Shown piece after piece: positions 1 through 64,000 of a DNA stretch of 64,000 nucleotides (the first letter of the stretch is position 1; each line of letters opens with the position of its first letter). The translations under genes were made by a program, and so were the position numbers. The stretch lies in the NCBI GenBank assembly GCA_025531455.1, contig JAMYHL010000039.1, positions 186,001 to 250,000 on the forward strand. Reading direction: 5' to 3'. The stretch is from Apiotrichum sp. Y4204 (taxonomy: Eukaryota; Basidiomycota; Tremellomycetes; Trichosporonales; Trichosporonaceae). The notes under the pieces were generated by a model that saw only the letters and a program-made list of their open reading frames with translations, had not been told where the DNA came from and ran no database searches.

Positions 1-572
1 TGGTTTCCACATCAACCCATTTCCACCCACAACCATCACCACATCCATCGCCACGACCACGACAACTACCACCACCACCACCAGTTCACCCATCTCCATC
101 ATCCCCCACCTTGCGCTCTATTCACTCCCCTTCCTCCGGTCCTGTCCTCGCACGCCCACACACCGCAGCGCGATAGGCAGGACACTCCCTCCCTCCCCCT
201 TTACCCCGTATCGCCTGCTCCACAGCCACCAAGATCTCCGCCGCTTCAACACTGCCCCTTTGTGCCGGCATCCCCGCCTTTCGCGCTCACCACAACGACG
301 ACTGCAATCCATATTTACGACCAGCTATCAGTTACCAGAAAACGACTCCCGCCTGCGTGCCACGACACCCACCCACAGACTAACCCTCCGACGACAAACA
401 GTACGTTTTCCGTGCATAGGATAGGCCAGGCAACACCGCGGCTGCATTGCACCATTCACCACCCACCACTTGCCAACCACCCAGAACCATTGTCTCAACC
501 CACTACATCAGGAGTCATCATCATTTCTCCAACACCCCACGCGGCATCCAGCTGGCTCGATAAACCCCAGCC
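1..572. other. Upstream region of the RhoGAP gene
   Basis: There is no convincing gene here. The stretch is rich in CA and CCA triplets on the plus strand, as expected for a leader or promoter of the gene that begins at 573. The open frames in it are short, compositionally biased and resemble no known protein. Confidence 0.6.
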
Positions 573-3247
573 ATGGAGACTTACCACGACAACTATGTCG
601 CTGATATGCCTCGCGGGGGCCAGGACCTCGACAATGGCTACCACGGTCGTCCGCGCGCGCAGTATGGCAGTACGTGTTTCATGCGCACTCGTACCACCCC
701 CGGTGGCAACGTGCAGTCGTCACTGACCAGCAGGTAACATGGGCCCAAGCGGTACGCCAACCCCCAACCATGGCACAGCTACCAACTCGGCTGGTAACTC
801 GTCTACGAACGTGAATCCCTCGGACTCTATGAACGGACCGCCGGCCGCAACGACGATGCCTCCTGGCCCACGTCGCATGTCCTCCAGCTCCACCCGGCCA
901 GAGTTTAACAAGGATGATCCACCGATCGGCTTCGACGAGGGCGTTCTTCGTGGCTTGTGCGACATGGATGTATGTTTCGGGGCAGCACAGAGCTTGACTG
1001 ACAACGCAGTGTGCCCTCCAGATTCTCGCCGACCGAATAAAACAATCTGTTCAGTCGTGTAAAGTGGGTCTGCGTTACACTCAGGTCCACTAACCTTGCA
1101 GCAAATTGCCCAGTTCTTCAAAGAACGGGCAACCATCGAGGAGCGGTATGGACGCAGCTTGAGCGAGATGGCGCGTAACTCGAACGACCTGTACAGCCGA
1201 TCAGATGGCAAGGCTGGGTAAGCTACTGCACCTTGATTGCTTCACTGACACGATAGATCCTTTGTTACGGCTTACCAGGCCAGTCTTCGGGTACAGGAGA
1301 CGATCGCCCAGAACCGTCTCCGCTTCTCACAGCGCCTCGTGGAAATGAGCGAAGAGTTGAACGGTCTCGCGAGAGAGGGCGAGAAACAGCGCAAAGTTGT
1401 GAGATACGGTTGACGCGCCTTCCTCTGACAGCCCAGCACAAGGAGAACGGCTCTCGATACCAGACCATCCTCCAGGAGAGCGAATCTGTCATGGACAAGG
1501 CGAAGGCCAGGTTCGACTCGACGGCTGAGGAGCTTGAGCGCATTCTGGTCGCAAAGGAGGGGGAGAATTACCGCGACGCCGCCATTCGCACCGAAGCGGT
1601 GCCCAACAATAAACGTGGGCTTGGAAAGGCGCTCAACAAAGGTCTCTTCAAGGGCAAGAACCCCGCGCAGATGCAAAAGCACGAAGACGATGTGCGCCAA
1701 CGCATGGGCGGGGCGAGCGAGGCATTCCGCAAGGCGGTACTCGAATCCCAGGCCCTGCGGCAAGAGTACTTCAACTTCCAGCTCCCGAAGATTGTTCGCG
1801 TGGGTGTTTATAAGCTGAAAGGTGCTGACGTGAAGCTCCTAAAGGACTGTGCGGACGAGCTCGACATGGGCATGCAGTACCACCTCACTCGCTACGCGTA
1901 TATGTATGAGTCGACGATTGTCAGCGAGGGCTCTACGCTCTGCCCGAACAACTCTGAAGAGGGTAGGAACCTCCCGCCTGGCTTCGCTGACAACAAGGTC
2001 CTGGCCTCAAGGTCATCTTCGAGAACATCGACAACCGCAACGATTTCAAATCGTACATGCAGAACTATGCTGTCGCAAGAAATGCGCCGAAAGGTCCTAG
2101 GAGGGAAGGGCTATACGACGAAGGTTACGTCCCGCCACTCCCACCACATTTGCAGAACACCGCCATGCCTCAGGCGGGAATGCAACAACAACAGCAACCG
2201 CAACAGCAACAGCCTCAGCAGCCCCCGCAGCAACCGCCTCAACAGCAGCAGCAGCAGCAACAGCCTCAACAGCCTCAACAGCACCAGCCGCAGCAGCAAC
2301 AGCGCGAGCAGCCTCAACAGCAGCAGGCCATGCAGCCTCAGCAGCAGCAGCAGCCCCAGCAGGCTCCATTGCCGCATCCTCCACCCGTCACCAATGGCAA
2401 TGGCAACCTCCCGCAAGTGCCGACGGCTGTGGACATGTATGCCCAGCCATCAGCAGGCGCAACAAGCACCGGAACATTCGGTGTGGATCTCGGCGAGCAG
2501 CTCGCCCGGGACGGCACGGAAGTGCCGAAGGTCGTTATCAAATGCGCCGAGACGATCGAGGCATACGGCCTCGATTCGATGGGTATCTACCGTCTGTCAG
2601 GAACTACATCCAAAGTGCAGGCTCTCAAGAAGGCACTGGACACTGGTGAGTTTTCCGATGCGATCTGGATCACAAACTCACGAACAGACATTGAGGGTAC
2701 AAACGTTATGGACGAACAATGGAGTTCTGACATCAACGTCGTCTCCTCGGCGCTCAAGCAGTGGTTCCGCGAACTACCTGAACCGCTCCTCACCTACGGA
2801 CTGTACCACGGCTTCGTGGAGGCTGCGCGGTTCGAGAACGACCGCTTACGCCATATCCGCCTGCATGAGCAGGTCAATGAGCTTCCGGACCCCAACTACG
2901 CGACGCTCAAGTACTTTATGGGCCACCTAGACAAGATCCGGCGCAAGGAGAATATCAACCAGATGTCCGCATCCAATCTGTCCATCGTCTTCGGCCCGAC
3001 ACTATTGGGCGCTCCGCCGGAGGAGGGGGGCCTCAACCTCGAGCACATGAACTACCAGTGCAAGGTGAGTTGGAAGGGGAAATTGGGTTGGCTCGCGCAA
3101 CAGTCCAGCCATTGCCCTCGTTTGAATCGCCCTTGGCTGCTCTGAATATCTGCTGACACACAGGCCATCGAGACCATCCTGGAAAAGTACCAGGAGATCT
3201 TTGTTGAGGAGGACGAGGGAGGCGACACCGGGCAGGCTTCGGTGTAA
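573..3247 (+). CDS. RGD1: F-BAR and RhoGAP domain protein, RGD1-like
   Basis: This is a Rho-family GTPase-activating protein acting at the membrane-cytoskeleton interface, with a membrane-curving F-BAR module before the catalytic domain. Eight exons fit in frame (573-669, 734-969, 1010-1063, 1102-1217, 1257-1398, 1437-1962, 1998-3064, 3164-3247) and give about 773 aa; yeast Rgd1 is about 670. The FCH/F-BAR region spans about residues 100-400 and includes QIAQFFKERATIEERYGRSL. A glutamine/proline tract covers about 450-515. RhoGAP covers about 550-745, with the arginine finger in GIYRLSG near residue 586 and the later NLSIVFGPTLL motif. The 1963-1997 intron uses an AAG acceptor after a CTGAC branch motif. 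The start at 573 is the first ATG giving a continuous model. The family is certain; the RGD1 orthology comes from domain order. Confidence 0.9.
2181..2372 (+). repeat. CAG/CAA-rich polyglutamine-proline tract
   Basis: A coding low-complexity stretch of mixed CAG, CAA and CCN codons sits between the F-BAR and RhoGAP domains. It encodes runs of up to eight glutamines broken by proline. The mixed codons suggest selection on the protein rather than recent slippage of a pure triplet. The antisense open frames here are mirror images of this composition, not genes. Confidence 0.9.
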
Positions 3248-3892
3248 TTGAGACGAGACAGCGAGAGTGGAGGACGATGGATCGGACAGACGAGACTGGG
3301 ACGCGCGAGGAGGCAGGGTCCCGGACGACTCCGCAGACGCATTACGAGGCGACCAACAGTGTATTTGTTCATGTTTACCCCCTGCGTGTCCCAGCGTTAT
3401 TCATACAGGTCAACACACCGGGTCACAGCGACATATATTCCTTTTTCTCCTTTTCTTTCCTACCATGACAGACCCGACTGTAGAGATACCCAAGGGTGAT
3501 GCAGTACCTTGATATTTCCAAGCGCGAATGACACTTGGTGGTGGACGGATCTCGAAGGAAATCAGGCTCGTAATCCCACAAACTGAAAGTTTCCTTTTCC
3601 CCACCCGTTCTCGTCACGTAGTATTGTCTGCAATGGCCACCCGTCTCTAATCGCTCTCCTTTGGGTTCTGAATCTCCCTCTTTCATGCCACCAGCTCCGC
3701 TCCGGTTTCCCTTGGCTTTCCCCCTTCCCATCCCGCTACCCTCCAGGTCATACACTTCTTGCCCTGCCCACTGCGTCCTCTCGCTAATCCCTGGCCATGC
3801 CCATCCTCTGATGCTCCACAACTCTCCGGCTGCGGTCCGCGTTCATGAGGCTTCATGCTTCATGTTTCATGCACCTATGGGCTTCTATCCGC
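3248..3892. other. Convergent gap between RGD1 and COX12
   Basis: This 645-base stretch lies between two convergent stop codons and should hold both 3' untranslated regions. The open frames crossing it are compositionally ordinary and carry no recognisable motif. I see no RNA gene or repeat. Confidence 0.6.
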
Positions 3893-5068
3893 TTAGGGCT
3901 CGAGCGAGGCGGGGAAGGTGTTCGACTCGATCTGCTCGGTCCACTTCGAGGTCCACTCGTCTGCGTTGTCAGCATATGTGCATAGGAGCGGGGACAGGGC
4001 TGGTGATTGGAGATGCGGAGATGAGTTCGACGGATCACGCCCGAGTATGGATCGGATATGACGGCGGACATGTGACGCGGACCAAGGCATATAGCGGCGC
4101 ATGGAATGACGGTGAAAGCACAGTAGAACTGCCGAGGCGTCGGTGGCTTGCGCTGTCTCATGGTGCCCGTTCCTCATCTTTCCGATATCGCGGGACGGAA
4201 AGTCTGCGTAATGTGGCCCGTGGCCGTATTCCTCACAAGTCCCACTTCCAGCCCTGTCCATTGTTCACGCTACTCACTGGGGCAGAGCGACTGGTAGGCG
4301 CGCTTGAACTGCTGGCAAGGAGCAAACTCCTCGCCCTTGGCGTTAACGCACTTGTGGTAGTCAACAAAGTTCTGCTGTGGGGGTGTCAGTGCATGCACAA
4401 CAACAGAAAACGGTAGACGATGACGGCGACAGCGAACAGCGCGAGTGATGGCGTACGAGGTGGTCGCGGGTGGAGTTCGGGTGCGATGCGATGGAGGTGG
4501 CTTATGGCTGAAATGCGCGCAACGGTGGTTGGCTAGATTGCGCCGACAACCACGACCAACACACACCGCAACGGCTTCCGCGGCCGACACTCGCTCTCCG
4601 TCTCCCCAGTCTCGGATGCGCGCATTCACTCTGCCCCCGCGTCTCGCGTCCACGTCCCGCGTCCAGCGTTCATCGCGACGTACCCAGCTGTAGTGTCAAC
4701 AACATGTCGGAGCGAGTCGGGAGGCGAAGGGAAACTGTGTGAGCGACGGTCCGGCGGTGCGATTGGCCGTGTCCTCGGCGCGGGGGCTCACCAGTGCTTG
4801 GTCTGGTTCATGTTAGGGAACCGGGCGCTGCTGTTAGTTGTTGTCGCCGAGCCCAACTCACTCGAAGCCGGCGGTCTGGAGCTTGGCAATGTTAGCTGTG
4901 CGCGGGATGATTGTGGATATGCCCTGCGCCAATTTGCCCGGGTTGCGGGGTCGGCAAAAGATGCAACTGCACCGAAACAAAGACGCTTGGCCCGCGCGCT
5001 ACTTACAACGTAGGTCCTGTGTGTGAGCGCTGTAAATGATCACGGGATACTCACTTTTCCTCGGACAT
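3893..5068 (-). CDS. COX12: Cytochrome c oxidase subunit VIb (Cox12), seven exons
   Basis: This is the intermembrane-space subunit VIb of respiratory complex IV. Seven exons are needed (minus strand, 5' to 3'): 5055-5068, 5007-5016, 4862-4881, 4792-4827, 4684-4687, 4278-4374 and 3893-3960. Together they total 249 bases, or 82 aa plus stop, matching the roughly 83 aa of yeast Cox12. The product contains GFDARFPNMNQTKHCWQNF and a coiled-coil-helix-coiled-coil-helix fold with C27-x9-C37 and C48-x10-C59. The fifth exon is only CTGG. It finishes the codon for C27, supplies W28, and is flanked by ACTACAG and GTACGT. The third exon uses an AAG acceptor just after CTAAC. The first two exons (14 and 10 bases) are the least certain, though they keep the frame. 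Two introns of about 310 bases are long for this genome. Confidence 0.88.
4684..4687 (-). other. COX12: 4-base microexon of COX12
   Basis: Read on the minus strand, the four bases CTGG lie between a perfect acceptor (CACTACAG) and a strong donor (GTACGT). The upstream exon ends in TG and the downstream exon starts with CAG. Only inclusion of these four bases gives Lys-His-Cys-Trp-Gln, the invariant start of the first CX9C helix. Leaving them out shifts the frame. Confidence 0.87.
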
Positions 5069-5537
5069 GGTGGTTGTTTATGAGCGGTGCGTGGCGTGGA
5101 GAGAGAGATGGGTGGAGAGATTGAGGCAATACGTCGGGACGAAGGGGAGGGGAGCAGCCAGTGAGCCAGTGAGCCAGTGAGCCAGCCAGCAGCCAGCCAG
5201 TGACCGGCCAGTAGTTGGTAGTGGTGAGCTGCTGCCGAGGAGGGGGGCGAAAGGCGAGTGGCTCCGGAGGATCCCATTGTCCTCCGAGCGGGAGTATTTT
5301 GACACCAGGTGCGTGCCTGACTCCTGGCTGTGGACCCCTCCTGGCGGGTGCTCTGCTTGTCCTGTATGTCCCGTGCCTGGCTCTGTCTCACTGTAGTGAT
5401 CGGGATTAGCTCGGCCCTTCATAGGTGGCACTCTCTCGTCAGTCGCCACTTGAGACATCCTTCCTCCACTTCCACTCTCCATCACCATCTCCATCTCCAT
5501 CTCCATCTTATCAAGCAACAACAACACACCCAACATC
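5069..5537. promoter_or_regulatory. Divergent promoter of COX12 and CIA2
   Basis: This 469-base region separates divergent start codons and must hold both promoters. It contains a short tandem repeat near 5155-5202 and CCATCT repeats near 5477-5512 in the presumed CIA2 leader. I could not assign a clear TATA box. Confidence 0.6.
5155..5202. repeat. Tandem GAGCCAGT repeat
   Basis: About three perfect copies of the 8-base unit GAGCCAGT are followed by degenerate CCAGC/CCAGT copies, in the shared COX12/CIA2 promoter. It may be simple slippage DNA or a repeated protein-binding site. Confidence 0.75.
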
Positions 5538-6272
5538 ATGGCCCGCGAACTGGACAACGCCGCGCCGACGATTTTCGCGCCCACGACCGCGGAGCGCAGC
5601 GACTCACGTCTCTGGGCAGACACCTACGGCGAGCAGCTCGAGACTGCGCCCGAGCTCGCGGGACTCGTGGCGGACGAAGGCGCCGAGGATATCGATGCGT
5701 ACGAGGTCTTTGGTGCGTACAGAGAAGGCAACCATCGAGGCACATGTAACCTGCTTTCTCCGCTTCATTCCTGCCCCGTTCTAGCTCACACCAGACCTCC
5801 TGCGCTCGATTACGGACCCGGAGCACCCCGTCTCGCTCGAGCAGCTGCGCGTCGTGTCCATCGAGGACGTGCATGTGCGCGGTAACCGCGTGCTCGTGTA
5901 TCTTACCCCGACAATCCCGCACTGCTCGATGAGCACGCTTATTGGTGAGTAGAACAAGGCGGATGTGCGTGGATAGAGCAGTCCCTTGGATATCCGTCGC
6001 ATTATCCGCCGTCTTGGCTCTCCATCCAAACTCACACGCCAGGCCTCTCCCTCCGTGTCCGCCTCCTACGCGCCTTGCCGTCGCGATACCGCGTCGATAT
6101 CCGTATCAAGGAGGGCACACACCAGAGCGAGCACGCGGTCAACAAGCAGCTCAACGACAAGGAGCGAGTGCAGGCTGCGCTCGAGAACAAGCACCTCCTC
6201 CAGGTCGTCGACGGATGTCTCGCGACTGCTGGGCGCCGCGGCGCACCCGGTCCCGAGGAGCACCAGCATTAA
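5538..6272 (+). CDS. CIA2: Cytosolic Fe-S assembly targeting factor, MIP18/CIAO2 family
   Basis: Cia2 belongs to the cytosolic iron-sulfur targeting complex that delivers clusters to apoproteins such as DNA polymerases and helicases. Three exons (5538-5712, 5795-5944, 6043-6272) give 184 aa. After a variable acidic N-terminus the MIP18 domain reads [20 protein letters not shown], then [15 protein letters not shown] with the conserved reactive cysteine, then [13 protein letters not shown] and the C-terminal [12 protein letters not shown] segment. The fit to the family is essentially full length; the short histidine-ended tail is ordinary variation. It shares a promoter with COX12 and runs tail to tail into KHA1 with a 177-base gap. 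Confidence 0.95.
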
Positions 6273-6449
6273 GTGAATCGTCTCGTTCTCATCAGTTGTC
6301 CAGCGTCAGTCTGTAGCTGCTTATTGTTGTACTGGTCTTTATCGTTACATGCATCGTCGCCTCCTGGGGCGCATCACAACGGCAACGTTTACTTGGCAGA
6401 TGTATGTATGTATGGTACAGGTTCGTGATAAGGAGGTAAGGAAATTCTA

Positions 6450-9395
6450 TTAGTGTCCTGCCTCGCAAACGAGGAAGGACGCCTGGGCCGCCTGGCCACC
6501 AGCGAGAATGAGACCGGCTGTCACATCACCGACAGTCTTACGCAGCTCGGCCCCGACTGTGGGGTTCGAGTTGAGGCGCGCAAGAAGAGTGGTGAGCTCC
6601 TTTTCATGTGTGTACGTGGCGCGACGGCGACCACGACCAGTGACGATAAGGAGCGACCGCCAGAGTTTACGATCCCGGCCAGCAATGAGAGCATTCTCAG
6701 CATCCTTAGCAGCGTCCGACATGGGGTGAGACGACTCTTTGACCGCGAACGTTATGCGCGACAGCACGACCGGGGAGACACCGGCATCATCCGAGGTGTA
6801 GTACTGCCAAGCGATGTTGTCTGCGGTTTCCGAAATGGCACGGTTCTGCTCCTCCAGCTTGGGACCGGCGACAGTGAGCTGGTTGCTCTGGAACGCAACC
6901 TGGTGCATGTGGGCGGTCTCAGAGAGCTTCTTGTCGCGGATCGAAGCAGTTTCGGACGCCGAATCAGGCAGGTCGGCATGAACGATGCGGAGAATCGTGG
7001 CAGTAACATTGGCGTGGTGGCAGAGCTGGACAACAAGGCGAAGAGCGAGACGGTCGTCAGGTCCTCCGAAGAAGGGAAGGAAAATATGCTGTCCAGTTCC
7101 AGGTCCGAGGTGGCTCCCGCCGAAACCGCGGTCAATGAACACGGCGACGTCGGTGATTGAGCGTGTGAACAGGTTGCGGATGAAATGCGTGTACATGGTG
7201 GATCCATCCGCGGCGTAAACAGCGTGGAAAGGAGTCGACGGAGTGACTGGGGTTGTCTTCTCGGCATCGGGGCTGACGGGCTCGATAACATCGTGCTCGT
7301 ACTGGACAGTCCAAGGCACAATGATGAGCTCCGAGCCCAGCTCCTGAGCGTAGTCGGACACTGCGGTCGGGAAGCTGCTCTCACCGACAATCGAGAGGTG
7401 CGGGGTGACGTCGACACCGCGCAGACGGGCAAACTGCCTGTACAGTTGCAGAGCGTCGTCGGTGTGCACAAGCTGGTCCCTCTCGGTGGACTGCATGACG
7501 GAGAAGGTACGGCCGGTGAGTTCCAACAGCTTGAGGGCGTCCACATGAACCTCGCGGCTCTCCGGAGATGAGTGAGAATCACTAGTGCCCGAGACACTCT
7601 CTCCGTCGCCGTTCGAAGCCTTGGCATTGGGCGTTGTTGGAGCTGATGGGTTCACGGCCTCGTCAAGGGAGGGCTCGAGAAGCTGGGTGATGAACATGGC
7701 GGGGGCAAGGTGCTCCAGGCGCTGGAGAACGACCAGCATGCGCGAAGTTAGGACGCGACCGCCGGCTGGGCCCTCGCCGCCACTGCCGTATCCGAGGAAG
7801 GCCGTCTTGTCACGCTTCTCCTTGGCGTTTGCGGCCTGAGTTTGCGATAGTCGTGTGTGGAACCGAGTGGGATAGATCCAAAGTGTGCACGGTGTGGTGA
7901 CGAATGTAAGAACGACAGCCACAAAGACCAGCATGGAGAAGACCTCCTCACTGATAATGCCAGCGTCCAGACCAACGTTCAGCACAATGAGCTCAACAAG
8001 ACCCTTGCAACTCATGAGCATGCCAATGGCACCCGACTCGCGCCAAGTGTATCCGAGGAGCTTTGCGACACCGGCGCAGCCGAAGAACTTGCCAGCCCAA
8101 GCGACGACGCAGAGTAGCACAATGTAGCCCCACATGAGACCGTTGTTGAGCTTTGTGAGATCCGTCTTGAGACCGGAGAGCACGAAGTAGATTGGGATGA
8201 ACAGCATGTTGACCAAATCTTCAATGCGTTCGGTGAGATGGATGGCGAATCCCGCTTCGTGAGGAATGATGAGACCAGCAATGAAGCCACCGAAGATGGG
8301 GTGGACGCCGATGATGCCTGTCATGAAAGCGGAGATGAAGACGATCATCAAGGTCACGACCATAATGCTTGGCGTGGGGCCTTCGCCCTCAAGGCTTCCT
8401 GAGCGGCGGACAAGCCACACATACGCCTTACGAATCGGCCAAAGGAGGAGAATGGACCATCCTACAGCGGCGAGGAGAATGTACACCGAGCTCTCACCCT
8501 TGGCGCCAGAGCTGGTGAGAGCAAGGGTGAGCGCGAGGAGGACCCAGCCCACAACGTCGTTACCAACACCCGCAGACAGTACAACGACACCGACCTGTGT
8601 GTCGAGGAGCTTTGTGGCTGTGAGAATACGACAAAGCACCGGGAACGCGGTAATGGCCATCGAGACACCAATGAAAAGGAGGAAGTGGCCAAAGCTGACG
8701 TCGGCCGTCTTGGGGTTTGGCTTGACATAGTGGTTGTACACGGGGACTGCGACTGCCGCACCGAGTCCGAATGGCAGGACCATTCCTGCCAAGGAGATCA
8801 GTGCTGAGTTGCGTCCTTCGCGCTTGATGACTGCAATGTCGACTTCGAGGCCGATGACAAACAGGAAGAGAATCAGGCCGAGATTGGCGACCAGGTTGAG
8901 ATACGGGACGGAGGGCGGTGGGAAGATGTGTTCAGTAAATCCGGGAATACGTCCAAACGCCGTCTGTCCCAAAATAATACCACCGATGACCTCTGCGATG
9001 ACCTTTGGCTGATTGATGTACTTGAAGCAGTACCCGAGGCCCTGGGTGAAGACGATGATTAAGACGAGCTGGATAATGAAGAGGGTGATGGGCTGTGCAT
9101 CAAGTTAGTACCAGAGAAGCACACAAGCAGCCACCTACGTTTGAAGCATCGTAATGCGTGGGATCAAGGCCGGTGATGACACTCCCCTGTGTGATGTTAG
9201 TGACTCGTCATGCACGGGCGGAAGGTCATGTCAAGGGACGACTGACCGGCGGCGCGGCGACGCCAGCGCACGGATTGAATGGACGGTCTCGCGCAAGCCT
9301 GGGACGCTACCATCGATGACACTTACTGAGATACCACCACGCTTCTGGAGGCCACCGTCCATGAAGACGGAGGCAACGATGTTGGTCACTGTCAT
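6450..9395 (-). CDS. KHA1: K+/H+ antiporter of the CPA2 family, KHA1-like
   Basis: This is a monovalent cation/proton antiporter, likely of an endomembrane such as Golgi, for potassium and pH balance. Exons 9395-9327, 9186-9139 and 9092-6450 give about 919 aa (yeast Kha1 is 873). About residues 40-450 form the hydrophobic transport domain, with YINQPKVIAEVIGGIILG early and a second-helix segment LGLILFLFVIGLEVD typical of CPA2 exchangers. The helix DAGIISEEVFSMLVFVAVVL is near its end. The cytosolic C-terminal half contains repeated nucleotide-binding-like (universal stress) folds. The start at 9395 is the only ATG giving a continuous spliced frame; the first 39 residues come from two small exons and are less conserved. 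It is convergent with CIA2. Confidence 0.93.
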
Positions 9396-12300
9396 GGTGG
9401 CAACTGGCGCGTCCGGGTGGTCCGACGACGGGGCACCGCCTGCTAGGATGGGAGAGGATAAGGGGGACGGCTTGGATTGAGGATGAGTTTATAAGACGAA
9501 CAATAAGATGGGTAGGAGGTGGCTCCGAGATCGGCAAGCGACGGGTTCGCAGTGGAGCAGTGCGGGGATTGTCAAACCAATCTGGCTGTTCGATGTTGTT
9601 GTGGCCAAGATGGTGACACGGTGACACGCCAACGTTACACCAGACCAACAATCGGGGGTTTAAACCTTGGAGCCCAACAGCGGACACAATCGACGAGACG
9701 GCCAGAAAGGGGGAACGGTAGGAGCGTGACACGCGCGCAGAGGTCCCGTGCGGATCGAAGCGTGCGGGTATCAACGCGCGGACGACAAGTAGTAATCTAC
9801 TGTACGATTCCGACTCTCAGTTGCCAGGCAGCAGAGGGGGAAACAAGGGGCAACTGTTGTATTGCTGTGCCGAAAAAGCTCGGATGGGAGACTGCGACGT
9901 TCGCCTGGTCTTATGAATTGAGCCAAGAGGGCAGAAGCCGGAATGTGGGTGGGGATGGTGTGACAGGACCAAAGGAAAGGGGGTACCGAAGGTTGAGGGA
10001 GCTGATCGATGTACACAGCGGAGGTGATATGGGATCACAAGATCACAAGACGCAAGATAACTGCTGTCGGCCTATAATTTGAGATGAGGGGTGGTGTGGG
10101 TGTGTGCGTGTGTGTGTATGTGGTGCAAACGTGCGAGAGAGATTACGAGTCGTGAATCATGACGATGCACAGACGATGGAGCTCTGGCGAGAGAATGACC
10201 ATGGTATGTTTATGTGGTTGGGTGGTGTTGGTGTGGTGTCGGTGTCAGCAGTCCGCTGTGGCTGCGATCCGGATATCGTCCTTTGTCCCGAGAGTGGAAC
10301 ACGAAAATGTTTGTGGGTTGGGTGGTGGTGGTGCTGGTAAGAGTGGAGAGCAAACTGAGTGATTGCGCCATGCACTGGAACGGGACTGCGAATGCGCGAC
10401 TTGCCAAGGCTGCATGCATGCAGATCAGCCGCGGCGGGTGGCAAGGTCCTGGCAAGGTCCAAGCACAGCCAAGGGGCAAAAGGGGGTTGTGTGGGATGGA
10501 ACTTGCCAAGCGAGAGGCAGTGGAGGGGGGCAGAGGAGAGACCACGTCAGGGTGGGGATAGGCACAAGACCAGAGTGGAACGACACTCGGGCTGGAATGA
10601 GGGTGGGACTGGGGGGTGGTGAATGAGATCGATGGGATGGTCTCGGTGTTGCGTGTCTCGTGTGTCTCGTGTCTCGTGTCGTTCTCCTATTCCGCCCTTT
10701 TGCTGCCCATCCCATGGGCACCCTGCATTGACAGCTAGCTGTTCTGCGGCTGTTCTGTTGTTGTGCCAACTCTCGTCCTCCTCGAGCTCCGAGGACGGAG
10801 ATCGCGCAGGAATCTGAGTGATCGAGTGAATAAAAGTGTCCGCGTGTGGGGTGAGCTATGTAGCTATGCATACCACGTCTGCCACCACTGTGATCCTGTG
10901 ATCCTGTGATCCTGTGATCCACCTGCTCAAGAGTCAACTGACCGGCTATCACCCAGACCACAACGCTGCACAGCGACTTCAAGCTCACATGCGGGACATG
11001 GCAGTGCACGTTGTACGGAGTGCACAGACCATCTCAAACCAGGTCCGTGCCCTCGGCCACCTTCTCCTCCCACCTGCTCGTACACTCTGCACCAACGTCG
11101 GACCGCGGATCTGGCAAAGAGATGGGATGCGATGTCTTGATTCGCGCAGATCGACAGGTGTGCAAGTGCAGGCTCTACTGGGCACATTTTGGGAGCCAGA
11201 GAGGGCCGAGAGGGACAGGTCCTGCGCTTCTGTCCGGTGAGTGCGCGGTGATTCTGCTCACACGTTGACAGTACTTGTGTATCGCATACATCGCATCGCA
11301 TGCATCGCAAAAGTGGCGCTGGCCGCCGAATGCTAGCGCTAGCTGTACGCTGTTGTACCCAGCTGGTGTCTGACTTCCCGCCGATCGATGATCGCTGAGC
11401 ACATGAGCACACAACCCCTTATCGCCCAGATCTCAAACCTCTGACGAAATGAGAAGCAAAGAATCTGGCCTTCCTATTGGACTACGAGCTTCTGAGTTAT
11501 CTGCAGTGCTGGACGGCATTGCGGCACTGCTGACCCGAAAGGTTGGCATGAACCACTTGGATCTCTACTTCTCTGGAGCCCCGAAGCAGATCGTTGTCGG
11601 TCCCGGACTAGCCGAGCTCGGAGGGCGCTACGGCGTCGCGACACTATGCGACAGCGTGCGACAGCTGTGTACCAGGTATACCAGGCCGCCGGGGCGATGC
11701 GCAATGCGAATGCCAACTCTCGGGGCGTCCAATGAACGGTCATGACATGACTGGGCTGGGGGTCGAACAAACGTATGTTGCGGAAGCTCGTGCTCCAGCT
11801 GGCCAGTCGCTGGCCTAGAAGGCTCAACGGACGCGCTCGCATTGTCAAGCCGGCTCATACAGGGAGATCGAAACTTCAACACATCATTCTTCGATCCTGC
11901 AGGAGGAGGTGACCCTGTTCTATACGAACACCTATTCTGGTTCTTCGGTCACCCATAAGTTTACCTAATTATTATTCCAGGATTCGGCGTTTGGGAGATT
12001 CACGAACAGGAGCAAGAACTGATGCGTGGACTAGCCTTGTCGAGGAGCCCGCCTACCTGATGCTGCCGGCCACATTTCCCAACACCGGTTGGGCTCCTTC
12101 TCAACTGGCGGTTGCTCCTGATGCCGGACGGTCTGATGTTCTGATGGCCTGATGTCCTGACATCCTGATGGAGACGAGCACCGCATGTCTCGGCGCTCGA
12201 GTCATGGAGTGACCCCTGTGCTCACATGCTGGCAAGGTAGCCAAACAGATCATTGACCTTGCATGTCGTCACCGAGCACCGAGCCCGAGAGTGACGCGAT

Positions 12301-14279
12301 ATCCGTCATATCCCTGCTCCCTACCTCCCGCTAATGGGCTCCTTCTCTGTCGCACAATGCACTCTCAAGCCACCGATGAATGGCCGTCGCACGCCACAGA
12401 CGACAGCGGGTTGCCCTGTTCCGGTCACGGGTGTACGAGCATCCCTGCCGTCGGAGGCTGGGGTTCGTAAACGTGCCAACACCTGACACACAGTGTGCAG
12501 CTGCGGCAGTGGCAGTGGCCGCGCAGTGGTCCTTGTCAACACGTTGGCGAAGGGCAAGGTTGCATATCGCATCACCGCGTTACTTTCTACCCGGTACCCG
12601 GACCTGTTCGCGTCGTGCCCGTCACGCCGACAGGAACCATTCGCCCGACGCGTCGCGGCGTCACGCGATCACGCTCGAACGGCTCGAGTCGCTGTTTGTA
12701 TATTCGAGTCGGTCTGAAATTGATCTGTGGACCGTTAGGACAACAGGGAGATCGATACGGGGTTGCGATTGTTCTGTCTCTATATTTCTCTTGCCAGGAA
12801 TGCGAGCAAAACAAACTCATGGCATTCAAGGGTATCACGAGATGCACAAGATACAACGATACAATGATACAGTTCACAACACACCTCGTGGCCATGAGAT
12901 GACGAGATCGACGAGAGATCCAGCTCGATCTTCTGGTGCCGCCCAACGCTCCTGGCTCTGATAAGCTGATAAATATAATCACAGTGGCCCTCGGGCCCTC
13001 CTGTCCTGTGGCCACTGCATGCGCGACGGGTATAGCACCTAGCGCGCAAAGCCAAAAAGTTTTGAAGGCTGCGGGGGGACCCGAACCGCGTTTAGAGGCT
13101 GTATTATCCATCCGCGCGTCCGCAAGGCAATGGTTGGCATACCTCCAGCCAGCAAGTTTCCCTAAACTCCGCTGTGCACCGCTGCGCTCAGAATCGAACG
13201 CAGGCCCCCATGGAAAGAGGACTTGTGGCTACAAGTGGGAGGAACCTACTCGTCACTCAGTAAACCACACCGTCAACACACCTTCGGTTGGAGGACCGTG
13301 CGGAAAATTACCACATTGGGAAACTTCGGAGCAGGGTGATACGCTTTGGTGGTGGCGACGCGTAGAATCACGCCGAACCCGTCGAGGTTGTCTGTAGATC
13401 GCCACGTCCATCCAGGCTCGCCAGCATCGAGGTCGAGCGGGCGCGACGCAGACCCGTGGTCCAGGCAAGTCGGAACAGGCGGAACACGACTTCCGCTCCC
13501 TCTTCTCCCCCATCAAATGGGCGGAACCCCGTCAGCGTAAAGGAGCCCTGGGTGGCGTGGGCTGGACTGAGGAGAGCGGACAGTCTCCATCTTCTGGAGA
13601 CCCAGAACCTTGGGTCTAACATGAACGCTCAGTCATATGTCTATGTTGCAAGCTGCAGGTATGCATGGTATGCAGGTGCTTTGCCCATGCATTAGCGAGT
13701 TGCTGGTTGCGAGTTGCTCAATGCTGGCTGATAGTTGGTACTTGACGATAGTCGACCAAGCACCATTGTCTAACAAGCTAACAGGATACGATTCCTAATC
13801 CTCCTCACGCGGGCGTAAACGGCCCGCTTTGCAACCTCAGAATGAGGTTCCGAGCTTCTGTGCCACGCCGAGATCACTACAACTAATGTCTATAAGTTAC
13901 CCAACCCATGCATGACCAATATAATCCCCAGCAAATGGCACACAGTACGCCACCGAGGTCATGATTTCCATGCACGCACCCTCGAGCGCAGCCCGCAGTG
14001 CAGCGTGCAGTGGATGGCGTTGACAATAACGACGAGCAGAGTTGCTGGTTGGTCATGGTTGGGGGGGTCATTGGCCTTCCTGACCTCCACCGTGGCCATC
14101 AGGCACGGGGCATGAACACATTCAAGCATGCTACAAACTACAATGGCTAGCGCGCCATTCAGCAGGTCCGCGCAGAAGCAACACTCTTAACTCACTTTTG
14201 ACACAACGTCTGTCATTCTCCGTCCTACCAGCTCACTCGCTTCACGAACCGACTTCCCCCATCCCGGGTCACAACTACC
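9396..14279. other. 4.9 kb gene-poor stretch between KHA1 and LC8
   Basis: I find no gene I can defend in this long interval. Open frames exist on both strands, but their translations look random, rich in Arg, Ser, His and Cys, with no domain or consistent splice structure. It contains short tandem repeats at about 10644-10680 (CTCGTGT type), 10886-10921 and 12120-12175 (CTGATGT type). A tRNA-like T-loop near 13190 fails to pair. Long non-coding transcripts or an unannotated small gene remain possible. Confidence 0.55.
10886..10921. repeat. Short tandem repeat, unit GATCCTGT
   Basis: Four head-to-tail copies of an 8-base unit (TGATCCTG in another register) occur within the gene-poor stretch. 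No coding frame uses them. Confidence 0.85.
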
Positions 14280-15016
14280 ATGTCGACAACCCCGCCAACG
14301 CAGGACGGCACGGCCACGGCCGTGATCAAGAGCGTGGACAGTGAGTCCGGCGTCCTGGCGTCCTGGCGGGTCGGCGAGCTTGCGCACGCCCATATCCATG
14401 CCAATGCCCATGTCGTCGACGGCTATGGAGTGAATGGTCCTCTGTCTCCCGAAATCTTGCTTGCTGTTCTTTCTGACGCCAGTGTCCGAGGACATGCAAA
14501 GCGACGCGATCAGCGTCGCCGCCGCCGCGCTGGCCAAGTTTGAGCTCGAGAAGGATGTCGCCATGTACTGCAAGAAGGAGTTTGACCGCATGCACAGCAC
14601 GACGTGGCACTGCGTCGTTGGCAAACAGTGAGTGTTGGCCGGCTCAGAGGCGGGGCGTGGGACGTGGACGTGGGGTGCGGGGAGCGCGCGAGCGCGAGCA
14701 GAACACGCGTTTCTCGGCCAGCATCAGCTGGTAAAGACATAGCCCGCAGGTCGTGTAGGTGGTCTGAAGAACGCAAACACCCGGAAGCACCTGCCTCTGA
14801 CTTTCGGCGTCTCGCCGTTGACCTGTGTCTCCTCCTGGCATCCCCTGGAGTCTTCCTTATGAACTTCTGCTGACCTCCAGTTTCGGCAGCTTTGTAACTC
14901 ACGGTAAGCGCCTCTACTGATAGCAAACCGCTAGCAGGTAACTGACATCAGAAACGAAGCACTTCATCTACTTCTACATCGGCCCAATCGCCTTCCTGCT
15001 GTGGAAGACGTCGTGA
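14280..15016 (+). CDS. DYN2: Dynein light chain LC8 type
   Basis: LC8 is a small dimeric hub that binds dynein intermediate chain and many other partners. Four exons (14280-14340, 14483-14627, 14881-14903, 14952-15016) total 294 bases, giving 97 aa. LC8 is normally about 90 aa; the first 20 residues are an extension ahead of the family core that begins [11 protein letters not shown]. The core continues with [23 protein letters not shown] and [19 protein letters not shown], the partner-groove strand. The third exon is only 23 bases. The 253-base second intron is much longer than its neighbours. The gene is convergent with EAF3. Confidence 0.95.
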
Positions 15017-15666
15017 GCAAATTCGGGTCCGTAGGGCGCAACGGACGGGCACGAGTCGATGTGGACTGGTCCCGCCGTGTGCTTTTGCCGCTGCCATCCA
15101 TATCGAAACCTCGAAGTCTCGATTCTATCCAGCCGCCTGATTGTTACGCTTCCCGCTTCCACTTCGCTTCCACTCCGCTGCCCCGCCGCCGGCACCCCAT
15201 CTCGTATTTCGCCAGCCGTATCGAGGCTACGCATGTCCATTGTCCGCGTCTCCTGCATCCCTTTCTCTGGGTATCTGTGCCATCTATAGAACCAGGCATG
15301 TATGGTCTGCCTGCAATCGTGCTGTCTCTGAGTCCCTGATGTGGTACTACGGGTGTTCGGGGACTGGGGCGGATCGTGTCATCCCAACTTTCTATGCCTG
15401 GCCCGCCACTCTGCCGCCCTGCCTCAGCTGCGCGTAATATGGTCTCCATAGAACGAGTCCTACTAACAATGAACGCCGGGACTACGGATGAGACGCCCCG
15501 TCCAACTCTAACACGTCACAGGTGACGGTAATGATCACACTCGGTTTCTGATGCGCCCCACGTTGCCTACTCCTCAACCTCGTCACATTCTGGCCATGCG
15601 CGGCACTGAATGATGGTCGCCCCTTCCCGCTCATGTCTTCCCCCCACGGACATGGGGGCGTTCCAA
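15017..15666. other. Convergent gap between LC8 and EAF3
   Basis: This stretch lies between two convergent stop codons and should carry both 3' ends. Open frames in it have no recognisable similarity. I see no repeats or RNA genes. Confidence 0.6.
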
Positions 15667-16979
15667 CTATGTGCGCGACATGTTCTGGTACTGCGTGGTC
15701 GTCGTCTCGTACTCCTTGACGAAGAGGCGCTTCTGCTCCTTGATCATCCATCTGCGGCGTTAGCTCCAGCGCGGTCGTCATCCTGCGGCTTCCCGCCTCT
15801 TACTCACTTCATTATGTCGTTTATACATTCACGGAGGATGTTCAGTGACTCGGTGTCAATATTGGTGTATGCGATGAAAGGACCAAAGTTGACGAAAAGG
15901 CGTAGCAAATGCTCAGCACCGTAGATTTCGCTCATGGGTTTGTTGGCTGATGCACGTTTCTGCTCGACATATTGTGCCCGCTCGAAACGATACAGCAGAT
16001 TGTTGCCAAGTGCTTTGTCAAAGTACAATGTGATCCCCTGGATGATTTCGGAAAGCAGAGCGGTAGCGCGGCTGCGGTGAGGAACTGGACAACTACCATG
16101 CAACTCACGGTGTACGATCCTTCCTATTTGCGTTTGCGTATTCCCTGTACTCCTCCAGCAGGTCGCGGACGTTCGGTTTGCGCGGCAGCGTGACCAGCTG
16201 GTTGTTCTTGGTCACATTCTCCCAGTCATCCACAAGCTGTAGCTTGAGTACATCAGGGATCACGATTTTGACCTCTGGCCGTTTGAGATACTCGGCCTCC
16301 TGCGGCGATGTGAGCTCAAGTCCACAATGACGATCTTCAGATAGATTAGCAACTTACGGTGTCAAGACCAGTGTCCCGTGCGCGCTTCCTGCTTACCTCC
16401 CCCTTCTTCCCTGTCGCCTTCGTCTCCTTCCCCTTGGCAGATGGTGCTGGGCTGTCCGTTGCCGTCGAGGCGAGTCCACGGTTCTTCTTGCTCTGGGCCT
16501 CAAGAAGTGCCCGGCGCTTGGCAAACCCAGCCTCATTCAACTTGAGAAGGCGCATTTCTGGAACCCACTCATCCCACCTGTAACCATTAGCAACGCACAA
16601 GCCTCCGCTTGCAACCAAGGTCCATGCACTCACGTCTGCTTCCATCCTTTGTAGTGGATGAAGTAATGCGGTCCCGTTGAGCCGAGCAGTGTGTTGGTCT
16701 CGTTCCAGTTCTCGGCGAGAAGGATCTGTGTGTGAAAGGAATTGTGTGATAGCGTACAGTTCGGTGTTCGGGACAGAAAGCGGCAATCAGTCAGCACAGT
16801 GGTTCCCATGCATCCAAATCCACGCATCCAACACGCGTAAAACTTCCACACAGTTGTTGTGAACGTTTTGGTATGCTACTCACGCGGGCCTCATAGAGAA
16901 GGGGACCGTGGTAAGCGAGAACATACTCGTCGGTCGTAAACTGGTTGGGATTGTGCTGGGGGCTATTTTGAGATGCCAT
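15667..16979 (-). CDS. EAF3: MRG15/Eaf3 chromodomain protein
   Basis: This is the chromodomain subunit of NuA4 acetyltransferase and Rpd3S-type deacetylase complexes; it binds H3K36-methylated nucleosomes. Six exons (16979-16884, 16725-16634, 16577-16358, 16299-16109, 16071-15808, 15751-15667) give 315 aa. The chromodomain is at about residues 13-80, with [29 protein letters not shown] and [16 protein letters not shown] lysine-rich linker (about 95-135) follows. The MRG domain runs from about 145 to the end, with [31 protein letters not shown] and [20 protein letters not shown]. The start ATG directly precedes the chromodomain. It is divergent from TFIIB. Confidence 0.95.
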
Positions 16980-18570
16980 GGTCGCTAGAGTGATCGGAAT
17001 GCAAAGCGGTTTGCTGTAAAATGAAGAGGAGCTGTCTGGGAACGTTATTAGACGCGTTTCGGGACCCAACGAATGTTTGTTGGGTGTCGGGGTCAGTAAA
17101 TGAGTCGACTCACAACGTAGATGACGCGTCCCACAATCAACCTTTTAATCCTCCGTCGTTACAAACAAATGCACGAAATGGCGCGTATCACAACGTTCCT
17201 CTCGCGCAGGCGGTCGTGGTGAGCCCAATGGTGTTGACGGAACACAAGTGTGGCCGATGTGACAGGTCGATGTTGTCTCCCCCGCCAGTATTGTTCGCAA
17301 TGTTTCGCCGCGAAAAAGTCTTCCTTGCCAGAGGGGCGACGTCGTTTCCCGGATAGCCCTTTTTTGTCAGTTCTACCATTCGAATGCATTGATCGTATCG
17401 GGAAGAGTATCCTGCGTGAGTAACCTACCGTTCAGCAGTGAGGACGGGGATGAGAATGGGTCAGTAGGAGGGGTTTAGTGATGAGGATGTTTGTGGGAGG
17501 TGGGGTTGCGGAGGAGTGGGGCGGAGATGATTGGTGATGAGAGGAGGGCTGAGCGCAGTGTGAGGGCCCCTGGGTGACACAATTGGGTGCGTGCTGCATG
17601 CATTGTCTCTCATTGTGGGTGAGACTTGGAGGGCCAAAACACACGCACACACACACACACAACACAAGACTAGTAAACTAAAATGACACGGAACTAATTG
17701 AGACCGTCAATCGGTTTAATCGGAAATCACGTGAATAGCACGTTTTTTGCAGCATTACATAACCTTACTTGGCAGTCACCGGCTATTTTGGTTCCGTCGC
17801 CGCCGAAAGAAGGCCGACTGGGGGTTGATCAGCATCTGGGGCATCTGACATCCATCCACTAGAACAAGCCGTCCTCATGTGTGAGACGCTCTTGTTGTTT
17901 GACCATCACTCGCTCCTTTCACAAAGGTTGTTGGCCACCACCCTCAACCACCCCTCCCGACGTGCTTCACACCTCGCGAACAGCTCAGCGCTCTCCGCCG
18001 CACCTCCTCCGGTAGCTGCCGTCTTCCGAGGAGTCCGCGTCCATTTCTCTGGTTTCCAGGTTTTGCGTCGAGAGTTTACGCTTAGGGGTTACAAACACGT
18101 CTGGGGGTGGATAGGCCTTGGTGAGTAGCTAGCTGCTGTGGCCGCTTCCTGCTCTCTTCAATTCATTAGAGGAAATAGGAGTGTTCAAAAGACACCGCTC
18201 GACTACGAGACAGAGCCTCTGCGCATCCGGTTGCTGTCGCCATCATATCTCATGCAGATCACATTTGCGACTCTGTCACCGCCAGCCGTCTTAATCAACA
18301 ATAAGAAGTGTGGAACAATAGAGTGCTGACACCCTGTTCTTTTCCTTCCGACTTTATTTTCCGTCGCATTCCCAGCTCACTGTTGGTGTGGCGCACACTC
18401 CTTTCCTCGAGTTTTGCTGTTCACTTTGTGCTGACACCTTCTCGTCTCAATACCCCACGCTAATTTCCCGTTTCTTGTTTACTGCATCATCTGCAGATCG
18501 GTCTCATAAAGCCATAGCGCCTAGTATCGTCGCTGTTGAGTCGGTTTCCTCCTCTCCAAGCGTCTACACA
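16980..18570. promoter_or_regulatory. Divergent region between EAF3 and TFIIB
   Basis: This 1.6 kb region separates the start codons of EAF3 and TFIIB. It holds a CACGTG palindrome at 17728-17733 within AATCACGTGA, a CA repeat at about 17640-17665 and T-rich leader sequence before TFIIB. An open segment at 17877-18329 might be a small spliced gene; see findings. Confidence 0.5.
17728..17733. promoter_or_regulatory. CACGTG E-box-like palindrome
   Basis: The palindrome CACGTG sits in AATCACGTGA, the form bound by Cbf1/USF-type basic helix-loop-helix factors in fungi. Its position in a divergent promoter fits a regulatory site. Binding is not shown by sequence alone. Confidence 0.4.
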
Positions 18571-20148
18571 ATGGCAGGCATTGCGGGACCTAGGGGTCCA
18601 GTGGTAGGTATCTTGAGATTACCTTCGCTGTAAGCGTGCTGACACGGCGCTCTTTGATTGATTTTGCTCGTTATCTACTTTCTGCACTGTAGGGCAAGTA
18701 CGGTCAACCGGTTGTGCCGAACCTCGCTGTTCGCCACCTCTGTCCGAATTGTCAGATTGACCCGCCGAATATCATCGAGGAGTACAGTCACGGTGACCTT
18801 GTTAGTTGAAGTAGAAGTCTTGCTCTAACAGTCTAGGTCTGCGCTGATTGCGGTACTATTCTCGGTGACCGCATCGTTGATACCCGCAGCGAGTGTATGT
18901 GTGCTGCCGCAGGTCTCTTACTGACATCGCAGGGCGTGTATGTCTTTGCATTGAAGCAAGAGAACGACTAACATCCAGACGTTTGCTGGCGACGAGGGTG
19001 GCGATGACCCATCGCGTGTCGGTGGCCCCAGCAATCCCCTTCTTGCGAATCAACCTCTTGAGACATCGATCTCCGCGCGTGATGGTCGAACCGGCATGTC
19101 TCGAGACCTTCAGCGTGCACAGAGCCGAGCCAATCAACAGGCAAACGGGCCGGGCAAGGGTTCAAATCCAGCCCAGAGGCAAGCTGCTTGGGCGCGTATC
19201 GCCGAGTTGTGCGACGCGATGCAGCTTCCGCGTGCTGTCATCGAGGGTGCACAACATGCCTACAAGGTCGGCGACGAAATGCGCGCTTGGCGCGGCAAGA
19301 GCGACGAGGTACTCATGTGTGCGAGCATCATACTCGCCGGTCGCGCACTGGGTGCTCCTCGTTCGTTCCTTGAAGTCGCCAAGGTAGCCAAGGTGCAGAA
19401 GGCCGAGTTGGGCAAGGTCTTCCAGGCGCTTAAGAAGGCCGTTGGCAAATCTGGTGTCAATATCGAAAAGCAAAACACTGCCGAACAATCGGCAGAGGGT
19501 TTGCTGACTCGTTTCGTCAACTATCTCGATTTGGGCACTGCAGTGTTCAACGCGGCGAAGTACATCACTGCTGCAGCAGTCGCAAAGGCCCCTATCGACG
19601 GACGCAGTCCTCTCTCCATTGCTGCTGGCGTGTTATATTTCACCTGTATCCTCTTTGAGAAGTCAACCTCGTCCAAGGAAATTGCCCGGGTCGCCGGTGT
19701 CTCAGATTCTACCATCAAGCTGTAAGTGACCAAATTTCGGGGCGTGGGTGCTCACCAGTGAAGCATCACCAAGAAGGTCTCTGAAGACGTAGATGCGGTC
19801 ATTCGTCCTGAATGGGTGCGTAACAATTGGCTGCACTTTGTGTACCTTTCTAACCTACGCCAGGCCGAGAAGTTCCCCACAGGCTATGCCAATTTGGTCT
19901 CGCTCGGCAAGGCCAACAAGGCCTCGCGCTCCGGCACTCCGGCCAATGGCAAGGACAAGGACAGCGAGATGGAGGAGTCCAAGGATGAGCCGCAGGAGAA
20001 CGAGGCAGGGTCAAAGGCCAAGGAGAATGGCAAGGGCGACAAGGACAAGGGCGATAAGGACAAGGGCGACAAGGGTGACAAGGGTGACAAGAGCTCCAAG
20101 AGTGACAAGGGCAAGGACGACAAGAAGAGCGCCAAGGATGGCAAATAG
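18571..20148 (+). CDS. SUA7: Transcription initiation factor TFIIB
   Basis: TFIIB bridges TBP and RNA polymerase II and helps select the start site. Seven exons (18571-18603, 18693-18800, 18837-18894, 18933-18937, 18979-19721, 19764-19815, 19864-20148) total 1284 bases, or 427 aa. The N-terminal zinc ribbon has C28, C31, C49 and C52. The B-reader motif RSEWRTFAGDE is rebuilt only by a 5-base exon. Two cyclin-like folds follow, including SDEVLMCASIILAGRALG and SPLSIAAGVLYFTCILFEKS, ending with VAGVSDSTIKLITKKV. The 19722-19763 intron ends in AAG. The last 90 or so residues are a Lys/Asp/Gly-rich tail absent from yeast and human TFIIB, which explains the length over the usual 316-345 aa. Confidence 0.95.
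18933..18937 (+). other. SUA7: 5-base microexon of TFIIB
   Basis: GGCGT lies between acceptor CATCGCAG and donor GTATGT. The upstream exon ends in GAG-T, so the microexon completes the Trp67 codon (T+GG) and gives Arg68 (CGT). The next exon starts ACGTTTGCT (Thr-Phe-Ala). The flanking introns are 38 and 41 bases, the second with a perfect CTAAC branch site. Confidence 0.9.
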
Positions 20149-20397
20149 TTGCATTCCGTCTCTCGCCATAAGCCTAGTCCTCGCCATCGCCACCTGGATG
20201 ACAAACTTACCCATCCATCTCTCTATCGTCGGTTCCCGTCTGACCGGCACGTAGAGCTTGTGTGCCTCTTTGATGAACGATGTACCCAGTAGCCTGTGCT
20301 GTGATCTCCGATTGCACTCAGCCTGGCCTCAACCTCTAACCTCCATTGACCCAATCCGAGTGCTAACATTAAGTTATTATCTTCCCCTCTCACACGG

Positions 20398-20745
20398 GTA
20401 TTGCATGCCGTCCACCCCCCAAAGGTACCTGACATGCGCTTACGCTGCCGCATCTCTCTGACAGTGCGATGTGAAGTCGCGAAGCGAGTAAGAGATTGGT
20501 CCACTGTGATCTGCCTCACACCAACTCGTCAACGCTTGCACCAAGGTGTTGCAGGCCGCCTACATCCCAAAGGCACCTGGCATGGGCCCGCGCTCCCACG
20601 TCCCTCTGACAATCCGTTGCGGAGTGGCTAAACAAGGAATTTGTTTTTGATACCGTGACCTGCCTGACACCAAGTCGTCAATCAACACTCGCACCCAAGT
20701 ATTGCACGCGGTCCACATCCCTACGTGTTCCTGATACAGTTATCT
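20398..20745. repeat. Degenerate tandem repeat, unit about 150 bases
   Basis: Two full copies and one partial copy lie head to tail at about 20398-20544, 20545-20698 and 20699-20745. Each begins with a form of GTATTGCATGCCGTCCACAT followed by CCCAAAGGTACCTG. The two full copies end with a form of TGATCTGCCTCACACCAACT then CGTCAA. The copies have diverged by substitutions and small indels, so this is an old duplication. Confidence 0.7.
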
Positions 20746-22736
20746 GGGCCCATCCCGTGACTCCATCTTGCTTCATCGCCATCACAACCACCATTGGCGC
20801 CACCCGCACCTCATACCTCGTTCCTGCGCGCAGCATGCCAGGCGGCAGATCGACAAGGGGTCCTGACCACCGCTGAAACTAAGCTAAAAGGTGACTTGCC
20901 GTACATTGACGCGACGGATGTCGCGACGCCGTCCCGCTCCGATTCCGACAGTCGATCTGATCGATTTGACTGAATCTATTCCGCCAGTGCCGACCTGTAA
21001 TGGTGTGATCTGCATCGAGACGAAGATCAACAGCCGAGACCCAAAAATTCTAAATCAGTACTGGCCGCATTGCAGTGTAACTCGCCCAACGGGGGTTATT
21101 GTATCGTGGCCCGTGGTCTATCTTTACTCCTCGTGGTGTAAGCGAGAGCAGGAATGTCGGATGTCGAGGAATGCTGGACATTCGGGGGGTAAGGAATGTT
21201 GAACGGATTTGGTAGTGTTTGCACCACTCTACAAGCGACTCTACAAGCGGGAGGAAACACTTAGAGTTCGCGGAGAGTCGCAACTGCCACTACGACGAGT
21301 GTTGAGGTCACCACGCATCACTACACATCGCAATACCAGTCGATCAGAAGTGGAGTAGTGGTCCCAGGATGAGCACACGACAGCACAGTACTGTACACAC
21401 CCTGTCCAGTCATGACCTCCAGTCATGACCGTGAGTCAGCGCAAGCCGCTCCACAGCTAACCGCTGGAATCAACAACTGGTTCCCGCGAATGACATATGG
21501 GGGCAATTGCGTAGGATACTGAGCCGAGCTTGAAGCAAACCCACTAGCAGGTGTGATGCAGGGTGCAACTGCTCCTGTAGTCGCTTAGCGTTAGCGCGCC
21601 AGACCCATCGACATTCCTGGTACGATCGAAAGTGTGTATTCCAACCTCCACAAGATCACAAGATGTCAGGATGATGACCACCAGGATCAGGATCAGTGTC
21701 AGGAGATCAGGATATCAGGACCAACCCTGGCTACCGAGCAACACTCGAAACTCGGAATGTGCATGAATGGAATGATCGCCTTCCCGCCGACACTCGGCAG
21801 GTGCGGCATCATTCACTATTTGGATATATTTTTGAGTGGTCGAGATTTCCGGCACGAGACCTGTTGGGGCTCCGATTGCGGGATGCCGCGACCAATGCCG
21901 ATGTGGGGCCCGAGACGGCCGAGGTAGGCACAAACGTACCCGCCCTCCACCGCCGACACGACAGTTTTCCAACGATGGACGTCACCGCGGTGGCGCACGA
22001 TGTTGGGCTGTCGTGTATTTGGGCTGTCGTGTATTTCGTCAGGAGCGGAGTGATCGCTGCGGAACGCATGGAGCTACTACTGTGCTGCTGACCTACGGGA
22101 GGATCAGTGGTCCTGAGCTATGAGCTTCGAACTCCCGAGCTCAGAGCTACGAGTTTCTACTTGTGACTTGCGTAACTTTGGGCGGAGCGCCGATCGCGAT
22201 GCACAGGTACAGTACGCGTGGGTGCGCTACGAGATATGAGATACGATGGCGCGATGGCGCGATGGCGCTCCGAGCCGCGAGCTACGAGCCTGTGGCGTGC
22301 GGAATTATCATAAACACATGATATACGATATCCCCTCTGTTCGCGCTCGCTTCCGGCGGCAAGGTACGAGCAAGTCATGCTTGTCGGCCCGAGCCGTCCA
22401 GCGCCGAGGCCCCGCGGTCCCCAACCTCCCGAGAGCTCACTGCAGACAAACAGGCGGCGACACCCGCGGCGGCTGGTAGCGCCAGATCCGGAGGTGTGCT
22501 CGGAGTGAAGAAATGCCGGATCTCCGCTCGGCCCGAGCCGCTCTCCGGAGAGGACATAGATCTTGCTCGTGATTGGGGCAGTAGTGCGAGCTCGGCCAGA
22601 CTGAGAAGTGTAGGACTGCAAGGTTTGCAGGGGATCGCAGGATCTCTCTTTGCTGTTCTGCTGTCCCGCTTTTCCGCGATATCCCGCTGTGCCCCGCCAT
22701 GGTCGTTAATTAGCGTCGCAGGCAGACAAGGTATAA

Positions 22737-22744
22737 TGACGTCA
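22737..22744. promoter_or_regulatory. TGACGTCA palindrome (CRE-like)
   Basis: This is a perfect 8-base ATF/CREB-type palindrome. It is over 2 kb from the nearest annotated start, so its target, if any, is unknown. Confidence 0.3.
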
Positions 22745-22992
22745 AGGCTGTGAACCCACAGGGCACACCAGACTAGTAGACTGGCGCCGTCCGCAATCGA
22801 GACCCAGGCTCTCGGCCAGGGCCAGGCCGTCCAGCATCCTCCCCCTTACCCGAGCTAATCCAATTTGTGTTGTTCCGCGACATGTGCACTCGGCACTGCC
22901 CTGCATTCCTGACCCAAAGAACTAGCTGCAATTCCAAACAACACGCCCACGCGAGTCAGTGAGATCGAGAGTCGAGATCATCTCGTTTAGCA

Positions 22993-23040
22993 TGGTGGGG
23001 GGTGGGTGGTGGGTGGTGGGGTTGGAGACGGGTGGGGGCC
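22993..23040 (+). repeat. G-rich cluster with quadruplex potential
   Basis: At least five runs of three or more G lie within about 50 bases, separated by one to seven bases. This matches the usual pattern for a possible intramolecular G-quadruplex. It is not in a coding region. Confidence 0.6.
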
Positions 23041-23507
23041 AGTGGGATGAGAGATGTGGGGTTTGTAGGAGTGGGGGGTTTTGTTGAGGTTGGTTTCCAT
23101 CGCCCATCACGTTTTGCCTGTTGAACTTTCTACATGCACTTTTTTTCCCTTGCTTTCTGCCTTTTGTCTCATCGCGGATGGCTGCGGCTTGTCTTCCTCT
23201 CGCGATCTGGCTGCTCCTCGGTGTTAGTGTCTCTCACGCTCTCATCTTTGGTTCTGTCGCCTGCACCATGCTGGCTGTAACTGCTGATTTGTCACGACGA
23301 CTGTTTGTCACTGCGTGTTGCCCCGCTGAAGCATACCCACCAACAACTCCTGAGCGCCTGACTTTGCTCCTGAATAGCCCCTGACCATTTTTGGCCCCTT
23401 GCTTAAGCGCTCGGAGTTTGTGCTCAGTGACATCACAGGTACATTTCCCCTGTCGGCCCTGGTTGCTTGATGTCATCGTTCCGGCACCCTGGCCTCGTGC
23501 CCCGCAT

Positions 23508-23527
23508 GGGGGGGGGGGGGGGGGGGG
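23508..23527 (+). repeat. Homopolymer run of 20 G
   Basis: Twenty consecutive G residues follow GCAT. A run this long is unusual in a fungal nuclear genome, and the exact length may be an assembly estimate. Confidence 0.9.
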
Positions 23528-26500
23528 CTCGAACACCCTTTTGGGGTAAACTGGGCATATGGGCAAATGGCCATCGCGAGCATGGCAACAGCCGATAGCC
23601 CATGGCCCATCAGCTGTTGCGACATTGTCCATGTGCCCCACTCACATGTTTGTACAATTTGTACATATCCTGAACTCCTCCTGGCTTCCTGCTGTCCTGA
23701 AATTATTCGAACAGCACCCGTAGCAGCACCAATCGACATGTCGACATCCCTTGCGTTCCCGTCGCCGTTGCAGCGAACAGCGAGGCGTGCAGGTCCGCAT
23801 GCCTCACCCACATGGCCAAAGGGACTTGCTGCAAGCAACTTTGTACGGCTATCGGCTGTGAAGTAACGTGAATAACAAAAGAGGAAGAAGAAAAAACAGA
23901 CTCGAGCTTCATGGTAGCATACTGGTGCGCACTGTGATTGCGGGTGCATGCACAATTAGACAAAGGACTAGGCCTTTTGCGGACCTCCAATGTAACGCAG
24001 ATCATGTGTCCTCGCTCTCCGCCAGGGGGGGTTCGGATAGGCTGGAACCTGCACCTGCAATGACGGTTGTCACCTGTGGTCCTGGTCTGTGGTAACCTTA
24101 CCGGCGGTGACAAACGAACCTCCCACCAGTATTGCTAGTATTGTCAGGATTGTGAAGATTGTTCGGTGGTGGGCATGGGCTTGGCCCCCTCATCCCTCAT
24201 CAACATCCTGATGCCACCTCCTGATTCACTCGCCCGGACCCTTGCATCCCTGCCCGATCTTAATCCGGGTCCTTTGCTAGTCTGCAAGGCCGCAGGCCGC
24301 TAGCGGGGCACATGCCACTGCTTGACTGATCAGACATACCAAGGTTTCTTTCAGAGTGCTGCAGAGCTCTCCGGCGGTGCCCGATGTGCCCCATATCCGA
24401 CAATCCCATCACTATTGGAGTCGTCGTACTGGCAGTACGCCGCTTTCCTTCCATCCTGCACCTTGTCATTTCGGCCATCGCCATCAGCCATTGCCAACAT
24501 TTATTAGTGGCAGCTGAGGCGCCGGCTGAGTCTAGAACAGTCGGCAGGGATTACGGGATACGGAGCGGAGAAGATCTGAGGAACACAGGCTAACAGCGTG
24601 CGGGTACAGAGCGAGAGCCCCAGCGCGTATTACCAAGAGGTTACTTGGCAGCGGCCAGCGAAGGGGCACAAGTTGAGAGATCACGCGGTAACTGCACTTG
24701 TGCTCCTCTTCCCGAACTTACGTCCTGAGACGTCAGTTCCTCCAGCCCTCTTGCCCTCTACGCGCCGGTAATCCGCGGACTTTGGCTTGTGCTCTCGCCG
24801 CGCGGCTGCCCTCCCAGATCCTGCCCATTTGATAGCGGAATATCCAAGGTTCGACGTGTGGTGACGACATGTCAGTAAAATACGTTCGAAATTTCCCCAG
24901 ATTGTGACAGCGCTTTTGCCTCTACTTTTCTGCCTCTGCTGATTTTACGTCTGTTTTTTTTTTTTTTTGCGTTTTAATTACTAGTATCCTGCCCTTCCAG
25001 CTTCCGGGTCAACGGTGGCAGTTTACCTCGAGTTTACTGGGATGGATAAAAGTACTGATGTCCCAGGGGGCCTCTAGAGCGCAGCATTCGCGTATCACGC
25101 GTATCAGCAGAGGTGACACAACAGCGGAGGGAAGCGCCAGGAGGTGAACGACCTCACGGCAACAACGCCTCGGCATCGCTCCCAATTACAACGCATGTCC
25201 TGCGGTTGTCGCGCGACTCTTGCGATCTCGTGCTGTGTTGGGGGTGCAGTGCCTTTGCATTATGGCGGTAGTAACCAGAAGGAAAGAGAACGAATGTATC
25301 GTCCGTTGAGGCGCAGTCATTGCAGCAACGCCATAAAGAGATCGTCCATAGAACGGCGCGCGACCCACGACTCAAACTGCCTCCTGTCCCCCATCTTCGG
25401 CTACCTCCTCGTTGTTTCTGTGAGCTCGCCACTAGCAGGCCATTCTTTGGCATCTATTTTATTATACGACCGCCTCCGACTACAACTCTCGTTCATCACT
25501 CTTCATACGTTCGTCTCCTGCGCCCCCATCGCCTCGGTGCAGTTCTTTCCCTCGCACTTCACTTGTTATCTTGTTCGATCATCCGTCTTCCCACGCCTCA
25601 TCTGGCCCTCAAGCGCGCAACCCCTGGTGATTTAGTGTCTGGTAGTACCAGGTCCAGTTTTCCTCCCAGCCAAAGCCATATACAGACACACAAAACACAC
25701 GTCCACGCACAACCACATTTGCACTCCGGCCCACACACGACCCAGCTTTGCATAGCTCGTCAGTGCGCGTCAGCATTCTTCTTTCCTGCATTCCGGCCAC
25801 TATTGCCGGTCTCTTCCCACGATTCGCCGGAAAAGCCAGCCGCCGCAGGTCCTCTTCTGTCGTCCCTCCCTTCTGAACCACACGACAGACGCCACGGATC
25901 GACGATCTCAAGGCCCACCTAAAATCAGTCCTCGTGCCGCCCCGTCCACTCTTGACCCACCACAACTCTACCAACTAGTCGACTAGCACGACGGGTCAAC
26001 TGATCACGAAAACGCGTGCTCAGCAGAGCACTTGAAGCCATTTAAAGGGTACCTGTTGCTCTTCCTGTGTACAGTACCAGAGAGGGGTGTTGCTTTATTG
26101 TGTCATCCTTTTTTTGCTTATTTTTTTTTCCCTATTTTATTGCCTCCCACTTTCCGACGTCATTACGACACAGAGCTCCCTCCCCTCTCTCTCTGCCTCT
26201 TTTCCTCTCATTATCGACCCTCTCTACCGCCACATCGTCACTGCAAGTCACCACCTAAACACGCAACGCGCGCCACCCCCATTACCTTGTGGTACACGAG
26301 TCGACGCTCCGCTGCGCAGACTAGACAGACGACGTTCTTGCCCCGCTCACTCGCCGTCGACCCCCCCTCCCCCTCCCCCCATCGTCACCTCGGCCCATCA
26401 GTACAGCACAGCAAGCACATCGCGGTAGATATCGGCGCATCTCTGCAGCACCCCCACGCTCCGCTCCTCAACAAAGCGTAGTCCCTGGCCTCCTCGCCGC

Positions 26501-27267
26501 TCCATCCACTCCGGTCCGGGCCTTGCTTCTTGACTGCACGTCTATAGGTGTGTGCTCGAGCAAGGCGTGGCACAAGAGAAGAGAAACGACTGGACATTCC
26601 TCGTCATCAGGTCGAAATTACCCGGTCTCACTCTTATTATTGTTGTTACCGGTCCAGTCTTGCCCCCATCTCTTGTCTCTCTTGTGTTTTTCAACTGTTG
26701 CTGTTGTCGCCTATTTTCTCTCTCAACTGCGTCTTGCCTTCTCGATCCCACTCTTTCGGCCTCAACCTCGGCCTCGACCTCTCATCGCTGCCTGTTCTGC
26801 TCGAGTCCAAACGCCGTCAAGCATCACGTTTCGTTGCAAAACGTAGAGCGCCAAGCCGATGTCCATCTTCGTTCCTCGTGCTAGTTCTAGTGCTATTCGA
26901 ACTCCCCTCTTACGTGCTACCACCACCACGACGCAGCGCGCCTGATCTCAAGTCTAGGCAACCGCAACGCAATCAGCAACAGCGAGCAAGCAATTGAGCA
27001 AGCAAGCGGCCCATACGACACACAACACACTCGTATCTGCTCGCCCGTTTGCGCGCAATAAGATCGTCCTCCCCATCTCGTCGCACACGGTCGCATACAC
27101 AGGCGCCCCCCGCTTCACCCCCTGTCGTTGTTTGCTTCTGCTGTCCTTCCATTGCCGCCGCCCTTATCCGCTCACTTGCTTAAAGCCAACGCACCTCTGC
27201 AAGAGACATCCCCTTCATCCCTTTTCCCCCCGTCTTATCGCTATCGCGTTATCGCGCCGCTGGGACA

Positions 27268-30017
27268 ATGGGCGGCGACCACAAGTGTCCGGTAAGTATC
27301 TCAAACGCCTACACCGCCTTTTGTGTCCTGTTCACCTGACGCATCTTGTAGCTTTGTTCCGCGACATTCACGAGACCACAACACGTTGGTCGTCACCTCC
27401 GTGCCCACACAGGTGACAGGCCATATGAGTGCAAGGAGTGCCCGCTGCGTTTTGCCCGCAGTGACCTGCTCTCTCGTCATGTCAACAAGGCACATCCCAA
27501 GCCCAATGGGGCAAACGACGGCAACAAGAATGACAAGAAGGGTCGTTCAAAGTCCATGTCCTCGGGTACCAATATGCCCCCACGACCGCTGCCAATGGGC
27601 AAGGGAGGAGTTGTACCGCCGCCGGGTGGTGTTGGGCACCGCCCCGAGACGACTGCCTTTCAGGCCCAGCGCATGTATCCCAACCACCCGCTTCTGCAAC
27701 ACCAGAACGCGCCGGGGGCGACTTGGCCGCCGCACGACATTTGGCGGATGGGGGTACCGGGGGTGGCCAATTTCAACATTGGACTCGCCGGGCCTCATCC
27801 CGGAGGGGCTGTAGGAGGAGGAGGAGTGGGTGCAATGGGGCCAGCTGTTGGACACATTCACCCTGCCATCGGGCCCGACGTCATCGGCCCACTTGGGAAC
27901 GCGCCTGCCCCTGGCCTTGCCTTCATGGCCGACCACGCCGTTGCCGCTGCCGCTGTTGCCGCCGCCACCGCAAACGCCACCGCCAACGCCACGGCATCCA
28001 TGCCTTCCCTTTCCTACCCAGCTTCCGACCCCGGTCTCGCCGGTCCGTCACCATATGATATCAGCGCAAGTCTACCCAACCTCTCGACCTCGCCAATGGC
28101 CACGGTCGGCTACGAACTCAATGTCAAGAAGCGTGCATGTGACCAGTGCAACCATTCCAAGGTGCGCTGCGATTTTGCGGATCCATGTGGTGAGTGTATC
28201 ATGCATGCACATCCATGCATGCACATCCATGCATGCAGCATTGGGGGTCTCCATCCCATGCATGCATTCGGGTCTCTGTTCACAAACTAACGTGTTCCGC
28301 AGCCAGGTGTACGCATCGCCATGTTCAGTGCACCTACATGAAGCCGCCGCGCAACACCCGTGGACGCAACGTCACTTACCCTGTCCCCAACATTACTGGC
28401 GCCCCCTTTTCCGCGTCACCACGGTCGCAGTCGCTGTCCGCCCCCGACCCGTCGGCGGTAAACGTGAACAGCCCCATAGCCCTGGGCCTCCAACTCCAAC
28501 ATGACGCTGCGGCAATGGCACGACGTGCCTCCGAGCAGTCGTCGGCGTCATCCGATATATTCGGCTCAGACCGTGTACGTCCACCCGTTCCCGACACCTT
28601 GTGGGACACTCCGCCTACGCAGCCTCGCTCGCAGAGCACTGCAACAACAAACAGTTCGGTGAGTTTGATCGTCCGACAGTCTTCTTCGTCGCAATTGCTT
28701 ACGTTGCAACAGGCGACTGGCATGATCCTGCAGTCGCCGAAGTCTGGACACAGCCTACTCTTTGGATCTTCACTTCCCGGCGACGCCAACGCTGGTGAAG
28801 TGGAGCGCGAGCGTAGTCTGAGCGACGTAGGCGCCAATAGCAGTGGCAGTTGGGGACTCCCAGCCAACCAAGAGCCTGCTATTCAGTTCGTGAACAGTTT
28901 TGTATCACAACAGGGCTGCGATGCGCAGGGTGCAATCCCCGCCAACGCGCAGAACATTTGGGCTGGCCAAGGCGGGCTTTACTCGGCTATGCTTTCGAAT
29001 GAGTCTGCTCTCTCGTTGACTCAGGATGATTTGAGTGACAGCAACACCGTCCCCGGCTCCATGGACGACCATGTCTCCCCTCGTCGTCGTTCAAGCTCTG
29101 CAGGCATGTGGGCTAACGCCCTCAAGGAGATGCGCATCGATGACACTTGCGTACCTCCTATCCTCGATCCCGCTCTGGAGCAATTGCCACTGAACGACAT
29201 GCAACGCACGCTGTCAAACTCGGACCTCGCCCTCTGGAAGCTGTTCCTGGATCCTGGTGCCCTGGGTACCCCCGAGCGACTTTCCTCCCTCGACTTTGTT
29301 CATGATCCTGCCCGGGGTCTCAGCAAGTCGAGCTCAGCCCCGGACTTGACTACACCTGCGGCGGTTGCCAACCACCCCAATCCAATGGAAATGCTTGGCA
29401 GTCCGCAACGGGAACTGGACATGAGCCAGCTAGAAGAACGGCGTCGGGCCTCAACTAACGCTGTTGAGGACGACGGAGTGATGTCCAAGTGGAAAAACCA
29501 AATCCAGCAACGCCACGCATCGTTTAATATGGACCCCGACGCTGCAGCGAATGTGCGCACTCGCGCCCTCACCAATGCGCGATTCGCGTCGTCTGCCACG
29601 CATCTTCACCTTGAGCGACCCCTGCTCCATCCGCTCGTCCGTACCTCTGCGGGTAACGAGACGCTCGCCCCCGAGCGCCTTCCCAGCTTTGGCCCTACTT
29701 CCCTCGATCATATGACACCAGGAGGGCCTCAGCGCGGTGGCGCCATGACGCCCCCTGTCCCCAGCAGGTTCCTCCACATGGTCACCGCCTCAGACGTCCG
29801 TCCGGGCAACAAGCGCCAGGCATCGCAGACGCTTGTGGGCGACACGCAGAAGCGTGGAACGTTCCTCATTTGGCCTGACGATGAAGGTGATGTCGCCTCA
29901 GTGCCATCTTCTCGACGCAGCTCTGGGCCGGTTCATGGGATCCCTAACAAGCCTGCTTCTCATGACTTGCCCAAGCAGCCCGCCGACGCGTCGATGGTCA
30001 CGGCACCCAAGGCGTAA
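27268..30017 (+). CDS. Transcription factor with two C2H2 fingers and a Zn2Cys6 cluster
   Basis: This is a predicted nuclear DNA-binding regulator. Exons 27268-27291, 27352-28189 and 28303-30017 give 858 aa. Two C2H2 fingers sit at about residues 7-59: CPLC-x12-HLRAH and CKEC-x12-HVNKAH, joined by a TGDRPYE linker. A canonical fungal Zn2Cys6 cluster follows near 270-297 (C-x2-C-x6-C-x5-C-x2-C-x6-C, starting ACDQCNHSKVRC). The first finger is split by an intron after its first cysteine pair begins, and the Zn2Cys6 cluster by another. The remaining 560 residues are Ser/Pro/Ala-rich and probably disordered, with no fungal-trans domain seen. A 1.9 kb pyrimidine-rich leader region precedes it. The combination is known in fungi; the specific target is unknown. 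Confidence 0.9.
28190..28302 (+). repeat. Intron with repeated CATGCATGCACATC
   Basis: The intron splitting the Zn2Cys6 cluster carries two to three copies of an ATGCATGCACATCC-like unit, plus further CATGCATGC. The repeats lie wholly between the donor GTGAGT and the acceptor CCGCAG. Confidence 0.7.
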
Positions 30018-32765
30018 CAACCGGCCTCCACCATAGTTAGGGTTGTGCTGGCACAACCACACAACGTACATTAACGTGCGTAGAAGAGAGGCTCTCATGG
30101 CTTTGCCCCGTCCCCTCGAAGCATAGAATATCTTATAACATAGCATACCACATCCAACCCCACACGCCCTTCACCCTCCCCTCCTTCCTCTCAGTTCGCC
30201 CACTATCGTGTCGCGCCTGATGTCTTTCTCCGCCCTGTACGACATTATGCCACAGCCAGAGACTCCTGCGACCACATCATAGGAATGAACCACGGCAGAA
30301 GGAAGAAATCCCACACCATCTTGTAGCTCTTGATCTCGCACGACAACCAGGCCATAGTGCCCCGGCTGGCGCACCGCATTGCCCACGCCGTACTAGAACT
30401 GCCCTGTCCTCCATAAGCAGACCGTTTCATCACATGTATCGATGTTTCTTGACGAAGGGACTGCCACATCCGACACAAAGTGCCAAGAACAAGTACCGCG
30501 GCGCCACATCATCATTTGGTTGCAGGTTGGACCACCATAACTACATCATGCTGGGGATGAGCACAATGATGCAATTGCCGTTTCTTGTCATCATCATGCC
30601 CTCACATGTGGACAGTGCCCATGTGGTCATGTATGTGGACGGTCGACATGTGGACCGTTGTCAGGGCGGCACAGATCAGGGGATCAGGCAAATACGGTGT
30701 GATGAATCTCCATCGGCCCCAGGATCCAGGATCCTAGGAACCCAGGTAAAAATATCCCTGTCCAAGAACACCAAGAGACCTCAAGAGTACTCCCCACAGC
30801 TCCTGGAGACAATGAGGTCAGCCATCATCTATCTGTATGCAGTTCCCGCGCATTCCTCGTCACGCCCTTTCTGGACACGGCAACGGTCGCTATCATCGCT
30901 ATGGCCCCGGCTCCAGCTCCCGTTGGTATCCTCAGGTATCAGCAGGTATCAGCGGGTACGCACGCCGGATCCCGGTCCAGCAAAACCTCGTGGTGTTGTG
31001 GATGCCATAATGCCATAAACTGCTGTCCCTATGGGTGTCATGGACGGAGCTCAGGAACGGAAGGGTAGTCACCTGCGTCCGACGGCCCTGTCACTGGCCC
31101 CCAGGCCCCGCTCCGGCTGGAGCCCCGTCCAGGCCGGTGCCCGTGGCCGTCTTGCTTGGCCCGAACATGGTTCCTGTCCTGTCCTGTCCTTTCCTGCTTT
31201 GTTCTGTTCACGCCAGCGCACAGGAAAGGCACATTAAGGCACGCAGGGCACCGCGAGTTGTAATTGTGTCGCATGTTTGCACTACGCTTGGCGGCGACTC
31301 CCGTTCAGCGCCAGGTTTCAGTGACGGACCCGGCCGATCGATCGAGCGTGAGAAGTGAGGTCGACGGATTACGGCGTGCGCCGCACACGTCCCAATCCCT
31401 GCGCGCGTGAGATCGTGAGAGAGGGCACGAGTTCGATGAGTTCATTGGTCTGCGCATGGTTTGGGAGTCGCCGTCTACAATAAGAGTAAGTCGGCGACTC
31501 TCGTCACGCAGTTCTCAGGTCGAGTACCGTGTACTGTACCGTACTGTAAAGGCAAAGTGTTGCGCAGCGCCGCAGACTTGCCCCGCCGCGCGCATTTCGC
31601 ATTTCGCAGTTCGCGGTTCGCAGCTCGCAGGATCGCAGGATCGCAAGGGACACCAGGATTCTCGACCCCAAACCCAACTCCAACGGCAACTTACTCAATA
31701 GCTCCAGTCTCAAGCTTGCAAGCTCGACTAGGACTCACGTGCAACAAACTCACGCCTCTCTCCCCCACGTGAAGCCGATTAACGCACAGGCCCGGAAGGC
31801 CACGATCGATGACGAGAGGAGGCGGCAGTTGCTGCGTGACACCCGGCCTGTTCTGGCTGTTCTAGGTACCCTGTCAGTGCTGTGTACGTGTTTTGTGTCA
31901 TGTCAGGCAGCTGTGTGCGATCGTGCGGGGGTGTACCGGAAAGCAAGAGTGCGATAGCGTGAGGCATTAAAAACAGATTGGGAAACCAGATGAAAACCAG
32001 AGATCCAGTAAGGAACAGCGGGTGTCACCCGGCCACGAGCATCCCAGAACAACAATGATCATAAAAACAACTCAACAACTCACGACAAGCTGGCTGCCCG
32101 CAGCGACTCCGCCATACAAAGTTTCGGTCGCGGACGGATGTGACGAAATGTGTGGCTTTGAAGAGGTTTTTGGCAGATGGCATCGATTGCGTCAACGATG
32201 GACGAGACTGGGATCAGTGATCTGAGTCAGTGGCGGATGTCTTATGGACTGGCGATTGACGAACATCCGACATCCGAATTCCAATGGAGTAGTGCATCCG
32301 ACTTGATCTGTGCGCGTGGCTTGAGCTGCACCAGTGGGCCGTGGCCTTTGGGCGAGTAACTCTTATTGTCAAAGGTAGCCCGATCTGCCATCTCTCGAGA
32401 CATGTCTTCTTGCTTGGCATCTCCACATCACCAGTTTGCGAATACCTGCTGCTCCTCTCCAAAGCGCCCAATCTCCAGCAGCTGTCGACCGCAACTCTGT
32501 AAAGAGGAGTGCATTGGTGGGAGTGAGTGCACGAAAGATGCATCGGTGGGAGTGAGTGTACGAGAGAGTTGAACACCCAGACAACTTTCGAATCCAAGAG
32601 TGGACAGACTTGCACCCCCCAGATGTTACTAAATGAAAATCACGTGACTACCCCTTATCGCGATCGCCATTCCGTTTTCCAGTTAACCACAAAGAAGTCA
32701 TCCCGTCAACATACCAATATCCCCACCAACCCATCCCAACATTCACAAGCCCCAGGTCCGCCGTC
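30018..32765. other. 2.7 kb gap between the zinc-finger regulator and the mitochondrial orphan
   Basis: No certain gene is present. A minus-strand open frame ending at 30245 is discussed under findings. Short degenerate tandem repeats occur near 31170-31195 (CCTGT) and 31604-31640 (TTCGCA/GATCGCAG). A CACGTG site lies at 32641-32646, about 120 bases upstream of the next start codon. Confidence 0.5.
32641..32646. promoter_or_regulatory. CACGTG palindrome upstream of the mitochondrial orphan
   Basis: CACGTG in the context AAATCACGTGAC lies about 120 bases before the ATG at 32766. The flanks match those of the site at 17728, which suits a Cbf1-like factor. Confidence 0.45.
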
Positions 32766-33861
32766 ATGTCCGGACCGGTGCGGACATTTCTTCCCTCGCT
32801 AGCGCGTTCCGCGCGCGCGCTCCAGCTACCGAGTAAGACGCTCCCGAATGTCGGAGGGACGAGCATGCTCTCGCGGTCCGATATCAGTGCGTACCAGATC
32901 TAAAACAACAATGCGCGCGAAGAGCCTCCTGCAGCTCAAAACTCGTACTTGCTATCGCGCTCCAGCCACGTTGTTCTGACAGCAGACCGCCTCCCGGCCA
33001 ACCAGCGCCCGCGGTGTCTTCTCGTCCATGTGCCGATTACCGTTCTCCCGACGGACGTGCGGCGCGCGCTGCGCGAGGTCGGCGCCGCGTCTGTGCAGTT
33101 CTCGCTCGGATCCTGTGAGTAGGGAGACGCAGTGGGGGACGAATGGTCTAGATGATGTTGTCTGAACAAGACCCGAGACGTGTCTGGGCATTCCTGACAG
33201 CATCCTGAATGACCATAACCTCACACCTCACCCTCCTGATACCTTGCTACAATCACTGACCCCAGTGACGCCGTACCCAATAGGCGCGCCGCGGAAAGCC
33301 GGCCTGCAGATGCAGTACCACATCACAGCGCCGTCGGCGGCGGCCGCGGAGAACATGTACAATGTGCTCTCTCGGCGGCCGCTCTTCGCGTCGGGGAGCC
33401 AGCGCGTAGGTCCGGCGCCGGCGCGGCCGGTGCTCGGCGCCGACGGCGTACGGCAGCTGGCGTCTGTGGGCTTCTGCGTGCTCGAGGCACGGGAATGGGC
33501 CGAGGCGCTGCTGCGGCGTGCGGAGAAAACGGCCCAAATCCGCGGCGGGACGCGGTGGGACCAGATCGACGTCGACTGGGCTATCAACCCCGCGCTCTCG
33601 GGGCGGCGGGTGCTGCTCCGCGGGTTGCCTGGCATGGAGGCGCGGTCTGGGGTGGAGAACCTCGTGCGCGCGTATACCGACGAGGAGCGCGATACCGTCA
33701 AGCGCCTCCCGCCCCAGCAATGGAGCAATGTCTCGAGCTGGTCAATCACCTGTCCGACCGTCTCGCGTGCATATGATCTCGCGTCGGCGCTCAATGGGAA
33801 TTACTTCCTTGAGACGGTATACGGCACAAAGTTCCCGATGCGCGCAAATGTCGTCTGGTAG
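32766..33861 (+). CDS. Predicted mitochondrial protein of unknown function
   Basis: I do not recognise this protein. Three exons (32766-32886, 32983-33114, 33266-33861) keep one frame for 282 aa. The N-terminus (RTFLPSLARSARALQLPSK) has arginines, serines and hydrophobic residues but no acids in its first 25 positions, as a mitochondrial presequence would. The middle contains RPRCLLVHVPITVLPTDVRR, which could be the first strand and helix of an RRM-like fold, and QMQYHITAPSAAAAENMYNV resembles a further strand-helix unit. The C-terminus ends in MRANVVW. A mitochondrial RNA-binding or ribosome-associated role is inference only. It is convergent with PRE7, 193 bases apart. Confidence 0.8.
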
Positions 33862-34054
33862 AACACTGTTGTAATTCTTATTAAGGCACCTAGATGGCCA
33901 CGCTTGGGGGTTGCAAGCTCGTCACTCATCACAGTCCCGGGATAATATCGTTACATGCATGCTGCTGCTCCCTGTGCCTCGTACTGTACTGTCTACTGCG
34001 CGACATGATCCAACCTGTCGCTGGCGGTTTGCTGATCCCCGACATCGGGCCCGC

Positions 34055-35025
34055 TTAGTCGCGCTTGAGTGCGCGGCGGACGAGGAAGGTGCGCTCGCCG
34101 CCGCCCGAGCCCATAGGCCCCAGCTCCTCGATGGTGACGCCGTCGGGGAGTGTGCCGGCGGCGGTGAGATCATCGACTGCGCGTCCCTTGTTCATGACGA
34201 CGTACATCTCCAGGCCGTCACCGACCTCGATGTGGCGCTCGGTCGCGGATGTGAACGAGTCGATGACGAGACCGAGCACGGTGCCGAGCGGGAGGTTTCC
34301 GGGGATGGGCTTGGGCTGGTCGGGGGGGAAGGTCTGATTGCGGAAGTAGATCTGATTGTCGAGGAAGGGCTGGATGAGCGACTGGGCGGCGCCGGCGGCA
34401 CGGCACGCCTCGCGCTCATAAGACCCGACGGGGTCAAACGAGTAGACCGCGCCTGTTCCGTCCTCCTCGATGCCGCCGAGAATGTTGTACACATAGTACG
34501 GGAAGAAGCGGCGCCCGTACAGCATCGTCTGGATCATGCGCGCAATCGACTTGATGCCCATCTGCTTGTGGTGCGCATGCTCGTACCATTCCAAACGCTG
34601 CTTGACGCGCTTCACAAAGTTGTTGCCGTCCGCGGCAAAACCGTTTGTCGCGAGCACGCACTTGTCAGTGCTGGGGGTCAGTATGTGGAAACGCTCAGGA
34701 CGCGGGTAAGGGGGTGCGCGAAGTGCAACTTGCTCATCGTTGGAGGACTAGCAAGTACGCACACCACGCCATACTCACAGCTGATGCACCTTGCGTGCAT
34801 AACGGGTCTGGATGTTGTATCCCTGCGACTGACGGGTGTCCCCTGCAATGACACTAAAGTCGGCGCCGGCAATCGCGAGGATGGTACCACCGTTGTCCTC
34901 ATACGGGTCGAAGCGGCTGGGATGTCAGTGCTGGGATACCACGCCAATGATCAGCACACTCACTGCTGGACGGGCGCGGCGACGGCCTCGGGCTGGGAAT
35001 GGGACGCGAAGAGCGAGAGGGACAT
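34055..35025 (-). CDS. PRE7: 20S proteasome subunit beta-6 (PSMB1/Pre7)
   Basis: This is a non-catalytic beta-type subunit of the 20S core particle. Exons 35025-34964, 34916-34779 and 34670-34055 give 271 aa (yeast Pre7 is 241). A short pro-region precedes [20 protein letters not shown], the beginning of the beta fold, then [19 protein letters not shown]. The later segments [20 protein letters not shown] and [20 protein letters not shown] are diagnostic of beta-6. [20 protein letters not shown] and a C-terminal arm follow. It lacks the catalytic threonine setting of beta-1, -2 and -5, as expected. Confidence 0.96.
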
Positions 35026-35972
35026 TGTGGTGGTGGTTGTGGTGACAACTGATGGTGTTGCTAGTTGCTCAACGTCGAAGTGATCCCAATGACGGTCAAA
35101 GTGGTCGTTGTTGCTGTTCCGTCATGGCATGGCACACACACACACACACTTCGTCACCACAACGCGCGTCGAGCGCTCACCACCGTAGCGCAGGTCCGCC
35201 TGCGGAGATATCCACGTGGCACCGGCATTATGATCATGTGGCGCCTTGATGCTTGAGAAGCCCGTCACGCAGACAGTCGGTGGAGGTGGTCCACTTGATG
35301 TCTACAGTAGAGTCTGAAATTCTGAAACGGTGGTCTTGTGCTTTGTGTGTGTGGTGTGTGTGTGAGCGTGTGTGTGTCGAGCATCTCGAGCTCAATCAGT
35401 GTCAAAGACGTTTTTGTTACACCGAGTTGTTTGTTGCTGCTCATCCACTACACTCTAGAACATCGCCTCGTTCTTGTCATTTTGCCACCCCCCTTCATCG
35501 CCCCCATCACTCGTCATCGACGATCGGCTTCCAATGTGTATCGCGGACTGGGAAGTACAATGATGAAACAGGCACTCACACACTGCACCCCAACGCATTC
35601 CGGCAGGCTGACGCGCACCACACTCATCACTCTCACCGCCTCATGTCTGACAATAGCGAACTCATCACTGACATGTCCTGTCATGACACGGGGCGGTGAT
35701 GTCTCTGATATCTCTGATGCGTTTTCTCCGACGTCGGACATGTCCTCAAACTCGAGGGACACGGTTGATTCCTGTAAAGCAAAGTGTCAGGACGCTATCG
35801 AATAGCAGAAAAGGAGCCATCAACGAGTTGCACGCCTCCTTCAACCTATCTCTTTCCTTCAACTCTTCATTCCTTAACGATCCCAGATTGATTCGACTCA
35901 CCGCCTGGCGCGCTCCGCCATCCAACTCCTATTCACCCACCTCCCACTCCCATCACCGTCGACTTGCTCACG
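35026..35972. promoter_or_regulatory. Divergent region between PRE7 and PRM1
   Basis: This 947-base region separates two divergent start codons. It holds a TG-rich microsatellite at about 35341-35378 and a (CA)n run near 35132-35148. I see no coding exon or RNA gene. Confidence 0.55.
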
Positions 35973-38760
35973 ATGGACCGCGACTCAGCCGAGGTAGTTG
36001 TTAGGCCGCTTTCGTATCGGCCTTTCGAATCGGTGCCGCTTTCGCACACCGACTCGTCGTCGGCGGCCTCCGGTGCACCTCTCAATACGGGGCCCGCAGA
36101 GGACCTCAACAGCGTACCCGACGAGGAAAAGGGTCTCCGGCCTTTTCTTTCCCTCGCACCGCGCCTCTGGTTGACAGCATTCAACCCAGCACTTCTTCCC
36201 CTCATTTTCACTATTTTCCACATTGCCGCCACCCGCGACTCGACAGCAGAGCTGGCCGCAAACCTCAAAGACTCGGTCTTGAAAGCATGTCAGGGAGTGG
36301 CAAAGGGTGCCAGCGCCCTGCAGACGCTCCCACGCTATCTTGCAATGCAGACCAATGAGCAGGCTCTCAAAGCCACTCGCGCCACAGTGCTCGGGACCGG
36401 TCTCGCCCTCATGTTCTGCGTCCAGGCCATCAACGCGGTGGTCAACTTTATTGTCGACACGTACCGCAGCTTGCTCCTCTGCACCATTCAGCTCGTCGTG
36501 CAGGGCACCCTGGAGGTGCTCATCGGCGCGGTCAAGGAAATCACTGATTTCATCGAGGGGACGCTGAACAAGATCCGGCTCGGGCTGCAGGACGACATTG
36601 CCGCCGCCAACAGTGTCATCCAGAAGGCGGTGGGCGGTGTAGCCGTGAGTCGTTATTGTTCAGACCCCGCCGTTCTACTGTTCAAGCTAACACAATGCAG
36701 TCCGTTCTGAAGCGGATCGGCGTCGACCTCAATATTCCTGACATTGATATTCCCAAACTTTCGTGGCTCAACGAAGTGAAGATCCCGACTGGGTTCGAGG
36801 ATGCCCTGGTCAAGCTCAACTCTACGATTCCAAATCTCGACGAGCTGCGGAAAAAGATGAACGAGATCGTCGACATTCCGTTCGATTTGCTTGTGAAGCA
36901 GATCAATGAAACACGCCACGAAATTGCCGCCACGCTCAACGACTCGATCTACCCTGTCCCCTCACTTAAAAGCTTGGCTGGCGAGAACACCAAGAGTCTC
37001 GAACAGGAACTGTGCGCCGACCTCAACACCGAGTTCATCGACGACACGGCGAACGCGCTCTACAAACTTGGCACTATCGCTATCTGGGTTATGGTCATTG
37101 TTGTCCTTCTCGCATGGGGAGCTCTCGCGTTCTGGCAGTGGCGCCGCTGGTGTGCTCTTAAAGACACGGTCGAAGTCGTCGAGAACGACTGGGCGTCCCA
37201 TCCCACTAGGCGTCCCGACGTGTGGACGACAGTGGCGGTCGTCGAGCACCCAGTGCTGGAGCGTTACAGCCGCCCGGTGTTCGACAAGTTTAATCTGCAG
37301 CCCAAGACACGCAACAATATTCGCTGGTTCCTTTCGTACCTCGCGCACCCGACCTGCCTCACACTTCTGTTTATGTCGGTTGTCGGCCTCATCGCCATCC
37401 AGTGCCAGCTTCTCGCTCTCCACGCCTTGCAGGACAAGGCCGAGCGGGACGCAGTGCAGGGCATCAACGCGTCCACTTCCGAATTTGCCGCTCGCCTCAA
37501 TGCCGTTTCGGCGAACACGTCCCGCGAGTACGCGACGGAGATGAACCAGGTCCTGACCTCTCTCGAGCGCAGGATCAATGAGGAAATGTTTGGAGAGTGG
37601 ATCAACACCACCGCAATTACGCTCAACAATACGCTCGTGGAATTCTACGGCGAGGTCCAGAAAGGTATGTGTTTATTTAATGTGAACGAATCGCAACTAA
37701 CATGTCAGCTTTGAACACCGCCTTTGGAGGAACCATCCTCTATAACCCTATCAACACGTTTATGTACTGTATCTTCGGCTCCAAAATCGACTCGCTCGAG
37801 CAGGGCCTCACCTGGGTATCGGAGCATGCCCATGTGACGCTCCCGCTTGTTGACCCCGACGTCCTGGTTCTCTCGTCGAACACCTCCAAGGAGCTCGCGG
37901 CACCACTGGCCTCAGCCGCCGTCGGAGACACAGGCGACGGCGGTGCGGTCGGCAAGCTCGTCGCCCACTTTGAGAAGGCACTCAATGCCGAGCTACTCAT
38001 CTACGGCATCCTCCTCGCAGTCTACGGCGTGATCTTCGCAGTAGGTCTCGCCGTCGTCATTTGGAATAGCGGCGGGAAACGGAAATACTCCGCCCGGCGG
38101 GCGTCCCGGCAGAACAACGATCCGGGGCCAGACGACTTTTCCAATACTGCAAGCCGGTGGCGCTGGAGTAGCACACCCCTGCACGAACGGTATACCCACA
38201 AAGAAAAGGATCTACCGCACGCCGACACGGAGAGGGGGCACGATGGGCCAGTCGTCTACGTCGAGCCTCCACACGAGTCTCTGAGCCGCCTCGCCGCGCC
38301 GGGTCAGGCATTCCTCCGCATGGGCGGATGGACCGCGTCCCGTAACCCCTCGCCCTCACCGGATGCTCGGGAGGTGCCCCTCCCCCCGCTCCCTCCCGGA
38401 ACCCCCGACCGCCCGTCTTCAGTGATATCCGACAAGAGTCGCTCACCGACGCCCGGAGCAAGCCCGCGCCGCATACCGATCACCCAGTTCCTCCTCCCCG
38501 CGATCGAGCGCCGGAAACGCGCGTTTGAGAACCACGTCGAGCCGTATCCCGCGGCTGAGAATGCGCGTGCGGCGGAGAATCCCTTCGAAGACAACGACCC
38601 CTACCCCGACCCGGCAAGGCCGTTCGCGGATAACAGCCCTTTCAAGGACGAGGAGACAGTCGTCCCTCACTTCCCGGAGCCGCCGGTGCGTGAGGCCTCA
38701 CTGGATGAGGCTGGCACGGGCGCGGCAGGACCGGCACACAACCCGTTTCGTCAACAGTAG
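35973..38760 (+). CDS. PRM1: Plasma membrane fusion protein Prm1
   Basis: Prm1 is a multispanning membrane protein that stabilises plasma-membrane fusion between mating cells. Exons 35973-36644, 36701-37664 and 37709-38760 give 895 aa. Hydrophobic spans lie near residues 65-85 (LTAFNPALLPLIFTIFHIAA), 150-175, 355-380 (WVMVIVVLLAWGALAFW), 455-480 and 670-695. Between them are extracellular loops with many N-x-S/T sites and conserved LNSTIPNLDELRKK-type helices. The C-terminal 200 residues are a charged, proline-rich cytosolic tail. The topology and conserved NWWL-free loops fit the Prm1 family; the identification rests on overall pattern. Confidence 0.85.
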
Positions 38761-39207
38761 TTAGCTTTCAGATTGTGTAAGCTGTTTTGCGTCTGTTGTT
38801 TATCTGTTGTTTATCCTTTGTTTATGCACTGTTTGTACGATAAAGACTGCGTTGTGGGTGGGGGCCTCTTGAGTACTTTTGCCACCCTGGACCCCGGTGC
38901 TCGAAAGCTCGATCTTGCGACGTAATTTGGTTCCGTATGTGGTTGCTGCTGGGTGTGCCTGAGAGAGAGCGACCAGTCGAAGCAGAAAGCAACAAAACTC
39001 GGGCGAGCAACAAATGCATCCAAGTCCATCCATCTACTTATCTTGATTACACACTCTTCGTCTCTATCACTCACCCGCCCAGCGATACACATTCTTGGGT
39101 CCCACGGAGATACCACGACTGCTAGCACCGCGCACGGAACCCCACTGTACTCGACTTGCGAGAATCCTGATCAACCACCTTCCTCGCACGACCTCCACAT
39201 TCCCAGG
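38761..39207. promoter_or_regulatory. Gap between PRM1 and TFIIS
   Basis: This 447-base interval lies between the stop of PRM1 and the start of TFIIS on the same strand. It begins with repeated TTTATC/TGTTTAT units near 38795-38825, which may belong to the PRM1 3' end. The remainder should carry the TFIIS promoter. Confidence 0.5.
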
Positions 39208-40860
39208 ATGGACGCGACGAAGCTCACCTCGACGATAAAGGAGCTGAACGAGGTGGTCGGCGCGAGCAAGACGGATGTGAGTGGGGAAAGGGCGGAACGG
39301 GAGGGGGCTCAGATGGGCGCGATCAACGCAATAGCCGCCCGGGCTCATGTCTCTGACGCGCGGAGGTCCAGTGGCTTACGCGCCTGTCTGCGTTGGCTGT
39401 GCTGTTGAGCATGTGGTCTTGTGGAGGGGAGGGATCCTGACCGCCGCCTGAACTGTTTATAGGATTTGCCACTGACACCCAGGAAATCATTCGGATTCTC
39501 AAGAAGCTCAAGGCGGACGTCAAGCCGACGGAGGAGCTGTTGAGGGTGAGTGAGCGTCCAGGGCGTGGACCCGAAGAAGCGGCGTGTGTGTGTGTGTGTT
39601 CGGCTGGGTCGAGGCCGGCATTGTTGTTTGCTGTTCATGCGATGGCGAGGGAGGTGACAAGGCGTTATGGTCGCCACCGGGAGGAACGCCAAGCGTGCGA
39701 CTGTCTCACCTGGCGCAGCTACCTGGCGCTGCTCGTGCACTCCGTAAACTCCTTTTGCTGACACTGCAGTCGTCCAAAGCCGGTATCGCGGTCGGAAAGT
39801 TGAGAAACAACCCCGCTCCGGGCGTCTCGTCGCTTGCCAAAGAGATTGTCAAGCTGTGGAAGGATGCCGTCGAGGAGAGCAAGCGGAAACGCAAGCGTGA
39901 GGAGGAGAAGGCCGATAAGACGAACGAGGAGCCGGTCAAGCGTGTGAAGGCGGAGACTGCTGCCACGGCGTCGTCGTCAGCGGCCGGTTCGCCGGCCGGG
40001 TCAGCATCGGGTGATGCCAAGGGCGTCAAGAGCCCGACATCGCCAACGCCGCTGAGCACCATCGACTCGACCCGCACCACACCACGCACCGCCAAGGGTG
40101 ACGGTGTAGCCACCACCCTCCGGTCAGACAACACCGATGCTGCTTCGGACAATGTCCGTGACAAGTGTGTGGTGATGATGTACGATGCCTTGGCGATGGA
40201 CTCCAAGTCGACCATCAAGGTCCTCAGCGAGCGTGCCATTGCGATTGAGAGTGAAGCGTTCAAGCTCATGAACTACTCGACTGGCAACGACTACCGGGCA
40301 AGTGAGTGCCCACTCTCGAAGAAGGGAAACGCTGACCCGCAGAAATGCGCTCGCTGTTCCTGAATCTGAAGGATAAGGGAAATCCTGCGCTCCGTAACGA
40401 GATTGTGCTCGGACAGGTTACTGCCCACAAGGTCGTGCGGATGTCCAAGGACGACATGGCGTCGGAGAGCGTGCGGGCGATGAACGAGAAGATTGAGCAG
40501 CACAACCTTTTCAAGGCCAAAGCTGTCGGCGAGATCCAGGCCGAGACAGACGCGTTCAAGTGCTCGCGCTGCCAGCAGCGCAAGTGCACATACTACCAGA
40601 TGCAGACCCGCAGTGCCGATGAGCCGATGACAGTGAGTGTTTGGGGGTAGATATGGAATGATGATGGCTGACAGCAGACATTTGTTACGTATGTACCACG
40701 GAGTGGCTGTGGAGAATGTGATGCTGACCTTGTTTTCCTTCACTTTCGGGATCTCTTGCGACTACAGATGCACGGTGAGTGGACGTGTTAAGAATATCTG
40801 TTTTCGATGTGTTGGCTGACGCGTTACCAGGTCTGCGGCAACCGGTGGAAGTTCAGCTAG
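39208..40860 (+). CDS. DST1: Transcription elongation factor TFIIS
   Basis: TFIIS rescues backtracked RNA polymerase II by stimulating transcript cleavage. Seven exons (39208-39276, 39483-39545, 39770-40301, 40343-40632, 40678-40688, 40768-40774, 40831-40860) total 1002 bases, or 333 aa. Domain I (LW) is at about 1-75, ending LAKEIVKLWKDAVEE. A basic/acidic linker follows. Domain II is at about 165-270, with VRDKCVVMMYDALAMDS. Domain III is the zinc ribbon, CSRCQQRKCTYYQMQTRSAD then EPMTTFVTCTVCGNRWKFS. It has the catalytic Asp-Glu hairpin and four cysteine ligands. The end of the ribbon is spread over exons of 11, 7 and 30 bases; the 7-base exon carries the third zinc cysteine. Confidence 0.95.
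40678..40688 (+). other. DST1: 11-base microexon of TFIIS
   Basis: ACATTTGTTAC follows acceptor GACAGCAG and precedes donor GTATGT. It encodes Thr-Phe-Val and two bases of the next Thr codon, as needed for the TTFVTC sequence of the ribbon. Confidence 0.88.
40768..40774 (+). other. DST1: 7-base microexon of TFIIS
   Basis: ATGCACG lies between acceptor GACTACAG and donor GTGAGT. It completes Thr (AC+A), then gives Cys (TGC) and Thr (ACG). The cysteine is the third zinc ligand. The next exon begins GTCTGCGGC (Val-Cys-Gly). Confidence 0.9.
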
Positions 40861-43286
<2,426 letters not shown>

Positions 43287-44004
43287 GATCCGGCGCGCGT
43301 CCCCCGAGGTAGACTCTAGATTAGATGCCGATGCAGTAGCTAATTGAAATCTTGAGGTTGTGAGCTGCAGCAGCGCGATCAGGTCAGAATGGCGACAACA
43401 GTCGTGTCTGGCGGATAATGGGTGATTCCCACACTCGGACCAGCTCGGATACATCAAGTGAACATGACGTCGCGTCCTCATCTCCACCATATCTCGATTT
43501 CCCTACTCCACTTCTGACACTGATATCTACAGTACACTGACACTGATATGCATTGATAACACTGCTGGTCGGGAAATCGGATCTAAGATCGCGTGATCAG
43601 ATGCATGGGCTCTGAAATGGCTGCAAGAGGCGAGCGGGGTTTGCCATCCTGCAGGGATCACCCACGCCAAGACACATCTTTCGGCCGGGCCGCTATTACC
43701 GCCAAACACGATGCGACCCACGCCATCCTCGGTCTTCGGCCGGAACAGCGCCACCGCGGCACAGTACTGTCGAATCCCACACTTTCTATGCAAGTCATTA
43801 GCTAGTGACAGATTGTCAGATTTTTATCCAGCCCAAAAGATGATGCATGCATTGTCTCTTTTTTATATCATTATTCCAGTTCGTGATGCATCACAGATTG
43901 CGGGCACTCGTTGTTGAGCGCAGTAGATTGTTGTCAGATGCTTTTGTAGATCGTACACTCTCCCCCCTCCCCCACTCTACTTAATCAACACTCTTTGATA
44001 CCCC
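43287..44004. other. Convergent gap between TRR1 and HMX1
   Basis: This 718-base region lies between convergent stop codons. It should carry both 3' ends. The short open frames lack any recognisable domain, and no RNA gene or repeat stands out. Confidence 0.55.
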
Positions 44005-45518
44005 TTAGAAGAGGTTCCTGGCCTGGGCGCGCATGAGCTTGTCAAAGAAGGGCTGGAGGCTGTGCCAGAACGGGACGACATAGTTCTCAATGGTGGGCGC
44101 GACGGCGCGGTCCCACACGGGGCGGGCGACGGGCTCGAGGTGCGGCGCAACCTTCTGCATGAGGAAGAGAATGACAAAGGTGATGGCGAGGAGGTAGCCC
44201 GTCTGGATGAGGCGCTCCGAGAGGGTCGCGGGCGGAGGAGCGAGGCGCTCGCGGCGTGCCTTCTCCATCGCAACCTTCTCGTAGTAGCGGGGCTTCTCGG
44301 CCGGGGGAGGGGTGATGAGCGTGAAGAGGTGCGTGTTGAGCAGGAACGCGACGTTGGCCTCCTGGATGAGAGTGGCTGCGGGTCAGCATGGTCCACACAA
44401 GCCAAGACGTGACGGTGGAGGACGCAGATCCCAAGATCCACAATGTGATGAACTCTGTCCAAAGGATCCTGGTTTCCACCCCACTCTGCTTCTACTCACC
44501 CTTGAGCTTCGGGTCAGCGCCAACACCCTCGTCCATGCCGGTGCGGTACCAGGTCTTGACGTCGTTGAGCTTCTTCTTGCGCTCGCCGACGGTCTCCTCG
44601 CCAGCCTCGGCGGCGGAGCTGTCGCCACCCATGTCGAAGTAGTAGAAGCGACGGCCGTCGAGGCCGGGGAGGCCGTACGCCTTGCGCATGCGGGCGCCGA
44701 TGATCTGGCCACCGGACAGGTCACCGAGGTAGCGGACGTACGCGTGGGCAAGGAGGCGGGGGGCCATGGTCTCGGACTCGGCGCACTCGTTCAGGCGGTC
44801 CATGTACACCTGGAGGGCGGGGGGCGTGTGGACAAAGACCTCGGCAAGGAAGGGGGGGAGGGGGAACGGAGGGGCGGTGACACCCGCCGGCGCGAGCGCG
44901 AGGGGGTTGGAGGACGGCTTCGAGACATGCTTCGGCAGGCGCTTGAGGAGGAAGGTAATGTCATTCGCGATCGCGGGGGCGCGCTCGAGGAGCGTGGGGT
45001 TGTAGGTGGGAGCGAGAACGGAGTGGTTCGCGTAGCGGACAAGAGCCTTCTCAAAGGTGCTAGCGAGTTAGCTGGTGGTCTCATGCATGGGAGAAAGCAG
45101 GTTATTGCCACCGTGCAGCCTGGCAGCTCACAGAGCTCAGCTCTTGGGCTACCGCGCAGGGAACTGGTACTGATCCGATCGCGACACTAATTGACACTTA
45201 CTCGTACACGCGCCAAATGATGGCGAGCCAGCGGACGTACTCCTGGAGCTCGAGCTGGCCGTTGGTGAGGGCGACGGCGCCGTCCGAGTGCTCAGCAGTA
45301 GCGTGGGCGCGCTCGGTGCCCTTACGGAGGAGCTCGGAGACGGGGCGGGCCATGTCGAGTTCCTCGGGGAGGGGCCACTCGTCGACGGAGCGGGGGCGGA
45401 TGCCGTCCGCGTCGCCCGACTCCCAGAGCAGCGCCTCGAGCGTGTTCTTCGCCGGGGGAGCGGCGGCGGCGGGCGAAGCGGCGCGCGGGGCGTTGTTGTG
45501 GGGGATGGGGCACTGCAT
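44005..45518 (-). CDS. HMX1: Heme oxygenase, C-terminally membrane anchored
   Basis: Heme oxygenase opens heme to biliverdin, CO and iron, usually at the ER membrane. Exons 45518-45202, 45059-44500 and 44375-44005 give 415 aa (yeast Hmx1 is 317). The proximal heme histidine lies in TERAHATAEHSDG, and the distal-helix signature is HAYVRYLGDLSGGQIIGARM. Poly-Ala/Pro residues lead the N-terminus. The C-terminal hydrophobic segment TGYLLAITFVILFLMQKVA is followed by a further 45 residues, so the anchor is not at the very end. That extra tail is a mild oddity. It is divergent from GUP1 with a 1.8 kb gap. Confidence 0.95.
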
Positions 45519-47316
45519 GGTGGTGGATGGGTGGGTGGGGGAGAGAGAATGGGTGAAATCAAAAACTGACTAGCACTACAGAGTATGCCTGGAGCTGGCG
45601 TCGGGATAGGGAGCCGTGAGATGAGAAAGACCAAAAATGGCGACCGGCGACTCGGGGACTCGGGAGAGAGAGGTTGATTGAGAACAAGGTCTGTGGACAA
45701 TCTGATAATGCGAGGGAGAACTCTGGTTGGCTCTCGACCGGGGGGGCAGGGCACGCAGTGAGTGGGTCCTGCCATTGTCTGCCATTGCACCATTGTGTGT
45801 TCCTTTTCTGCGCGGCTTACGAAGGCCACTCAGAGCTCGACAGCTCTCAGAGGCTCACAGGGCAATGCGAGTTCGGCGGCAACTTTTACCAGCGCCAAAG
45901 TCTTGGCTTTTCTCCTTTCGGCCGACTTTGTGGGGGCGTGGCGGCGAATTTCAATGGGCGGCTGCACGGCTGCAAAGGGCCGCGAAGGGGGCCTGCGACG
46001 CCTCTGGTCGCCCCACTCCCGCTCCAGCCGGCTGCGAGGCTGCGCGTGGCCCCACGCGGCACCGCGCGGTGCACGCGGGGACCATATGGAGCGCATGGAG
46101 CGCACCCGCGTATCAGTATAAATGCTAGGCTCAGCTTTAGTTTGCATTCCGGGTTGCCCCAGGAATGTATTCCTGTTGTGCCGGCGCTTGCAGATCAGCG
46201 GTGAAGCACACTTTTCTTTTGGCGTCGTGAGCATGCTGAGCCAGAACTCTGGTCAGGCATAACGAGAAGTGGGTTATCGACCAGTGGGTGGCAACGGCAA
46301 AGACAGAAAAAAAAAAGTTGGAATCGGGGACATATCTCGCCCCATTGAACGTACACCGTTGCTTGAGGTGGTCGAGGTGACGACTGGAGGCACCGTCTGA
46401 CCAGTTGCCAGCAAAGATACACAGGGCAGCTAGAGGTAACCGAGAGGCCACAGAAGTAGGCCACTGCGCCGCGCAGGTTTTCGGTGGGCTGGAGCTCGCG
46501 GACGTAGGCTGCACCACTGTTGAGCAATGACCTCGTCGCCGACGACAACAAACTAGGTAGTGAGCGTGAACAATTCTTCAGCCTTCAGATCTCGAGGGCT
46601 TTAGAAGGACCGCCAACCGCCGAGACGTGTGGATGTCGCATGGGGGCTAACTTTGGCACTTTGGAAGCTGTCTAGCGTCTTGTTCTGACGATCTCTACAG
46701 CAACCATCGCAAGAGAGGAACAAAATTAATTCATCTCGGACATGGCGAACATTGAAGTGAGGAGACTGTACTATCGTCGTTCATAACTGCATCCCATAGA
46801 GTCCATAGTTGGCGTACCATGACTGCATCTATTGGAGGAAGCGCTGGAACTGATTACGAGCACATCGGGACTCTTTGAGAGCGAGTGAGGTCAAATTTCT
46901 GACAGACACTTGCCCAATGGTCAGCGCGAGACTTGTGCATGACTGTAGTAGTGTTCTCGGCAGCGAGCCTGCCCTGTTGCTTGTTTGTCTGCTTGGCTGA
47001 TAATCAGAGCTCCGCCAAGAGATACCTGTGCCATTCTTGGACAAGGAGGCCACAGAGTAAAAAGATCATTTAAGCCTGGGGGGCTCTTTGTCCAACGTGT
47101 TTCCGGTCCAGACAGGAGCCGGAACACGGCCTCCACTGCCCTCCACAACAGCCATCACAGCCAGCGCGACGCTGTACAGAGGCGAGTGAGACGCGCCGGA
47201 ATCGTCACATGGCAATCGACAATCGAGACCGAGACACGAGACACCAATCCTCCGTCCCTCTCAAGAGCTCATCCCATCTCGACATCGCACCCATCTCGCT
47301 CCCTCCTCCTCAGACC
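45519..47316. promoter_or_regulatory. Divergent region between HMX1 and GUP1
   Basis: This 1.8 kb region separates divergent starts. It includes a very GC-rich patch (about 45950-46090) directly before a TATAAAT at 46117-46123, and a 21-codon frame at 46165-46230. A coding-like minus-strand frame at 46195-46551 is listed under findings. No gene is certain. Confidence 0.45.
46117..46123 (+). promoter_or_regulatory. TATA-box-like element
   Basis: TATAAAT follows a GC-rich block and sits about 45 bases before an ATG. It looks like a core promoter element, but its transcript is not evident. Confidence 0.35.
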
Positions 47317-49459
47317 ATGCGCGCGCGGGTACGTCCAGCTGACCCACTTCCCAAAACGTCCCTCCATACTCACCCGCAGGTGCCGCGACCGACCCCCGAC
47401 CACCCAACTACAGACTCTCCTTCCGCCCCTCCGCGCTCTTCCTCGGCTGCATCTCCCGAATCGCCGGAGATGATTCCTCTACACAGCGTGCGCAAAGACG
47501 CCTCAGGCTCGGGTTCGGGCGGGGCGACTTCATCGGCACACGAGCTGCACCTCCCCCCGGGCGCGCAGCACCCCCACACCCCCAACATCACCGACTTTAC
47601 GGTGCGCATCCCAGGGAGCATTCGCAAGAACACGGGCGAGCTGCCCCCGCCGCGATGGCGCACGCCCGAGTTTTATGCGTACTATGTCGCGTTTATCCTG
47701 GTGGTGCCCATGCTTGTGTGGTGGCCGATGCGGTTAAGCCAGCGTGAGTGCGATGAGCAGGAGTACACGGCGAGGAGACGGCAACTGCTGCGCGAGGGAC
47801 TCGGACTGTTGAGGAGGGCTGTTGCTCTGCTCGAGTTCTGCGTCTCGAATTTCTGATCTTTGACACGTCGCGCACAAGCCTCCAGTCTCAGGCGTGTCTC
47901 AGCTCCACCAACTACATCATCAGCTCATCTACTGACACCCAGCGTCGAACCAGAACTGGTGGCTGATTGAACCGCGCCTCTCCCCAGGATGGATGTTCGG
48001 GCGCAAGGTGGACAACAGCGACGTGCAGTACCGCAGCTTCCGCGGCAACTTCTGGGCGCTCGTCGGCCTCGCAACCGTCTTCACGATCCCCTCCCACCTA
48101 GCGCGGCGGATATGGCCCTCGGGACCTGCGCGGGCACGATTCCTCGCACTGGCCGGAACTGCGCTTCTCGTCGCCTTACACGGCGTATCTGCTGTCAAGG
48201 CATTGGTCATCCTCATTGCCAACTACGCGTGCGCAAAGGCAGCCAAGCCGCCCGCCATCGCGCGGATATGGCCGGCACTCGCGATCATCGCCAACATGGT
48301 CATCTTGTTCGTCAACGAAAAGGCGGACGGATACCGTTTTGCCCGGCTGATTCCCGCGCTCGCCGTGCTCGACAACCCCAAGTATGGCGGTCTCCTCCCC
48401 CGCTGGCAGATCGGGTTCAACATTACGATGCTGCGCATCGTCTCGTTCGTACTCGACACGCATTGGAGGCAGCCCCCGCCGTCGTCTGCGCCGACCGAGC
48501 AGCGCTCCCGCACAGCATCGTCCCTCCCGGAACAGGAGTACAATCTTACAAATTACCTCGCGTACACGCTCTACGCGCCGCTGTACATTGCCGGCCCGAT
48601 CATGACGTTCAACGACTTTGCATGGCAGCTCAACCACCCGCTCACGATCACGCGCAAGGAGCGCGTCTCGTACGCTATCCGCTTCGCGTTCTGCATGCTC
48701 GTCATGGAGAGCATACTCCACACCATGTACGTCGTCGCCATCAAGAACACCGAGGCGTGGTACGGCAACGGCCCGGCAGACCTGAGCATGATCGGGTTCT
48801 GGAATCTCGTGGTCGTGTGGTTGAAGGTGAGTCTGGCGCCAGACGGTCGGTCCATTCGAGATCAAGTCACTCACACGCAGCTGCTCATTCCGTGGCGCTT
48901 CTTCCGCCTATGGGCGCTCCTCGACGGCGTCGACCCGCCAGAGAACATGGTCCGCTGCGTCGCGAACAACTACTCGACCCTCGGGTTCTGGCGCTCCTGG
49001 CACAGGAGCTACAACCTCTGGGTAGTGCGGTACATCTACATCCCGATCGGCGGCGCCAAGCGCGTCATACTGGCCACAACGCTGGTATTCACCTTTGTCG
49101 CGCTGTGGCACGATCTGTCGTTCAAGCTCCTCGCGTGGGGCTGGCTCGTGAGCCTGTTCATCCTCCCCGAGCTCATCGGCCGGACCCTCGTCCCCGCGAA
49201 AAAGTACGGCCAGCGCTGGTGGTACCGCCACGTCGCGGCGTGCGGCGGCGTCGCCAACATTTTGCTCATGATGAGTGCCAACCTCGTCGGGTTCGTGCTC
49301 GGCCTCGACGGCATGAAGCACCTCATGCTCGAGCTCGTGTCCACTGCGCACGGGTGGGCGTTCACCGCCTTTGCGTGCGCGTGTCTCTTTATCGGAGTCC
49401 AGATCATGTTCGAGTATCGCGAGGAGGAGGCGCGGCAGGGCATCGAGCGCCGCTGTTAG
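47317..49459 (+). CDS. GUP1: MBOAT O-acyltransferase, Gup1-like
   Basis: Gup1 is an ER membrane-bound O-acyltransferase that remodels GPI-anchor lipid; its loss affects glycerol transport and wall integrity. Exons 47317-47328, 47380-47743, 47943-48826 and 48881-49459 give 612 aa (yeast is 560). A disordered N-terminus precedes the first membrane span (EFYAYYVAFILVVPMLVWWP). SPGWMFGRKVDNSDVQYRSF is diagnostic of the family. Multiple spans follow, with YAPLYIAGPIMTFNDFAWQL, then FWRSWHRSYNLWVVRYIYIP and the catalytic histidine in VALWHDLSFKLLAWGW. The start is uncertain. The 51-base first intron is a multiple of three, so an unspliced frame could also begin upstream at 47209 or downstream at 47470. 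Confidence 0.93.
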
Positions 49460-49872
49460 GACTGGAGCCAGTTTTGTGTATAAGTTGCATTTTTAGCATA
49501 GATGGATATCGGATACCCTCGTTAGAGTTTGACAATCTTTCAAGCCGCAGTCTGCGAGGCGACATACTCCTTCTTGCACTGCTCACGATTTGCATTCGTT
49601 CCTTCGATTTAATTCTTCTACTTTGTACTTCCGAGGGTATGGGGATGGGATGGGAGGGAGAGCGGGGACAGGGATAGAGGGATTCCGGATGGTTGGAGGG
49701 GAGGGACATGGAGAGCCGTCAAGACAGGTCTAGGCCTTGCTCTATTGTCACGGGTACACAGAAGCACAATCTATTAAGCCCGACATCGACCACATGGGCG
49801 TCGGTTTTAACACAGCACGGGGCGGGGCATAAAAGCGGGGCAATACTGCACAGGCGATTCAGCTGCCTTGCT
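49460..49872. other. Convergent gap between GUP1 and the CCCH/Smr gene
   Basis: This 413-base interval lies between convergent stop codons and should contain both 3' ends. I see nothing else in it. Confidence 0.6.
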
Positions 49873-52800
49873 CTACCGACACGGGTCGACGCAGATGACG
49901 CCGGCGCCCTCACTCCACGCGTAGCCCCAATCTGCGAGGAACTGCTTGATGCTCGCGGCCAGGCGGACCTTTGAGGCGCCGCGTGCCGGATCCTGCTGCC
50001 CCACGTGCTTTTCTTCTCCGACCACAACGTACGCTGTCGTTAGTACTGTCCATGTAGTTATGTTGTTTTCACTCACCAAGGCCGCGGTAGTGGCTGCGCT
50101 CGAGCTCGGCGAGGAAGTGGCCGAGTAGTTCGGTGCCCTCGGTGCCGTGAAGGGTGTGCAAGTCAAGGAGTGACTCTGTGCGCTCGTCCGAGGACAGCCT
50201 GTTGCCGCCTGGGACGGAGGCAGAGCCGGCCACGCCGAGAATAACACCCAAGCCGCCGCCACACTCCTTGCCGCGTTCGGAACGGTCGCGCGGGTCGTCG
50301 GACCATGCGGGATCGCGGCCGCGCACGGCTGTCTGTGCGTCGAGCATGCGGGCCTTGACGAGTGCCTGTGCCGCCTCGTTGGCTTCGGCCAACATCTTTT
50401 CGTTGAGGGCCTTGCCCTCGCGCGAGAAGCGCTTCGCGGCGGCACCGTCGCCGCGGCGGAACGCATCCGCTGCACGCGCAAGACATGCGTTGCGGGCGTG
50501 GCCGAGGCGGATCGAAGCTGCACGCGCGGTCATGTACTGCTCGTTCGCAACGGCACCAGTCTGGAGAGTCGGCAGCAGTGTCGGCGGACGCAACTTGATC
50601 CTCTGCGACGGGCGAGGTACAGCCGGTGCCTTCGGAGCAGATCCACCCTCGGAAACAGGTGAGTACGGTCCCTGGGTCGCAGGGGCAAAGTTCCGTGCTC
50701 CTGCACCGCCTGCACCCGGTATGTGAATGAGATTCGGCGGGGCGGGAACAGGGCGCTTGACCGCGTTTGCGAAGCGGTTGCGCGATGGGTCAAACCGGCC
50801 GCCGACATGGCGATTGAGGCGGGCAGCCAGCAGATCCGGAAAGTCGTCTCCCTGGCCATACATCTGTCCGCCGGCAACGGGAGGTGTGCCAGGCATGGAG
50901 CTGCCCGGGGAGTTGATGTCGAGGCGACCCATAGACGAGTTGAGCATGCCGGCATCCAGGTTGGTGGGCAGCTGGTGGAGGAATTCGCAGTTGGGGCCTT
51001 TGGCACAGTGTCCTCGCAACCAGAAGCGACACAGGGCACGGTCGAGATCGTGACTGAACCTGCAGTCGGAGCGTCTGCACTCGCCGTTGAGGAAGTAGCG
51101 ACACATCCTGGTCGGCCCGGCGTTGCGAGCCGCCAAAGCAGGGTTGATGGGCGCATTGAAGCCGCGTCCGCCCTGTTGGAAGAAGCCTGGGCCAGGCGCA
51201 TGGTGGTTAGCGTTGCGACCATCAAGCCCAATTAACGGACGCGGCGACGCGACGCGCTGGGGCGTCGACGCCCCGGAACGCGGGTGCGTGTACTGCGCGA
51301 CTAGCATTGCCATTGCGGCCTCAAAGTCGTACCCAGAGCGGTGTAGGGCGTCCTCGAGCTCCCGTCGGGCGACTGTCGAGAACACAGATGAGAGGACGTC
51401 AAGCGGCGTCATGCCGAGTGTAGCGTTCTGCGTCGGGTCGTCCTCAGGATCCAGCGAGGAGCGCGACTCGAACGAAGTCGATTGATCGGAAGTACCCTGT
51501 CCAGCCGTGCCACCAGCCGCTGAGGGGTAAAACTCTTGCGCGCTGGCGTTGAACGGCTCGAACGGTTTGGCAGCGGTGCTGAGGCCCGACGGCTCATGAT
51601 GGTGCAGCTTCGGCAAACCGGTGCCGAATGGTGAAAACTCGTCATCATCGTCGTCGTCAGGGACCACGCCGCGACTTGCGGGACGTCCAGCGGCAAGGCC
51701 TGGAGACTGGAAGGCTTCACTGGATTCGGCACGAAGCTTCATCTGCGGCCTTGTCGGGGTGCCCAGTGGCGAGTGGAAGGGGCTGGAGGGATCGCTGATA
51801 AGCGGGGCCGCGATGAGGCGGTTCGAGCCCGTGCGTACCATGCCTGGTGCAGCACCGAGGGTGTATGGCGACGCCGCACGAGGTGGGCCCGACTCGGCAT
51901 CGCGCCATGGATCACTGGGAACAAACGCCGCGTTGATGGAGGTGTTAACAGCCGAGATGTGGGGGTTTCTGGGCGGGGTACCGGGTGCACCGGGATTGAA
52001 AGTCGCTGCTTTGACGTTGAGAACGCGCGGGGACGACACTGGCGAGCCGGAGGAGCTGTGGCCTGAAGATGAAGGCGGCGCCGGGGCGGGGGCCGCACTG
52101 CCTGCTGTGACAGACGTCGGGGAGCGCGGAGCACTGTCAACGCGACCGAGTGCGAGATTCGAGGGTATGAGTGGGGCATGACCAGTGCCCGTTGGAGTCT
52201 GCGCGCCAGAGCCGATGGTCGCTGGAGAATGTGGCCGAGCGAGAGGTGTGCGAACACCGCGGAGACCGCCAAGGCCCGTTGGTGTGTATGGGCGACGGAT
52301 GGCACGTGTCGGGGTGAAACTGCCCATCCCCTCTTGATATGGGACCCCGCCTACGTCGTCTGATGCATGAGTGGTGCTCCGCTAGAGAAAAAGAAACTCA
52401 CCGCGATGCTTGTGCATGCAGTCCAGGCAGACCTGGTCCATGATGAGGTCGTCCTGGGCAAGTGTCAGCGTCGTGGACATCGGCAACGCGGCGACTAAAT
52501 TGGATGGCGTCGCGGACGTGTTCACTCACTTTGCCAAACTCGCCCATGTGCTGGCGGAGCACACCTTTGACGTCTTCCTCCTGGTCATTGTCGAGGAGCT
52601 CGATAATTTTGCGGACGAGCTCCTCACGTTCTTCGCGCGATGCGCCCAGGGTCGGGGCGTTGCGCGATGCAAGCCCGTTGGAGCCAGCACCTGCACCAGA
52701 TCCGTCAGCTTTGCCACTTGCGGCGGCATCGCGGTCGGTCGTGTCGCTGCCGGCTTTGGGAGAAGATGAATCGCTACCCTGGTCATCTTCGTCGTCCGAT

Positions 52801-53000
52801 TCGCCAGAGGATGAGAGCGAGAGCGGGTGCTGTCCGCTTGCGGCGCGCAAGGTGGTGCCGCTACCGGTTGCGGAGGTTGTGGTGCCGAGTTGAGCGTTGC
52901 TAAGCACGAGCTTGAAGACGTAGTGTGCAAGATGGGGACTAGTCTCTAGGACTGAAGACTGGGCGGGGTCACCCCCGCCCGCATTCGGTGGCGGTGGCAT
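49873..53000 (-). CDS. CCCH zinc-finger, DUF1771 and Smr domain protein
   Basis: This is a likely RNA-binding, possibly translation- or RNA-decay-linked protein. Exons 53000-52530, 52453-52402, 52350-50077 and 50033-49873 give about 985 aa. An N-terminal helical segment (ETSPHLAHYVFKLVLSNAQ, then EEREELVRKIIELLDND) precedes a CLDC motif and a long disordered region. A CUE-like helix block (MTPLDVLSSVFSTVARRELE) is at about 560-600. Two CCCH fingers follow: CRYFLNGECRRSDCRFSH and CRFWLRGHCAKGPNCEFLH. DUF1771 (RLGHARNACLARAADAFRRG) and Smr (LLDLHTLHGTEGTELLGHFL) end the protein. The usual TGxGxH of Smr is replaced by VVGEEKHVGQ. The ATG at 53000 is the first available; the frame stays open about 80 bases further upstream without an ATG. 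Confidence 0.85.
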
Positions 53001-53816
53001 GCTCAAAGACGGACACGAAGACGGCGGCAGCGATGCTGCTTTTGTGACCGCTGTGGAGGCTGTTGTAGGATTCCAGGCCACAAATGTTGGGAGATATGCT
53101 ACGGAGCGTGAAATTTGCCCTCAATCACGAGGATGGCGGAGATAGGAAAAGAGGGAGAGACGAGGAAGGGAGGACAAGGGAGGAGTAGGTGAGTTGGTGG
53201 ACAATGTCAATGAGCGGCGGCGAAACAGCCAGTAAGAGAAAGGAAAGGCAATCGAGCGCCTGCCTGCCTGTTCCCTCTAAGGACTGTGGCGCGGGAAATG
53301 AACGAGCACCGGCGGGAGAGCGGAGGCCAATGCACTGTGTGGAGGGAGTGCTCGGATGTGCAGGCTGCCGGTGGTGGTGAAGAGGCGATGGAGAGGATGA
53401 AAGAAGTGATGGGAAGTAAAAGAAGTCGGATGTTCGATGTCGTCGCGATGATGATGGCCCCCTCCCCCTCTCTCTCTCTTCTGAGTGAGTGCATGAGAAG
53501 CCATGCAATGCCGTTGGCCCACAAAGAGGTCAAAGTCACAGCCAGCGCAGCGTCGACGCGCGCGCGGCGCAGCATCCCGATTACCCACCCATTACATCAC
53601 TCCTGGGGGACGGGTAATAGGCCTTATTAGAAACGAGCTTATTGTTTCGGATCAAAATATTTGATCCCGCTAATTTCTCCCTCATTACACTCCCACGTCC
53701 CACACCCACGACAATCACTGTGCTCGATGGTCTCGGACGCGTTTACCAGTCGTTTCTGTCTCTTTCCATCTCTCTCTCTCTTTCTCTCTTCTCATCATCA
53801 CAAAAGACCATCCACA
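53001..53816. promoter_or_regulatory. Divergent region between the CCCH/Smr gene and TAF10
   Basis: This 816-base region separates divergent starts. It is purine-rich next to the CCCH/Smr gene and T/C-rich before TAF10, with CT microsatellite at about 53470-53480 and 53770-53790. A possible non-coding first exon of the CCCH/Smr gene may lie here. Confidence 0.55.
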
Positions 53817-55013
53817 ATGTCCACGCCCGGCAACCCCGCCCCCTCCACGCCAGCAGACGGCGCATCGGCGCCCGCTCCCGCTCCCGCAGCTCCGACTCCG
53901 ACCGATGCCCCCGCCCCGACCGCGACTCCCACTCCTGCGACCCTCTCCCTCGCGATCGAGACCCCGGCGTCGGCATCGCCTGCCGCGCCCTCCCAGCCCC
54001 AGCTGCCCGTGCTGCCCACGCTCGCGCCGAGCGTAACCCCCACGCCGATTACGCCTGTTGCGGCGTTCCTCCCGTCCTCGACGCCCGCGACCAATGGGTC
54101 CACCGCGTCGCCGCCGGTTAAAATTGAGCCGGGGGTCGATCGTGATGGCGATGTGGTGATGAGGGATGCGGATAAGGACAAGGAGAAGGAGGAGGAGGGG
54201 AAGAAGGAGCAGGAGAAGGAAAAGGAGCAGGAGAAAGGGAAGGAGAAAGAGAAGGAGAAGGAGGGGGAGAAGGCCGCGGAAAAGACAGCAGAGGAGAAAG
54301 GCAAGGAGGTCGAGAAGTCGAAGGACGCGGGCAAGGACGACAAGGCCGAAGGGAGTGAGAGCAAGGACGCGACAAAGGACAAGGGCGGAAAGGACAAGGA
54401 CGGAAAGGACAAGGATGCCAAGGACAAGGAGGACAAGGAGGCGGCAGATGTTACGGCCCTGTTTGCTGCGCGCCGTGCAGAGGAGAACGCGCGCCGGGAT
54501 CGCAGCCTCGCCGAGTTCCTCGTCATGCTCGACGGATACAAGCCCTTGGTGAGTGCCGGGTGCTGGAGCGGATCCTTCGCGCAGCTCTCTCCTGCGGTTG
54601 GCGCTCAATCACCGATCCGCATCCCCGTCCGCTCAGGCAGCTGACAACAGATCCCCGAGGAGGTGACGGAGTACTACCTCCAGCGTGCAGGCTTTGAGTG
54701 CTCTGACCCGCGCCTGTGAGTATTCCCTACTTCCTTACATCCACTTGATACTGACTCCCAGGAAACGCCTCCTCTCGCTCTCGGCGCAAAAGTTCATGTC
54801 CGACCTCTCGCGCGACGCCTTCCACTTCGCCAAGCTCCGTGTGAGCGGCACCGCTGCCGGGCGCGGGCGCCCCGCCGCCGGTGTGGACCGGAACCGTGTT
54901 GTCCTCACCATGGACGACCTCAGTCTCGCGCTCGGCGAGCACGGCGTCAACGTCAAGAAGCCAGACTATTGTGTGTACTGTGCAGCGGCCATCACTGACA
55001 TTCAGATCTCTAA
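53817..55013 (+). CDS. TAF10: TFIID/SAGA subunit TAF10
   Basis: TAF10 is a histone-fold subunit shared by TFIID and SAGA. Exons 53817-54548, 54651-54715, 54762-54970 and 55006-55013 total 1014 bases, or 337 aa. The first 110 residues are Ala/Pro/Thr-rich. Residues 115-215 are a dense Lys/Glu/Asp tract. The histone fold is at about 225-335: RRDRSLAEFLVMLDGYKPL, IPEEVTEYYLQRAGFECSDP, LSLSAQKFMSDLSRDAFHFA, then TMDDLSLALGEHGVNVKKPD. The last coding exon is only ATCTCTAA. It turns the end into PDYYL-stop, the family's usual C-terminus. Without this splice the frame runs on into unrelated sequence. Confidence 0.93.
54170..54450 (+). repeat. TAF10: AAG/GAG-rich tract coding a Lys/Glu/Asp segment of TAF10
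   Basis: Purine-rich GAGAAGGA-type repeats encode alternating KE and KD runs for about 95 residues. The antisense frames are rich in Ser, Leu and Phe and are shadows. Confidence 0.9.
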
Positions 55014-55340
55014 TCACCATCACCCTGGCCGCCGTTATTCGCGGCCACCGGTCTACTCAATCCATCACTTGTTCATTACCCATTTCCTCGCCATTTTCCA
55101 CTCTCCTTCGCCCCACGGCGCCCATCCGACGGCAGCCTTCTGTACCCTGTATCAGTAATGCATCGTGAATACATGTACACTACAACGATATACTACAAAG
55201 CGTTGGGGGGCGTCTCGACAGTCGTGAGGTCTAGTGTCCCAGTGAATAGAAACAAGAAAACGGGGGCATAAGGCAATGACAAAGAAAGGGAATGGACACG
55301 CAACAAAACACGATAATCAGTGGGATCCTGGCCGACAGCA
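55014..55340. other. Convergent gap between TAF10 and the membrane-linked orphan
   Basis: This 327-base region lies between convergent stop codons and should carry both 3' ends. I see no other element. Confidence 0.6.
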
Positions 55341-58167
55341 TCAGTCACACCGGCCAAAGGCTGAAAACGCGTCTGGGTCGATGCTCCTGCGCACGGGAAT
55401 CCTGCTACGGCCGCTACCCGGCGTAGTGGGCAACCCGGGGGTTAAGGGTGTGGCGGAGCCTGCGCCAGGTGTGCGAGGCCGCGATGATGCAGCAGACCAC
55501 GAGCCGTGGCCATTACCATGGCCATTCCCGTTGCTCTGGCCGCTGGTCGAGCTGTTGACGGAGCTGGACAGCGCTGCGGCGCGTGCGGCGACAATTCCCG
55601 TTACGGGCGGCCAGCGGCCAGCACTGGTCGGCGTGCGCAGCGACTCGTGCCGCCGCGGCGTGGTTGGGGTCGAGGCGCGGCTTCCGCCAGATACGGACCC
55701 GCCGGACGCAGAGTACGAGTATGTGCTCGCAGAACTCGGCACCTGGCGCGAGTACGGGGTTGGGCTCATGGGCGGGCTGTCGGTACCCCGGCTCACGACC
55801 GACTGCGAGCGCACGTGCCGCGGGATCCGGCTCGGCGCACGGGGCGAGCCTGGACTCGGCGTGATCAGGTGTTCTGGGCTGCCGGGACGACCCCGGGGGC
55901 TCGATTGTGTGGGACTCGAGTCGCCGTTAGGACTTGCGGGTGCAAGGGGGCTCGGTGTGGCACTGCTCGCGCTCCGGAATCTCCGGGTGGGCGTCGGGCT
56001 GAGCTTCAGAGGTGGGGTGGAGAATCGTCTGGAACCGCTGGGGGAATGGATGCTCTGTGGGCGACTCGGAGGTGCGACAGCGTGGGCGAGTTCAGGTGGG
56101 ATTGGGGGAACGGGTGGGACTGGCGTTTCACTGCGGCGCTCGGGGGAAGGGGAGAGGGCACGCTGGACCCAGCGGGGCGAACCCCCTGACGGATCCTTTC
56201 GCCATGGTAATGGCGGGAGGCCACGCGAGGACAAGTTCCCGGAGGAGGTGCGACGGTCACGCAATGCTGCTTCTCGAGGCGGCGGGCCCTTCGAGCCGGG
56301 AACTGCGTGTTTTATCGGTGAAGCCGATAAGGACGACGTGCCGTTGACCGGGGAGAAGGTTGGGAAGGGCTTCGAAGCAAAGGTATGTGGGGAGCTCACT
56401 CGGGTATCGCGAGATTGAGGCGGGGGCGACGATATAGACAAGGAGCGGCGAGACATACGCTCATTCGCCACTTGCCGAGTGGATGGTTGTGGGCGCGAAG
56501 AATGGCGTGAGACGGATCCGGGGAGGGATGCTGTAGGCGGGGCTGACATTGTTGACCTCGACCCCGACTCGGCCTCGGGCTTGTCGCGCATCACCCATTG
56601 GGGATTGCTGCCAAGGTCTTCGCTATCGGACGAGCCAGCAATCGTACTCTTGGATGCCAGTGCGCGTTCCGCCTCAGCGATGAGCTCCTGCAGTCTGCGG
56701 GACATTTCGTCAAGCCGCATGCTGGTCTCATCATCTGCGTCTTCCGGAGTCGACTCGCGGCTTTCCCTCCCCTCCGGGATTTCCACAGGTAGCGACCGCC
56801 TTTCAATTATCGGCGACTTGGAGTACTCGGACACGGGTGCCGTCGTGATTGTACCAATGCTGGTGACTGGGGATCCCGGCTGAGCCGGCAGTGTCAGTTG
56901 ATCGACGCCACCCTCGTGGTGCTTGTGCGCTTTTTGACGCGTCGCGGCGGCGGCCAAATCCGCAATGCTGGGCCGTACAGCACGCCTCCGCCTCACGCTT
57001 CGCACCCCGACGGGCAACGAACGCACACTGGACGCCAAGCTCGCCGGGCGGGGTGGTATTGGGTATGGATGCGGCGGGCGTGCGTGCCCAGTCTCGTCGA
57101 CCGGCTCGTATATTCCCGGATGGCCTTTGCGTATGTACGACGCGCTATCACCGTCGGGAACGGCACCTTCGTCGTCGTCGTTCTGGCCCCAGCCTTTCAA
57201 CATCCGATACGCGGTGCTGAAGATCAGTATCGCTGCAGAAGGCAAACACAGGCATAGACTCACAGGCCGACTGCTGCACCAAAGACGGCGGCGTTGACCG
57301 CGCCATTGATCAACGACCCGCCCCATCCTCGTCGCTTCGCGTCTTCGTTATTGTGCACTGAAAATAAGTATTGTCTCTGGGTGCTCGTGCACTACGCGCT
57401 TGGAACGTGGTTTGACTGCTAGATCGACACTCACAGCTCTCGCTTGGCGACGGATCGCTCCCCGACACACTCTGCCCATCAGACGAGACGTTGGACGTTG
57501 TGTCTTCATCCTCGGACTCGCCGCCGAGAAAGCCGCGAGGTAGGAACGCGGACATTGGTCGCTTGGGTGGTCGCTCCCTGGGTGGTGAATGTGCAGCTAG
57601 CGAGTACGCCCTCGGTCGCCGTTGATGGCGGTATGCTCTCGTCGAGTCCGAGGATGAGCGCGAGCGTATGGCGGCAGCCGAGTCGGGGTCCAGATACTCG
57701 CGTTCCCGTATCTGACTGCACCCGTAGTCGTCGTAAATGTCCTCAAAGTCGCAGTATTCGTAGTAGTTGTCGCCGAAGTTGAGGATGCCGTCGTCGCATA
57801 AAGGGGAATGTCGGGACTCGACGGGAGAAGAACAGGCCGAGCTGCTGTGGGGCTGATGGTCGTAAGGATTCGCTGAATGCTGGGATGATGACTCGGCAGG
57901 GTGCACGGGAGAGCGGTTTCCTTGGCCTTGGTCGTCGAGATCGAGAGAGAATCCCTCGTGGACGTGGGCGTCGGTGGCCAGCGCGTGATGCCCCAAATCC
58001 GAGCCTGTCCTGTGTGGCATGAGTTGAGTAGCGCGCAAGGCGCCACTGCGACAACAGAGACAAAAAAGGATGGGGTACAGGAAAGAAGGGATGAGGATGA
58101 GGATTAGGACAATGACGATGAAGATGAAGTGAATAAAGGATTGATGAGGACGCGACAGAGGAGCCAT
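55341..58167 (-). CDS. Unknown protein with glycine-rich membrane segment
   Basis: I do not recognise this protein. Exons 58167-57435, 57357-57264 and 57216-55341 keep frame for 900 aa. The N-terminus from the ATG at 58167 reads FIHFIFIVIVLILILIPSFL, a strong hydrophobic segment, so it may be a signal anchor. Alternatively the protein starts at the Met near 58020 (MPHRTGSDLGHH), making that stretch leader. A second likely membrane or glycine-zipper helix lies near residue 265: NGAVNAAVFGAAVGLTAYRM, preceded by RRGWGGSLI. The remaining 600 residues are Ser/Pro/Arg-rich and disordered except for a short coiled-coil-like MRLDEMSRRLQELIAEAERA. A regulatory or scaffold role is possible but unproven. 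Confidence 0.8.
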
Positions 58168-58851
58168 GTTCGTCAAGCTGCTCTGATGCTCAAAGGATCA
58201 AAGGGGGTGCCGAACAGTCCATTTCGCGCTATTCCCTGGCGCGCGGCCGGGTGAATCCCCTTGTCCCGCGGTCTGTCCCATGTCCCTGCCCTGTATCATA
58301 TCAATCCTCATCCCCATCACCATCGTCATTATCGCCATCACCACTGCTGTCAGCACCGCAAAATCCACACTGCTGTTGACAGAAGCAGAAATAAAAAAGA
58401 GTTGAGTGTGTTATGCATATGGTTTGTGTGGGTCATGCTCAGGCATCGCGCATCTCCGGATCCGTCGCCGCCGCCGCCGAATGCAGCACAAAAGTCATCG
58501 AGCCCGCGAGCCTGGTTGCGGCCAGGTGATGTCACCAGGGAGCCTTGTGAGCCTAATACATCTTATCTTGTTTTGATTAGGTGTGGGAAGCCGAAACTAA
58601 AATAGTTGACTGTATTAGGCGTGAGTCAATGGGTATGGTGGGTGTCGTCATCACTCGCAGCTCGCTGGTGCACAAGCCCTGGTCGTTGCGCTGTTCATTC
58701 AGTGCATGTCGTCGTCGTCGATGACCTCTTGCATCCCGTCCATCGCTCTCTCAGCACCATCACCCACAGCTATCTCTCTTCCTCTCTCCCTCTCACACCC
58801 TCACCCTTCGGAGTAGACTGCTAGTCCTCTGCCCTCCCCTCCTCTCCCGCA
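58168..58851. promoter_or_regulatory. Divergent region between the membrane-linked orphan and ARC40
   Basis: This 684-base region separates divergent start codons. It contains a perfect 10-base inverted repeat (58551-58560 and 58611-58620) and CT-rich leader sequence before ARC40. Confidence 0.55.
58551..58620. repeat. Inverted repeat with arms GCCTAATACA / TGTATTAGGC
   Basis: Two perfectly complementary 10-base arms flank a 50-base spacer that itself contains GATTAGG. It lies in a divergent promoter and could be paired sites for a dimeric regulator. Confidence 0.7.
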
Positions 58852-60239
58852 ATGTCCGCCCCTGAAGTCTTCCAGCTGTCCGTCGGACCCCTCACCGGCG
58901 TCGCCTTTGGCCCCGACCGCACTCGTGCGTCTTCCCTGACAGATGATACCTGCGCATCCTGGCTGACAATCCTCAGAGCTCGCCGTATCCCCCAACAACA
59001 ACGCGGCGCAGATCTACACCCGCGGCCCTAGCGAGTGGGACCTCCAGACCACCCTCTCCGAGGTGCGTTGGCTGCAGCTTGGCTGATCGGAAGCTGATGC
59101 TAACTCCCCAGCACGACAAGCTCATCACCGCCATCTCATGGGCTCCCCAGACGAACCGCATCGTTACCTGTTCGCAGGACCGTAATGCCTATGTCTGGAC
59201 CCCGACTGCCAACGGCCAGTGGAAGCCGGCCCTCGTTCTCCTGCGTATCAACCGCGCAGCGACTTGCGTAAAGTGGAGCCCGAGGGAAGACAAGTTTGCC
59301 GTCGGCTCTGGTGCTCGGTGAGTTGTCATGATTTTGCTGTTCAACTCTGGAGATTCCTCTAACTTCAGTGCCATTGCCATCTGCTCGTTCGACGAGGAGA
59401 ACGACTGGTGGGTGTCGAAGCACATCAAGAAGCCCCTGCGCTCGACGGTCCTCTCGATCGACTGGCACCAGAACAACGTTCTTCTTGCAGCGGGTACCGC
59501 GGACGCCAAGTCGTACGTCTTCTCGGCGTACATCAAGGGCGTTGATGCCAAGCCCGACCCTACCGTCTGGGGTGACCGTCTGCCTTTCGGCACCATCTGT
59601 GGCGAGTTCAAGTCGCCCAACGGTGGATGGGTGCACGATGTCGCTTTCACCCCTTCGGGCAACATCCTCGGCTACGTCTCGCATGACTCGGCCGTCAACC
59701 TCATCTACCCCGCTGGCCCCGGTCTTCCCCCTCAGGCGCACATCACTGTTCGCACCCAGACGCTCCCCTACCTGTCCCTCACGTTCACCTCGGAGGAGTC
59801 TCTCATTGCTGCGGGCCACGACTGCCAGCCGACCGTCTTCGCTGTCGGTGCGAACGGCTGGGAGTTTTCGCACTCGCTCGACGACCCTGCACAGGCCGGC
59901 AGCCGTGCGCTCACCCCCAACGCGACTGGCAGCCGCGGTCCTGCTCCCGGCAGGCTGAACAACGAGGCGTTCAACCTCTTCCGTCAGGCCGACACACGTG
60001 GCCAGTCCAAGCCCGGCCTCAATCTCGCCGGCGGAGCGAGCGTGGCCGTTGGCGCTGACGGCCACCTCCTCACCATCCACCAGAACTCAATCACGCTCGT
60101 CGAGCCGTACGAGTGGGCTCAGGACGGCACCGTTTCCAAGGTCTTCACCGCTGGCAAGGATGGTCGGATCGTCATCTGGCCCGTCACTGGCAAGCCTGCC
60201 GGCGGCCTCTCTGGCCGCATGGCTGGCCTCCAGGTTTAG
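58852..60239 (+). CDS. ARC40: Arp2/3 complex subunit ARPC1 (Arc40)
   Basis: ARPC1 is the WD40 beta-propeller subunit of the Arp2/3 complex that nucleates branched actin. Exons 58852-58924, 58977-59062, 59112-59317 and 59369-60239 give 411 aa (yeast Arc40 is 384). WD-like blades include [40 protein letters not shown] and [30 protein letters not shown] and [19 protein letters not shown] segments are characteristic. The insertion between the last blades ([15 protein letters not shown]) corresponds to the ARPC1 actin-contact loop. The protein ends after the final blade ([16 protein letters not shown]). Confidence 0.96.
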
Positions 60240-60510
60240 GCATCATAGAGTAGCACGAATGGATTTGTGAAGCAGATAACCTGGTCACCGAGGCGGTGGT
60301 GAATCGATCGTATGCCCCTGTTCTTGCTCGTCGAGACATACCGCCCTCCTGGCGCCCTTCCCCTCTACCTCCAGTGGTGATGTCTACATACACTCTAAGA
60401 TCTACACAGCAGTCTGGGACGGGGGCGGGACCTGCGCGCCGTCCTGGTCATAAAGCGGGGGAAAGTTCTCGAGCGGTTTTCTGCCATCAGCCCCAGCCAC
60501 ATGCTCCCAC

Positions 60511-61038
60511 TTACTCTCTCGCATCCCACACGTCCTCAGAACTAGGACCGACGCGGCGCGCAGCCCACCACTCGGCGCGGCGGCGGATCCACAGCCGGCG
60601 CCGCTCCTCGACGTCCTCGCCCTTCAGGCTCATGCAGTACTTAAAGTCGTCAAACTTGTATGTGCAGTCCCGCAGCTCGCCGTAGCGGTAGACGTTGCGG
60701 AGCTGCGGCATGAGGGCGTAGCACATAAGGAACTCGTCGCTGTGGGTTAGCCAGAGCAGAGACAAGCGGGAAGGATTATGGCCACGGGGAGGCGTTCCCG
60801 CTCCGCGCACTCACAACAGGCGCATACACCCCGGAACATCCTCAAAGCTCGGAAACTGCATCTCCTGGTACTTCTCCTCGTCCTTGAGCGTGCGCTCAAA
60901 GCGGGAGAGCAGGTTCGGTGGCTCGCTGGAGGTGCTCGAGGCTGGTGTCGTGGAGGAGGAGCTCGCGTCCGAGGCCGCAGCGCCTGCGGCTTGTGCCTCT
61001 GTTGCCCCCGTGTTACTTGACCAGAAGTTCCAGCGCAT
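60511..61038 (-). CDS. EMI1: DUF3128 twin-CX9C protein, Emi1-like
   Basis: Exons 61038-60815 and 60739-60511 give 150 aa. After a Ser/Thr/Ala-rich N-terminus, SRFERTLKDEEKYQEMQFPS leads to CMRLFDEFLMC and, 20 residues on, DCTYKFDDFKYC. Both are exact CX9C pairs, so this is a twin-CX9C helix-hairpin protein. The family (DUF3128, yeast Emi1 needed for early meiotic induction) has homologues linked to mitochondria. The intron falls inside the first CX9C, with the Phe codon split across it. The C-terminus is basic and tryptophan-rich (RRAEWWAARR). Confidence 0.88.
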
Positions 61039-61414
61039 GTTGTGTGGAGTGTGGAGACGAGTAGTGGATTCGGTCAGACGATGATCAACTTCTGCTGCAT
61101 GTCCACTCGGACTCGGACTTGTGGCCTTGTGAATGGCAAACGATCTCGGCCAGAATGATGGTGCCGACTTTTTCAACACGCGACATGCACGCCCCCACGG
61201 CGTGTTGTCAGCATGGTTCGAAGGCCGATTCGGCGGTATGCATGCATCACATCATCGGAGGGGGGAGACGTCGCTGGGCCCGCATTTTAAAGCCGTCGCC
61301 GAGATAAAGTGGTCCAAGCCCCAGTCGAGTCCGGCCCGCCCACATCATCTCTCCCCGACTTGCATCTTCCTTCTACTCTCCTCCCCACACTCATCTCCTC
61401 TCTCACTCGTCGCC
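61039..61414. promoter_or_regulatory. Divergent promoter of EMI1 and ALG9
   Basis: This 376-base region separates divergent starts and should hold both promoters. TTTTAAAG near 61285-61293 and a CT-rich leader precede ALG9. I see no repeat. Confidence 0.55.
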
Positions 61415-63814
61415 ATGGCGCTCCCGGGCACAGAGACGATCCGCTTCCGGCGCCCAACGACGGGCCCCAACGCCGTCAAGCCCGCCGAACCCAAGAAGGA
61501 CGAGTTTGGCTCGCTCGCGCCCCAGGGGTGGAAGCGGAGACACCAGGGCCTCCTCCAGGACCAGGTTGGGCGGTGAGTGAGGTTGGAGGAGAGGGGTGTG
61601 GAAGAGTGGCGCTCGCTATCACAGGAGTAGCGGGCCGGGTCGGATGCAGCCTATGGCCTCTGGATTCACGGCTCGCGGTGGAGCCTCCCCCGCGCTGTTG
61701 GTAGTCTCCTCGCTGACATGCAGGCAGCAGAATGGCCCCCTCGTCCCCGGGTTGTCATTCGCGTTCCGTGTGCTCCTCCTCATCCGCACAGCGGGTGCGA
61801 TGTACTCGATCATCTCGGACTGCGATGAGGGTAGGTCTTAGACATCCGACCACATATCTGGTATATCCTGACATCCCCAGTGTTCAACTTTTTCGAGCCG
61901 CTGCACTATTTCCAGCACAACAGCGGGTTCCAGACATGGGAGCTCTCGCCAGAGTTTGCGGTGCGCTCGTGGGCATACATCCTGCTGCACTGGCCGCTGG
62001 CGCACCTCGGCCCATCGATCCTCGGCCTCGGCAAGCGCCCGCAGTTCTTCGCCCTCCGCCTCTGCCTCGGTGCCATCAGCTCGTTTGTCGAGGCAAAGTT
62101 CTTCCGCGCCGTTGTTGAGAGCGTCAATGAGCGCGTGGGGAGATATGTGCTCTTTGCCATGCTCTTTTCTGCCGGCATGTGGGGCGCCAGCGTAGGTGAG
62201 TCGAGTGGGGAGGTTGTGATTGCATCGCGGCAGCGTTAATCAGCAACGGCTGTCACCGCGGCATGGCACTGATCACTGCCCACACCCTGTTAGATTCCCA
62301 CTGACGGCAGCCTTCCTGCCCTCGTCGTTCACGATGTACACGACCATGCTCGCTGCCTCGTACTGGTTCCACCCCGCGACGTCGACCCCGACCGGCGTCC
62401 GCCGTATGCGACTTGCCGTGTTCTTCACTGCTGTGGGCGCGATCGTTGGCTGGCCGTTCGCGGCTGCTCTCGGTTTGCCCATCATCTTTGAGCAGGTCCT
62501 CGTCGCCGGTGGTGAGATTGTCATGCCCGCTGACCGCGGTATCTGGCGCGCCCGCCGCCTCAACAACTTGGTCAAGGCCATGCTCGCTGCCGCCTGCGTT
62601 GCAGTGAGTCCAGTGACAGCAATCAGTTCTGACTGTAGATCCCCGTGGTTCTCGTCGACTCGTGGGCATACGGGCGCTGGGTGTTCCCGTCGCTCAACAT
62701 TGTCACCTACAACCTGTTCTCGCGCTTCGGCCCGGATCTCTACGGCACCGAGCCCCCTACGTACTACCTCGCAAACCTGTTCCTCAACTTCAACTTCTTC
62801 GCCCCGCTGGCCCTCGCTGCCCTCCCCGCTCTGGCGATCACCTACAAGTTTGACTTCCGCCGCCTCGGCAAGACGCAGATGCTGCCCAAGGTCGGCGAAT
62901 CGAGCCCGTACCTCCTCCTCGCTATCCGTCTCGCGCCCTTCTACATCTGGTTCACCATCCTCACCCTCCAGAAGCACAAGGAGGAGCGCTTCATGTTCCC
63001 CGCGTACCCCCTCCTGTGCTTCAACGCCGCTGTGACCATCTACCTCGTCCGTGGATGGCTCGAGACCGCGTTCGTCAAGGTCACAAACTCGCCCTACCGT
63101 GCCAGCCAGACCTCGATGTTCTCTTGGTTCGCCTTTGCGGCCGTCATGATCCCCTCGCTTCTCTCCATCGGTCGCATTGTCGGCATGTTCAAGTTTTACC
63201 ACGCGCCCTTCGACGTCGCCCACCACCTGCAGTACCGCACGCTCCCGTCCGTCCTGGCCGACCTGGGCTTCTCGCCCATCCCTTGGCCCGAGGACTACCG
63301 GCCAAAGGACAACGAGCCGCCGGAGTGGGACCTCTCGCCCATCGCAGAGATGGACCCGCCCATCACGCTCTGCTACGCTGCCGAGTGGCACCGCTTCCCG
63401 GGCTCGTACCTCGTCCCCGAGGGCGTCGAGGTACAGTGGGTGAAGAGTGCGTTTGACGGCATGATGCCGCGCCGGTGGGAGCGCAGCGGCAAGGCCGGGC
63501 TGTGGCCGCGCGCTGAGACGCGCATCGTCCACCCCACGCGCTTCAACGGCGCAAACAAGCCTTCCCTCGAGCCAGGAACCTACGTTCCCATCTCAGAGTG
63601 CACGTACCTCGTGTCGCTCAACCTGCCGTCGATGCGCCCGACGGCCCTCGAGCCCGACTATGTCGACTCGACGGACGAGTGGGAGCGCGAATTCTGCGCA
63701 CCCTTCCTCGACGGACCCAGCTCGCGCTGGTGGTCCCGCCTCCTCTGGCTCCCGGGCGGTATTGGCGAGTCGGGTCGCGTATACGGCGACTACTGCCTTC
63801 TCCGGAGGAAGTGA
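61415..63814 (+). CDS. ALG9: Alpha-1,2-mannosyltransferase Alg9 (GT22)
   Basis: Alg9 adds the seventh and ninth mannoses to the dolichol-linked oligosaccharide in the ER lumen. Exons 61415-61572, 61724-61830, 61881-62195, 62311-62603 and 62639-63814 total 2049 bases, or 682 aa; yeast Alg9 is 555. The catalytic luminal loop SDCDEVFNFFEPLHYF is near residue 85, followed by FQTWELSPEFAVRSWAYI. The GT22 signature HKEERFMFPAYPLLCFNAA is near 400. Many hydrophobic spans lie between. The C-terminal domain is luminal and ends YGDYCLLRRK. The extra length lies mainly in this C-terminal part. Confidence 0.96.
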
Positions 63815-64000
63815 GGTGGAACCACAACCGCTGTAGGCGAATTTCGAGCCTGCCATCGCTGCATTTCTCCACCAGTCGCATCGCGGACATTAGCTGCAGC
63901 TTCAGCTCTTGTCAGCTGCACCGCGGCTCTGGCAGCCGCTCCAATTTCAGCACTGCAAATACAGACAATCTACAATAGCAATAGCAATGCATTGGCATGA
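63815..64000. other. 3' flank of ALG9 at the window end
   Basis: These last 186 bases follow the ALG9 stop and run to the window edge. They contain a repeated CAGCTTCAGCTC/GTCAGCTGCA motif and nothing I can call. Confidence 0.6.

Follow-up and report, generated by a model that had tools for sequence, protein, structure and literature searches.

A predicted four-nucleotide exon in COX12 of Apiotrichum sp. Y4204 and the broken gene models of its relatives

The nuclear COX12 gene of Apiotrichum sp. Y4204, which appears to be in working order and encodes cytochrome c oxidase subunit VIb, very probably contains an obligatory exon of four nucleotides, CTGG, lying between two ordinary GT–AG introns. 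We base this prediction on the sequence of a 64,000-nucleotide stretch (the window; C116:186001-250000, in an assembly of 48.9 Mb and 182 contigs), on a second copy of the gene in the same genome and on protein models from relatives. Members of the COX6B/Cox12 family are imported into the intermembrane space and assembled into complex IV. The interest of the exon lies in its apparent spread and in the wrong COX12 records that it seems to have left behind; it also makes COX12 a natural test case for the way in which an intron-defining spliceosome deals with an exon too short to hold two complexes, and for the order in which the two introns are spliced out.

Gene structure and the CTGG exon

The gene lies on the minus strand and consists of seven exons (Table 1) totalling 249 nt, which join without an internal stop to give an 82-residue product. 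Its six introns, all GT–AG, measure 38, 125, 34, 104, 309 and 317 nt. The product matches the Pfam family COX6B (PF02297) at 1.8e-23, with 82.9 bits against a cut-off of 26, and solved Cox12 chains in the PDB at 8.2e-33 and 1.3e-31. The first-pass annotation had named the gene COX12 and had summed the same seven exons to 249 bases without a stop, and the translation, the COX6B match and the matches to Cox12 chains all bear this out. The CX9C...CX10C spacing is exact in the product (P0001), and its first cysteine depends on the four-nucleotide exon. As a side observation, the acceptors of exon 4 (4827) and exon 6 (4374) are NAGNAG-type tandems, AACAGCAG/CGCC and CACAG/CAGAAC (slashes mark splice sites), at which use of the alternative AG would add a Ser before Ala16 or remove Gln29, respectively.

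To describe the surroundings, we ran Pfam scans on 20 other stretches of the window (Table 1). Rfam gave no match at gathering level on the whole window or at E<=1 on 3800-5300, and ARAGORN found no tRNA.

Table 1 Exons and selected introns of COX12, with Pfam-annotated neighbours in the window
Feature	Position	Strand	Length (nt)	Remarks
COX12 exon 1	5055..5068	-	14	Start codon
COX12 exon 2	5007..5016	-	10	Phase 0 at end
COX12 exon 3	4862..4881	-	20	Upstream AG here, lost in second copy
COX12 exon 4	4792..4827	-	36	Final TG is bases 1-2 of Cys27 codon
Intron 4	4688..4791	-	104	GTGAGC...ACTACAG; phase 2, within Cys27 codon
COX12 exon 5 (predicted)	4684..4687	-	4	CTGG; last Cys27 base plus Trp28
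Intron 5	4375..4683	-	309	GTACGT...CCACAG; phase 0, ahead of Gln29
COX12 exon 6	4278..4374	-	97	Itself matches COX6B
COX12 exon 7	3893..3960	-	68	Stop codon
RhoGAP	1991-3142	+		Pfam
Na/H exchanger	6453-9104	-		Pfam
TFIIS-like	39554-40360	+		Pfam
Heme oxygenase	44495-45569	-		Pfam
MBOAT	47936-49456	+		Pfam
CCCH zinc finger with DUF1771	50069-52324	-		Pfam; the gene at 50069-52327 has a colinear copy on C117
Alg9-like mannosyltransferase	62639-63811	+		Pfam

The CTGG exon has canonical splice sites (AG/CTGG/GT), with ...TTGACACTACAG before it and GTACGTCG... after it, and it restores the reading frame. Between anchors in exons 4 and 6, we enumerated the possible joins through GT/GC–AG introns, using either one intron or one extra exon of 1-30 nt. 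For the copy in the window, the enumeration returned 54 in-frame, stop-free solutions, six of which have a Cys where CX9C requires one and one of which reads HC[WFY]Q; for the second copy, the corresponding numbers were 102, two and one. The sole HC[WFY]Q solution is the identical CTGG exon in both copies. This upholds the earlier proposal that CTGG (4687-4684), between ACTACAG and GTACGT, alone restores His-Cys-Trp-Gln.

Splice sites were judged by the general splice-site consensus together with dinucleotide shuffles (n=20,000) over 405 of the 417 bases that separate exon 4 from exon 6. The strict form YAG/YTGG/GTRNGT arose in 1 of 20,000 shuffles, the loose form AG/YTGG/GT in 101 of 20,000 and any Cys-aromatic four-mer flanked by AG and GT in 562 of 20,000. 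A count over the 64-kb window, both strands included, gives one instance of the strict form and eight of the loose form. A loose match is thus unremarkable by itself, being at the per-cent level, whereas the full splice context is not.

The second copy and competing readings

Contig C117 carries a second COX12 with the same seven exons, in which one of 249 coding bases and none of the residues has changed. Compared copy with copy, the six introns are identical at 862 of 930 aligned columns (68 differences), and the loss of the upstream AG in the second copy supports the start that we use for exon 3. A block of 52 bases around CTGG (4726-4675) is identical in both copies; we count this as mild support, because longer identical intron runs (98 and 81 bases) lie elsewhere. 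The 98-base run (window 4553-4456, minus strand, in intron 5) is the longest in the gene and has no Rfam match.

Three other readings of the locus were weighed against the CTGG exon. Were intron 5 coding, CTGG would run into 103 open codons, and a long insert would separate Trp28 from Gln29. In the window this can be read: the 309 nt of intron 5 are open in frame, exon 4 joined at the ACTACAG acceptor to a retained intron 5 gives a stop-free product, and two database models (P0007 and P0008) have shorter inserts of this kind. In the second copy, however, intron 5 measures 302 nt, so the frame breaks and no such solution exists there, and 180 of the 201 relatives' representatives listed (see below) have no insert between the Trp28 and Gln29 positions, which makes this reading highly improbable. 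We give just as little credence to a splice from exon 4 to a CATTTCAG acceptor inside intron 5, which would leave CTGG unused and encode His-Cys-His and about 44 further residues before Gln29. Although this form is open in frame in both copies, and P0009 and P0010 carry inserts of its type, the CATTTCAG stretch differs at five residues between the copies, against none in the 82-residue protein, and the product would lose the CX9C spacing that the same 180 of 201 listed representatives keep. On the comparison of the copies and the representatives' spacing, we rejected both candidates.

The remaining reading, that this is a decaying COX12 with no functional splice form, draws on the gene being present in two copies, which would make decay possible for one of them. 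Yet the exons and the protein are the same in both copies, and coding changes (1/249) are rare against those in intron columns (68/930). A COX6B search of the assembly, moreover, found only these two loci and a pair on C128 and C169, so that decay, too, seems very far from likely. An obligatory CTGG exon in a working gene therefore remains our strongly preferred reading.

The C128 and C169 loci form a second pair of COX6B-like loci in their own right. Both came into question as further COX12 copies, of which C128 was rejected, because its translated open reading frame reads like an assembly factor that we take to be COA6. C116 and C117 are colinear at COX12 and, about 46 kb further on, at a second gene, with 96% identity. 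The two colinear loci (COX12 and window 50069-52327) resemble what a hybrid or diploid assembly would contain. Hybrid genomes are described among the Trichosporonaceae in the accessible part of one study (PMC7026411) and would fit the two copies of COX12.

Gene models in relatives

Three protein searches, from which 120 matches each were listed of 207, 1618 and 153 found, yielded 201 distinct cluster representatives, with our own product excluded. Of these, 180 contain Cys-X-[QK] along with a correctly placed second Cys, and 21 do not; X is W (113), F (52), Y (14) or H (1). Among the matches listed, 14 of 18 named Tremellomycete representatives have this core respiratory subunit broken at a single codon (four are intact), as against 7 broken models among the 183 others, a group that takes in unnamed metagenomic entries; class was assigned by printed names. 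Taxonomy was looked up for nine genera or species, Tremellales sp. Uapishka_1 was placed by its name, and Trichosporon and Cryptococcus were counted as Tremellomycetes on our assumption. Queries in the second and third searches included broken models, and the third favours broken models because its query was one. In the first search alone, with the window protein as the query, the listed matches included 11 Tremellomycetes, of which 7 were broken, and 109 others, of which 5 were broken (Fisher p 3.7e-6).

The broken models fail in several ways. HWYQ replaces the expected residues in P0002 and P0003 (Cutaneotrichosporon), P0005 (Kwoniella) and P0186 (Naematelia), and HWCQ does so in P0183 (Tremella mesenterica). 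Back-translated from the protein models, as are all donors given here for relatives (for example, GTAY), these five read TG, then GTAY or GTGY, then CAR, as if the model had read on for four bases beyond a GT donor and so saved the frame. An insert preceded by HCW-Val-Ser marks P0007 (Kwoniella mangroviensis) and P0008 (Saitozyma), the pattern that CTGG and then a GTRAGY donor would give. In P0009 (Cryptococcus sp.) and P0010 (Trichosporon asahii), HC is followed by an insert without Trp and then by Gln. In P0169 (Kwoniella heveanensis) and P0178 (Vanrija), exon 2 runs directly into exon 6 and the model is 62 residues long; the 20 residues missing relative to 82 equal exons 3, 4 and 5 (60 nt). 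Exons 3 and 4 alone make up 56 nt, so a model without the four-nucleotide exon cannot keep them and stay in frame. The sequence is scrambled in P0170, P0171 and P0179, with breaks that do not point to a four-nucleotide exon, and the second intron may be absent from P0179 (GWQ). The four intact entries (P0012, P0018, P0029 and P0058) read HCWQ, as protein sequence only.

A missed four-nucleotide exon would explain most of the 14 broken Tremellomycete models, and their pattern suggests that the same exon is present across Tremellales and Trichosporonales. The exon itself is identical in the two copies of one genome; its proposed presence in other species is read from protein models. Annotation failure had been anticipated in the first-pass annotation, and relatives' entries are indeed broken, but mostly as normal-looking wrong proteins (HWYQ, a spurious insert or dropped exons) and not as pseudogenes. 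Because several wrong records resemble normal proteins, the error can enter alignments and models unnoticed. Separately, two Cox12 entries that look fungal are attributed to a bacterium (P0123, Paucibacter) and to a tree (P0084, Corymbia); their contigs measure 374 and 1057 bases, and contamination is the probable cause.

Origin, splicing and known short exons

The seven broken models outside the Tremellomycetes carry names of Agaricomycetes, an assignment that was looked up for Taiwanofungus and that we presume for the rest. In six of the seven, the break comes directly behind the same His and Phe-Gln-Asn stays in one piece, whereas P0181 breaks earlier; this pattern suggests that an older intron interrupts the Cys codon and that no intron follows the aromatic residue. 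The microexon could then have been made by a phase-0 intron gained four bases downstream of the older phase-2 intron, a step that we propose tentatively because P0055 (HWY) is the one model whose back-translation gives a clean GT donor there.

In the proposed splicing scheme, the codons for Cys27 and Trp28 would be put together from the TG that closes exon 4 and the C TGG of exon 5. Introns 4 and 5 would be removed in succession, by intron definition, which is the simplest account because four bases cannot seat acceptor and donor complexes at once; after the removal of either intron, the four bases would belong to an exon of normal size. Skipping the exon in silico yields HCRTLL..., with read-through of the normal stop and an end in the 3' flank, that is, a frameshift and not an early stop. 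Given this frameshift and the loss of CX9C, inclusion would be needed for a working protein. A bolder proposal is that the exon predates the split of Tremellales and Trichosporonales and that its inclusion is regulated, with skipping or intron retention switching off a respiratory subunit and COX12 output reporting splicing fidelity; we regard this combination as unlikely.

The exon is of an already known type and probably order-spanning, and none of the papers listed by searches confined to open-licence literature describes it. The first-pass annotation had placed four bases near the lower limit of what the spliceosome can handle. That view does not hold, because one-nucleotide exons are reported, in the parts of the sources available, for Arabidopsis APC11 (PMC4674806) and for Fusarium CYP621A genes (PMC12940212); the latter source also cites exons of 2-5 bp in Arabidopsis, Drosophila and humans.

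As far as the available text of that report goes, the CYP621A exon (PMC12940212), like the predicted COX12 exon, is fungal, obligatory, situated in a conserved motif, needed for the frame and missed by annotation. It differs in being 1 nt long, in belonging to an ascomycete P450 of unknown function and in resting on SRA reads, whereas the COX12 exon has 4 nt and is predicted from sequence. The APC11 exon (PMC4674806), as described in the accessible part of that paper, is likewise a constitutive ultra-short exon between two introns, for which stepwise removal was proposed; unlike that of COX12, it is in a plant gene, measures 1 nt and was tested with fusion constructs. The plant microexons described in PMC8831610, which measure up to 15 nt, are, according to the portion available, conserved and often misannotated, as the COX12 exon appears to be, but were found from RNA-seq across 10 plant species. 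The exon in Arabidopsis At2g39780 (PMC550657, available in part) has the same length, 4 nt, and was missed by aligners at default settings, in a plant gene that, unlike COX12, has EST support. Finally, the P450 microexons of Phanerochaete chrysosporium (PMC1184071, likewise available in part) are, like the COX12 exon, very short exons of a basidiomycete, but the shortest reported is 6 bp and they are spread over a gene family.
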